64,000 nt of DNA from Brachionus manjavacas (taxonomy: Eukaryota; Rotifera; Eurotatoria; Ploima; Brachionidae): contig JAHQIY010000004.1 in assembly GCA_019054805.1 (NCBI GenBank), positions 4,836,001 to 4,900,000 on the forward strand. Reading direction: 5' to 3'. Below, one piece after another: positions 1 to 64,000 of this stretch. The position numbers and the translations under genes were made by a program. Below the pieces are notes generated by a model. It saw only the letters and a program-made list of their open reading frames with translations, did not search any database and was not told the DNA's origin. Every line of letters begins with the position of its first letter. The stretch's first letter is position 1.

Positions 1-1065
1 TAATTCACATATTAACTCAATCGATATGTGACGGTTTTAACAAAGGTTTGCTAACTGGTGCTGTATTTTTCGATGTCAAACAAGCTTTCGATAAAACATC
101 CCACTCAGGTATTATCAATAGGCTAAACGAAATAAACTTCAGCGAACTTCTAACAAAATGGATCTCAGACTTTCTTTCAAATCGATTTTTCAGGTCAGTA
201 TCAACAATCATCTTTCAAGTACCAAACCAATCAAATGTGGTGTACCGCAAGGTAGCTCTATCTCCCCAACGCTCTTTATTTTATACTTCAGTAAAGTCGT
301 AAACAACTTACCGAAACACATCAAGGTAGCAATATTTGCAGACGATCTCTGTATTTGGATAACATGTAAATCCACAAGATTAATCGAAGAAAATCTTCAA
401 CCAGCTATCAATAAAATAATCGAATTCTGTAACACCTGGGGCTTCACCATAAACATCTCAAAATTTTGCTACACCACCTTCACAACTGCTGGTCACCGCA
501 AAAATTTCCACATTAAGTACAAACTGAAGCTTACAATTTTAAATCAGGATATTCCAATTGATCCGTTTCCCACCTTTCTTGGAATCAAGCTTGATCCTAA
601 GTTATCCTTCAAACCTCACCTCATAGAGCTTGAAAACAAACTAAATTCAAAAACCAACTTAATCCGTCGTATCAAAAATTTCAGATGGTCAAACTCTCTA
701 TCAATTAATATTATGCTGTACAAATCACTCATTCGCTCACTTTTTGATTATTGTTTCGTGATTCTAAATAATGGCACCGAGAAAATCAGTTCATCCCTCC
801 AAAAAATCCAAAATAAAATTTTGCGAATCATCAAGTACTTCCCCTACAAAACCTCGATCCGTACAATCCACAAAGTTCTCAAACTCGAAACTATTGAAGA
901 ACGTGCAAACAATCTATTCCTCAAATTCCTAACCAACAAATCCAAACAATCATTAATCGCAAAAGAGATCGAAATATACATGTTATCAGAACGTCCAAAC
1001 TTAAAAAGATTTATAACTCCATTTGATAAAATTATTGTCTAATTTAAAACTAATTTTTTGTAGAC

Positions 1066-1099
<34 letters not shown>

Positions 1100-1229
1100 C
1101 CGATTTTTCACCAAGTTCCTTTTTAATACTTTTGTAATCAATCAATTTTTATACTAGCATAGATTTTTCATGAGGGCTTAAACGAAGGTCTAGAACCATT
1201 CGGACGTGCCCAGGGGTCCTCCCCTAAAT

Positions 1230-1263
<34 letters not shown>
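1..1263 (+). mobile_element. LINE (non-LTR retrotransposon) 3' half, reverse transcriptase with frameshift
   Basis: This is the 3' part of a LINE; its 5' part lies beyond the window edge. Reverse transcriptase motif A (AVFFDVKQAFDK) is in frame 3 from about position 48. Near 175-200 the frame shifts by one base, and the rest of the palm, with GVPQGSSISP and the catalytic FADD motif, continues in frame 2 to a stop at 1042. The copy therefore looks inactive. A 3' untranslated part with a T run (1068-1097) follows, and a 28-base A run (1236-1263) closes the element as a typical retrotransposon tail. The clade (jockey or CR1-like) was not settled. Confidence 0.85.
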
Positions 1264-4200
1264 TAAATGGAATTTAATTTTCTTTATTTTAATAAATTCA
1301 CATAATCAATTTGTTTGCTTTATTCAATTTGTTCACATAATCTAAAAATTGGTTGTTTTCGACGTTCGCACTTGGTCTTTGCTGCTGAGTTTTTCAGGCT
1401 TTGGGGAGTGTCGGAGTGCCTTTCGATTGAGTCGTTTATCGAACCAAGTTTCTCGTTCTTCGTTCCTTTTTGTCATTATTTTTTAAATGACTTCAAATTT
1501 ATTCTTGATAATTTGGCATTTTTATTTTTTTAAATAAACAAGCCGCTCAATCGACCAACATCTAAATGTACCTTCAATTAGGCTAAATTTTTTTGCTTAT
1601 TACATATTTGAAAAGTGCTCCAAATAATTAACTGTAGTCAGAATAATAATAATTTTCTTTTTAAATTATAGATGGTAAATTTCGTTACAATTTGGGTAAT
1701 ATTTTTTTTATGCTATCTAAGTGCAAAATTTTTAAATGCAAAAAAAAAGATTTTATTCATAAAAAATAGAAATATTTTTAATACATCAGTCTTAAATTAA
1801 ATTAAAATCAATAAATTTTATTTGAAATACTGATAGTGGTATGATTGAAAAAGTCCGTATGTATACTTCAGTTATTTTTACCTAATTTACCTAATTAATC
1901 CTTTCTAGATTTTAATTTCTTTTTTTTGATAACACATTCTCGATTTTGTTCAACTTTATTTTTTTTGAAAAAGTCACTATTTTTTTTTAAATTTCTGTTG
2001 ATTCTCAAAATAATATGTCATACTTGATCGTCTTTCATTTTCTAAATTTTCCAAGACTAAACCGATTGCGTCAGTGCAATTATTCTTATCAATAAGTGAA
2101 TGATTTTTTGTTTCTGTTTTTAATATAAGCTTTCAGAAGTGTGATCAAGGTTATTTAATTAATAAATAATGACATTTTTGTAATTTTAATAAAAATAATA
2201 GTAATAATAATCATCATTTAATCTTTTTTTTATGCTTCAAACAATATTGGTTGGGTATTATTTTATTTTTAAATCTTTGAGGAAATTAAATAAAATGATT
2301 TAAATTTAACCTTTTTCATAAGACTTTAACACCTCAGAAATGTCAAAATTAGTTAAGATTTTTTTTGGAATAAAAAATTTGACCAAATTTAAAAAATGTT
2401 TATACTTTATTTAAAATTTTTTTTTGAAACTTTGTCAAATTTTTCTATAAATATCCTTTGTTTCAAAATAATTCAAAAAGAAAAATATTTAGAAAAAATT
2501 TGAAATTTCAAAAAAAATATGATTTTCTAGAATTTTTTTTACTTAATTAACTGAAATTCATGAAAATTACGATTATTTTTAGAAATTTTCGTAAATTTGT
2601 CAATTTTTATTACAGAATTTAACGTGAATTTACCTTAAGATTTTGCAAATCTTCGTATCAAATCACCACTGTAATATGCAAAATATTTTGGATTAATTTC
2701 AATAACGTGTGTTCGTTTTAATTATAAAATGGTATTATTAGAATTTAGCTATTTAATAAGTAAATTATTTTAGCTAAAACATAATTCTTTTGAACCAAGT
2801 TTTATTTAGATTTTGGATTTTTCAAATCGTTTTTTTGGAGATCGAATTTACCTATGAATTTAATATTAAAATTTTATACAGGTTCAAAAATTAAAAATAT
2901 CTTTTTTTCATGCAATAAGTTGAGATATTTTGAATTCTTACAAAATATTAATTTTAATTTACATTTTATAAAATTTAATTTTAATAATTGAGAAATTTAA
3001 TAAATTCCATCTCCATTGGAATCTTAAAATTATTTTCATGGTAACTTTGCAAGTACTGAATTTTTTAATTTTCTAAAAATTCAACTGCTCATAATTTTAG
3101 CGACTAAAGAAGACAGTGTTCAGAATGAATCGGTTTGTGTGATTTCCAGTCTCTACTAAATGAACAAAAGGAATTTTAGATTATTTAACATTGCGCAATT
3201 AATGCAATATTATGATCAAAAATGAAATAAAGTTTTACATTTTTAATTTTTATTTATCTGATTTTGTTTTTGAACACTAAAAAATAAAGCAAGAAATTTT
3301 GAAATTTATTTGAAAATTCTATATTATTCAAATTTGAAACATAATTTAACACACATTCTTGAATAGAACAGAACAAGCAACATCGATCACTACCATCACT
3401 ATACTACCAACACCACCACCTCCACCACTGCCATCGAAATGAAATATTCAACTCGAATTTAAATGCATATCATTGAGAAAAATTTGAAAAAAAAGAAACG
3501 ATAAAACATAAAAATGAAGTTTCTATAATTACATTCAGTTTAAAAATAATTCCCAATTTATTTCTATTTGAAGTTTTTATATATTTGATATAAATAGCTC
3601 GAACAGGGATTTACTCTGTTTACAAGGAAGAAGTATCGACTCAATCTACAATATTCTACTTCATACCATCTTTACTAAATGGAACAATCTTTCCCTCTGG
3701 TACACTCCATTTTCAAAATTATTCAAACTAATTGCGCCATTTTTTCAACAGAAATTTTTGATGGAAATCATATTCAGCTTATTCTTTATTTCATAACTGT
3801 ATCCTCTTGCACTGGAAATAAATCAATTTAATGATTGAATTTTGGGAAAATTAAAGATCAATTAAAACAGGAAACAACAAGTGATGAATTAAAAGTTTAA
3901 TTTTATTTAATAGTTAATTAATTCACGAATCGAAATGCAAATGCGAGTAATTTTATGAAAGATTTGAGTTTCGGTTCTAAATATAAAGCACAACATTTCC
4001 AAAAAGAAAACCAACATTGTTTTAAAAATTTTATAATTTATAATTTTTAAAATACTGATTGCAATAATCATTAATCATTTTTCTTTTCTAGCTTCTACTT
4101 CTTTTCTAATTTTTTCTAATTTCAAATGCACATTTTTGCAAAAACAATACCAAACACAAGAATTTTAGCCAACATTTATTAAATTGTTTGTTTCTTCATT

Positions 4201-4361
4201 CGAAACTTTTTTGCGTTTGCTCTGTTCTCGCTGTCTTGATACAATATTGTGTTATCATTATAGACTGGGGTGTCTTCTAAAATTTCATTTTTTTAGACTA
4301 TAATCAAACATTTTTCATTCATAATTCCGAAAACTAAATTCGAAATTAATGTTGTTAAACG
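1264..4361. other. AT-rich intergenic region
   Basis: No convincing coding region is seen on either strand. The sequence is A/T homopolymer-rich. A short CA/CCA-rich stretch at about 3370-3432 differs in composition and could be an untranslated first exon of the downstream PWWP gene, but nothing proves it. The small open frame at 1315-1533 begins just after the LINE tail and resembles no family I know. Confidence 0.5.
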
Positions 4362-7300
4362 ATGGCAGCTACAATAGCTTCTTCCACATCTTCCCAAAAC
4401 CGGCCCATATGTAAATCTAACATTAAATCAACAGCTTTAGATAGAAAAAATCCCATGCATACACATCCGAACATTCGCTCTGTAAATCAACTACCTTCTG
4501 TGTCTAAATCCAGCTTTGACTACAATCAGTACAAAACGGACAAGGCCCTCGAGTCAAACGAATCTCAGAAAACAAGACCGGTCTTTCGGAAAAATGACCT
4601 CGTATGGGCGAAATTAAAAAATCATCCGTGGTGGCCGTGCCGAATTCTGAACGAAATCATCAACAAAATAGGTATTCTAGTTTTGAGAATAATAAAAAAT
4701 TAAAATTTTCTCTTCTAATCAGGTGAGAATTACATTTATTTTGTTGAACTAATTGGAGCCAATTCGGAGAGAGACTGGGTTTCGGATAGCAACATTTTTA
4801 AATATGCTGGAATCGACTCATTCAAGACTTATGCTCAGGACCAGGTAGATAAGGCGACCAGTAAATCTGCCAAAGAAGAACTAGCCGAAAGGTTTCAATT
4901 GAAAATAGCTACGAACAAAAGGGAAGAATGGGACAGAGCAATCAAACAGGCGGATTTTATCCAAAATCAAGCGGGCAAGGCTCTAAATCTGAACAGAATT
5001 GAGAAAAGAAAAGTAGGAAATAAAAAAAAAATCTGAAATTAATTTTTTTAAGCGACCAAAGTTTAATTTCAAGGAAAAGACGGATTCAAATAGATTGAAC
5101 TTTAACAATGTACAAAATGATAATTTTCCAGTATTGCCTGTCATTGAGGTGAAAAAAATTATGAAATTAATTTTTTTTAATTTTTTTATTTTTTTTAGGA
5201 AAAAGTAAAAAAATCTAAACAAAATGAGAACAATTTTAGAGAAAAAATTGACTGTAACAACAATTATCTAAATTGTAAAAAATCCAAGACGCTTAGCGAT
5301 GAGGAAAACAATTGTGAGGAAGAAGAAGGAGAAGCAGAGGAAGAAAATGACCAGAATACAACGCTGACTAGTTTGCTCAATGAACAAAAACATTTGGTTG
5401 AACGACTGAACAAAAAACGGGTCCGTAAACCAAGACCAGAAGTTTGGACTTCCAACATTGTCAAGTCATGTGCTGAAAACGAGCTTAAATTAAAAATAAA
5501 ACTTAACAATATAGCAAAAAAGGATGAGGAAAATTTGTCTGAGGACGAATTTGAAGTTAGTCCTAGGCGAAGATCGAATAGCAATTCAACGACCAGCAGT
5601 CGATCTAGCTCGAGTAGCAGTAGTTCAAGTAGTAGTTGTAGTTCAAGTGATTCATCTAGTTGTAGCAGTTCAGATACGAATGAGCTTGAGAGCTTGCCCA
5701 AGATTAAAAAAAGCTTTTCTCCAGCATCGTCAACATGGTCTGATTACGAGCTTAACAACTCGATTCCCAGAAATCTTTCCGACTCTGTGGTCGAAAAAAT
5801 TAATTTAAAAAAACAAAATGCCAGAAAGTCAAGCGCATCGTTTTGTCTTTCGTCACCAACACCATCTTTGCCTACACCAATCAAACGAAAATCAAATTGT
5901 AAACAAGTGGCGCGCAAACGAAGTTCAAAATCTCTTTCGGAACAAACAACTATTGACAATTCTTTGTTTGACGAAAATAATCTGCTTTCTTCGGCACAAA
6001 ATTTCAACGAAAGTATAATATCCAACAGTGCCAATGGCAACACCAATCCAGAGACGTATTTAATCGACAGATACAAGTACGCTGTCCGGCACATCAAACA
6101 AGGTCTTAGCGTTGAAGAAGCGTGCAACAAGTACAGAATAAGCAAAGGCGCTTTGCTCAAGTGTCTCTCGGGCGGCACTGCGCCTAGAGGCAAAAAGACC
6201 AGACTCACCGAGTCCGAAGAGAATGAAATTGTGGAATGGCTGATTAGCTACAAGGACTTGAAGTACAACGATGCCATTCATCTGGTCTTTGAACAGGTTG
6301 CTCAAAAATTCGAACTGGCCCAAAGACCCAATCCGTTCAACAATGGAAAACCGAGCATGGATTGGTGGTATGACTTTTTGTCCAGGCATCCGCAGATAAT
6401 GGCATCTAAACCTGACTGGCTCAAGCGAGGCAAAGTAAATGATCAATACATTCGCGATGTTCAATCAGGACACCTAAAATGCACCAAGTTCAGACGAGCG
6501 CTTCTCTCCGCCATTCAGTACATTAAAAGCTTGAATGATCCGACTTCGGCTTCTATCCTTGAGTCGGTAACCGGCGGTGCCTCAAGCTTGCAGCCTAGTT
6601 GTTCCAATCAGGAGCCTAAAGCAAAAGTTAATCAGAAATCTGCACTAAACTCGCAAAAAATGGTCAAAGCCAAAGCTAGCAAGGCCAAAGCTGGGTCCGA
6701 AAAGAGCAAAAATAGCGATGAAAAAGTGTTTGTCGAAGCTCAAAATTTGGAAAGAAGATACAATAGCCCGCAAACAAATACTCAAAGAAACATGTATCCA
6801 AACATGGTGTTGAACAACAGTTGCATCAATGAATCAACTTACCAAGCCAACATTCACAACAGAAATAACAGCAATTGTTCGTCGACTACAGTGACAACAA
6901 ATAGCCTAGACTACAATGACGAAGATTTGTCTTCTGTTTCGCCAATATCTCTAATAAACTCCAATTTGGCCAAGCAAGATTTACACTCAATTGGCAAAAG
7001 TGAAAGTTTGTTCATTGATTCGAAGAGTTTTGGCAAAAGTGACAACGCATTCAGCCACTTTGTGAATGGACACGAGAATTTAAGTGACGAGGATGATGAC
7101 GAATGTCTGGACAATCTAGAGGACAATTTTGAAGATGACCCGAACGCCAATGTCACTTATCACACCGAAATATTCAGCCCTGAATTGGGCGACAATGATT
7201 TTGAGGATTTGATAGATCCAAACGATCTGATTAAAAAAGATCTAAATGTTCACTCGTCAAACATGGACCAAAGCGGTTTTATCAATCAGCAATTTTTTCA

Positions 7301-7622
7301 GGAAGCAAAATACTCGAATGACATGATGTTCAACATGAGATACCAGGACTCAGGTCACAATATGGACCCGGACTCGTTCATAAACATAAGACAACAGCCG
7401 ATTGGTTACGACAGCCAGTTTCTTGGCATGGAATCAATTACTTCCGACATTCTCGGTGACAGAGCCACTTATACAAACTTGTACCACAATAACCTCAATT
7501 ATACAGAGCAAAATTTGCTAGTGCGACATGATAATGATTCAATTGATGACAATCATAGACTAATTCACGGAGAAGGACCTCTCATCTGTGATACCATGTA
7601 TCCGTCCGCCTATTTGAACTAA
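4362..7622 (+). CDS. PWWP-domain protein with pipsqueak/CENP-B type DNA-binding region
   Basis: Four exons are inferred: 4362-4671, 4723-5012, 5053-5148 and 5199-7622, giving about 1039 residues with all junctions in frame and introns of 40-51 bp. Residues about 78-165 form a PWWP domain (DLVWAKLKNHPWWPCR), a histone methyl-lysine and DNA reader. A serine-rich tract lies near residues 359-393. Residues about 517-680 carry a helix-turn-helix of pipsqueak type (VEEACNKYRISKGALL) and then a CENP-B/Tigger-type helix-turn-helix (WWYDFLSRHP). The C-terminal third is Asn/Asp-rich with acidic patches and an EIF..DxxDLIDPNDL motif shared with the gene at 38074-39414. No transposase DDE core is present, so this looks like a domesticated DNA-binding region in a nuclear chromatin or transcription factor. 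Targets are unknown. The fusion is visible only if the 50-bp introns are real. Confidence 0.8.
6057..6520 (+). repeat. DNA-binding module, near-identical inverted copy 1
   Basis: This segment matches 38655-39116 on the opposite strand. By direct reading, 6057-6419 differs at only three positions (6282, 6301 and 6395), with an unbroken identical stretch at 6057-6281. From 6420 on, similarity falls to roughly 87 percent. Outside the module the two genes cannot be aligned at DNA level. Confidence 0.9.
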
Positions 7623-8989
7623 CAAAACCGGTGATAGAATGCAATTCTTGTGTATTATCTTCATTTTGTGTCAATAGTTTTAATATTTAAAAATTTCCCT
7701 AAACAAAAAAATATTTAGATCGAAAATTTCTCATTGATGCCATTTTGGTTCAGCTAAATTGAAATCTAAAATTACGAGATTGTTATTTATTTTATTTTTT
7801 TAAACTTTTTTTTTCTCATATTTCCATTCTGTTAAAGACATCCAATTTTTTTTAGTACATAACTTGATATAATTTATTGAGTAGAATTTTTTAGCCGTGT
7901 ATTGAACTTCCACGCTCTTGTAACAGAGCTCATTTTAGAGAAATTATTGTAAAATAATTCCACACATTTTTTTTCAAATGCTCCTGACACGATGGTGCTT
8001 ACTAATTGAAATTTTCATTTCATGAAACACAATTTTATGAAAATTAGTCTTTGTTTTATTATTTTTTCGATTTCAGCGTTTTTGTTTATCATTTTTTATG
8101 ATTTAGATCATAATATAAATACTAACTTCTCTGATTTTTTATTTTTAAATAGAATATTTTAGTACTATTTATCACTTGTTAGATACTTTTGTTGTATTTA
8201 TTATATTGTTCACTAAGGTGCCCAATCACAGACAAATTAAAGTCATTTAACTCTATGAATAAACATAAAAAAATGAATATTTTAATGGGTCTAGATTTTG
8301 CATTCATTTTCTGAACGATATCAATGTTGAGCTTTTGTTTGTTTTGTAACAATTAAAAATAAGTACGAATTGAAAAAAAATTAGAACTTATTTTTAATAT
8401 ATAGTATTATACATAATCATTTAGCAAATGAAAATATTATTTGTAGCATTTTATAAAAACTAATTTAGTTATTTTATTTTTGCATACAGATTTTACTAGT
8501 CGGATTTTTTTTTGGTTTTTTTTCCGTGTATTTATCTAAAAACACAAAAATTCAAAACTTTTTTGATTTTTTCCTACTTTTTAAAATCATTTTATCAAAT
8601 AAAGAAAGTTCCGTGTTAATTGTTTCTTGATTCAAAGTTTTTTATTGGAAAAAAATTAACTATAAAAAAACACGTCCCAAATATTCTATTTTGCAAATTT
8701 AAAATTTGGCATACTTTTTAATTATAAAAAATTTTTGCAAATTTTGATAAGATTTTTTTGGGAGTTGTTTTTACTTTTGTATTCGTTTCGATTACGCAAC
8801 AGTCCTAAATTAAATTAAATTTTTAAATATATATTATGTTTGCAAAAAATTAAAATTTCCAATTAGCAAAATTTTATGTTTTAAGAATCCGTATATTGTA
8901 GAATTTTTCTTTAGTATTAAACGAAATTTTCTAGAAATCTTTGCATTTTAGAATTCGTTCCATATGTTAGCGGTTTTGTTGAAAAATAA
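7623..8989. other. AT-rich intergenic region
   Basis: This is downstream sequence of the PWWP gene. No coding frame or recognisable repeat is seen. The start presumably holds the 3' untranslated region; several AATAAA-like hexamers occur, so the cleavage site cannot be chosen. Confidence 0.5.
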
Positions 8990-9275
8990 GTTATCTCAAT
9001 GTTGGAGCCTCGAAATTTCTTTGTGATATTTGAAGCAGTGACCTCTTCCTTGAACTTTTGTGACATTAAAATTGTTGCTTTTTTCAACTAATTCTATTCC
9101 ATGCATGAACTTGTATAATTGAATTAGATCACCTCTTTTTCTTCTTTCAATCAGATTTGGAATGTTCAAAGCCTTCAATCTTCTTTCATACGGTGTGTTT
9201 CTAATTGAAGAAACAAATTTCGTAGCTCTGCTTTGAATCCTTTCGACATTCTCACAGTCCGACTTAAGAATATAT
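8990..9275 (-). mobile_element. LINE C-terminal fragment
   Basis: Read on the minus strand, this encodes the end of a LINE ORF2 after the reverse transcriptase: the frame reads LKSDCENVERIQSRATKF, later LIERRKRGDLIQLYK. These RATKF and RRxRGDLI signatures are typical of CR1/jockey-like elements. The same wording recurs at 43560-43880 (minus), so both copies belong to one family. No intact element surrounds it. Confidence 0.75.
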
Positions 9276-9565
9276 TGATTTAAAAAAATGACTTAAATAT
9301 TAGAATTCCGAATAACGGTGATAAAATGTGAGGAATTTTTTTTAATTATTCATTTGATTAACGTTGAATTCCAAAAATGTTGAAATATAGATTTGGTTTA
9401 AAGAAATGTGTTATATTAAGGAAGAATAATAACCAAATGAACTTTGATATTATTAATTATGTATTGACGATCTGAATACAATCCGACAAACTGAGCTTTG
9501 CTTTTTTTTTAAAATGATTTCATTTAATTGAATATCTTGTTTTAATCTTTTAAATAATTTTGTTC

Positions 9566-9625
9566 AATTTATTCAGTTTGTCCAGTTTGTTCGGTTTGTT
9601 CAGTTTCTTGAGTTTGTTCAGATTT
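9566..9625. repeat. 9-bp tandem repeat, TTGTTCAGT-like units
   Basis: About six imperfect head-to-tail copies of a 9-bp unit (TTGTTCAGT, variants TTGTCCAGT and TTGTTCGGT). It ends about 12 bp before the left arm of the fold-back element at 9638. Confidence 0.7.
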
Positions 9626-9637
9626 GTGTTATTTATT

Positions 9638-9971
9638 GTTCATTTCAATTCGATCATTTCAATTCAGAAAAACTTGAATAACTTTTTTACTAAAAGAGAT
9701 AATTTAGTTCTGTAAAATGCTCAATGGTTAAGCAACTTTGCTTAATTCAAAATTATATGTCTGCAAAAACTCTGCAATGTAATTGCACACTTGATTGGAA
9801 TACTTTTTAATGGGGTGCAAAATGCAGAAAATTTCAGATTATTTTGCAGACTTATTTTACTGCATTAAGCAAATTTGCTTATAATTAAGCATTTTACAGA
9901 ACTGAATTATCTCTTTTAGTAAAAAAGTTATTCAAGTTTTTCTGAATTGAAATGATCGAATTGAAACGAAC
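9638..9971. mobile_element. Fold-back element / MITE with long terminal inverted repeats
   Basis: The left arm (about 9638-9780) and right arm (about 9832-9971) are reverse complements. Both outer ends read GTTC(A/G)TTTCAATTCGATC and remain very similar for about 80 bp, then less so inward. There is no coding capacity. No clear target duplication was found, so the superfamily is unassigned. Confidence 0.8.
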
Positions 9972-10054
9972 TTCACAACCCCAAATCAGTAACTATTCTT
10001 CTCATTTGTTTAAAAGACTAAGCAATTTTGCAATGAAATAGTGAGGTATTGTAT

Positions 10055-10482
10055 CAGGGATGTGCATTAAGTACTTAAATCTTATTTTCAATACTTAAGT
10101 AAATGGACCATATTTTTAAGTAAATACTTAAGTATTTATCCTAAGATACATACTTAAGTATACTATACTTATAGTATATACTTAATATTATACTGATTTA
10201 CTTTGTATTATACTTAAGATTTCAAAAATTTGGGCTTAATAAAATTTAATTAAATTTAGTACAAAATCTTTTTAATTACCAATTAATGTAACATATAGTT
10301 ACATTAATTGTAAAAATTAAGGAAGAAAAATTTTTATCTGTTAGCCTAGCTCGGTTTGGCCTAAGGATGTTTCCCCCTATGCCAAAAGTTCTTTCAACTG
10401 AAGCTGAAATGGCAGGGGTCGTGAATATTCTCTCAACGCTTTTAAAAAAAAAGGTTATCGATTGAAAGATGAAATTTGACAT
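10055..10482 (-). mobile_element. hAT transposon 3' end with transposase dimerisation fragment
   Basis: The minus-strand frame at 10276-10482 contains TTPAISASVERTFGIGGNIL and then RPNRARLTDKNFSSL, the C-terminal dimerisation motif of hAT transposases. Next to it at 10055 is a hAT-like terminus, CAGGGATGTGC, followed by many copies of TACTTAAGTA (10070-10215), which look like subterminal transposase-binding repeats. The catalytic part and the opposite end are absent, so this is a relic. Confidence 0.8.
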
Positions 10483-11319
10483 TTCAGCACTCCATTATTT
10501 AAAAAAAAATATAAATTAATTTTCCGTAATGTGTTTCGCAATTAAATTAATATCTTCTTTATATAAATAATATAAATTAATCTAATAAAAGACAAATAAG
10601 TTTTTATTAAATTTTTTAAAAATTAAAAATTATCTAATAATATCAACAGATATGATTTTTATGGATATGAAATTTTTATTAATATTTTGGATATATTAAA
10701 AAAATTTGTGATGATTATATTTCCAATTATATCATGAAACAACATTTTTTGGTATTAAAAGATAAATTTGATTAATCCTTTGGAAAATTGATAAGAATTT
10801 CTATAATTCTTTATTAACAAATATGCATTTAAAATACATTTCAGAAATTCAATGGTTGCATTGGAGAAAAAATCTTAGCCATTTTGAAATATTTTTTTAT
10901 TAAATAGCGCACAATATAAAATTTAATATAAATTAAATTGGTATTATTGCAATAGAGTCAACTCAAACAAATGCTCTCAGAAATATCCCAAAATTTTCTT
11001 TCCACTTCTCAAATAGTCAATTGCTTGCTCAATCTAACTTAGAAATTACTCAGGAAAGATGTAAAAAACATTCCTACTCCAAATGATACCCTCCAAAGTT
11101 CTCACATCAATATATTTTCCATATTCTATCAATCATTAATTTAAAACTTAATTACTAAATTTACCCGTAACTTCAAATTTATTCGTAATTTGATTTAATT
11201 TTACTTATTTTATTTTGTTGAAAAAAGTTGAAAAATCAATAAAATGATAAATAAAAGGTATATAAAAATAGACTAAAAAGGTTCTTTAGAGAACACTTAT
11301 CAACAACGAGTTTAGCCTT
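10483..11319. other. AT-rich interval without gene
   Basis: No coding frame or named repeat is seen. It may be decayed transposon sequence between the hAT remnant and the next LINE piece. Confidence 0.4.
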
Positions 11320-11570
11320 AACCTCGACTTAATTAATTATTTTTATATTCTTTTGGTTTTCAGACTAGTGAAAGATATATCGAACTTCCGACTACATTGT
11401 GTAATTATTTTCTTATAATTTCTTGTTTATTCTTGAACCGTAAAATATTTAAACATGTTTTGTCTGTTATATTTTTTTTTTAATTTTCTTTTAAATTTTA
11501 ACTTATTTTATTTTATTTACTTTATGATTTATTTTAAAAAAATTAACTTGCTTAATAAATATTTTTTATC
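11320..11570 (+). mobile_element. LINE 3' terminal remnant
   Basis: The stretch around 11368-11410 (ATATCGAACTTCCGACTACA, then TTGTGTAATTA) is a diverged copy of the 3' coding end of the LINE at 14225-16290 (near 16017-16050) and of the remnant at 20833-20900. A T-rich 3' untranslated part follows. Confidence 0.55.
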
Positions 11571-11727
11571 GAAAAGATGAAAAGAAAAGTATGGTATGGA
11601 CTGATTCAGTATGTAAATGTTTCGGACTTGAATTGATTCATTTAATTTGGCTTATTATGGTTTATTTTTATTTATGGTGTGCCTTGTTATTCATCTTAGA
11701 TCGTAGCCCAGTGTTAAATTGTATACA

Positions 11728-13018
11728 GTGCCGGAAATTGACTTTTCACATCATATCTTCTAATATTATCTGATATCAAATGATAAAAGCTATCGGCTGA
11801 TAGTTAATTTAAAATTTAAACTAAAAATACTGAGGATATAATTTTAAATAAAAAATTTTTAACAGACAAAATATTAAATAGTGAGTAAAATAATGTATAT
11901 TTAATCAGTAAATATACTTCAGTAAATTAATTAAAAAGAAATAGCAAAAATATTTATTTTTTCAGTGAATTTTTTGAATTTTCTCAGCAAAAGTATTTTA
12001 ATCTGCAGTATAATTTATTCAGTAAAATAATTCAGAAAAATAGTAATAATTTCAAAAAAATAATTAAATGTTCAGTTAATATAATATTATTAAATCAATA
12101 AATCCATTTCAGTAAATAAGTTTAAAAGAAATAGCAAAAATATCTAATTATTCAGTAAATTTATTGTATTTTAGTTAACTGACTGGAAATTACTGTTTAA
12201 TGAGTGCTCTTTTAGCATTTTTCGAACGTCCAGGTCCACGTTTCTGCCCAATCAGGATCTGTTTAGCTACCAATGGAATAACGCAATCAGCCAATTTTAA
12301 CTGTGCAGAAACGACAAGAATGTGTTTGCATAGATGCTTCTTGGCGAAGGCGAGGCAGGAACACTTTTCTCTTAGGTAATCATCTTCGACTAGCTGGAGA
12401 CAATTTTTTTGCAGCACAAGAATCAAGTCCGTTCAGCATTTCGGGCACTTCGGATTCAGTTTCAAAAGTGCCTTGAGGGTCGTATATTTTTCCTACACCA
12501 CGCTTTTTCTTATAAACATGTGCCTCGATTTCTTCGGCTTCAACATCAGTATCATCGCTATGACAATCACTTATGCGCTGCTCAGAAGATGTCTTGGATT
12601 AGAACTTCCGCCATGATAGTATTCTAAAATGCAAATAAAAGAGTAAATTCAGACTTTTATAATTAATATTTTTCATAATTAATTTATTAATTCAATTGCC
12701 CCTTTTCTATCCGCTAGGATCGCTGATATAAAATAATATGAGGAGGCGACAAAAATGATCTAAACTGATAAGAACCAAATGAAAAAAGTCGGTAGAAACA
12801 AACTAAAAGAATAAGAGTCTACTATTACGGGACTACGTTAGTCGTTCTGCTTTGTTAATTTAGTTAAACTAAATTGAACGTATTAATATAAACTAGTATT
12901 ATTATTATTATTATTATTACTGATATCAGCTGAAAGCAATTTTCATTTTAAATCAGATCATATTATCTGAAATCAGATAATATCAGAAGGTATGATGTCA
13001 CAAGTTAATTTCCGGCAC
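11728..13018 (-). mobile_element. MULE-like DNA transposon remnant with terminal inverted repeats
   Basis: The outer ends are inverted repeats of about 50 bp beginning GTGCCGGAAATT, followed by TTATCTGAT motifs. The minus frame at 12190-12426 encodes a SWIM zinc finger (CxC..KHLCKHIL) and then GQKRGPGRSKNAKRAL, as found at the C-terminus of Mutator-like transposases. Only this end of the transposase is recognisable, so the copy is broken. No target duplication is evident. An (ATT)n microsatellite lies inside at about 12898-12922. Confidence 0.7.
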
Positions 13019-13126
13019 GGCGTGAAAATAAATTACGTTTTTTTTTGAAACTGAAAATAATATTTGAAACATTTCATTTTTTCAATATTATTTCAACATT
13101 GGATTCAAAAAAAATTTAACCAATTG

Positions 13127-14040
13127 GGGTCAACATTAAAATGTGAATTGAAGCTCACGAAAATTCGTGATCTAAAAAATTTTGTTAAGTTAGATTACAA
13201 AAATTGTGCGAACTTTTATTTCGTGATCTTCAGTTCACCTGGAAAAAAAAAGTGTGAACTATATAGATCACAAAAATATATAAAGTTAATTTTTTTCAAT
13301 TAATTAATCAATTTTATTTGTTTCTTTTTTGAGCTTTGCTTTTGTGTAACATTAGACCCCATTCTCCCTTGCACTTTTTCTCAATGCCTTGAGCCAAACA
13401 TTAGAGCACTTCCTTTGAGATACTTTGCTTTTGCAACAAGCGACTCGTCGATTTCAACACATTTCCCGGGTCCACCCAACTTAATTTGATTTTTGTCAAC
13501 ACTGGCACTGCAAACGTTTCGTAATTTACGATAGAGATTTGAAATTATATATTCGCTATTGTCAACGCCATTTGGCGTTTACATTTCAGATGCTTTTCTA
13601 ATCGGTAATTGTAGAGCCCACAATTTGATGCCTTCATTTATCAAACCAATCGGTTTTTTGAAAGAGAAAAAAAGGAATTGTATGCAATGCTTCTATATTT
13701 TGGCATTTAAAATTAGGACAGCGTAGTGCAAGTAATTGGTTTCCACTCTCATTTCTTTTCCGAATCACAATTTTAACTTTTTCTCCACATTCCAAACATG
13801 GTTGGTAGGAAATAATTCCCATCTTTTCAAATTTATCACAAATTTCTTTATTTTCCATTTTCAAAATTATTTGAAAATTAATTAATTTTAAAATAGCAAG
13901 TGAAAAAAAATTAATTAGTTCACATAAAAAAGCGCATAAAAAAAAAAGTTCACACAATTTTTGTGATCTATAGTTCACACTTTTTTTTCAAGGTGAACTG
14001 AAGATCACGAAAACGTCAGTTCACATTTTAGTGTTGCGCG
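13127..14040 (-). mobile_element. Merlin-type DNA transposon, degenerate, with 8-bp target duplication
   Basis: The element is flanked on both sides by ACCAATTG in direct orientation (13119-13126 and 14041-14048), an 8-bp target duplication as expected for Merlin. Its ends are inverted repeats (core CAACAYTAAAATGTGAA), followed by subterminal pieces with GTGATCTWYAGTTCAC palindromes. The minus strand carries a decayed transposase: a zinc-ribbon-like part near 13860 (CLECGEK, later CPNFKC), then after stops and a frame change GGPGKCVEIDESLVAKAK (about 13410-13480), the signature of the ISXO2/Merlin DDE domain. The rest of the catalytic domain is missing, so it is non-autonomous. Confidence 0.88.
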
Positions 14041-14094
14041 ACCAATTGTATTACAAATTTTTTGGAAACTTTATAAATTTTCTAAATGGGAGTT

Positions 14095-14215
14095 TATATT
14101 TTTTGAAAATCTGTTAATATTGTGTATATGGACTTTTGTAAGGCGTTTGATTAAGTACCACACATAAAGCTAATTGATAAGCGTTATCGTTATAGATTTT
14201 GTGTGCCCCTAATCA
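14095..14215 (+). mobile_element. LINE reverse transcriptase motif fragment
   Basis: Just right of the Merlin element, the + strand reads YMDFCKAFD, a reverse transcriptase motif A, followed by VPHIKLID after a stop codon. It is a short piece of a different LINE from the one that starts near 14225. Confidence 0.6.
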
Positions 14216-14224
14216 AAAGTATTG

Positions 14225-16290
14225 AAGCTTTTTTGACTATAAGAAAGCAATGAGTAGTTTAACAGTAAGAACTCGCTGTCAAAAGCTCAAGCAAAAATAT
14301 AATCAACTTACATTTGAGTTAAAGACCTCTTTAAAAAAATTCTGGAATCAAAATTGGTTTGATTTTATCAAGAAGATGGGAAAAAAAACCCTTACAAGTA
14401 GACTTTTTTGGAAAAAAAATTAATAAATTTAGAACAAAAAAAGGATCAAATTTAATCCCAAATTTGTTTTCAAATGACAAGGGATTCAAAACTAATGAAG
14501 AAAAGGAAAATGCTTTGGAGAACTCTTATCTTTAATATTTAGTCCTAATACTGATTTAATTGATACAAAGAAAGATTTCAAAATACTTAATTCTAACTCT
14601 GAATTTTTTAGAAATTATGATCAGTGTAATTTTAATGATCCAATTTGCTCAAATAAATTAATAATGGCTTTAAAAAGATTGTAAAATGAAGCGGCATCAG
14701 GACGTGACCAAATACATAATTTAATGTTAAAAAATATTCCTAGAAATTCATCAATAGAAATCACAGAACTTTTTAATTTATCTCTCAGAGAAGGTAAGGT
14801 TCCGAAAGCGTGGAAAACTTCGAAAATTACAATGATTCAAAAAAAGCCCTCTAATTTACAAGATCCTTTAAATTATAGACAAATTAGTATAACAAGTTGC
14901 TTAGGGAAGTCACTGGAACGAATAGTTTATTCAAGATTATACAATTTTTTGGAACATAATTCACTCCTTATCAGGGATCAATATGGATTTAGAAAACACC
15001 GGCGAACATCAGATAATCTATTCTTTTTAATTCAAAAAATTTTGGAATCATTTAATAGAAAAAAAAAGAGTTTGTGGCCTTTTTTTGATATTTCTAAAGC
15101 CTTCAATAGGGTTTGGCATGAGGGTTTACTTTTTAAATTGATTAAAATGAATCTACCTCATTACTTGACTAACTGGATTAGATCCTTTTTAGATAGTAGG
15201 ACATTTAAGGTAAATGTGAATGACCACTTGAGCGACGAATATCAAATAACTGCAGGTGTTTCTCAAGGCTCAGTAATTAGTCCTCTTTTATTTTGTATAT
15301 ATATTAATGACATCCCAAAAAGAAACAAAACAAATAACGAATACTCTCTGCTTTTCGCAGATGATCTAGTTACATTCTTCATTCATAAGAAAAAGGGGAA
15401 CCTAGAAAATAAGATAAATAAATACATCAGCGAACTAGAACAATGGCTTATTAAATGGAAATAGATATCAGTTGAAAAGTCGTGTTCAATAGTTTTCTCT
15501 AGGTACAAAAAAGAGAGTGATAATCTCAACTTAAAAATTTATGGAAACGGAATAATGAACCAAAAAGAAATCAAGTTTCTTGGTATAAAATTTGATTCTA
15601 AATTAAATTTTAATATATTTGCAGACGAAATTAAAGAACGCTGCAACAAAGGCTAAATATAATTAAAATACTGTTAAATAAAAAATGGGGTCTCATTCAA
15701 AACACACTAGGAAATTTAAATAAATCTTTAGTCGGATCTATTTTAGACTATTCTTTTCCTTGCTTGAATTCATTTTCTGAAAATAATATCAAAAAACTAC
15801 AAGCAATTCAGAATTCAGCAGTAAGATCTATCCTTAAGTTATAATATGATACTCCCTCCAACATCGTGCAACATGAACCTTTAAAAAACTTAAATTACTA
15901 ACAGTCTCAAATTCAGCTTTTTGAGTTGAGTGAGAGATATGTTGGGACAGGACTGAGTCATTCTTTTCCATTGGTTGTAAGACTGGTGGAGGAATGCAAA
16001 GAAGGTTTCGAATCAAGATATATTGAATACCCAACTCCATTGTGTAATTGCTACCTTACTATTTCCTCTTTTTTTCCTGAAACCTGAACTCTGTAAACAT
16101 TTGCCACATGTAACAATCTATGTCTTCTAAACTTTCATTTTTTTTTAGCTTATTTACTTTATTTTGATTTTTTTAATCTCATTTTATTAACTTTAATTTT
16201 ATTTTTTATTTTGATTTTGATTTTTTTTTTAATTTGAAGGAAGGAGCCCTAGCTCGGTACAGAAAACAAATAAATAAAAAAATAAAATAA
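14225..16290 (+). mobile_element. LINE, nearly full reverse transcriptase, degenerate
   Basis: The part before the reverse transcriptase is visible with stops (near 14290-14420, FWKKIN and IPNLFSN). A continuous frame at 14724-15464 holds the fingers and palm: NYRQISITSCLGKSLERIV, FFDISKAFN (motif A), AGVSQGSVISPLLF and the catalytic LFADD. The frame stops at 15464; the thumb continues in other frames (EIKFLGIKFDSKLNF near 15570). A GGAAGGAGCCCTAGCTCGG segment and an A-rich tail at 16261-16290 end the element. Related 3' ends occur at 11320, 20833, 29460 and 61325, so this family was active several times here. Confidence 0.85.
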
Positions 16291-16296
16291 TTAACA

Positions 16297-17205
16297 GTGC
16301 CGGAAATTAACTTGTCACATTATATCATCTGTAATTATCTGATATCAAATGATATTAGCTGTCAGTATTTTAAAAGTATTGTTTATGCATTTTTGAAATA
16401 TGTAATTTTAATTATCTTGCATTTTTCATTAATTTATCACAATCTGCACAGGGTTGAGGGTTTTCGTGTTTGCTCAAAGCTTTCTTGACCATAAACTGGG
16501 TTTCTTCAGTTGCCACTGGCATTTCTAATGCTTGTTGAGTGTACTTAGATAACTTTGCCTTAACAGTATATGAAATCAAATAATCAAAATCTGAACGCAC
16601 ATCTTCAACAGCATTAAAGTTATCATTTCGGTCTTGCCCAAAGCATTATTGTCACTTTCCTAATTTTTATCTTTCACATTTTGATCTGATTTAATATTAA
16701 AAATTTCTCGCAAATCTATCTTAAATTTTGTTTTATCTTTCAAATATATGCTACCTAAATTGTATTTTTGTGACCAGGTAAAAAATTTAAGTGACTAATA
16801 TTTTTAGAATTTGTATCATCAATTTTACTAACTTAGTCACATATTATTTGACCTGGAAAAAATATGCTGAGTCCTCTATTCGACATAAGTAACTTGGTCA
16901 CATAAGAGTCAAGATCCGAATTTTTGACTTTTTAAACGATTCGTTCTTAAATTTGTTTTTTGTTACAATTTTTTCAAGATAATACAATTTATAATAGAAT
17001 ACAAGAGTTATTTGTCGAATATGTGAAATGATTGGAAAAAAATAAACAAATCAATTTAATAAGAAAAATAAAAAAAATTCTTATTTAAATTAAAATTCTC
17101 AGTTTTTTTAAATTAAATTTTATAATTATTTTCTTTAATTTTTTTAATAATATTAGTAGATATGAAATGATATTAGCTGATAATATGAGGAAGCGACAAA
17201 AAATT
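16297..17205. mobile_element. Relative of the MULE-like element, one terminal repeat
   Basis: The left end at 16297 repeats the terminus of the element at 11728: GTGCCGGAAATTAACTT, then TTATCTGATATCAAATGATA. At 17180-17200 the motif ATATGAGGAAGCGACAAA matches ATATGAGGAGGCGACAAA at about 12738 in the first element. The interior differs and no right terminus is found, so this is a truncated or internally rearranged copy. The minus frame at 16412-16600 resembles no known protein. Confidence 0.6.
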
Positions 17206-17227
17206 ATATTGATATTTTGTTTAATAG

Positions 17228-17420
17228 GTGAAGTGAATGGCTTATAAAGTTTAATAAGGAAAAAAGTGAGGTAGTTTGCTATGGTTCCAACAATCAGAGG
17301 AGCAATTATTACTTGGAAGACTCGGAAATCAAACTTATTTAGTAATTTTCAGTAGCGATTTGAAAAATACAGCTCATATTGCAGTAGTCAAGACCGCTTT
17401 TAAAAGCATTGAGAGTCGGC
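17228..17420 (+). mobile_element. LINE fragment (end of reverse transcriptase)
   Basis: The + strand reads WLIKFNKEKSEVVCYGSNN and, beyond stops, SSDLKNTAHIA. This is the segment after the catalytic domain of a CR1-like LINE. It is cut on both sides. Confidence 0.6.
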
Positions 17421-17589
17421 GCATTTACCAATTTTTCTGGAAGCTTATTTCAGTGCTTCGCCACTCGGCTTGGGAAGAAAGTCTTCTTATTCGGCTGTTT
17501 CTGGACAGTTCTGGCCTGAGTAGCTCACTTTGTCCTTTTCTTTCTGGACCCTTCTTAAGTAGAACTAGCCATTGAATGTCGTCAATTCA

Positions 17590-18455
17590 ATTCTGTGAAA
17601 AAAACTACTGTTAGTGCGAGAGGTATTCAATGGGGATTAACTTCAAAACTTGAAGACTTAGACTTTGCGGATGATCTGATGCTAATATCTAATACAGAAG
17701 CACATATGCATATGAAGACGCAAGACTTGGCGAACAACGCTAGACCAACCGGACTCGAAATAAATGGAGCCAAAACGAAAGTTATGTGCATAAACACCAA
17801 ATTGGATACCCCGATCATCATCGATGGTACACAAATCGAGTGTGTAAATGAGTTCACATACCTAGGTAGCACTATCAGCACAACGTTGGGAACACACAGA
17901 GACATTAAGAATAGACTTGCTAAAGCAAAGAGTGTCTTTGCTAGACTCCGACCAGCATGGAAATCAAAAAGCTACAGCAAGGAAACAAAGCTTAAGCTAT
18001 ACAACAGTGTAGTAAAAGCAACATTGATGTACGGAAGTGAATGTTGGGGGATGAGTGAATCTGATAGGAAAAGCCTTAACACCTTCCACACTGGAAGCCT
18101 GCGGAGGATTCTCGGGATACACTGGCCTGAGACATTGTCAAATGCTGAGCTTTACACAAGAACAAATTCAGAACCATTAAATCAATGCATTAAGAACAAT
18201 AGGCTGCGATGGCTCGGGCATGTACTTAGAATGAAAGATACACGGATACCAAAAAGGGCCCTTCAATGGACACCTCAAGGGCGACGTAAGGTAGGACGAC
18301 CAGCAGTAACATGGAGGTCAACAATCACGAAAAAGCTCATCGAAATGGGTATGACATGGGGAGAAGCAAGGGTAAAGGCAAAAGATCGACTTGAGTGGAA
18401 ATCAAAAGTAATGACCCTATGCTCCACAAGGAGTGAATAAGGAAAAAAAAAAAAA
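17590..18455 (+). mobile_element. LINE 3' half with continuous open frame, RTE-like
   Basis: An uninterrupted frame of 281 codons (17595-18440) starts inside the palm at LDFADDLMLIS, the catalytic motif. It continues with the thumb (FTYLGSTIS, LMYGSECWGMSE) and ends with RLRWLGHVLRM and GRRKVGRPAVTWR, a C-terminal signature of RTE-like animal LINEs. The 5' part is truncated and an A run follows directly at about 18443-18455. The lack of stops suggests a recent insertion. It is a different family from the other LINE pieces here. Confidence 0.85.
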
Positions 18456-19110
18456 ATTCTGTGTTCGATCTTGTACATCTCAATCAGGTCTTCTCTCGTA
18501 CGTCGTTCTTCTAAGGACGTAAGACCAAGATTTGCGCATCTTGACTCGTAATTCTCGTTTCTCAACTTGCTTGGTATTTTTGTTGCACACCGTTGAACTT
18601 ATTCAAGTGTATTTATTTCGTTCAAGAGGTTATTTTTTTTTATTTTGATTTTTTACTTTATCTAATTACTTTTCGTATTTAAAATTTTATAAATTATTTT
18701 TTATGCTGAAAGGAGAGTGCTTTTTCTTCAAGCAGCATACCATAGATCACATTTTAATAAATAAATAAATAAATAAAGAGGTACGGTCTCCAAGTTTATA
18801 TCGCATATTCAAGATGAGGTCTAACATATGTTTTGAACAGTTTGCTCCAGATAAAAACGTCTCTTGAGACGAATGTTCTTTTCAAGAGCCCAAGTATGGA
18901 ATTGGCCTTGGCAGCTGATTTTTTCACTTGCGTTTTATATCATTGATCTTTGCTAATGAAGACACTAAGATCCTTCTCAAGAGGTGTTTTTGCGAGTGTT
19001 TGTTGGTTAATCGAATACTTAAGTCTCAGATTTTTCTTGACTAAAAGCATGACTTTATATTTATCCATATTCAGTTTAATTGGCCATAACGCAATAATTC
19101 AAGAAGTTGT
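18456..19110 (-). mobile_element. LINE C-terminal fragment, interrupted by a nested insertion
   Basis: On the minus strand, 18783-19080 reads as the end of a LINE ORF2 (SILGLLKR-like and QTWRPY segments), and 18456-18623 continues it with LGLTSLEERRTREDLIEMYK. The two parts are separated by the insertion at 18631-18775. Confidence 0.7.
18624..18782 (+). mobile_element. 145-bp 5'-truncated LINE tail with target duplication AAGAGGT
   Basis: AAGAGGT occurs at 18624-18630 and again at 18776-18782. Between them lie a T-rich stretch, a GAAAGGAGAGTGC segment resembling other LINE 3' untranslated ends in this window, and a terminal (AATA)n run. It is a very short retrotransposition event inside an older LINE fragment. 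Confidence 0.65.
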
Positions 19111-19560
19111 ATGCCTGCCTAGTTAAACCTCATTTAAAGTATGCTGTCCAAGTTTGGAATCCGATTTTAAAGAAAAACATAGTATGCATAGACGCTGTCC
19201 AAAGAAGAGCGACTAAACTTATTTTAGAATTGAGAAAATTTAACTTTGAAGAACGCCTGAGAAAGTCAAACCTTTGAGTTGAAGAAAGAAGAATAAGAGG
19301 TGACTAAACTGAGCAATTAAAGATAATAAAAAAATTTGATAAAGTTGGTAAAATCCCTTTTTTTAATTGTCGGAGCATTAAGGAGAATTCACAGTTAAGT
19401 TAAAAAAGAATAGCTTGTCAGAATTTGTTCAACTTCTTTAAAAATCAAGGAGCGAATAAGTTGAACAAGTTGCCAAACGAATTGATTGAACAAAAAAATA
19501 TAATAAACAGATTTAAAAATAAACTGAATACTTTTTTTGATTATTCTATTACCTTATTAT
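19085..19560 (+). mobile_element. LINE C-terminal fragment
   Basis: The + strand reads YACLVKPHLKYAVQVWNP, then AVQRRATKLI and later NKLPNELIEQ, the conserved end of CR1-like ORF2. Stops and frame changes are present. It abuts the previous fragment head to head. Confidence 0.7.
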
Positions 19561-19834
19561 CTATTTTTAATATTATTATTATCGCTAATAAATTCTAGGA
19601 TAGTTTTTATCATTTTGTTCTGTTCTTTTGTACTGAATTTCACAAAACCGATTCCGAATTGATTGTATTTAGTGTCAAAGAAGATTAAAAATTTAAGAAT
19701 TTATTTAAATTTTATTTAACGTTGTTATAAGCTACAATCAGCTATGGATAAGGTGTGCAAGTGGCCAAAAGAGCACCTATTGACGGTGGCTGTTAATACG
19801 ACTTACTATGAAAAGAGTTATCATTTTTATACTT

Positions 19835-19985
19835 TAGGTTAAAGTTCTACTCATTTAACTCATTTTTTTCATTTTACTCATTTTATACATTTTGCTCATT
19901 TTGCTCATTTTGCTCATTTTGCTCATTTTGCTCATTTTTCTCTTTTTATTCGTTTTACTCATTTTATACATTTTGTTCTTCGCTA
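19835..19985 (+). repeat. 9-bp tandem repeat (CTCATTTTG)n
   Basis: Five exact copies of the 9-bp unit CTCATTTTG, flanked by variants (TACATTTTG, CTCATTTTT). The reverse complement array is at 20970-21025. Confidence 0.85.
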
Positions 19986-20239
19986 GTTTGACTTAACCTT
20001 TTAAGCTTGGTTTAAAAGTATATAGAAACCATTAGTTGATCTTTGGTGTCAAAAGGTTGAATAAAATTTTTGAAAAATTGTTTGTTGGTGTTATCATTTT
20101 TATCAAAATTATTTAAAAAAGATTAAATAGTCATTGATTATTTTTTAATAAATGATTCATCAATGATTAAAAATTGATTAAAAGTAACAAAATTGAGCAC
20201 ATTATTTCCCTTCCCTGGTAATTTCAATAAACTTTTCGC

Positions 20240-20460
20240 CTATTCTATTAAAAAATAGACCCCCAAATCAAAGTTAGAGCTAATTTAATAAAAAAACCTT
20301 TACATTGTGCTTACCCAAAACCCTAAACCAGGGCTTCGCCCCGCTCCCCTTTGGCCTTAGCCGCTGTTACCTATACCTGGACAGTGATCCGGATCTCGAC
20401 TGGCTGCACCTACTTCTAATTTACATGGGTTTTAAAGAAAAAGAGGGTTTTTATTGAAAT
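20240..20460. repeat. Short dispersed repeat, diverged copy
   Basis: CTTACCCAAAACCCTAAACC followed by AGGGCTTCGCCCCG matches the modules at 34763-34980 and 37050-37266 (ACCCGAAACCCTAAACCAGG). It is GC-richer than its surroundings. The repeat class is unknown. Confidence 0.5.
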
Positions 20461-20832
20461 AGTGGAATTTTTATTAAAATTTAAAATTTTTTTTAAATTG
20501 GTTTATTTTAATTTTTTATTTTACTTATTTGTAAATCTGTCCCAAGCCTTTGCTCACTCATAATAAAATAAAAAGACTAAACATAAAAAAATAAAAAATT
20601 AATTTTTAGCTTGAAATAATAGTTTAACTAATTGATTAATTTTTGGGATTACTTATTTGAGGATTACTTGCCCGACAAAAAATTTATCGAATTATCTTTG
20701 TTTCTAGCGACACCCAGGTAAGTCAATTAGTGCTCAAATTAAGGTTAACTGTAATTTTTTGTTGCTTGTGATTAGCCATTCATCGGTATGAATAAGAAGC
20801 AGATAATTTTGCAAAATCAAATTGATTAATTC

Positions 20833-20900
20833 TAAATTATATCATGCCAATACTGACTCCGTTGTGTAATCGCCATCTTACTATTCGTTCTTTCTTTCCA
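20833..20900 (+). mobile_element. LINE 3' coding remnant
   Basis: CTCCGTTGTGTAATCGCCA and TCTTACTATT match the 3' coding end of the LINE at 14225-16290 (near 16030-16060). Only about 70 bp is left. Confidence 0.55.
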
Positions 20901-20969
20901 AAGCTAAAGACGTCTGGCGAAGTCTCTCTTTTGATTAAACTATGGTTTTTTAAAGTCAAAAACAACGAA

Positions 20970-21025
20970 TTAGGCAAAATGAGAAAAATGAGCAAAATGG
21001 GCAAAATGAGCAAAATGAGCCATAA
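20970..21025 (-). repeat. 9-bp tandem repeat, inverted partner (CAAAATGAG)n
   Basis: Five units of CAAAATGAG type (variants GAAAAATGA and GCAAAATGG). This is the reverse complement of the array at 19835-19985. The bordering sequence (AAAGTCAAA..AACGAA) also resembles the reverse complement of the border of that array, so the two may be arms of one inverted structure. Confidence 0.75.
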
Positions 21026-21622
21026 GAAATTGACATTCATATCGACAATACATGCAAAAGAGTGGTCGACTCAGCTGAATGTAGAAAAATGTAAAGTAGT
21101 TCATATTGGTAGCAATAATCCTGAGTTCGAGTACAAGATTGGTTTGAAGCCCCTGAGTAAGTCAAAATGCGAAAGAGATTTGGGTATTTACATACAGAAT
21201 AATTTAAAATGGGACACACAAGTTAAGAATGCAACAGCTAAAGCAAATAGAATGTTTGGTATAATTAGGAAAGCATTTAAGTATCCGTGCAGCGAGACTA
21301 TCAAGCTATTGTATTGTTCTATGGTTAGACCGCACCTGGAGTATGCTGTCAATGCATGGTGTCCATATTTGGAAAAGGATATAAATGAGCTTGAGAAGTT
21401 CAACGAAGAGCAACAAAATTGATTCCAGAACTGCGTGATTTGGATTATCAACAACGTTTGTCAAAGCTAGAGTTAACTAACCTGAGGACAAGAAGATTAA
21501 AGGGTGACTTAATCCAAATTTACAAAGTGGTAAATAATTACGAACAAATTGAATTTAAATAATCTTTAGAGTTATGCTTAGATAACCTCTTAGTTGCAGT
21601 TTAAACTACTACTACTACTACT
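21026..21622 (+). mobile_element. LINE 3' fragment ending in a (TAC)n microsatellite
   Basis: The frame reads LNVEKCKVVHIGSNN, CERDLGIYIQNNLKWD and MVRPHLEYAVNAWCPYL, the thumb and C-terminus of a CR1-like LINE. After a frame break near 21415 it continues with ELRDLDYQQRL and RRLKGDLIQIYK. It ends in ACTACTACTACTACTACT (about 21604-21622) rather than poly(A), as the LINE at 34986 also does. Confidence 0.8.
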
Positions 21623-21915
21623 TGTGTCCTATAAAATACCACAAATTTTACTCAAATGAATTTTAAAGAAGATTTTCTGTTTTTCTTACAGTTTCCTATG
21701 AAATTATTAAAGGACAATATATATTTTTGATTATACAGAAAATATACATTCACATCGAAATTAAAACTCAAATATTTTTCAAGCAAAATTTCCATGACGA
21801 CTAATAAAATTAAAAAATACTCTTTCTTGTTTAATTTTTTTTCTATTAAGCAATTTGATATCTCAAAAATTCATGGTCTATGTTCAATTTCTAATAAAAT
21901 TTAAATCATTTTAAA

Positions 21916-24056
21916 ATGTCATCCGATATTGTTTCAATATGCTTGGATCTACTTGATAAATATGACACCAAATTTTCACCAGAGGCTTATTTACAAAGGA
22001 TTGAAAATTTTCAAGTAATTTAATCATATCAATAAAAGATTTTAAAAAAATAATTTTTTCGATTGTGTAGTCTTTTGGTGAGCTAGAAAAGCGGTTGATC
22101 TTGGAGATTTTTTACGGATGTTTTGACAGAAAAAGTATATTAGATATCGTGGTCAATGGCTACTACTCCAAAGATGGTAAAAATTGTCTTCAAAAGGACC
22201 GAAGTTTATACACATGTAATAATTCAATTTTAATTAAATAGAAAAAATTCAATTAACATCATTTTTTCTCAGTTGTTGCCTACATAGTATTATATCACAT
22301 AAAATATTACGGAATTGAATATCTTTACATTCTGTCAAGTTATTCAAACCAAGAAAAAATCTACAAATTTTTACAATATTTTTTGAATGAAAAAAATTTG
22401 ATAACATGGATGAGTGACGCTTGGTCAACCCTTTTGGACAAATCATTTGTCCAAGAAAATCTACTCAATCCATTGCTAAAACTTCTACCCGATTTGAATT
22501 TATTTCTAAAAGAACTAGAAGAAGGAATTTATCAGGTAAAGCCCGGGCCAAAGCAAGCACCTACCCAACCAAGGCCATTTAATATCACGCAGCCTAGACC
22601 TCGCAAAGTTCTCCTTCCTGAACCTTTGCCTGAAAAAGAAGTCTTCAAGCCTCTGAATCACGCCACAAAATCAGCCAATTCAATTCCAAGCTTGGTCAAA
22701 AATCCAAATGTAACTTACGACAAAAAGTCTCGAATTGTCAAGAGAACTGTGCCTAAATCTGCGAACGAAAGATATCAGGATCAATTTAAGGAACCTGTGC
22801 CACAGTTTAAAGCAAAACCTTTTTTAAACAAGCAAAATAACTTGGAGCCTATTAAATTAAACACTGCCGCAGTGCTCAAAGATGAACATCTCATAAAAAA
22901 ACAAATAGATGAAATGATGAAAAAGTTTTCCTATCTTGAAATGGGACAGGGAAGTCCGAATGAATTTTTGAAATGGCAAACCGAGATGCGCTTGAACGAC
23001 TTAAAGGCTGAGCAGGAAAAAATCGAAATGAAAAAACTGCTAAGCAAGTTGACGCACGAAGAAGCCATTTTGGCCAAAGCCAATTTAGTCGAAAACAAAA
23101 AAGCTCAAGTAAAACAGATCCAGCACGAAAATTCTTTGCTCAAAAAGGAAAAAGAAGAAAAAGAAAAATTAGAAAATGAAAAAGTGAAAAATGTTGTTAG
23201 TACGATACTTCAGGACGAAAAAAAAGTGAAGCAAATCAAGGAACAAGTGATAGAAAGTAAGAAATTGATTGCTCAACAAGTTATCAAAGAATCTGAAAAA
23301 TATGAAGCCGAAGCTTACAAAAAGGTTTGTAATATTTTCTTTTTATATCGAAGAGCTAATTTATTTTTTAAAGGTGGAGGAGGAAATGAGAAAAAAAATT
23401 GAACTGATTCAGCAAATTAAAGCAGCCGAATCGATTCCGATAAATAGAACTAAACAGGTTGATCTAACTCAAACGCAAGGTTACGGTTTCTTAAACGAAA
23501 TGTCCATTGCTGAACTAACTGAGCGTCTTCAATTGGCAAAACAAGAAAATGAGGAATATTATCAAAAAAAACATGATGAAATTATCAAAATAAAAATTGA
23601 CAAAGAAGAAAATTTAGTTGAGAAATTGAACTTTATCAACAAGTATCGAAATGAGATCGGAAATAATGAAAAAAAGTAAAATTCTAAATTAAATTTAAAA
23701 TTGAGAAAAAACAAATTTACATTTCAAATTTCAGAGAAACTTTTGAGGATTTGAAAAATAAAGCAAAAAAAGAGGTCAAAAATTCGGATTCATTAGCCAA
23801 GTTGAAGAAAAAAATTGAAGAAAAACGAGAAGAACGAAACAAGGTTGATGTTATTACTGTAAATAAAAAAGAGTCAAAGAAACAGATAAATATATATGCA
23901 GAACAGAGAGTAAATTAGAAATTTTTATTAGTAATAATTTAATTTTTTTCTTTACAGAAAGCCCTTGAAAAACATCGATTTAAAGAGTTGGAACAAACTC
24001 ATGAAAGATATCGTTTTTTGAATCTAGAATCAGCTAGAGTTACAAATATTGTGTAA
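21916..24056 (+). CDS. CFAP99: Cilia- and flagella-associated protein 99
   Basis: Six exons are inferred: 21916-22014, 22071-22215, 22273-23324, 23374-23675, 23735-23909 and 23958-24056. Joined, they give about 623 residues with every junction in frame; introns are 48-59 bp. The start is the first ATG of a well-formed exon (MSSDIVSICLDLLDKY). The N-terminal half is helical (GELEKRLILEIFYGCFDRKS, then DIVVNGYYSKDG). Next comes FNITQPRPRKVLLPEP, a proline-rich motif I associate with CFAP99. The C-terminal half is a long charged coiled coil (Lys/Glu-rich from about residue 250). CFAP99 is an axonemal protein of motile cilia with no known enzymatic role. The assignment rests on remembered family similarity. 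Confidence 0.75.
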
Positions 24057-26298
24057 AAGAAGCTCGAATCAATTTTAAAATATTAATATTATGATTTAAA
24101 AAGACTTATTTTTGATTTATTAGTGTTTTTGGTTATAAATTAAATTGATAAGTTTATTGCTACAAAGAAATATTTTGATAAATTAAAAAAAGTTAAGAAT
24201 TTTAAAAATATAAATTAGAACAATAAAAATTTAAATAACTAATAGAAAAAATACATTTAAAATTTTTAGTTTAGCCATTTCATTATTAAACAAGCTTTTA
24301 GTGGAATTTTAAGAGAAAATTAAAAATTTTCAAGCTACTCAATTCAGAATATGATTCTAAAAATAAAATGACTTTTATTAAATAATAATTTGTGATAAAG
24401 CTATTTAATCTAAAGGAGACAATTTATAATGTTGAAAATCTAAAGGTTTTTAAAGTTATCTGGTATTAAGAACATTACCTTTTAGTTAAAAATTGGATCA
24501 GATTAAAATTTATCTTTTAATCTAATGTTGTTTTATCTAAAATTAACTTCGTGTTTTAAATGTTGATTTATTTATTTACTAGTTTATCTGTGTTCATCTA
24601 AAGCTCCTTCAGATTAAACAAAAATTTAAACAAAGAATAGGAATTAAAAAAATCAACTAAATAAATTAAAACAAACGAGTGACAGCTTGCACAAGTTTAT
24701 AGCCCAAATAGCCGAATGAATTACCTTCCCTATTATCTGCTAGGGTAGAAAAGGGACAAATTATTTTTTTATTTTTTTTAAAGTCGGATAAGACCCCACT
24801 TCTTCCTTTTTAATGAGTTAGAAAATTAATTATAGCTCATATTGAAGTTTTTGAGACTAGAATTTAAACAGTGTTGCATTATTGTAGTTGGTCTTTGCCA
24901 TAAAAATACTTAAGTAACCAAAAATAAAATTTTGCATCATCAAGATATTCATAATTAATGTTTTAAAATGAGGACAATATTTTGAGGAAAAAAATGGGGC
25001 ATTATCTGATTTAGTCCTATGAAAAATTTAAAATTAAAATAAATGAGATATTTGAGTATAAATTAGTTAATAATTATTGTTAATTTAAAATTATTATCTA
25101 CATTCTGTTGATAATTTGTTCTTTATAAAAAAAATTAAATAAAACAATAATAAAAAGCTGCGGTGAATTTACCTTTACTTAAGTAATAAAGACTAAAAAA
25201 AAACTTAACATTTGGTACTGTTTCAATCAATATCCGAAATATCTTTCAAAATGTAAATTGTTTTAATTTTTTGCTCTTTTCACATCTAAAAAATTTTGCT
25301 TAAAAATGTTAAACATCTATTTTTTAAAAAATTGCCAATAATTGAAAACTGGTGTTCAATTTAATAAAGCATATTTTGAAACAGTTTTTGTTCGAAACTT
25401 TACCGTCGCTTATAAAAATAAGTGTCAAGTAATTGATAGTTTATTTTGAATTTAAAAAAAATAAAACTGTTCAATTGATTCTTTGAAGTTAATATTATAC
25501 AATTATTAATTCTTTTCCAAATTTCAGTAAACAAATATTAGTAATTGATAAATAAAATTTTTTTTAAACAAAAAATTGATTCTTAAATCACTAAATAGAT
25601 AAAAAATTATACTCATTTAATAAAGAAAAAAAAAATTCGAAACTTACTTTGCAAAAATACAATGCCAAAAATAAATATAAATTTTTTTTTTCAAAATTGT
25701 CAGACCAAAGTTTGACTCAAAATTAGCTTAACTAATATGCTAGATGAAGAAAAAGAAAATTTTTACTCGAGGCATAACATAACAATTCAAATCCTTTCTA
25801 ATATAGTCTTAATTCAAAAACTCAATTCTCTTAAAACGATAATTGGCTTAATACTGGATTTAATAAATTTTTTTAAAAATATAAATTAAATATTAAAGTA
25901 TCAAAATTTAACAATTAAATTTTAAAAGAACAAAGATATGTATCACTCTTCAATTTTCTTTTTCTTTATTGCTCTTAGCTTGACTCCTCTAAAGCTTTTA
26001 AAATTAGGAATTGAACAATTAAAATACTTAAATGTTTACTTTTTCTTGGAGAGTTTGTCCGATCAAATAGTTCGAAAAAGACAAAAAAAAAAAGAAAAAA
26101 AGCGAAGCTTCGTAGAAATTTTGTTATATTAGATTCTTAATACACAACCATAATGTAAGCATATGAAAATATCCATAAATTTTTTTTTAATTTTTAAATT
26201 TAAAACTTTCAATCACAAAAAACTAAGGTGAAAATCCTTTTCAAATCATATTTAGTCCGATTAGAAATTCTTTATTTTGAGCCTTTAGTTTACCAAGA
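24057..26298. other. AT-rich intergenic region
   Basis: An AATAAA signal near 24221 could end the CFAP99 transcript. No coding region is supported. The open frame at 25938-26132 is low-complexity Lys/Leu-rich sequence. A GC-richer patch at about 24690-24800 is unexplained. Confidence 0.45.
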
Positions 26299-29200
26299 AT
26301 GGTAAAACATAAGCAAAATAAAGAAGAAATCATCATACCTCGAGTGATCGGTCGTCCTAAGTCGATATCTTCGGCTGTATCATCAATGAACTCAAGCATA
26401 TCCGAATTGGTGAAAGATTCTCAGAAAAAAATTAAATCAACTCGTACAAATACCAGAAAATCGTTGCCAAACTTAAAAATAAAAAAGAGAAAAAACTCTG
26501 ATTCGGAGAGAGACGAATCATCGGATGAGGACGAATCATCGGACAACAATATTCCTTCAAATGAGCTTGAAAAAAATGAATTAATTGATGACATTGATTT
26601 GGAGTTTACCAAGCTCGAGTCGCCCAATCAACCATTTAAAAAAGAAAATGTTTGTTCTGTATGCGAAATGCCAAATTTTCTAATAGATTGCCAAGGAAAA
26701 TGCCAACAATCGTTTCATCTGGATTGCATCGGATTATCAAAACCTCCTTGTGGTGCTTTTCTATGCGAAGAGTGTCAAAACGATTCTCACATGTGTTTTT
26801 TGTGTAAAAAATCACCGACCAAAGAAAACAATGTGCTCACCTTTAAATGTTCTCACAATTCCTGTGGAAAACATTTTCACCTTGATTGCATAAAAGAAAA
26901 TCGTTTGTTCCAAAAACAAGATACAAATGAACAAGAATTTGTTTGTCCGGCTCACCACTGTAGGACTTGTTTTTTGGAGTTAGGAATGGAAAAAGTGTCC
27001 CAAGCAAGCAAAGTTCGCCTGATTAAGTGTTTCCGTTGTCCTTTGTCCTATCATTACGGTGAACACTGTCCCCCAGCAGGTTCAATTATTCTCAATAGTA
27101 ATTTCATAATTTGTCCGGCTCATTTTAGACCTTTGAAAAATAATCGTGGTCATTTCAGATTAAATGTAACGTGGTGTTTTAGCTGCTGTAAAAAAGATGA
27201 TCTAATTGGTTGTAATCAATGCCCTGCCGCTTACCATGCTAAATGCTTGGAAAATTTGAACAAAAGTGAAAGCTTAGATGAAAAGGAGTCAAAAGATGAT
27301 CCCGGCTCTCCGGCAAGTAGTAAAATTAAACTTGATCAACTCTCACCTTTGTCGAATAGTTCAAGTGGTACTTCGAACACTCTTAGTAGTGCCAAAAGTC
27401 ATCAAATTGAAAGCAATTGGACTTGTGAAGATTGCTTATTGGGAAAAAAGCCATTAAATGGTCAAATAGTCTGGGCAAAAGTGGGTAAGTTGAAATTTTT
27501 TATTTTATTTTGATTTATAAAACTGAACTGAATTTTTCAAAACTGGAAATGTGAATATCAAAATTTAGATCAATAAGTCAATGATGAATTTTAGGGTAAG
27601 AGATTTGGTGAATGAAGTTAATTTAATTTATGTGATGATACTCTTTTTAAAATTCTTTTAGATAATTTCCCATTACTTTTCTTTTCTTTTCTTACTTGAT
27701 TATTATTTGTGACGATGCATACGGTGGCAAATAGCTGAGCAAGTCTTAAATGATGATCTTCAGCTGTTCAGAAAAATAAATCACATGTTTTAAGTATTTG
27801 ACATACAATTGTGACCACATTTTCTCGATACAAACCAAATGCAGCCTTAATTTTAACATTATTATTTATTTAAATTGACGCCTTGAAGGCGATGTAATTT
27901 TAGAAAGTTAAATGAAATAAAAAAAGAAAAATCGGACAAAAAATTGTCCAGTTATTAAAGGTTTTATAAGTTTAATGCTAAATTTTAATTTCAATTTTTT
28001 TTCTCTTTTTAAAGAACTTTTTTTTTTAGCTTATTTTGTACTTTTTGAATCTTTTTAGATATTTATTGATAGCAAAACTTAATCACAATGCATCTTTATT
28101 ATATTTATTGGAAAGAAGTTTTCCAACACATTTTTTAAAAGCTTATTGATTATTTTGAAAAAATCAAATTTTTGATGATTGATTTTAATTAGCTTCTAAA
28201 ATTAAAAAAAATAAATGAAATTAACAGTATTTTTTAAGTTGAGTAATAAATTTATTCTTAATCTAAAGTCTTTTTTTATTGCATTTAAAAAATTTATTTT
28301 TCTTTAGAAGCTTGACAAAAACTTAGCTTAAATTTTAATTTTTTCATAATTCACAAAAGTAATAAAGGATATTAGAATATTTTAAAAAATCTGTTAAAAA
28401 GCTCCTTTTTTATAAAAATCTTACTATTTTTCAAGATAAGTTGAAAAAAATTTTAAGTACTAGTTTAATAGGCCCTTAAAAAAAGTAACTTATTATGTTA
28501 CTCGACTTTAACGAACACCGAATTTAAATAATAAGAATGATTTTGCAAAATATTTAAATAAAATTGAAATAATTAATAAATATTATTAAATAATTATTTT
28601 TGTAAGTCTAACAAAATTTTAAGCGCTCAGATATTTAATGAAAATAATTTAACAGCAAATTTTTAAAAAATTGTTAAAATAAATTAATTTTTTTAGGCAT
28701 TTTGAAGTTTACGATCGAGTCAATTTTTAATTATTGAATAAACTGTTATTATTTGAAATACTAATTGCAGAGGTATATTTTTAGATATGGCTAAATTTTA
28801 AGGAAAACTCAGCAATATCAAAATGAACATTGCCGAGTGCACACCATCTAAATGATACAATTTTTTTTGCAGACTTTTGCAAAAAATAACTCACTCACTG
28901 TGTTTTTCTATTGATAGGTACCTCAATCTATTGACACGGTTTCCTTCATCATGGGAGACAATTGGAAATTCACCGGTTGTCTTAGTAAAGCGCCAGTACA
29001 TTTAACAAGTCTGTCTTTTTTCAATTACGCTCCATTGGCGCATTCATTGCCACAGTTTCGAATGTGGTGAGCTTCAACCTGTTAGCAACTGCTATGACAT
29101 CTTTGCAATGGCATTTTTCATGCACTACGCTCATGTACATCTATTCATTTTCCATCCATCTTAGTCGATTTTAACTTGGCATCGTCAACTTTAGAATTGC

Positions 29201-32200
29201 GTAGAACACTACTGCTTGATTCTGTTGATGACATTTTTGAAGATTAATGATATTGGCGATGTTTTTTTATAGATGGGTCTATTAAAAATTAACAATGCAT
29301 TGATTAACTGACTAAATTGCTTGACATCATATTAAATTGATATGATAAACTTCTAGTCATTAGGATAAGTAATTAGTATAGCTATCCTAAATTTAGATAA
29401 AAAAGAATAAATCCCCATTTTCTCCCAAATAATAAATAAAAAATAATAATTTTCTTCTATTTTGAGCTATTTTATTTATTAAAATATCTCAAAATAGAAT
29501 TGGTGAATGAAATTATAAAATTTAAAAAGAAATAAATAAACTTTTACTTATTTTTTTTATTTTTATTTTATCTGATTTAAAATTAATTATAAATTTTATC
29601 TTATTTAACTTAATTTTTAATTTTATAATTTTTTTTATATATTTTTATTCTAAAGGAGCTTTAGCTCAGTATTGATTTACAAAAAAATAAAAGAAAAATG
29701 TTCCAATTTGTAAACATTTTTGGAGAGTATTTTTAAGCTCAATTTAAATTTTCCAAAAAATTAAAAATTTTGTGTAATTTATACTGAATTACACAACACC
29801 ATAAAAATGTAATCAATAATTAATCAACTTTTTTTTGACAAGGCGCTTACCGGTGGTGGCCCGCGCAGATATGCGTACCTAGATATTTACCTGAAAACCT
29901 ATACGATCGTCCTTATCAAGTGGGAGAATTTCCCGTAAAATTTTTTGGCACCAACGACTTCTACTGGTTGACAGTAGGCCGCTGTTTTAGTTTTGCCGAA
30001 GATGACGAATCTCAAAAATCCAGTGGACAGTCAAAAATATTAGCAAATGCATTTATTTTAGGAGTAAAGCTGGCAAAACTGGCTTTTGACAAAGTTGAGA
30101 AACTAAAAATTGCACGAATAACTTCCGAGGTGAATAAACCTGATTTTCATATGATCAAATCAAACCGTCCTGTGGGAAACGTAATTGTAAATAAGTGTCG
30201 GATTGATGAAATATCCCGTTGTGAGTGTAATCCTGAGTCTCCAGCACCGTGTAGCAGCGACATTACTTGTCTAAATCGAATGCTAAATCATGAATGTCAT
30301 CCGTCAGTATGCTCTGCAGGCGACCGATGCATGAATCAAAGATTCGTCAAGAAATTGTATCCAAAACAAGAACCGTTTTTTACGGGTTTTCGTGGATGGG
30401 GTTTGCGGTGTTTGGTCGATATTAAAAAAGGTGAATTTGTAAATGAATATGTAGGTGAACTGATTACTAAAGAGGAGTGCAAGCGTAGATTAGATGTAGC
30501 GAATAAGAACGGCATTACCAATTTTTATTATTTGACAATTGACAGTAATAGAATCATTGACGCTGGTCCCAAAGGAAATATGTCCCGATTTGCCAACCAT
30601 AGTTGTGAGCCAAATATGCAAACACAAAAATGGGTTGTAAACGGTGATATAAGAGTTGGTCTATTTGCTCTTGTTGATATTCCTGCTTGTAAGTTAAAAT
30701 TTTTAAATTGTGTCCCAAAAAAAAACTGTGTTTTAGCTAAAAGACTTTCTTTCAAAAAAAAAATTATTATTTTCGAAAATTAAAATTTTAGTTTTATTTT
30801 AGAATTTATTTTAAGGAAAAATTAAAAATTCAAAAATGACTAGGTCCGCAAGAGATTTTTTTAAAAAATTATTTTTTAATTTCCTCTTAAAGTGTGGGTG
30901 ATTTTATTAAAGTAGAAATATTATTTGATAAATTATAATGATTATGATTCTAGAGTTTTTAAATTTTGAAGATTTTGGAATTTTTTGGGAGTAAGATTTT
31001 GATGAATGTTTTCCGGAAAATTTAATTGAATTTGTATTATTAGCTTAATTCATAAAAAATTTACAAATAAAAAAAATAAAATTTTTTCTTTTAAAATTTT
31101 CTGTATACATTTAAAAACAGTATTCAGAAAAATTTTTAATAGAATAATATTGATAATTTTATAGAGAAAATTTCAAAACGGACTCTAATATTTAGTCTGG
31201 ATTAATTTTCCATTGAGGCAAACCAATTTTCAATTTGAAAATCTAATTAAAAAACTTTTTTAAATAGATTATGGTTAAATAACAAAAATAATCTTTGATT
31301 TTGATAATGAACAAAAATTAACAAATTATTATTTGTTAATAATATATAACATTATTATCTGAAATGACATATATTTAATATATATACCCATGAAATTCGA
31401 TTTCAAAACATAAATATTGAAAAGAACTTTATCAAAAATATATAATTACATTACAATTGACTAAAATTATTTCAGAGTAATTTGAATTTAAAAAAAAATA
31501 AATTAAAATTTCGAGTTTTAAATTTTTATGATTCAGTAATGGCATCATGACGAACTATATCAAGTTATCAAATCAAGTCATCAATTCATTTAATTAAAAT
31601 ACCTTTCCAATACTGGATGAAAAGTTAATTACGACTGCTTAATTTACCGTATTTCCTCAAATAGAAGCAACCACAAATAGAAGAAACTTGCTTGTATTTC
31701 AGTCAAAAATTTTCCTTTTTTGAGCTATTTTCTAGAGAATATGTGTCTTGTTTAAAAGAAAATTTACGAATCATCTCTCATGTAAAACATGCATTTTTCT
31801 AGTTTTTAAAAGAAGAAAAAAATAGCTATTAATTTCTTTTAATTGAGTCACATTTTGGGAGTGAAAAATTTTCGAATAGAAGAAATCCTTTGATGACCGA
31901 ACTTTCTTCTATTTGAGGAAATACGGTACTTAGGGCTCAACTTGGAAGCATCAGTTATCTTCCGGTGCTACAAATTTACTTAAATAAATTTTGAGTTCCT
32001 TCAAAAGTTAATTTTTAGCTTTGATTGTGTCATTCATGTTTATTTTTTCTTATTTTTTAATCTTGATAATCCAAATTTTTTATCTATTTCAATACCAGGA
32101 CATGAGAAGCTTGATAATCGTTTTAATTTAGAAAATAAAAGATTTTCAAAATAATTTTAATAGTAAGCTAAGCCTTGACTTAAAATGCAGATAAAATTGA

Positions 32201-33991
32201 AGTTTAAGATCAAAATTTAATGATCACGCTCAAAAGATATTATTAATAAAAAAATAATTAAAACTTAATCATTTTTGGGTCTAGTCGATAGTGTTATCAG
32301 TTGATAACATATTGAATATATTAACATCCTGATTACCAAATTATTATCAGCGTTTAATGTTATTATAAAGAGTATATTGAAAATATAACAAAAAAAGATG
32401 TTATCATTTACTAAATCGGATAAGCTCAAAATGGCATCGTTTAAAATAGCTATGATTAAAATAGCGTACAGGTAAAAAAAAAATACCAAAATAGCTCAAT
32501 TAATTTTTTTTTAAATAAAGAAAAATGCTTTGGAATAGCTTAATTGTCTTAATTTTTTAAATAATTAAATAAAGCTAAAAAATTTTATTCAAATAAGGTG
32601 TTGATAAAAATTTGTTAATGATTTTTTTGTTAATTTAGTTTCAATTAAAATAATAATTTTTAATTTGTTTTTTTTATTTTGTTGTCCATTTTGTCTATAG
32701 TAATAACCATTTAAATGCAACTGGGAATGACCTTTTTGTGAGAGAGAAATAAAAGCTTTAGTTAAGTTTTCTAACCAAAGTTATTAGTTGATCAACATCT
32801 GACATTTTTCAAAATAAAATATTTCTTTTCCATTTCAATGATTGCTTCTAAATAAAATTAGCTATTTTGATACATGCTTTTTTTATTACTTAGCTATTCT
32901 TATTATTTTTTTTTATTTAAAGCTATTTTGATTTAAGCTAAATTAAATTAACAAAAAAATTTACCTGAGAAAATTGATTAAAACTATTTTAATTATAGCT
33001 ATTTTAAACGAAGCTATTTTGAGATAGAGCCTTACTAAATTATGTTTGCATCTTGACAATTTTGTTATTAAATAATATATAAAATAATACTTTTTCAAAA
33101 AAAATGATTTGAATCTTTTTAAACGATACATAGTCTAAATTATAAGAATATTAATTTTAATTATATTTTTGTGTGTGCAAAAAATATGTTAAATAAGTCT
33201 AAATAAATTTTGTGCTCATCAGTTTTAAAAATTTTCTCTTTACAATCCATCTTACAAAATAATCGTTAAGTTAAAATCTAATAATAAAATAAAATCTTTT
33301 CAGTTTTATATTTTTCAATTTTGTTATATCATAATTAACGAATTCAATTGAAAAAAAATCCCTCTAAAATATTTTTTAAATTCTCAGAACTATTAAAAAA
33401 AATCTAAGTAAAAAAGAATTTACATAAAAAATAGAAATGCTATCAAATGTTTTCAATTCTTTACTTAATTTTAATTTCTACACAGATTTTCGAGTTTTGG
33501 AAAAAAATCTATATATAATAAACTTTATATAATTTTGAACAAATTTTATGAGCTTGATCTTAAAAACGTCAAATTAAATAATTTATTTAGTTACAGAATT
33601 GACTTTTAATTACAATTTGGATTGTTTGAGCAACGAGAAAGCAATTTGCAGATGCGGTGCAAAAAATTGCAGTGGTTTCATAGGAGAGCGACCAAAAAAT
33701 AATTCTAGTGATGCCAAAGGATCCAAATCCAACACAAGCATTAAAAGTGAGTCGTCTAATGAAACGTCAACAAGTGAAGAAATCAAAAACTCTAAGAAAA
33801 GAAAATTAACCGATGGTAAAAAAGAGAAATTGTCAATAAGTTTACCAAAAACGAATGGCTCTGTTCCAAAGAAAAGAGCAGTGTCTTTGGCATCAAATGA
33901 GATTAAAAAGCTCGAAGATAAATTACCCTTGTCAGATGAAATTGATGAAACAAAAGGGTCTATTGACCACTCAAACAGTAAAAATGATTGA
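26299..33991 (+). CDS. NSD: NSD-family histone H3K36 methyltransferase (PHD-PWWP-AWS-SET)
   Basis: Three exons are inferred: 26299-27484, 29843-30688 and 33591-33991, giving 810 residues in frame. An acidic Ser/Asp-rich N-terminus is followed by PHD-type zinc fingers (about residues 117-380, from [14 protein letters not shown] to [12 protein letters not shown]). A PWWP domain is split by intron 1 (IVWAKVG / AYRWWPAQI). Then come an AWS Cys cluster ([12 protein letters not shown], about 521), the SET domain with [20 protein letters not shown] and FNYNLDC, and a post-[11 protein letters not shown] motif (about 697). The SET key residues are intact, so it should be active; NSD enzymes place mono- and dimethyl marks on H3K36. 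Compared with vertebrate NSD1-3 it lacks the first PWWP and the final PHD/C5HCH module. The introns, 2358 and 2902 bp, are far longer than those of neighbouring genes. Confidence 0.9.
27485..29842 (+). other. Long NSD intron 1
   Basis: It runs from GTAAGT to TTTGACAAG. At 28915-29245 is a block with clearly higher GC. On its minus strand a short frame starts with ATG near 29242 ([20 protein letters not shown]) but stops after about 29 codons; its origin is unknown. At 29460-29695 a T-rich segment with AAAGGAGCTTTAGCTCAG and an A-rich tail matches the 3' untranslated end of the LINE at 14225-16290. Confidence 0.6.
29460..29695 (+). mobile_element. LINE 3' untranslated remnant in NSD intron
   Basis: The T/A-rich run and terminal AAAGGAGCTTTAGCTCAGT correspond to GAAGGAGCCCTAGCTCGGT at 16238-16258. 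No coding part is left. Confidence 0.5.
30689..33590 (+). other. Long NSD intron 2
   Basis: The donor is TGTAAGTT after the codon GCT. The acceptor used here is TTTATTTAG at 33581-33590, because the alternative AG at 33596 would create a stop at the junction. It holds the MITE at 31647-31926; otherwise it is AT-rich with nothing recognisable. Confidence 0.75.
31647..31926. mobile_element. Tc1/mariner-like MITE with TA target duplication
   Basis: Perfect inverted termini CCGTATTTCCTCAAATAGAA lie at 31647 and, reversed, at the end at 31926, each bordered by TA (31645-31646 and 31927-31928). The element is 280 bp and has no coding capacity. TA duplication and short size fit a mariner-type MITE. 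Confidence 0.85.
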
Positions 33992-34762
33992 ATTTTCATA
34001 AAATATTCGTCTAAATTTTGTTATATATAAAATATCTTTATTTTTTAATGTATTCTTATAATTTCATTTAAAAAAGGAAAATTATTTTTTCTATTTGAGT
34101 CTAAAAAGAGCTAATTAATTTTGTTTATACATTTATGTAATGAGAAAAGGCGATTTTTTCTTTTATTGAACTGAAATTTTAAGATAGTAAAATTTAAATT
34201 TTTTAAAAAATAAAAACTTAAAACGATTCTTAAATTTTTTCAAAAACTAAAATTGACATTATTCTAAAACCTAAATCTTTGATCGAAAATTATACAATTA
34301 AGATTTATTTTTTTAAATAAAAAAAATTTATTCGGAAAAATCTATTTTAACAAAAAATTTTTTAATTTTTAAGATCCGAATTTAATAAAATGACTAAATG
34401 CTCTTTAATCAAAGACAAATTTTAAAAACATTGATTTATCTAATAAATTTTAATTTAAAAAAATTTTTAAACCCATTCAAGATATGTTAAATACCAAAAA
34501 AATAGTATTTTGAACGATGCTTTACTTTTGGTCTCCAACAAGCTCGCATTTTTCCACGAAAAAGCAAAGAAAAAGGAAAAGTGTGGAAGAGCTAAAGAAA
34601 AGAAATTGATGAAGTAAGTTTAAATACGTATTGTAATTTTTTGGTCAAAAAATAGGGCATTTTGAGTTTTGATGAAAAATTTAAATTTTTTTTTTTACCT
34701 GTAAGTGTTAAAAGGTAACAATCAATAACTAACAAACAATCAATATTTGATTTAACCGTTTA
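33992..34762. other. AT-rich intergenic region
   Basis: This is downstream sequence of the NSD gene, without supported features apart from the likely 3' untranslated region. Confidence 0.4.
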
Positions 34763-34980
34763 GTCAAATTTAAAAAATAAAATAAAATTTTACCAAAAAT
34801 TAACATTGATCAGTTTATTTTAAATTGTTTGTTAAGCTTTTTGAATAGACAATTATTTTAAATATTTAAGTTTACTTTAGGCCCAAAATTTTTCTTACCG
34901 CTAATTTTAATAAAAAGACTCTAACCTTCACCTTACCCGAAACCCTAAACCAGGGCTCTGTCCTGGGCTCAGACGGGCTC
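34763..34980 (+). repeat. Short dispersed repeat, copy 1 of a direct pair
   Basis: It matches 37050-37266 in the same orientation: both contain TTAACATTGATCAGTTTATT, GCCCAAAATTTT and CTCTAACCTTCACCTTACCC, and end in GACGGGCT. The pair brackets the LINE at 34986-37045. Confidence 0.8.
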
Positions 34981-34985
34981 TAATT

Positions 34986-37045
34986 TGCATCTTATTTGGA
35001 AACAAGCGAATGTTACACCTTTATACAAAAAAGGAAAATAATCTAACGGGTGCCCAATAATGCTTGTCCGAAACTTCAATTAGAAAAAAACTTATGATCA
35101 GATAATGATAAAATTATGAAAATTTACAGTTTGATACAAAATTTTCTCTATTTTTGGAAAATAAAAATGGTTTTTTGAATTTTTTATTTTTTCGCATGCT
35201 CTATGCTCAGGTGCAACACATACCCTGACCCAAAATTGTCCTCGGTGGTCAAGATAATTCGAATAAAAGTATAGTAGAGAATTTAATCCTGATTAAAATG
35301 AACTATTGTTTGATATTTCAACGATTTTAATATGAAGCCTCTATATAAAGTATATCATTTTAAAAGCTAAGATGAAATGTTTTAAATATTCATCTTAGAA
35401 AGGGATCATACCTTTAATGTAAAAAAACTCTTGTAAAAGTGCTTTAAATAAAAAACGAATTTTAATTTAATAGCTAATTCTCTATTTATTTTGTGTGTAA
35501 AATTTAAGGTCATTGATAACATATTTGATATTTGAAAACTTTTATTCGAATTATTATTGATCACCGAGGACAATTTTGGGTCAGAGTATGTGTTGCACCT
35601 GAGCATAGAGCATGCGAAAAAATAAAAAATTCAAAAAACCATTTTTGTTTTCCAAAAATAGAGAAAATTTTGCATCAAACTGTAAATTTTCATAATTTTA
35701 TCATTTTCTGATCATAAGTTTTTTTCTAATTGAAGTTTCGGACAAGCATTATAGGGCACCCGTTATTAGCAATAAATTACCGACCCGTTTCGTTGACGTG
35801 TTCTCTTTGTAAAATACTGAAGAGTTTAATAAAGCATAAGATTTTGAGCCATTAATAAGTCACAATTTATTAGAGGATTCGGATCACGGTTTCATGCCAA
35901 GAAAACCATGCACAACAAATATATTAGAATCATTTGATTTTATTTCGCAAGCTCTGGCTAAAGGTCAATCCGTAGACGTGATTTTTGCCGATTTTTCTAA
36001 AGCGTTCGCCAAGGTCTCTCATCGGTTTTAATCTATAAGCTCAGGGCTTATGGATTTATGGGTCGAATTTTGGATTGGATAGCTGAGTTTCTCTCAAATA
36101 CAAAGCAAAGAGTTGTTATGGGAAAATCTATTTCTGAGTGATTGACTGGAAATAGTGGAGTTCCCCAGGATTCGGTCCTTGGTCCTCTGTTATTTAAAGC
36201 TTTCATAAATAATTTGTCATCGAAATTGAACAACATATGCTGATGATACCAAGGTTTTATCGGCTATTAGATCCATTGATGACAATCTCTCGCTTCAACA
36301 TGATCTTGATTTTATTTCTAGTTTGTCAATCACTTGGTCATTAGATCTTAATGTTGAAAAATTATTTTCAATAAGCAGGGAACGTGTCCATTAAGTTAAG
36401 TGATTTGAAAAGGAGAAATCAGGTCAGGTACTGTGCAAATCGTGGAATTCGGATTTTGGGTATGATGGTCAAAACCTTCAAAACTCTAAATATAAGCATT
36501 TTAAGATTGCTTTTCGCTGCTTGTTAGACCGCATCTAGAATTCGTCGTTAGTTCGTGGTGTCCGTATTTAAAGGAGGACGTATGCTATGTGGAGAAAGTT
36601 CAAAGGAAGGCAACGAAGAGTTTAATATCTATCAGAGATTTGGATTATCAGACCAGATTGATGCTGTTAAACTTGTCGCAATAGAGACTAGATGAATTAG
36701 AGGTGACTTAATACAAGTCTTAAAGATCTTGAATATATATGAGACTATTGAATTGTGTAACTTAAATTTATCCTCAGTCAATCAAGTATACAATTTGAGA
36801 AGACAGAATAAAATCTTAATTAAATAAAATTTTAAGAATTGTTTGCAGCGTCACAATTTTTTAACTAATAGAATTGTGAATGTGTGGAATGCACTGCCTC
36901 AAAATGCGATCGATGCTTCTTCGATTAATTGTTTCAAAGCGAGAATTGATGACTGGATGATAAATCAAGGTTCAGAAAAGCTCAAGTTACTGACATAGCT
37001 ATTATATAGCTTAACCCTGTGTGGCTCTCAGTGTACAACTACTAC
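34986..37045 (+). mobile_element. CR1-like LINE remnant, interrupted by a MITE, ending in (TAC)n
   Basis: The reverse transcriptase is visible in pieces: LIWKQANVTPLYKKG before the MITE, then NYRPVSLTC-like sequence, VIFADFSKAF (motif A near 35980), AYGFMGRILDWIAEFLS, SGVPQDSVLGPLLF and YADDTKVLS (catalytic motif near 36240). The C-terminal RPHLEFVVSSWCPYL (36530), IRGDLIQVLKI and VWNALPQNAIDA (36880) follow. Several stops and frame changes make it dead. It ends with ACTACTACTACTA (37037-37050). Confidence 0.85.
35046..35763. mobile_element. Palindromic MITE with 225-bp arms and TA target duplication
   Basis: The left arm 35046-35270 and right arm 35538-35763 are reverse complements with only about 7-8 differences. 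The termini read ACGGGTGCCC. TA flanks both sides (35044-35045 and 35764-35765), as for Tc1/mariner elements. Removing it restores the reading order of the surrounding LINE. The 267-bp spacer has no coding capacity. Confidence 0.9.
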
Positions 37046-37049
37046 TACT

Positions 37050-37266
37050 AAATTTGAAAAATAAAAAAAAATTTTACCATAAATTAACATTGATCAGTTT
37101 ATTTTAAATTTTTTGTTAAGCTTTTTGAATAGACAATTTTAAATATTTAAACTTATTTTAGGCCCAAAATTTTCCTTACGGCTAATTTTTGAAATTTAGG
37201 CTCTAACCTTCACCTTACCCGAAATCCTCTGAAATACAGAACTCTGTCGCGGGCCCCGACGGGCTA
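37050..37266 (+). repeat. Short dispersed repeat, copy 2 of a direct pair
   Basis: This is the partner of 34763-34980 and begins immediately after the (TAC)n end of the LINE. A GC-rich end (CGCGGGCCCCGACGGGCT) stands out from the AT-rich background. Confidence 0.8.
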
Positions 37267-37310
37267 CGTCCTCTACTAATATAGATGAGTTTCCATATAA
37301 AAATAACGGT

Positions 37311-38073
37311 GGTTTCATTAGAATAGAGGAATTTTTTAAAATTAGCGATATCAAAAAGTTATTTACCCTTATTTTAACATTCAAATAAATTAAATTAGAA
37401 AATTACATAAAAGATTTTCAAAAGGTCACAATGACAGCAACATAAGAGACATTGCAAAATATTGACATTTATTCAATCATCAATAATTCCTTATAAATTA
37501 AAATCAATTATTTATTTTTTTTAGTGAACCATATTTTGTTTTATAATGTTTCGTCATGATAGCTTAAAAAACTTAATTTTATCAAATTAAGTTAATGAAA
37601 AAGAATTTTATTCTTGTATTTTTTGAAAGATTGCATTGAAAATTCACATTCCCAAAAAATTTAAATTAATGACCAAATTTAACTAGATGCATTTTTGTCA
37701 TGTGAGATTTTAAACCACCACAAAAAATATTAAAAGCAATACAATTTGAAAATTTAATAATCCAAATTTAAATATTAACAATTTTTCACTTCTAAAACCT
37801 ATATGACTAAAAACAAATGGCTAAATTTAGTTTAAATTTATTTTCCGCAAGAAAAACGAACACAATTAACAATAAAAAAAGATTTTAAGTATAAAATACC
37901 GAAAAAATATGTAAATAAATTTTTTTGGAATGAAAACGTCTATAACTTATAACATGTGAAACAATATATATTAAATACAATTTTAATGCTAAATAAATAC
38001 TTTGTTTTGATTAAAAAAACGTAATTCTGAACTAAAATTAAATTAAAACTAAAAAAGGCCAAGTAATTTGTGA
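37311..38073. other. AT-rich intergenic region
   Basis: No coding region is seen. The right part should contain the 3' untranslated region of the minus-strand gene that ends at 38074. Confidence 0.4.
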
Positions 38074-39414
38074 CTAAATATTTTCATCGTCATCATCACC
38101 AGGAACAAGCAAATGCTGGTAGAATCGCTGATTGTTAATAAAACTAAAGCAACTTTTTGAATCTAAAATGGGCGATGAACTTAAATTGTTGGTTATGATT
38201 GAATCGTTTTGATCGCATAAATCCGAATTCTCAAATCTAAAATTATTGCTTAGCATACGGTCCACTGGACAAAGATTGTCAAAATTCATATCATAAATAG
38301 CCGAGTCATATTCAAACTCTTCTTTAAACTCAGTATCCAAGAGCATGTTTTGATCAATAAAATCATTGATTCCATTATTGTCCAAATCTGAGTTGAATAT
38401 TTCAGTGATAAATGTTGGACTTTCGCCATTTGCTTCATTGTTCTCTACAGAATTGGCATCTTCACCATTAAAACTCTTCAAATTTTTATTTACCTCTTGA
38501 TTTGAGTTGGATTGTTTCAAAAGTCGCTTACTAGAACGTACTTTCTTCGATTTCGGTTCGACTGGATTTTTTTTTTGTGTTATTTGACTTGTGGGTTTTT
38601 CTGTACTGAATAAATCCGAATCCAAGGTTTGAATGCTTTCGTTCAAATCCCGGATGTACTGAATGGCAGAGAGAAGAGCTCGTCTAAACTTGGTGCATTT
38701 TAGTTGTCCGGATTGAACATCTCGGATGTATTGGTCATTCACTTTGCCTCTCATGATCCAGTCAGGTTTAGATGCCATTATTTGCGGATGCCTGGACAAA
38801 AAGTCATACCACCAATCCATGCTCGGTTTTCCATTGTTGAACGGATTGGGTCTTTGGGCCAGTTCGAATTTTTGAACAACCTGTTCAAAGACCAAATGAA
38901 TGGCATCGTTGTACTTCAAGTCCTTGTAGCTAATCAGCCATTCCACAATTTCATTCTCTTCGGACTCGGTGAGTCTGGTCTTTTTGCCTCTAGGCGCAGT
39001 GCCGCCCGAGAGACACTTGAGCAAAGCGCCTTTGCTTATTCTGTACTTGTTGCACGCTTCTTCAACGCTAAGACCTTGTTTGATGTGCCGGACAGCGTAC
39101 TTGTATCTGTCGATTAAATATGTCTCTGGAGAATGGTTCGTTTGATTTGGTAATTTCAACTCCGATGGAGACTTTTGGTCATCTTCAGAGTCATAGTTTG
39201 AATTTTGTGTTAGATCCAAATTGGGGCATTCGTTAAAATCGATGGGTTCTTTTTTAATATTAAGACCTGTTTCTGATTTAAAGTCAGTTTCTGTACAATT
39301 TTCGTCCAGATTCTCCAGACTGCTAAAACCACTTGATCTTCTTCTTGTCTTTGGTCTTAGTGCCATTCGGCTAAATCCAGATTTTTCTTTTGTTTTGCTT
39401 TGATTGTTTACCAT
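38074..39414 (-). CDS. Pipsqueak/CENP-B type DNA-binding protein, paralogue of the gene at 4362
   Basis: One open frame of 446 codons. Residues about 96-255 are the same pipsqueak plus CENP-B/Tigger type helix-turn-helix region as in the gene at 4362-7622 (VEEACNKYRISKGALL, WWYDFLSRHP), almost identical in DNA. There is no PWWP domain, serine tract or transposase core. Upstream of the module is a Lys/Arg-rich nuclear-localisation-like stretch (RPKTRRRSS) and NIKKEPIDF, which contains a SUMO-type IKKE site. The acidic C-terminus keeps a TEIF..D motif of the paralogue. A TTTGTAG acceptor-like site sits 3 bp before the ATG, so an untranslated first exon or a trans-splice site is possible. It faces RFC1 head to head across 431 bp. 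Function: sequence-specific DNA binding, inferred only. Confidence 0.8.
   Translation of the reverse strand: MVNNQSKTKEKSGFSRMALRPKTRRRSSGFSSLENLDENCTETDFKSETGLNIKKEPIDFNECPNLDLTQNSNYDSEDDQKSPSELKLPNQTNHSPETYLIDRYKYAVRHIKQGLSVEEACNKYRISKGALLKCLSGGTAPRGKKTRLTESEENEIVEWLISYKDLKYNDAIHLVFEQVVQKFELAQRPNPFNNGKPSMDWWYDFLSRHPQIMASKPDWIMRGKVNDQYIRDVQSGQLKCTKFRRALLSAIQYIRDLNESIQTLDSDLFSTEKPTSQITQKKNPVEPKSKKVRSSKRLLKQSNSNQEVNKNLKSFNGEDANSVENNEANGESPTFITEIFNSDLDNNGINDFIDQNMLLDTEFKEEFEYDSAIYDMNFDNLCPVDRMLSNNFRFENSDLCDQNDSIITNNLSSSPILDSKSCFSFINNQRFYQHLLVPGDDDDENI
38655..39116 (-). repeat. DNA-binding module, near-identical inverted copy 2
   Basis: Partner of 6057-6520 in opposite orientation. It shares an identical 225-bp core and has three differences in 363 bp; similarity drops on both sides. 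Confidence 0.9.
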
Positions 39415-39845
39415 TTCTACAAATAAATTTTTAATTTAATTTTTTTATTTTTTCGAATAATGAATTAAAATTTACATGAATGTTAAAAAGAAAACATGAT
39501 TTTAAAATTAAAAAACAAGTTAATCAAATTTTAAGTCTTTCGAAAAGATCACTCCATCCCAAAATCTTTTTTTAAACCCAAGCTTGGTACTTGTCCTACT
39601 AAATAGCTTCTAATTTTGGAATTCCTATTTTTGTATTTAGCTATTTTGTTCATCTGATTCTTATCATATTTTTATCTTTTTGTAAGCGACAACATTTAGT
39701 CACCACTTTCTCAGATCAATTTCAAAAATTGGCGCTCTTTCAAAATTTAAATGCAAGTAATTTAAGTGTCTATAAGTCTCTCTATATATGCATTTGGAAG
39801 AGTTAATTTTTGGTAATAATTCTATTTTATTTTCAAAACAAGAAA
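39415..39845. promoter_or_regulatory. Divergent intergenic region between the pipsqueak-type gene and RFC1
   Basis: It separates two oppositely directed start codons by 431 bp and must hold both promoters or share one. No TATA box is obvious. CAAAACAAG just before the RFC1 ATG is a good splice acceptor, so RFC1 may have an untranslated or trans-spliced leader. Confidence 0.5.
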
Positions 39846-42600
39846 ATGAAGAAAGAAACTATTTCACCTAAAAAAGCTTCTAATAAGCTGAGTTCGGATG
39901 AGAATACCAGCCCGGCGCGTAAACCGAATACAATGATGATGAACTGGTTGAACAAAAGCGCATCAAAGAAACCTGATGAGCAGTCAAAAATTAAAAAAGG
40001 TGACTCAAATACGCATCAAAAGTTAGGTGATGTGGAGTTAAAAAAAAATGACAAAAAAGGCTCAAAAGTTGATGCAAAAAAGAAGGAAGCTAAAATGAAA
40101 GTAAGCTCAGACGAAGAAGAACTAAGTCCTATTAAAATCAAAGCAAAAAAAGAAAAGCAGGCGGCTAAAAAAGTTAAGATGGAAGTAGAATTGGAAGAGA
40201 AAAAAGAAACAAAAAAACACTCGGCTAAAACTACTTTGAGTCCAAAGGAAAAAGATCCACCGGTAAAAAAAGGTGCTAATAAATATTATGCTGCTTATAT
40301 GAGAAGAGACGGGCCAAAGAATCCAGGCTCGAAACCGGTTCCCATTGGAAAACCAGACTGCTTTGCTGGTCTTAAATTTTTAGCTACTGGAGTTCTTGAT
40401 TCACTTGATCGAGATGAATTAAAAAAAATTGTGGAAAAATATGGCGGCAGTGTTACCTCTGGCATGGCTAAAAAATTGGATTATTTAGTGATTGGAGATG
40501 ATGCTGGCGAGTCAAAGATTCAAAAAGCAAAAGAATTTAACATCAAAACGATAAATGAAGATGAATTTTTGAAATTGATTTGCACTAGATCTGGCATCTC
40601 GAATCCTAAGTATGAACAAAATGAAGTTGAAATGGTGGAAGAAGAAATGGCTGCTGAGCCAGAAATTAAGCCTAATAAAGAAACTGAAAAAAAAACAACA
40701 CCCAAAAAAGAAAAAACAACGCCGGTCAAACAAAGCCCTAAAATAAAGTATTTAAAACAAAAATTAAATCACATTTTTATACTTTATTTTCAAAAGAACC
40801 GAAGTTAAAGACATAAAGGAAGAACCAAAGACAAAAATCGAGGATTCGAAAGAAAAAAATGAACTTTGGGTAGATAAATACAAGCCACAGGCAATCACCA
40901 AAATAATTGGTCAAAGCACTGAAAAGAGTAATGCAAACAAATTGCTTAACTGGCTGAAAAATTGGCAAAAATGGCATTCTTCTGGAGATTCAAAGACGAA
41001 AAAGTCTTGGAATGATCAAGAAACTGGCTCTAGCTTTAAAGCTGCATTGTTATCTGGTCCACCCGGAATAGGCAAAACAACCACTGCGCAAGTTGTATGC
41101 AAAGAAGTTGGATATACTTACATTGAATTAAATGCATCTGATTCCAGATCAAAAAAACTTCTAGACAAAGTTTTGGGCGAGAGTACAGAGAACGCTTCGA
41201 TTGAGTCCTACTTTAAACAAAAGCATAAAGTTTCCGATTTAAATAAAGACAAACATTGTGTCATAATGGATGAAGTTGATGGTATGGCCGGCAATGAAGA
41301 CCGTGGCGGTGTCCAAGAGCTAATTCAAATAATCAAACAATCTAAAATTCCAATTATTTGCATCTGTAACGATAGGCAGCATGTTAAAATTCGTTCTTTG
41401 GCAAATCATTGCTTTGATTTGAGATTTTATAAGCCAAGACTTGAACAAGTCCGAGCAGCGCTTCTAACTGTTTGTTTCAAAGAAGGTATCAAAATAACCG
41501 GTGATTTACTTGACCAAATAATTATTGGTTGCAATTATGACATCAGACAGTGTTTGCATAATTTGAGCATTTGGTCATCGAATAACAAAACCATGACCAG
41601 CACTAAGAGCAGCAAATCGGACATTGAAAGATCGATGAAAGACGTTCGCATGAACCCATTTGAGGCATGTAAGCTAGTGTTCAATGCAGACCCTTCAAAT
41701 TCTAGAGCTCCAAAAAATATTGCTGAAAAAATGGACTTATTTTTTACAGACTATAGTTTGATGCCTCTGTTGGTTCAAGAAAATTATTTGAGTGTTGTTC
41801 CGCAAAATTTGAAGGGAAACACCAAAAAAGAAAAAGACAGAAACCATTTGGAATTTTTGACTCAAAGCATTGAGAGCATGTGTCAAGGAGATCGAGTTTC
41901 TAAAATATTAAGAAATAATAATAATTGGTCTCTGTTGCCAGTGCAAGCAATTTTTTCCTCTTACATTCCTGGTGAAAAACTTCGCGGCCATATAGGTCTG
42001 CCGGCATTTCCATCTTGGTTCGGAAAAAATTCAAAAAGATCTAGAGTTGACAGAATTTTGCAAGAGCTTCAAAAGCACATGCGCATTCACATTTCAGCTA
42101 ACAAGATTGGTGTCGGAATGGATTACTTGTCTGTTTTAAAGTCTATGCTGACTAGGCCTTTGATTAAAAAAGGTACGGATGGAATACCTAGTGTTTTAAA
42201 TTTGATGAATGAGTATTCATTGACTCGAGATGATTTTGATACTATTATCGAGTTGGGTACTTGGCCAGGACAAAAAGATCCCATGGCTATGATTGACTCA
42301 AAAGTAAAAGCTAGTTTTACTCGAGCATACAATAAAGAATCGCATAAGAATCCGTTTACAATTGTAAATGTGAAAAAAATTAAAGGTGCCAAGCTCACTG
42401 ACGATGGATATGATGAAGAAGATGTTGAAGAAGTTGAGGAAGACGAAGATGACATTACTGCTGATGCAATGATAAAAGTAAATGCGAAATCTAAATCTAA
42501 GACTACAGCAGCAAAAACGACCAAATCTGTTAAACGAAGTGCTAAATCAAGTGAAGATTCAGAAGCTAAGCCAAGTGCTTCAAAGAAAAAGAAAACTTAA
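39846..42600 (+). CDS. RFC1: Replication factor C subunit 1 (clamp-loader large subunit)
   Basis: Two exons (39846-40747 and 40797-42600) joined across a 49-bp intron give 901 residues. The chosen start is the ATG of MKKETISPKK; upstream in frame there is only a TTG and acceptor-like sequence. The N-terminus is basic and Lys-rich. A BRCT domain lies at about residues 158-260 (LKFLATGVLDSLDRDELKK, YGGSVTSGMAKKLDYLVIGD). The AAA+ ATPase follows ELWVDKYKPQ: Walker A GPPGIGKTT (about 387), ELNASDSRSKK, and Walker B CVIMDEVDG (about 455). The RFC1 C-terminal domain follows, ending in an acidic stretch and a Lys-rich tail. RFC1 with RFC2-5 loads PCNA onto primer-template junctions. The motifs are intact. 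Confidence 0.95.
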
Positions 42601-43559
42601 TTTAAAACTACCACAGTCTTAAATTAGACAAATTTTATTAAAAATTAATTAATTTTTTGTGTAAAATGATGTACTTGAGCCAATTTTTTTTTAATATACA
42701 ATTATTTTAAAATGAAGATTTTACATGTAATTAGATTGCTCGAATTTCTCTAATTAAAATTTATTTTTTTTGCTCTTAATAAAATATTCAAATATCGCCT
42801 GTCACTTTTTGTTCAGTTAGAGCGTTTTTTTTTTGGAAATCCGAACTACTAACTTATAAATTTATTGTTTGACATCTAGGAAAAATGTTCAAAAATTTAA
42901 TTCAGTCTTTCCTTTATAAATTTGATATTTTTACGAACCAAAAAATGTCATTGAAGTCATCAAAATCCAGCATGTATCTTTATTTAACAATAAGGTTACT
43001 TTATGTTTTCTTTATTACCAAACTTAACGTAGCTTTTATGTAGTTTTTACGTCCACGTTATCGTAATATTCAGTATCTTAAAATAAAAACAGTGAAAGCC
43101 CCTAATTAAAAGCCAGGATTTGAATTTTTAGGGGGGTCGAAAAAAAATTTTTTTCGCTTGAATGGGCTCGAAGATTTCATTAATATGCTAAAGATTACTA
43201 TGGTTAGATATATCTTTACCAAAAGAATGTAAAACATGTTAAAATCATATAAAAGAGCGTTAAATTTTCTACAAGAAAATGATATTTTTATCTTCCGAAA
43301 AAAATTCATCTGAGAAATTTTTTAAAAACGCTCAAATTTACAAAAATATTTCTGTTTTTTTGTATCTAGTTCCGGGGGACCTCCATAATCCCTGATTATT
43401 TTTTTTCAAAATTTAAAAACTAGAGAAAATTTCGAACTTATCAGTTTTTCTTTTTCTATTTTTTCTTTATTTGTTTTACAAAGCGGTCCAGAATGAGATA
43501 TTTTATAACAAAATTAAAAGAAAAAATTTTTTGAAGCTCTTGGATTATTATGAGTACAA
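42601..43559. other. Intergenic region downstream of RFC1
   Basis: AATAAA at 42778-42783, 178 bp after the RFC1 stop, is a plausible polyadenylation signal. Two GC-rich patches (AGGGGGGTCG near 43130 and CCGGGGGACCTCC near 43372) bracket about 250 bp of AT-rich DNA and could be ends of an unrecognised repeat. No gene is supported. Confidence 0.45.
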
Positions 43560-43880
43560 GTCTAACTTTCAAAAAAAATATTAAAATTGCTTTCACACGG
43601 TTTGCTTCTAATTGAAGAAATAAATTTTGTAGCTCTGCGTTGAATTTTTTCAACATTCTCACAGTCTGACTTAAGAATTGGAGACCTTACAGGCACCGCA
43701 GATTCCAAAAGAAGGACGAACAAAAGTAAAATACAGAGATCTAAATAACTTAGAATCAAAACGAGCGAATGATTTCCTGATGCGACCTATTATTTTATTT
43801 GCTTTGATTGTAGACTCTAGCACTTGATTTTTCCATTCCAGATTTGTAATGAAAATGAAATCCTTTGACAAGGTTGATCG
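43560..43880 (-). mobile_element. LINE C-terminal fragment
   Basis: The minus strand reads NLEWKNQVLESTIKANKIIG, FTFVRPSFGIC and, in another frame, LKSDCENVEKIQRRATKFIS, close to the fragment at 8990-9275. It is frameshifted and isolated. Confidence 0.75.
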
Positions 43881-43939
43881 TTCTAATCTCTAGGTCAAAT
43901 TAATCAAATGTAATATTACGCCCGCGGTCCTGTTTGCAA

Positions 43940-45225
43940 TAATGAATTACTATCAGGAGTAACTGATGCTGGTAGAGAACGATTTTGAGTATTCGACACT
44001 TTTTAAAACTAGGCTGGGCGTCAGAAGGTGGTATAATGTCCCCTAAATTATTTTTAATTTACATCGACGATTTGCTAAAAGATATTGAGAACTGCCCATC
44101 CAGTCTAAAACTTGACAGCTCGACTAAGATTGATGTGATTGCATATGCGGATGACATCATTCTTATTAGCACTTCTAAATACGATCTTAAAAAACAAATA
44201 GACGTAGTTGAACGGTTCGGAGCTCGTAATGAAATTAGAGTTAATCCTGAGAAGACCATGTATATGGTATTTAATTCAAAAATTTATCGAAGTGCTGATG
44301 AGAGACGGTGTGATCTTTGGCAAGATGATCTACAATTGAATCGAACATCAATTAAATAAGTGAACTCCATAAAATATATTGGTGTCACACTCTCTGACGA
44401 TGATAAGAACTCAGAACATATCAATAAAAGAAAAAAGGCAGTTTATGCATCCTTGGCCAAATCAAATCAAATGGTTAGCGATATTGCACATCCAAACATA
44501 AAAGGGCAATTATATAAGACGTACTTGCGACCAATCTTATATTATGAACCACAATCTTGGTTCAACAGAAAAACTAAAAATTAAACAAATAGAGGGTAAC
44601 GTCATTAAAAGCATACTTGGAATACCAAAAAGATGCAGAACAATTAAGTTGCTTCTGGTGCTTAACTTAGAGCCAACCATTATTCGACTCGACACTTTAA
44701 AATGTGATTTCTTTCAGAGACTCATCCGAAATACCTACACCAGGGAAATATTAAGAATCTTCGAAACAATTGAAGTCAATCAAAGTTTTATTTCTGAAAT
44801 AGACGAATTAAAAAGCTTTGTAGGAAATGACAGCTCTTTGGAACTGAGTGAAGTTTGTAACGTATACAAATACAAACTAAATACTGACCTGAGGGCTTCA
44901 AAAGAAGATCATATAGTCCAGGAAATTAGAGATATATTTAGCCACATGAAAAGAGAGGAGATCCCAAAAATGCTCTTTGAGCTCACCAGATTTGCTCGAC
45001 AGAGCAACTAACTAAAAAACTCAATATTATATTTATTATATTTAATGTTTCTCCTTTTCTTTTTATTTTTAGAATTTAAAACAACTCTTCTGTTTTATCT
45101 TTTGCTTTTTTTTGTAAAAACTGAATATATTTCTATTTTTTTTTAACAACACGTGTTATTTTACAGCGTATCGATAGTGGCCCAACTGGTGGCCTCTGCT
45201 CAGTAAATAAACAATTAAATGAAAG
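43940..45225 (+). mobile_element. LINE 3' half, second family, with one stop and one frameshift
   Basis: The frame from 43985 contains SEGGIMSPKLFLIYIDDLLK and the catalytic AYADDIILIS. It hits an in-frame TAA at 44357-44359 and continues in the same frame as VNSIKYIGVTLSDDD to LRPILYYEPQSWF. It shifts frame near 44550-44580 and runs on (IKQIEGNVIKSILGIPKRCR) to a stop at 45011. The C-terminal extension is unlike that of the other LINE families here. A 3' untranslated part ends near AAATAAACAATTAAATGAAA at about 45225. Only two lesions suggest a fairly young copy. Confidence 0.8.
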
Positions 45226-45659
45226 TAAAATATTTTTTTTCCGTTTAAGAAAAAGCTTGTTAAATCAACGCGAGCTTTTTAGGAATAGTTCTGGGAAGCG
45301 TTTTATCTAGCTAATTAAGAAAAAAAAAAGATTGAATTGTAAGGCTTTAAATTTTTACTAAAATAATTGAAAAACAGCAATAAACATCAATTGACATTAA
45401 TGGTAAAATATTAAAATACAAATGATATTTCTTATAGTATATTTATAGACGGATCGACGGTATGTATTATATTATAAGTAGTACTTCGCAGTCGTTGTCA
45501 TTCACTTTTGCACACATTTCTTTGTCATTTCTCTTTCTTGCTTTTAAACTGTTCACTTTCGGTTGTAACGCTCTCTCTGGCAGATTATTCCAATGGGAAA
45601 TTTCTCTAGTTGTTAAAAATTTTATGACTCTCTTTTGCTAATTTCGCTTACGAAATGAT

Positions 45660-45875
45660 AAAAAATTCAAAATTTTAGAGTAATTTTTTTTATTTACCAG
45701 CTAGATCCTTTCAGTGTTGTTGACAAGTTTTTCTTGTATTAAATATTCTCTTATCTTCAAGATTCAATTGATTCAATTCTATCAATTTTTCCTCATAAAA
45801 CTTGTCTTGGATTGATTTAATTAGTTCGGTGGCTCTCTTCTGTACTTAATATCAATAATTCTTGCGTCTAATTTC
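45660..45875 (-). mobile_element. LINE C-terminal fragment
   Basis: The minus strand reads YRRATELIKSIQDKFYEEKL, then LIELNQLNLEDKRIF, matching the RATxLI / EERL region after the LINE reverse transcriptase. It is short and decayed. Confidence 0.6.
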
Positions 45876-46254
45876 ACCAAAATGCTTTTATTTTGTTGTT
45901 TCACCGAACTGATGTGTACCATTTAATTCAGACCAGACTTGTTTTTAGCTCACAAATCAAAGTTTTGACTTCACTTATTTTTAGAAATTCAATTCAGTTT
46001 TAATTCAAAATTGATGTTGTCGTTCTCAGACGTGGCGATCATGGTTAATTTAATTTTTACCGTTAAATGCGATTATTGTGATGGGCGCTTGAATTTTAAT
46101 CCAACAGGAAAAGAAAAACAAATTAAATTGAAAATTTAAAATTTAAAAATTTTTAATTTTAGAATTTAATTTTAAAAAACTTAATCAGAATTCAAAATTT
46201 TTATTTAAATAAAAAATGGACGGTTTTTAAACCAAAAGATTTCAATGTATTAAA

Positions 46255-49727
<3,473 letters not shown>

Positions 49728-49821
49728 TTAAATCATTCAAATTTTACTTTTTTGGTTTAGTTTGTAATCAAAGATTGTCACATCTTTGGGTTGTATTAAA
49801 AAAAAAAAATTCAACTAATCT

Positions 49822-49827
49822 TTTATT
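49822..49827 (-). terminator. Polyadenylation signal AATAAA of the PEP phosphomutase gene
   Basis: It lies 91 bp after the stop codon on the minus strand and 101 bp before the KAP3 start codon. Confidence 0.55.
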
Positions 49828-49917
49828 GTATTAAACTAATTTGAATCAAGCGCATTAATAATTAATTTAGATTATTAGATTAAAATAGTTAATGAGATAA
49901 AATGAAATGAATTGAAA

Positions 49918-51049
49918 TTATTTTTTCGGTAAATATTTTTTCTCAGCTTCACTTAATTCTTTATCATTTTGTAAGCGAAACAATTCATTTACACTAGCAA
50001 TCTAGAATAAAATTAAATTATTTTAAAGTCTTGAAAAAATAAAAAGATTCACCTTTTTTTCTACATTTATCAAAGACATATCGTCAAAAATTTGTTTAGT
50101 AGTTTGTTGCATGGCTTGAACTGAAGCTCTAACATTATGGTTTGCCCAGATTATCATTGAGACTCCCAAATCTTCGAACATTTTGGTCGGAGTTTTATAA
50201 TATTTAGTCGGAACAATTATTACGGGTCCCTAAATAATATAAATTAAAAAAAAATCTTCCCAATTAACAAAAAAAAATATACCTGATTCTTCCATGCTTT
50301 CATGAAAGCCTCAATATCAGATGGATCGCTTTTCTTACTATGCATGAGAATAGCATCAGCTCCAGCATTTCTGTAAGCTTCGGCTCTTTTTAAGGCCTCG
50401 TCTAAACCCCATCCAGCAATGAAAGCTTCCACTCTGGCAACTACGCAAAAATCAGGATCCTGTTGGGTATCCTTCATAGCCTTAATTTTCAAAGAAAATT
50501 CTTCAATCTCTGCCAACGGCTGGACCCTGTTGTCCAACAAAGAATTAGTTTTTGGAAAAAGTTTGTCTTCAATGCAAGCTCCAGCGACATCTATTTGCTC
50601 AAGTTTTCTGACTAAACGGCGAGCATTGTTAAAATTTCCGTAACCAGTATCAGCATCTAACAAAATTGGAATGTTGGTGTTGTCACTCATGAATTCTAAA
50701 ACTTCTAAAACCTGAGTCCATGAAGCTTCATTTGAGTCTCTGACTCCAAGCTGGGCAGATATGCTCAAACCGCTGCCCCAAATTCCTTTAAATCCTGTTT
50801 CTTGAACTATTTTAGCACTGAGACCATTATGGGCTTCCATTATATATTCCAAATTTTTAGACTGGAGCATTTCTTTTAGCTGTGTTGACTTGAAGCAATT
50901 GATTATTTTTTGGCTATTTAAACCCAAGAAAAGCTTACTTTCTTTTTGGCATTTTGAGAAGCCACTTCCTGAGTAGAATACGCCAAAACTTGCGGATTAA
51001 ATCTAAAACTTGACTGTGGAATGGAGGCTCTAATTATCTGACCTAGCAT
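49918..51049 (-). CDS. PEPM: Phosphoenolpyruvate phosphomutase
   Basis: Four exons are inferred: 51049-50939, 50888-50283, 50229-50053 and 50001-49918, giving 325 residues, all junctions in frame. The enzyme interconverts phosphoenolpyruvate and phosphonopyruvate, the entry step of phosphonate (C-P) biosynthesis. Exon 1 ([17 protein letters not shown]) is basic and hydroxylated with no acid until late, like a mitochondrial transit peptide. The body matches the isocitrate-lyase superfamily enzyme known from mussel: [36 protein letters not shown], the metal-site [23 protein letters not shown] and [15 protein letters not shown]. The ATG at 50927 belongs to read-through of intron 1 and was rejected as the start. 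Phosphonopyruvate decarboxylase is not in the window. Confidence 0.93.
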
Positions 51050-51952
51050 TTTAGATTCTAAAATTTTCAAGTTAAAATAATGCTGAATTTTTAAAATCTT
51101 ATTTGAAAAACTTGCTCTTTTTAAAATATTCTGAGAATAATATCAATATGTAAATGATGACGAATCGAGGAATTTAAATTTTCATCAGCATTTACATATA
51201 GTGGTTGACGAAAATTATATTTAAAATCCAGTTTGAATTATTTTCATAAAATAATTAATTATATTCAGGCCTCAATAAAGAATACGAATAATTGCTCGTT
51301 GTCATCTCAACCTTATCGGAATAATACAAAGTTTTAGGCTCTAATTTTTTTCTAAATTTCAGATCTTTATAGTATATTAAGAAGAAGCGTTTTGAAAGAG
51401 AAAAAATATTTTTGAAATTTCTGTGACAAATGTTTGATTTTTGATTTTTAGCATTTAAATATTTTTTTATGAAAACATATTTTATTTTAAGTCTAAAATA
51501 ACTATTTATCTAAAATACTCAAGGTAAAATTAAAATACTTTGAAGATAGTAATTGTCATTAAGTTCATTTTTTCTTCTGGCAATTTTAATTTTATCTATG
51601 GTCAAAGTTTTCTTTCTCAAATAGGTCATCAAAGATATACATAAACTAATCAATCAAGCTATTTGAAAAAAAAATTTATGGTAATTTTTAAGTTGACAAC
51701 CAAACATATTTTTTGAAAAATAAGGAATTTGTTTATTTTGTTATTTGACACGTTTCTAGCTGGCAAAAATTTACTCAGTGAAGTAAAATAATATTTTAAA
51801 ATGGTTGAATTTTAGGTATAATTATGATCAATAAAAAAAGAGACAGGTAAAATTATAATTTTATTGATTATTGTTGCAAGTGATAATTTATTCTATAAAC
51901 TAGTTTAAATTTTGCTGAAAGTTGAAGAGAAAAAGAGTCAGATTTTGCAAAT
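51050..51952. other. Intergenic region between PEP phosphomutase and myosin light chain genes
   Basis: The left part should hold the PEP phosphomutase promoter. AATAAA on the minus strand (complement at 51887-51892), 61 bp after the light-chain stop, is a likely polyadenylation signal. Nothing else is recognised. Confidence 0.5.
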
Positions 51953-54306
51953 TTATTCATCGTCTTGTTTGCCTCTTTTGATTATACGAACGAATGTTGC
52001 ATAATCCATATTGCCTTTGTTATCGATTGGAGCACCTTCAAGAACTTGGTTGAACTTGGAAAAAGTTAAAACGATTAGAATTAAAATAAATTCATAGTAA
52101 TTAATTAAAATTAATCTAAATAGAAATACATGCAATCAATTGATGCTTTAGTTCAATTAAATTTTATTTTTTGTTAACATTTTTTTACTATTAAGTGTTA
52201 GTAATGATTAATACACGATCATATCAGATCTCTTACTTCTTGATCGGTAAGTCGTTCATCTGGTTTGCCTTGGTGAACTAAAACTTCACGCAACCTTTTT
52301 AAGCACAAGGGAAAAAGCGTTTATTAAAAATAAATAAAAACAAGAATTTTTTTTCTCTGCATCCATTTTTTAGGGAAGAATTCGTCAAAATTAAAGGTAC
52401 TACTAGCTTTCAAAGTGATAAGCCAATTTTTACAGATAAGCTAATAATAAGACTAGAATATTTTTTTCTGTTATCTTACTTGTTGATCTGTTAGTCTTTC
52501 AGCTGGATTTCCTTGAGCTGTGAGAATTTCTCTTAACCTAACAAGATAATTCATTCAATTTTTATCAATAAAATAATTAAATAATTTTTTTTCAAATTGA
52601 TGACTTTTTTCTAAAAAAACTCAAGATAAAAATAAAAAAGCGAATGCTGTATCTTAATAAATGATTGTATTAAAATTGAAAATACTTACACATCACGGTG
52701 TAATATTCCTTTGGCATCAGCATCAAACAATTTGAAAGCATTCATGATATGTGATTCTTCATCAGTGCCTGTTTAATTTTAATTGGAACCAAAAAATAAA
52801 ATTAATTTTTTGAATAAAAGTAAGCTAGAATAAACTAAAAGGGTCGAAAAATACTGTTTAGGCTTGGTTAAGGGGTAAAAGGATTACATTATTTTGAAAT
52901 GCAAAGAGGGAATTCAAATTTTTGATTTAGGGTAATGGATGGATGCAATGAATTGATTCAACAGATTTAAAATAATTTTTTAATTTTTAATAACGTTTTG
53001 ACTTAAAAATCTGTTGTTTATTCTTTATCTAATAAATACTCACGCTTGGGAATTTATAATTCCAGATCCATTATCATCAAACAACTTAAAAGCATTCATG
53101 ATTACTGTTTCTTCATCAGTTCCTATTTGTCAAAAGGGTTCATTCATGGTTTAAAATAAAAATAAGGAGGGGAAAAGTTAAATATATTCATGCATTTCAG
53201 GCTCATCATGGCTTAATTTAAATCAATTGAGGTTTACCGTTTAGACGATCTCCGAATAAAGTCAATAACATTGTGAAGTTAATTGGTCCTTGGGCCTCCT
53301 CCACCATGGCTTTTAATTCAGCATCTTTTGGCATTCTGCCTAAAAAATCAAATTGAAAATTAAAATTATTTATTGTTTATTTTCTGATTAATTTCATTCA
53401 AAACAAAATTAAAAGTAATCAAAATCAATTGAAACATTTAATTCATCATTCATTAGATCATTCATGCAAGTTTTTCTGGTAAAAAAGGGAAGTTTTGTTT
53501 AACAGGTATTCTAGGAAATAGTTAAAAAGTGCATTGTCTTAGTATTATCATATCAGGGTTTGTGTAATTTGAAAAAAGTGAGCAAAGGTAAAAGGGGATG
53601 TCTAATTTGATGCCTTCAATTACCCAATGAATTGTAAACTTCTTTTAAATCATCGACACTGATTACTCCATCTCTGTCTTGATCCATAAGACCGAATGCC
53701 TTTAACAATCATTTTGATTAAAAAAAATGTATTGAAAAATAGAATTCGACTCGAAATTATGCCTATCTTGTACAATATACTTAATTAAATTTAGGCTTGT
53801 TGTTTTTAAGTTTTGTTTTTTTACAGATACACTTAATTTAAAATCAAAAAAAAATCAAAAATTAAAAAAAAAAACACTTCAAAATAAAGCTTATTCTTGT
53901 CTCAACTAACCTAGAGATGTGTAAATCTCTTTTAAATCATCAACACTTATAATTCCATCTCTGTCTTGGTCAAACATATTGAAAGCCTTTGGATAGTTTA
54001 GTTAAAAATTTATCGATTTTAAATCATTTTTTTCACAATAAAAAAGTAAAATAAAATCTTATAAATTTGTCTTGTTTTGTTTAATTTATTTTAAAATATT
54101 TCAATTCTTACCTCTTTGAATTCCTGAACTTGACTTTGTTCAAACATTGCAAATACATTGCTGGTAGCTCTTTGGGCTCTCTTCTTTCCTTTTTTCTATT
54201 ACAAAATTTAATTAAAAATAAAAAAATACAAAAAAGTTTTTCGAGCTGAACTGTCAGCCAAATTGAACCGAAAAACGATTTGAATCAGCAAACTTACATC
54301 GGCCAT
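51953..54306 (-). CDS. MRLC: Myosin regulatory light chain with three pairs of alternative exons
   Basis: Constant exons: 54306-54298, 54195-54112, 53339-53238 and 52054-51953. Alternative exons: 53986-53911 or 53699-53624; 53122-53044 or 52768-52690; 52537-52480 or 52294-52237. Any single choice per pair yields 169 residues, the normal length for this family. The N-terminus [15 protein letters not shown] contains the Thr-Ser site (T14/S15) phosphorylated by myosin light-chain kinase in smooth and non-muscle type chains. EF-hand 1 (DQDRDG) is canonical, while later EF-hands are degenerate, as usual. The end reads [19 protein letters not shown]. The protein binds the IQ neck of conventional myosin heavy chain and regulates contraction. 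A TATA box and an untranslated first exon are visible upstream. The isoform number (up to eight) is inferred from the sequence, not from transcripts. Confidence 0.93.
52237..52537 (-). other. Alternative exon pair 6a/6b of the myosin light chain
   Basis: Exon 6a (52537-52480) encodes [19 protein letters not shown]. Exon 6b (52294-52237) encodes [19 protein letters not shown]. Both are 58 bp and flanked by consensus splice sites. They code for the linker helix before the last EF-hand. Confidence 0.88.
52690..53122 (-). other. Alternative exon pair 5a/5b of the myosin light chain
   Basis: Exon 5a (53122-53044) encodes [20 protein letters not shown] and a short end. Exon 5b (52768-52690) encodes [20 protein letters not shown] and a different end (ILHRDV against IINSQA). 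Both are 79 bp. They start in phase 1, end in phase 2 and differ mainly in the third EF-hand loop. Confidence 0.88.
53624..53986 (-). other. Alternative exon pair 3a/3b of the myosin light chain (EF-hand 1)
   Basis: Exon 3a (53986-53911) encodes [18 protein letters not shown], then KEIYTSL. Exon 3b (53699-53624) encodes [18 protein letters not shown], then KEVYNSL. Each is 76 bp with good acceptor and donor sites and both keep the calcium loop. Because 76 is not a multiple of three, using both or neither breaks the frame. Confidence 0.88.
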
Positions 54307-54569
54307 TTCGAAATTCTGTTTCTAAATTAACGATGCTAAAGCAATTTGGATCTAAATACAAAATAAAATAAAATCTATTCAAGTCTATTCGTTTTATAGG
54401 ATATATGTTCATTATTAAAGAATATCATAACACAAATTCGTATCAAAATAAATTCAAATAGCAAACAGATAAATTCTAACCTGATTGAACGCTTATTAAA
54501 CTTAAAGCAAAAGCTAATCTTAAGAAAAAAAATAATAAAATTATGTTCGAAAGCTTGGCTTTTTATATA
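54307..54569 (-). promoter_or_regulatory. Promoter TATA box and untranslated first exon of the myosin light chain
   Basis: TATATAAAA on the minus strand (54569-54561) is a clear TATA box. About 80 bp downstream, CAATCAG/GTTAGAA at 54481/54480 is a donor and TTTGTATTTAG at 54352 an acceptor. This gives a 129-bp leader intron and a 45-base leader piece directly before the ATG at 54306. Confidence 0.65.
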
Positions 54570-57500
54570 GAATAATTCCAAAAAGAATTTGTTCTATTCT
54601 TTTTGTTGAAATGTTGTGTTTATGTTTATTCGAGAACGAGCTCATCTATTTAAATAGAATTAAAGATAATTTATGATCGATTCAAAATCTATGCTCAAGT
54701 TTAGCTACAATTTAGATTCTAAAATATCTCTGATTTTTTTGATGCCAAATTTAACTGAAGTTTAAAAAATTCAATTATGATAATTCCTTATTTAATAAAT
54801 TAGTTTGAATTTTTGATTTTGATTCGATAGAATAGAAAAGTTATACAAAAATATCATTATTCCATAGTTATCTGATGATTGGGTTTTTGGTACTAAGAAC
54901 TAGAATATTATTTCATTAATAAATTAAAAATTATTCATCTCTTTAATATATGATTCTGTTTTTGGTTCTTATTTACGCATTGGCATGCAAAGTTCAATTC
55001 AATTATGAAAGATGCTTGGTAAACAGGGATAAACCAATCAGATATAGTGATTAAGTAAGCTCAGGTATTATAGATAACTCAGACGGTTAATGCCGAGTAT
55101 TAGGATACTATCAATTTTCAGTTTATTCCATTTATCTCTTTGAATGATTTACTTTTATAATTTTTCCAAGTTTCAGAATTGAAGTTTGGTCGAAGGCGAG
55201 TTTTCTTACATCGATTCAAATAGATAGAGGACAAAATATAAAAATTTAAATAAATTTTTTTAACTGTCTCAAAAAAATTTGAAAAAAAACTAAATCTGCT
55301 CAAATTGTTAATTCTTTTCAATTTTCTACAAAAATTACCCTTCTTAAAATACACCATAAAATTTAATTGATTTTTCTTTTACTTTTTTAAACTATTAAAT
55401 GATCTACAGAAAATAGACTTTTATACGTAGTCATAATTTGTACAAAGATTTTTATCTTTTTTGCCTATGAGGCTTAGAACTTATTATTAAAATAATAATA
55501 ATAATTAATTTGATTTACTTCAGAAATTTCGTCAAAATTAGCGGAGCTTTAAAGAAGAAAATTGAAATATAAATATATAAAAAAAATTCTTTTCATAGTT
55601 TATGTGAAGTTTATTAAATACAAACACAAATATTTAAGTCAAATTACGTAATTTCTTTTTAACATAAAATAAATAGCTATCATCAATGTTTGATATTGTC
55701 ACATTATTTTTTGATATGTGATCTAAGGACGAAAGTAAATTGAAATGGCTTTTAATCCAAAATTGATCAAATTTTTTCATTATACTGGCAGTGCTGAGTT
55801 CAATATATGCCAATCTATACACAATCAATTCTTTGGTGAATTTCGGTTGCCAAACTTTCTATGAGTCGCAATCTAAAAACAACTCATTGAGTCGCCATGA
55901 AATGATACATGATATTAAAGTGTTTTTGACCAATTCTTTTGTAAAAATCATGCCGAGTCGAAAATCCAATAAATCTTATCAATTTCATTTTTCAACATAT
56001 ATTCTACAAATTAAAAAATTCCAAAAAAAATTTTTTTCTTAAAATGATGTAATAGCAAAAGATTCATAATATCAATAAATGGACAAAAATCATTCCTGTT
56101 TTTAATATTGATTTTATTTAAAAGATTTTAAAATGCTCATTTTAAAATATTATCAAATTTTAACTTTATTTTCCCAATTACTATCAAAATTTTTAAAATA
56201 CAATGTAAATCCTTGTGTTCTAAACCAGAGTAGTTATTAAATCACAAGTCTAAAAATGTGACTTTAAAGCAAGTCTGTTTTATTCACGTTTTCAGCATTT
56301 ACTCATGAATTGTGTTTTTACGCCTAAAGAGATAGTCTTTCTCATTTGCATTATTTCCTTTGTTATCATAATTTTTAAAGTATTATTTTCAATAATTTCT
56401 GATAATCCTTTGTATTTCTTAAATAAAGTTAATTGTATTCTAAGATCTTAAAGTTCTTAAAGAATTATTAGATCTTTTATCTTTCGTATCGTTCTTTTGC
56501 ACTCAATTTTATAAAGTCATAATAAAAATAAAGATAAGTTTTAATTGATTTTATTAAGAATTTGATTATTTTTTTATTTATTTATTATCTTTGGTCGAGA
56601 TTTACTTCTAAGAATAAAAACAGGCAAAATAATAATGAAAGTCACTTTTTTATGCAGTTAAGTTATATTTTAACGAGATTGAGTGTTGCATTGATGACTG
56701 AATTCTTGATATATTAATTCAGCTTATCAAAATATATTAAAAAATTTCAAAAGGTTGCAAAAATAAATATCTTATTACCTCTATTGATATTGCAGCATCA
56801 TAAACTGAAACAAAGCTCGGATGCATGCAAAAAACACTAAAAAAAATTATTTTTGAAAAATTAACCGCATGTCCCGAAGATATATTTAAGCCTTGGGTAC
56901 ACTTTAAAATCAAGTTTTTAATTTTATAGCTGTTTTTTTTTAAATAAAAATCATTTTTGAATCATCCAAGGTTACAAAGTAAAATCAGGAAAAACCATCT
57001 CATTTTTTATTTTTCGTTTATATAATTATTATTTTTTTTCTTTTTACATCAACATTTTGGTGGTAATACAAATAAATAATAATAATAATAGCAACTAATA
57101 AAGTAAAAGTGTTCGTTTCCATTTCTTAATTTAATGTGACAATTTCTTTAAGGAATGGTTATCAAAAATATGTTTTTGAAGATAATTAAATTAAGCAGAT
57201 TTTGGGGCATTAAAACTTACTTTAACTTACCTTGGGGAATTCAAAAACCTCCCTTCAACCTTTACTTATATGTTCCTTTTTTGCATGAAAATAAAGTTTC
57301 AAATTAATCTATATTTTTTTTATTCTAGTTATGGAAAAAAAATATTTTCAAAATTAGTTGAATTTTAGGACAGAAAGCAATATGTACCATAAAAGCTCAA
57401 AAAATCGTCCAGCCTTTGATAGTTAATAAAATGGGTCTACTTGATCAACATACTTTCAAAGCTTTTTAACGCTTTGAAAGTTAAAAAGCTTTGAAAGTTA

Positions 57501-57785
57501 TGTGAAAATATCCATTTTTCATCCCAGTATAAACTTTTTAATACACTTTTTGCTGAAAAACATACCTCCCTTTAGTAAAAACATAAAAACTGCTTGACAA
57601 ACTGAATTTTTGAAAAGAAAGAATTCATTTTTTAAGTATAGTTTAGATAATAAAAGTGTTGAATTTATGTCAATTTAAGAAATTATTTAAAAAAAAAAAT
57701 ACATAATTTTTTTACAATTTTTTATCAATTCACTCGCTGCTTTTTTAACTACCACGTTTTTGTTTGTTCACGAAGTTATTAGAGT
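54570..57785. other. AT-rich intergenic region
   Basis: No supported gene. The overlapping open frames at 55634-55828 (-) and 55791-56042 (+) have some non-random composition but match no family I can name. A good donor-like CCCCAAG/GTAAGT lies near 57235 on the minus strand with no coding exon attached. A short hairpin (AGCTTTTTAACGCTTTGAAA) is near 57460-57500. Confidence 0.4.
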
Positions 57786-58047
57786 CTAATAGTTCACACA
57801 AATGAAATAATGAGCCATATGATCAATTATAATCGAGTCACTGCCTTTGAAAAGGAAGTAATACTCATTTACTTGTTCAATTAATTCACATTTAGGATAC
57901 TTTTTGGCGAATTGTTTGCATTTGCTATCAGGTGACGGACGAGGATTCTTCTGAGGTTGTTGAATCGTCGAATTGAACAGAGAGTGTTTTATTAGCAGGA
58001 GGTTTAGTGACGATTCGATGGTTCTTTCATTAGTAGTTTTCTTGACT
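57786..58047 (-). CDS. Candidate terminal exon of unknown gene
   Basis: On the minus strand a frame without ATG runs from an acceptor-like AAAAATAG to a TAG stop at 57788-57786, about 86 codons. It reads VKKTTNERTIESSLNLLL and later SPDSKCKQFAKKYPKCELIE and VNEYYFLFKGSDSIIID. Its composition looks protein-like and GC is higher than around it. It lies about 540 bp downstream of the KCTD-like gene on the same strand. Joining it to the GTGAGT site that overlaps the KCTD stop would create a TGA at the junction, so it is not a simple extra exon of that gene. No family is recognised. Confidence 0.35.
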
Positions 58048-58587
58048 CTATTTTTATTAAATAATTTTTATAATATTTTTCAATTTAATATTATTATTAT
58101 AAATATTTTATTAAGGTTAATTTTATGTAAATAATACAAGTATGTTGCGATGAAAAATAGGTATGCTCAAAAATTTCGCTAGTATGGTAAAAAAGCTTAT
58201 TAGAATTCTAAAGCAACAATTCCCTAATAAAATAATTTCTTAATAAATAATTCGTATTAATTCATCATATTTTTAATAAATATTAGACTTTTTTGTAATT
58301 TGCTTTTAAACAAATATTTGAATATGAACTAATGTTGTTTATTAATTTACACATACTTTGTATTAAACTAATGCTTAAATTTAATTTTTCCAATTTTTTT
58401 ATCTTTATAAAAATGGTTTAAATGTAAATTAAATTAAAAAATAATTTATTGATCTTTTGAGTAGTTGAAACATATTTAAACATTTAAAGATTAGAAAAAA
58501 AATTCTACATTTAAATTCTTTTACAAATTATTATCATAGAAATTTTTGAAATGGTCAACATTTTCTGAAACAATTCACATAACGCAC

Positions 58588-59587
58588 TCACCAATGAAAT
58601 CGGATTACATGAGCAACATTGGTGCATTCACGTGGTGCCAAAATACCTCCTTCATTTAAATAAAACAATTACAATTTTTTTAAAAATTCTATCAAAATTT
58701 ACCTGCGGTATACAAGCCCGACAGTGTGCATCCCTGACAGCGAAGACTAAACTTACAAATTACTTTAGTAACTGCTACTTTGAAACCATCATGAGATAAT
58801 TCATCAACAGTAAAAGCAATCAGCTTGTCAATATCGATTTCGACTGTTTTCAGTGATATGGCTAAATCACTTGGAAGGCCCTCAAAAGCACAAGTGTGAT
58901 TGACTGAAACAAATTCTCTGGTACAGTTGTAGCATGGTATTTGTCCTTTTAATTTTGGATGATCTAACTGAGTAATTACAACTTTTGATTCTTCGAAACA
59001 GGTTTTTTTTTCAGTTGCCTTTTGAATAATGCTGTTTTTTATCTGTTCGTAGTCAGGAATAAGCTGTCTAAAGTATTCACGTCGTCGGAACGAAATTACT
59101 TTTGGTGCCACAGCTTCTAGCCTTTCGATCAATGTGCTCATGCAAAAAAATTCCGCCTCTTTTAGAACATCGAGTGCAGCGTCTTCGGGCGGTAGATCGT
59201 TGCTTCTACAAAAGTTGAGTATGTGTCTGAAAAATTTTCCGTCACGGTCGATAAAATATCTTTCATCCTCATCCTTGACTATCTCATGCCTCCCACTAAA
59301 CATTACTGCCAGCATTGACTCCTCATATTTTGTCAAAGTTGACAGACTTGTTGTAAACAAATATCCTCCCACATTCAAATTAATCACATTTGGAAACTTG
59401 AAAATTTAATTCAAAATTAATTATAAGTTTAAAAAAAAAATTTTTTGTTGAAAAAAAATAATTCTTTTTTTCCCACTAAATTCTGAATTTTGAAATTTAA
59501 AATAATTACTTGAGTCGATGTGATGCTTTTCGAGGTATTAATACACAGTTTTTTAAGGCGCTCTTCAAAATGCTCATTCTTGTTCAT
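58588..59587 (-). CDS. KCTD-like BTB/POZ (T1-type) protein
   Basis: Three exons are inferred: 59587-59510, 59396-58703 and 58649-58588, giving 277 residues in frame. Residues about 27-125 form a T1-type BTB domain: FPNVINLNVGGYLFTTSLST, then LAVMFSGRHEIV, YFIDRDGKFFRHILNFCR and LPPEDAALDVLKEAEFF. This is the pattern of KCTD proteins, which typically assemble as oligomers and often serve as Cullin-3 adaptors. The rest contains paired cysteines (PCYNC, CRCxxC-like CQGCTL) that could bind metal, and ends in HVIRFHW. Which KCTD subgroup it belongs to is not clear; KCTD7/14-type BTB domains look closest from memory. Confidence 0.82.
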
Positions 59588-61324
59588 TTTACAAATTCAT
59601 CAATTTTTCTTTTTTAAACTAAATTTCTGATTTAATAAAAATATGATTACAAAAAATTAATAAAATCAATCCGTATAAAATTTCTTATCGAAAATTAGGC
59701 CTATTTACGTAAATCGGATCACGCATGTAAAAGCTAAAGAATCAAATAGAATTTTCAAACAAAATAAGAATAATTATTTGAATCTTTTTATGTCAGAAGT
59801 TATAATAAAATCAATTTAACTCTTGTAATGTAATTGACAAAAGCTTTAAAACTGCTTAATTATTAGGGTCCTTATTCTTGTATAAATAAACTAATATTTC
59901 TGACTTGTATTACGTTGACGTACATAAAATATTTCAAGTCATTTTTTAAATAAATTATTATTATTATTTTGAAATTAAAAACTCAAATTGAATAATCAAG
60001 TCATAAGACAGCTCTGTTTGATCAGTCTATTTCTTTTTTCTCATAATAGTTGAAAGCCTCTTATTTTAAATTGATTTTTTTATTGATTTGGGTGAAGTGC
60101 CGATGTGGTTACAGAAATTGTTGACTATCATGATAATTAAATAAAAATTTCACTGAACAATAATTTAACTTATTCAAGATTAAGACCTGAAAATGGATTT
60201 TGGACCCAAATCAATGTTTTAAAATATTTATTGCATCATTCGATTATTCATTAGCTATTTGGGTATATTTAATTTATTCTTTTAAAAATCTACTATTCCT
60301 AAACTCTTAAGAAGGATGCATATATAGGAAAATAATTTCTTTCAATCTGAAAAATAATCTAAATGAATAATTTATATTAAACACGATTTAAATTCAAGTT
60401 CATAATTAATTTTTTTAACTTTTTCCATGTTATACTATTAAGCTCATGTTAGGCTTAAAATAAAGAAGGAAATTCTAACAAAGTTAACGAAAAAAATTGT
60501 TTTCATTTTAAAAAAAAATTCAAACTATCATTTTTTATGTTTGTTTATAGTTGGAAAGATTTTCGAAAAAAATTTTTTAGCAAAAATTCTCATCACGATA
60601 TTTAAAAATAATAAAATTAATTAACGCACATTTAAAAGCACTTTTGCTTGTTTAAATTTACATTCAAGATAAAAATTCAAGGCTCTGAATATTTGATTAC
60701 ATATAATTCGATTATCTCATTAGATAAAGTTTTTATCTATAGAATATGATTTTAAATATTAATTTCATTTAAATTTTGGCACACTTTCATTTTTTTAAAA
60801 CCTATTTTGTTTTCTAAGACATTTCTAAGTAAAAATGCCTTGTTTATCGATTAATGATATTTGAAAGCTACTTTGTTTCTTTCATTAAATTATTTGTCTA
60901 ATTCTTAAATAATTATTTATCAAAATAATTAATTAGATCTTTAAATTTTTGTCCAATTTAAATACAAAGCTTAAGATTATTTAGTTTAAAATTTGAGTTT
61001 AGCTTCTATGGGAACTAATATATATATATTTATTTTTTAGCCTTTCATTACCAAGAAAAAGCTCCTACAGATTCAAAAAATCTTCTTCAAAAAAAGCCTT
61101 TAAATAAAATCGATTCTTGTTGTTGTTACTTATTAGTAGTTTTTATTATTCTTGTCAATATTATTTATCTAAGTTAGAAGTGGCCAATTTTTATTAAATA
61201 AAGTATTGAAAAAATTCAAATCAATTTAATTTAAACAGATAAAGTTAAAATAGACAAATTGAGATAATGAATGAATGGCACACACTAGATGTTTAAGTTT
61301 GATTTTAGGAACAAAGAAGAAAAG
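59588..61324. other. AT-rich intergenic region
   Basis: Upstream of the KCTD-like gene. No coding region or recognisable repeat is seen. Confidence 0.4.
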
Positions 61325-61455
61325 GAATCTAGTATTGGAAAAGCCTTTATTCAAAACCCGCTTTGTTTTTTCCATCAGTCTGAGAGCTAATGGAACAGAA
61401 TGACTCAGTTCTGTCCTTACATATCTTGTACTCTACTCAAAAAGTCGAAATTTTT
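61325..61455 (-). mobile_element. LINE 3' coding remnant
   Basis: The reverse complement contains AAGGACAGAACTGAGTCATT and TTCCATTAGCTCTCAGACTG, matching GGGACAGGACTGAGTCATTC and TTCCATTGGTTGTAAGACTG at 15948-15987 in the LINE at 14225-16290. No more of the element is present. Confidence 0.65.
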
Positions 61456-63565
61456 TAAAAGCTTAGTAATGTATAATGTTGGAGAAATTGTTTCAGAAAT
61501 TTAAGCTAAAATAATGATACTTTCATCAATTTTATTTTTTTGAAAAACTGTAAACATATACTGTTAATCAAAATTAATTCTCGAGGGTCATTGTTAAAGC
61601 TTTAATTGCTATCAATTTTCATCAATTGCTTTTAGATGAATATTCTTCAACTATCTAAAAATGAATTTTAATCTTAAAAATGATATAAGACAAAATCGAT
61701 TAAACCCAAAAAAATATGCATCCTGATTTTTTCTTGAAATTAAATGCTCCTTGAGTAAAAAACACGATAACAAAAAACAATTTTCTAATAGAACTTAGCA
61801 GCAATTTAAAAACTTGATTATAAAAAATCTTTAATTGTGATCTGATTTTGTTGTTAATTTATTTTTTTAAAAAAGTAAAAAATCTCTGGCTTATATCATA
61901 TGTATAAACAAAAATTATTTTAGTTTTATAATTTAAATAATCAAATGTAAAAGTCATAATTAAATAGATTAATTGTCCATCTTGAAATTTAAATCTATTT
62001 TCATATTTCCTGGCCCAAATTTAAAATTTACCTAGTTATTATTGATTTTGAAAGATGAATAATTAAAAAAAAATTAAATTGAATGCTTTAATCAGTAGTT
62101 TAAATAAAGACTGATTTTTAATAAAATTTAAACAAAGCTAAATATTTTATTTGATAAACTTAACGAAGCAAATCAGTAATCGGTATTTTCGAAATTAATT
62201 AGAAATACATTTTAAAAAAGAGAGCCTAGATTTATTTTATTTTTGAAGACTTGAGTATAATTAAATAATCAATCTTGTTTTTTTTTTAAGAGGCATAACA
62301 ATATAATCAGAATTTTTTTCACAAGAAGCATTTTTTTAATGAGCCTAATGCTGTATAAATTTTTAGTCCCTATAAATGAGAGTATCTTTTCCAGGGAAAT
62401 AAAACTTAGCTCCGTTGTCAATCAATTTAAAATTAAATTGACAGCTTGTCTATTTTTTAATCAAAGTTTAATTTTAAAAACAATTATTTAATAAGAAAAA
62501 CTTTATTTTGATAGAAAAAAATGAAAATCTCACTAATTGCGTTGTTTTAATTCTATTTAGAAATGTGGAACAGTACCAATTTTTATCGATTGAATAGCTA
62601 AACTTTTTTTTAATCGAATTCTTGCTCAAAAAATTTAAAACTGCGAAATCAAAATCTTGTTAATGCTTTTGTGAATTTCAATTAACGAAATTTGAAAATA
62701 AATGAATTATTAAAATGGAGTTTTTGAATTTTTTTCAGTATTTTTACATTTATTTTTTTGAGATAACCATTTGTCAATACTAATAAATAATATCAGTCAA
62801 AAATATTAGAGTATTATTTTGCTTCCTTTTTAAAAAAAATATTAATATAGCGCAAATTTGGATGAAATATTGAAATTCTCATTTTACATTATTGCTAAAA
62901 AATTATTCCCAATAAATTTGATTAATAAAGTTTTCTAATAAATAAAGATTTGTTTTTAAAAATAGCTTAATATGAAGTATATTGATTTTTTTGCTGTTTT
63001 GAAATGTGTTATTCAGGTTTCTGAATAAGTCGGTTTTAACATTAATTTTTTTTTAAAAAACATCTTAATGATTAATCTTTTTAAAAATGTAGCATCTCTT
63101 TTAAAACCGTCGAAGCTTTTATGACTGCTTTGTGGCTTCTTTATCTTATTTGTAAACTTATCTAGTCACGTAATTTAATAAAAATATATTTTTTTTGTTA
63201 TGGAATCATAGATTTTCAATAAGTCCCTTTCTTTTCATAAACGAATCATTAAATTAAAAAAAAATTCAAGAAATTATGTTTTCATGTTCTCTTTTTATTT
63301 TGATTGAAAAATTCTACTCTATCCCAAAAATACTTGGCTGAAAACAACTCAGTTCATATTCATATTCAAATCAGTCGTTTGTCCTTAAAAACTTTATCTA
63401 ATGGAATGAAAAATTTACAATATCAAAAATTTTTGATCAAATGGATGGAAAGTTTGTTCTTTATGCATGCTCGTGAAAGTTAAAATAAAGCCTCATTATT
63501 ATAAATTAAAAATTGTGGATTTTAAAAATTAATTGATAATAAAAACTCTATTAGAGAAATTAAAA
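61456..63565. other. AT-rich intergenic region
   Basis: No supported feature apart from the presumed promoter of the gene starting at 63566. Confidence 0.4.
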
Positions 63566-64000
63566 ATGCAAAAGACTCTTGATTCCAGTGGAAATCAATC
63601 AAACTCAAACAACGTTGAACAATTGATATTTCGTCTGCTTTCTAAGATAGCATCCACCTATAATTTAAATGAACAAGCTAGATATAAATTTGTCAAAGAT
63701 CAATTTACATATGTTGGAAAACTTTTAAGCTATGACGCTTACTCGTCATCCAAGGACACTCTAGAAATAGCTGCACGAATAAAAAAAAAACGTAGCTTTT
63801 ATTTTTAATTATTAAACTATTCCTAATTTAATTTTGTTAGTGGTGTCTCAAAAGAAAACCGACATAGCCTTTAACTTTCAGGAACTTGAAGCCAAATTTA
63901 ACAAACAAGTAAATGGGTCTAAATTTTGAATCAAAAATCACTTTTGTTTTTAAAGAAAATTTTGAAAAATCATGCTGCAATTCTGGAATTTTTTTTTGCA
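63566..64000 (+). CDS. TUBGCP3: Gamma-tubulin complex component 3-like, N-terminal part
   Basis: The gene runs off the window. Exons 63566-63791, 63841-63908 and 63956 onward are inferred, with introns of 47-49 bp and joined frames. Exon 1 encodes EQLIFRLLSKIASTYN and LEIAARIKKK; exon 2 continues LVSQKKTDIAFNFQELEAKF; exon 3 starts KILKNHAAILEFFFA. This order, an IKKxL basic stretch, a FxELxxKx helix and a VLKN..ILxxLxS-like helix, resembles the N-terminus of GCP3, a core subunit of the gamma-tubulin ring complex that nucleates microtubules. The diagnostic GRIP domains lie outside the window, so GCP2 or another family member cannot be excluded. The upstream in-frame TTG at 63533 was not used as start. 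Confidence 0.6.

Follow-up and report, generated by a model that had tools for sequence, protein, structure and literature searches.

A complete myosin regulatory light chain (RLC) gene on the minus strand of the window, at 54306-51953, carries three internal exons as tandem pairs, and we put the chance that the pairs are used exclusively, one member per mRNA, at roughly four in five. The window is the whole stretch of DNA analyzed here, 64,000 nt at positions 4,836,001-4,900,000 of contig C4, with 28% G+C; genome-wide searches covered the assembly of 114,169,980 bases in 61 contigs. In the scheme we propose, the three internal exons, duplicated in tandem long ago, would now be picked one per pair, a single member of each being spliced into every mRNA, and most wrong products would be removed by decay.

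Gene structure and identity

The gene has ten exons, with exons 3, 5, and 6 forming the pairs, and its product is 169 residues long. An earlier model-made reading of this DNA from its letters (the sequence-only reading) had proposed the exon coordinates, and all of them check, with every intron bounded by GT-AG. Its description of the splice sites as good stands for these borders, but by eye the acceptors of 3a, 3b, 5b, and 6b have poor pyrimidine tracts. The gene is laid out as follows.

54561..54569, minus strand: possible TATA box of the window copy, TATATAAAA, picked by eye
54298..54306, minus strand: exon 1, constant (MAD, start codon), 9 nt
54112..54195, minus strand: exon 2, constant (N-terminal extension, RATSNVF kinase motif), 84 nt
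53911..53986, minus strand: exon 3a (EF-hand 1, version a), 76 nt
53624..53699, minus strand: exon 3b (EF-hand 1, version b), 76 nt
53238..53339, minus strand: exon 4, constant (EF-hand 2 region), 102 nt
53044..53122, minus strand: exon 5a (EF-hand 3, version a), 79 nt
52690..52768, minus strand: exon 5b (EF-hand 3, version b), 79 nt
52480..52537, minus strand: exon 6a (EF3-EF4 linker, version a), 58 nt
52237..52294, minus strand: exon 6b (EF3-EF4 linker, version b), 58 nt
51953..52054, minus strand: exon 7, constant (EF-hand 4 region and stop), 102 nt including the stop

The best solved relatives of the product are MYL12B, smooth-muscle RLC, and MYL9, which bears out its identification as an RLC. 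Isoform aaa matches MYL12B over residues 4-168 (E 4.4e-57) and the scallop RLC 1b7t_Y at E 4.7e-35; identity to the scallop striated RLC, as aligned, is 41%. By sequence, the gene is of the smooth/non-muscle RLC type, and it is probably an RLC gene of muscle, in a small animal with an AT-rich genome.

The exon pairs are old and appear to be constrained

As had been noted from the sequence, partners share length and phase: the pairs measure 76/76, 79/79, and 58/58 nt, each 1 modulo 3. Partner identity at the nucleotide level is 57/76 for pair 3, 55/79 for pair 5, and 39/58 for pair 6 (67-75%), a level reached by none of 20,000 shuffles for any of the three pairs. Pooled over the pairs, partners differ by a dN of 0.24 and a dS of 1.34 (NG86; dN/dS about 0.18), or 0.21 and 3.5 with a maximum-likelihood (ML) method. 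With the pooled dN this far below the pooled dS, the duplications are old and the partners look constrained, both members apparently having been kept by selection. Pair by pair, the NG86 values of dN and dS are 0.17 and 2.00 (pair 3), 0.30 and 0.79 (pair 5), and 0.27 and 1.92 (pair 6), dN being the smaller in all three as a plain comparison without a significance test, and constraint looks least clear for pair 5.

A window-wide scan for pairs of open segments that resemble each other and lie under 1.5 kb apart on the same strand (at least 15 aa, E <=1e-5, low-complexity filter on) returned five rows, namely the three exon pairs, an antisense echo of pair 5, and an internal repeat near 48.2-48.7 kb. 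We also compared public collections, which by their descriptions hold viruses and prokaryotes. The viral collection gave nine pattern matches, only two of which encode a relative (both 45% over 33 residues), and none of the 48 pattern matches in the prokaryotic collection encodes one.

The alternatives replace parts of EF-hand 1, EF-hand 3, and the EF3-EF4 linker, in agreement with the sequence-only reading, and 23 of the 169 residues differ between set a and set b. RATSNVF lies within constant exon 2, placing the kinase site in the constant part as that reading had it, and the EF-hand 1 motif DQDRDG (D-x-D-x-D-G) is kept in both 3a and 3b of the window copy. The exon 5 choice alters 9 of the 11 residues at 107-117, the EF-hand 3 loop. 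Exon 6 covers the linker including Gly126, which is aligned with the glycine at scallop residue 117 and is followed by a three-residue insertion that 6a and 6b have in common and that is absent from the scallop chain and from two further RLC genes of this genome (L006 and L007). Regulation of scallop myosin reportedly depends on a single RLC glycine, according to the title of a paper; we take this to be scallop residue 117, which presumably contacts the essential light chain. As read from the predicted proteins, pair choice thus spares the metal ligands of EF-hand 1 as well as the phosphorylation site, and changes the EF-hand 1 flanks, the EF-hand 3 loop, and the EF3-EF4 linker.

The reading frame filters splicing products

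With one member taken from each pair, all eight combinations translate into 169 residues free of inner stops, as the sequence-only reading had predicted. It was equally right that taking both or neither member breaks the frame: all six error types shift the frame and meet a stop. With set a used elsewhere, that stop lies 265 nt (both members of pair 3), 212 nt (neither of pair 3), 130 nt (both of pair 5), 53 nt (neither of pair 5), or 49 nt (both of pair 6) before the last exon junction, and with neither member of pair 6 it falls inside the last exon. Nonsense-mediated decay should degrade the first three of these products and spare the last, with the other two being borderline cases. For pair 6 the frame shift filters only weakly, since skipping both members leaves the stop in the last exon. 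The frame lock is therefore a filter on products, and it leaves the choice made by the spliceosome unexplained. The earlier suggestion that the structure itself enforces exclusivity thus goes too far, since all that the frame does is spoil wrong products, with little effect for pair 6. By the criteria in PMC5740500, exclusive exons are recognized by junction reads running from each member past the other, with no reads joining the two members except where joining shifts the frame.

How could exclusivity be achieved? Docking and selector sequences that pair within the pre-mRNA are one mechanism of mutually exclusive splicing. Of the nine intron duplexes that we tested, none was convincing: they were no stronger than those of shuffled sequences (z from -1.65 to +1.78), and 8 of 100 shuffles did as well as the best of them, between introns 4-5a and 5a-5b. 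PMC5740500 also names splice-site incompatibility and branch-point proximity as mechanisms. Here, site types and spacings lend no support to U12 sites, steric closeness, or distant branch points: all splice sites are GT-AG, the introns within the pairs are 211, 275, and 185 nt long, and the AG-free stretches before acceptors span 42-77 nt. We therefore regard exclusivity through pre-mRNA pairing, splice-site closeness, or mixed U2/U12 sites as improbable. Because these mechanisms find no support, pair choice would more naturally be made by trans-acting factors.

Three copies of the gene share the layout

The last exon (33 residues, 100% identical) occurs at three places on contig C4, the window copy on the minus strand and the others at 4,814,559 and 4,828,733 on the plus strand. 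Two further gene copies thus lie at distances of 59 and 73 kb from the window copy, and the pairs recur intact in both of them (L004 and L005), where all six alternative exons have GT-AG borders. Exons 2 to 7 show only 0-2 differences each from the window copy. By Blast, the window copy is matched at 97.9% identity over 2280 columns in one case and at 98.5% over 2274 in the other; the matching stretch begins 11 nt ahead of exon 2 and ends 11 nt beyond the stop codon. Exon 1, compared by eye, reads ATGGCTGAT in L004 and L005, one synonymous change from the window copy.

We counted variability among the three copies on ungapped columns of a MAFFT alignment. Within the matching body, the core introns vary at 31/1527 columns and constant exons 2, 4, and 7 at 1/288, which is below the intron rate (p 0.027). 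The a exons vary at 3/213 columns (p 0.39 against introns) and the b exons at 1/213 (p 0.08), neither difference being significant, nor is that of the alternative exons pooled (p 0.09). Outside the body, 29/77 columns of intron 1 and 92/186 of the 3' flank vary; L004 resembles L005 in both, and the window copy is unlike either. From exon 6a to the stop, the window copy equals L005 in every ungapped column. Since the body is so sharply similar and intron 1 and the 3' flank are not, gene conversion of the body of an older paralogue would be the simplest reading for the window copy. The three copies look like concerted evolution preserving an alternative-splicing layout.

Three near-identical copies within about 75 kb of one contig could raise the suspicion that the exon pairs stem from an assembly error, or from haplotypes or gene copies that were merged. 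This is hardly credible, as partners are only 67-75% identical against 98% between gene copies, the same ordered pairs stand in each copy, and the outer flanks of the window copy differ. A second possibility is that only one member of each pair is used and its partner is a relic. It could draw on L005, where exon 3a (L005 2294-2369) carries G42E in the EF-hand 1 loop, at a glycine invariant in the five RLCs aligned; together with D93N in exon 5a (L005 3158-3236), this change may reflect relaxed constraint on set a in that copy. Yet the low dN relative to dS, the equal lengths, the open frames of the members, and the splice sites intact in three copies make relics a very improbable explanation of the pairs. 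In L004, we also observed I112T in exon 5b.

The sequence-only reading stated that combinatorial splicing would be refuted if the alternative exons came from another RLC gene; such a gene was sought and not found. The two further RLC genes have no tandem exon copies: L006 is uninterrupted, and L007 has one intron, at the exon 6/7 position. No supplier gene appeared among at least 64 matches at E <=1, of which the stronger ones were read one by one.

Fox motifs and a possible coordinated switch

Within the 1529 nt of the eight introns that follow exon 2, the hexamer TGCATG, which has a known role in muscle splicing, occurs three times.

53463..53468, minus strand: TGCATG in intron 3b-4, downstream of 3b
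53189..53194, minus strand: TGCATG in intron 4-5a, upstream of 5a
52129..52134, minus strand: TGCATG in intron 6b-7, downstream of 6b

These three occurrences compare with 0.16 expected (none of 2000 shuffles reaches three) or with 0.22-0.24 when the remainder of the window sets the expectation (Poisson p 0.0018), for a motif picked by eye before testing with its splicing role already in mind, so that the test is post hoc. In an unbiased list, TGCATG ranks 14th of 777 hexamers by enrichment. We tried 13 patterns, and eight are reported; among these, TGCATG (together with its core, GCATG) and one ACTAAC are the only ones present. The TGCATG sites also occur in L004 and L005, copies too alike for the sharing to count as independent conservation.

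According to PMC5840707, an upstream motif promotes skipping of an exon and a downstream motif its inclusion. By this position rule all three TGCATG motifs favor the b exons, a placement with a chance probability of about 0.18. A Fox protein would then activate 3b and 6b from the downstream motifs and repress 5a from the upstream one. The genome has a Fox homologue, on contig C3, whose RNA-binding domain is spread over two exons (96% over 25 residues and 77% over 35); it was missed by a worm-like query at E <=1e-6 and found by a fly-like one at E <=0.01. A shift of the RLC gene from set a to set b by a Fox-family protein is our preferred model of the choice, if on balance unlikely.

Motif positions thus qualify the proposal of up to eight isoforms. 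It holds as an upper bound, all eight combinations being open, and eight isoforms are possible; the motifs, however, hint at two coordinated sets, which we regard as plausible from the sequence. The rival to a coordinated switch is free, independent choice at the three pairs, giving all eight isoforms in varying mixtures. Apart from the motif positions, there is nothing to link pair 3 with pairs 5 and 6, whereas the common b-favoring direction of the three motifs weakly suggests coupling. Free choice is a real contender, though we would tentatively lean against it.

Myosin heavy chains

The search for heavy chains gave at least 98 matches in many genes, and we analyzed a set of seven loci (L037-L040 and L042-L044), covering the within-locus parts. 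Our reading of their sequences is that all seven would encode muscle-type myosins. Binding to IQ2 of the heavy chain is a defining property of RLCs. A hook sequence of 25 residues is common to five of them (L037-L040 and L043), and its pattern was not matched in L042 or L044. An exon pair was found in one locus of the seven, L040, where the members are 102/102 nt long, identical at 78/102 positions, 115 nt apart, and frame-neutral.

TGCATG occurs six times in the seven loci against about five expected by our own arithmetic, and is thus not commoner than in the window. One occurrence lies 21 nt beyond the b-exon donor of L040, in the sole heavy-chain pair found; four are in coding sequence of L042 and L044, and one is near the start of L038. 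None was found in L037, L039, or L043. A wider and rather unlikely reading would have one Fox factor flip the RLC gene from aaa to bbb and the L040 loop-1/switch-1 exon from a to b, with gene conversion keeping the RLC copies alike. If this were true, the animal would adjust contraction through splicing of the light chain, with the docking site on the heavy chain kept constant, and gene conversion would keep three copies with different upstream regions nearly identical.

Several observations concern the arrangement of these genes. At least six heavy-chain genes stand in tandem at G000 C8:3794528-3878293, with the cluster-3-like exon pair in L040. At G000 C22:273465-302165, three genes for myosin motors score almost alike in the search, and one of the three is on the opposite strand. 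On contig C28, a tandem unit of about 41 bases (L046 233-1050) lies upstream of a myosin-motor gene.

Genomic surroundings

Other genes of the window encode RFC1, a SET/PWWP/AWS methyltransferase, and a kinesin-associated protein; 3' of the RLC gene, at 50244-50996 (minus strand), an enzyme of the PEP phosphomutase family is encoded (PF13714, E 6.5e-52). Scans with Rfam and for tRNAs gave nothing in the window. A spliced-leader pattern of rotifers had no match when either 0 or 3 mismatches were allowed. A 477-base inverted block with sharp ends, 96.6% identical, is found at 6047-6523 (plus strand) and 38654-39130 (minus strand). It is common to two otherwise different ORFs, 5199-7622 (plus) and 38074-39435 (minus), both of them without a Pfam match at E 0.001, and looks like gene conversion or domain copying. 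Shorter repeats include an inverted one of 228 bases (35044-35270 with 35538-35765; 96.5%) and a direct one of 219 bases (34766-34979 with 37050-37265; 86.3%). By eye, ORFs resembling pieces of non-LTR reverse transcriptases lie at 122-1042, 14685-15464, 17559-18440, 20826-21422, and 43976-45011.

Comparison with known systems

Exclusive exons are a classic source of muscle diversity in the invertebrate myosin heavy chain. An RLC with exclusive exons would place such diversity in the regulatory subunit. Given equal partner lengths and a constant phosphorylation site, eight proteins could be made and compared whose differences are confined to the exchanged parts, and one gene would then show the separate roles of EF-hand 1, of EF-hand 3, and of the linker next to the Gly117-aligned residue. 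Among the listed titles and abstract openings of open-licence papers, which for some searches were the top-ranked results, none describes an RLC gene with exclusive exons; this does not prove absence.

Published heavy-chain work describes Mhc genes standing in tandem in the limpet Lottia, where cluster-3 is the only cluster of Mhc5 and Mhc6 has four of them. The L040 pair fits the published cluster-3, which runs from the end of loop-1 to the end of switch-1, and an array gene with only a cluster-3 pair resembles the Lottia arrangement; this likeness hints that the animal may be a lophotrochozoan. The heavy-chain systems are like the RLC gene in having tandem duplicated internal exons in a muscle myosin, one expected per mRNA; they are unlike it in that here the regulatory light chain is diversified, through three frame-locked pairs.

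For regulation, the closest parallel is that of RBFOX and exons 8/9 of FGFR2. In PMC2880598, UGCAUG in the preceding intron represses an exon and switches the choice, as we propose for exon 5a of the RLC gene, where, unlike FGFR2, the case is known from motif positions and a Fox homologue alone. Bivalve catch muscle likewise has more than one muscle RLC isoform per animal: a passage of PMC12040844 reports two, of which one carries a phosphorylation site, and mentions no mechanism based on exons, whereas here that site is constant and the variation lies elsewhere. Finally, human ACTN1 and ACTN4, as described in PMC9741552, likewise replace part of an EF-hand through exclusive, tandem duplicated exons; there, one version alone keeps calcium binding, while in the RLC gene the EF-hand 1 ligands are kept in both.
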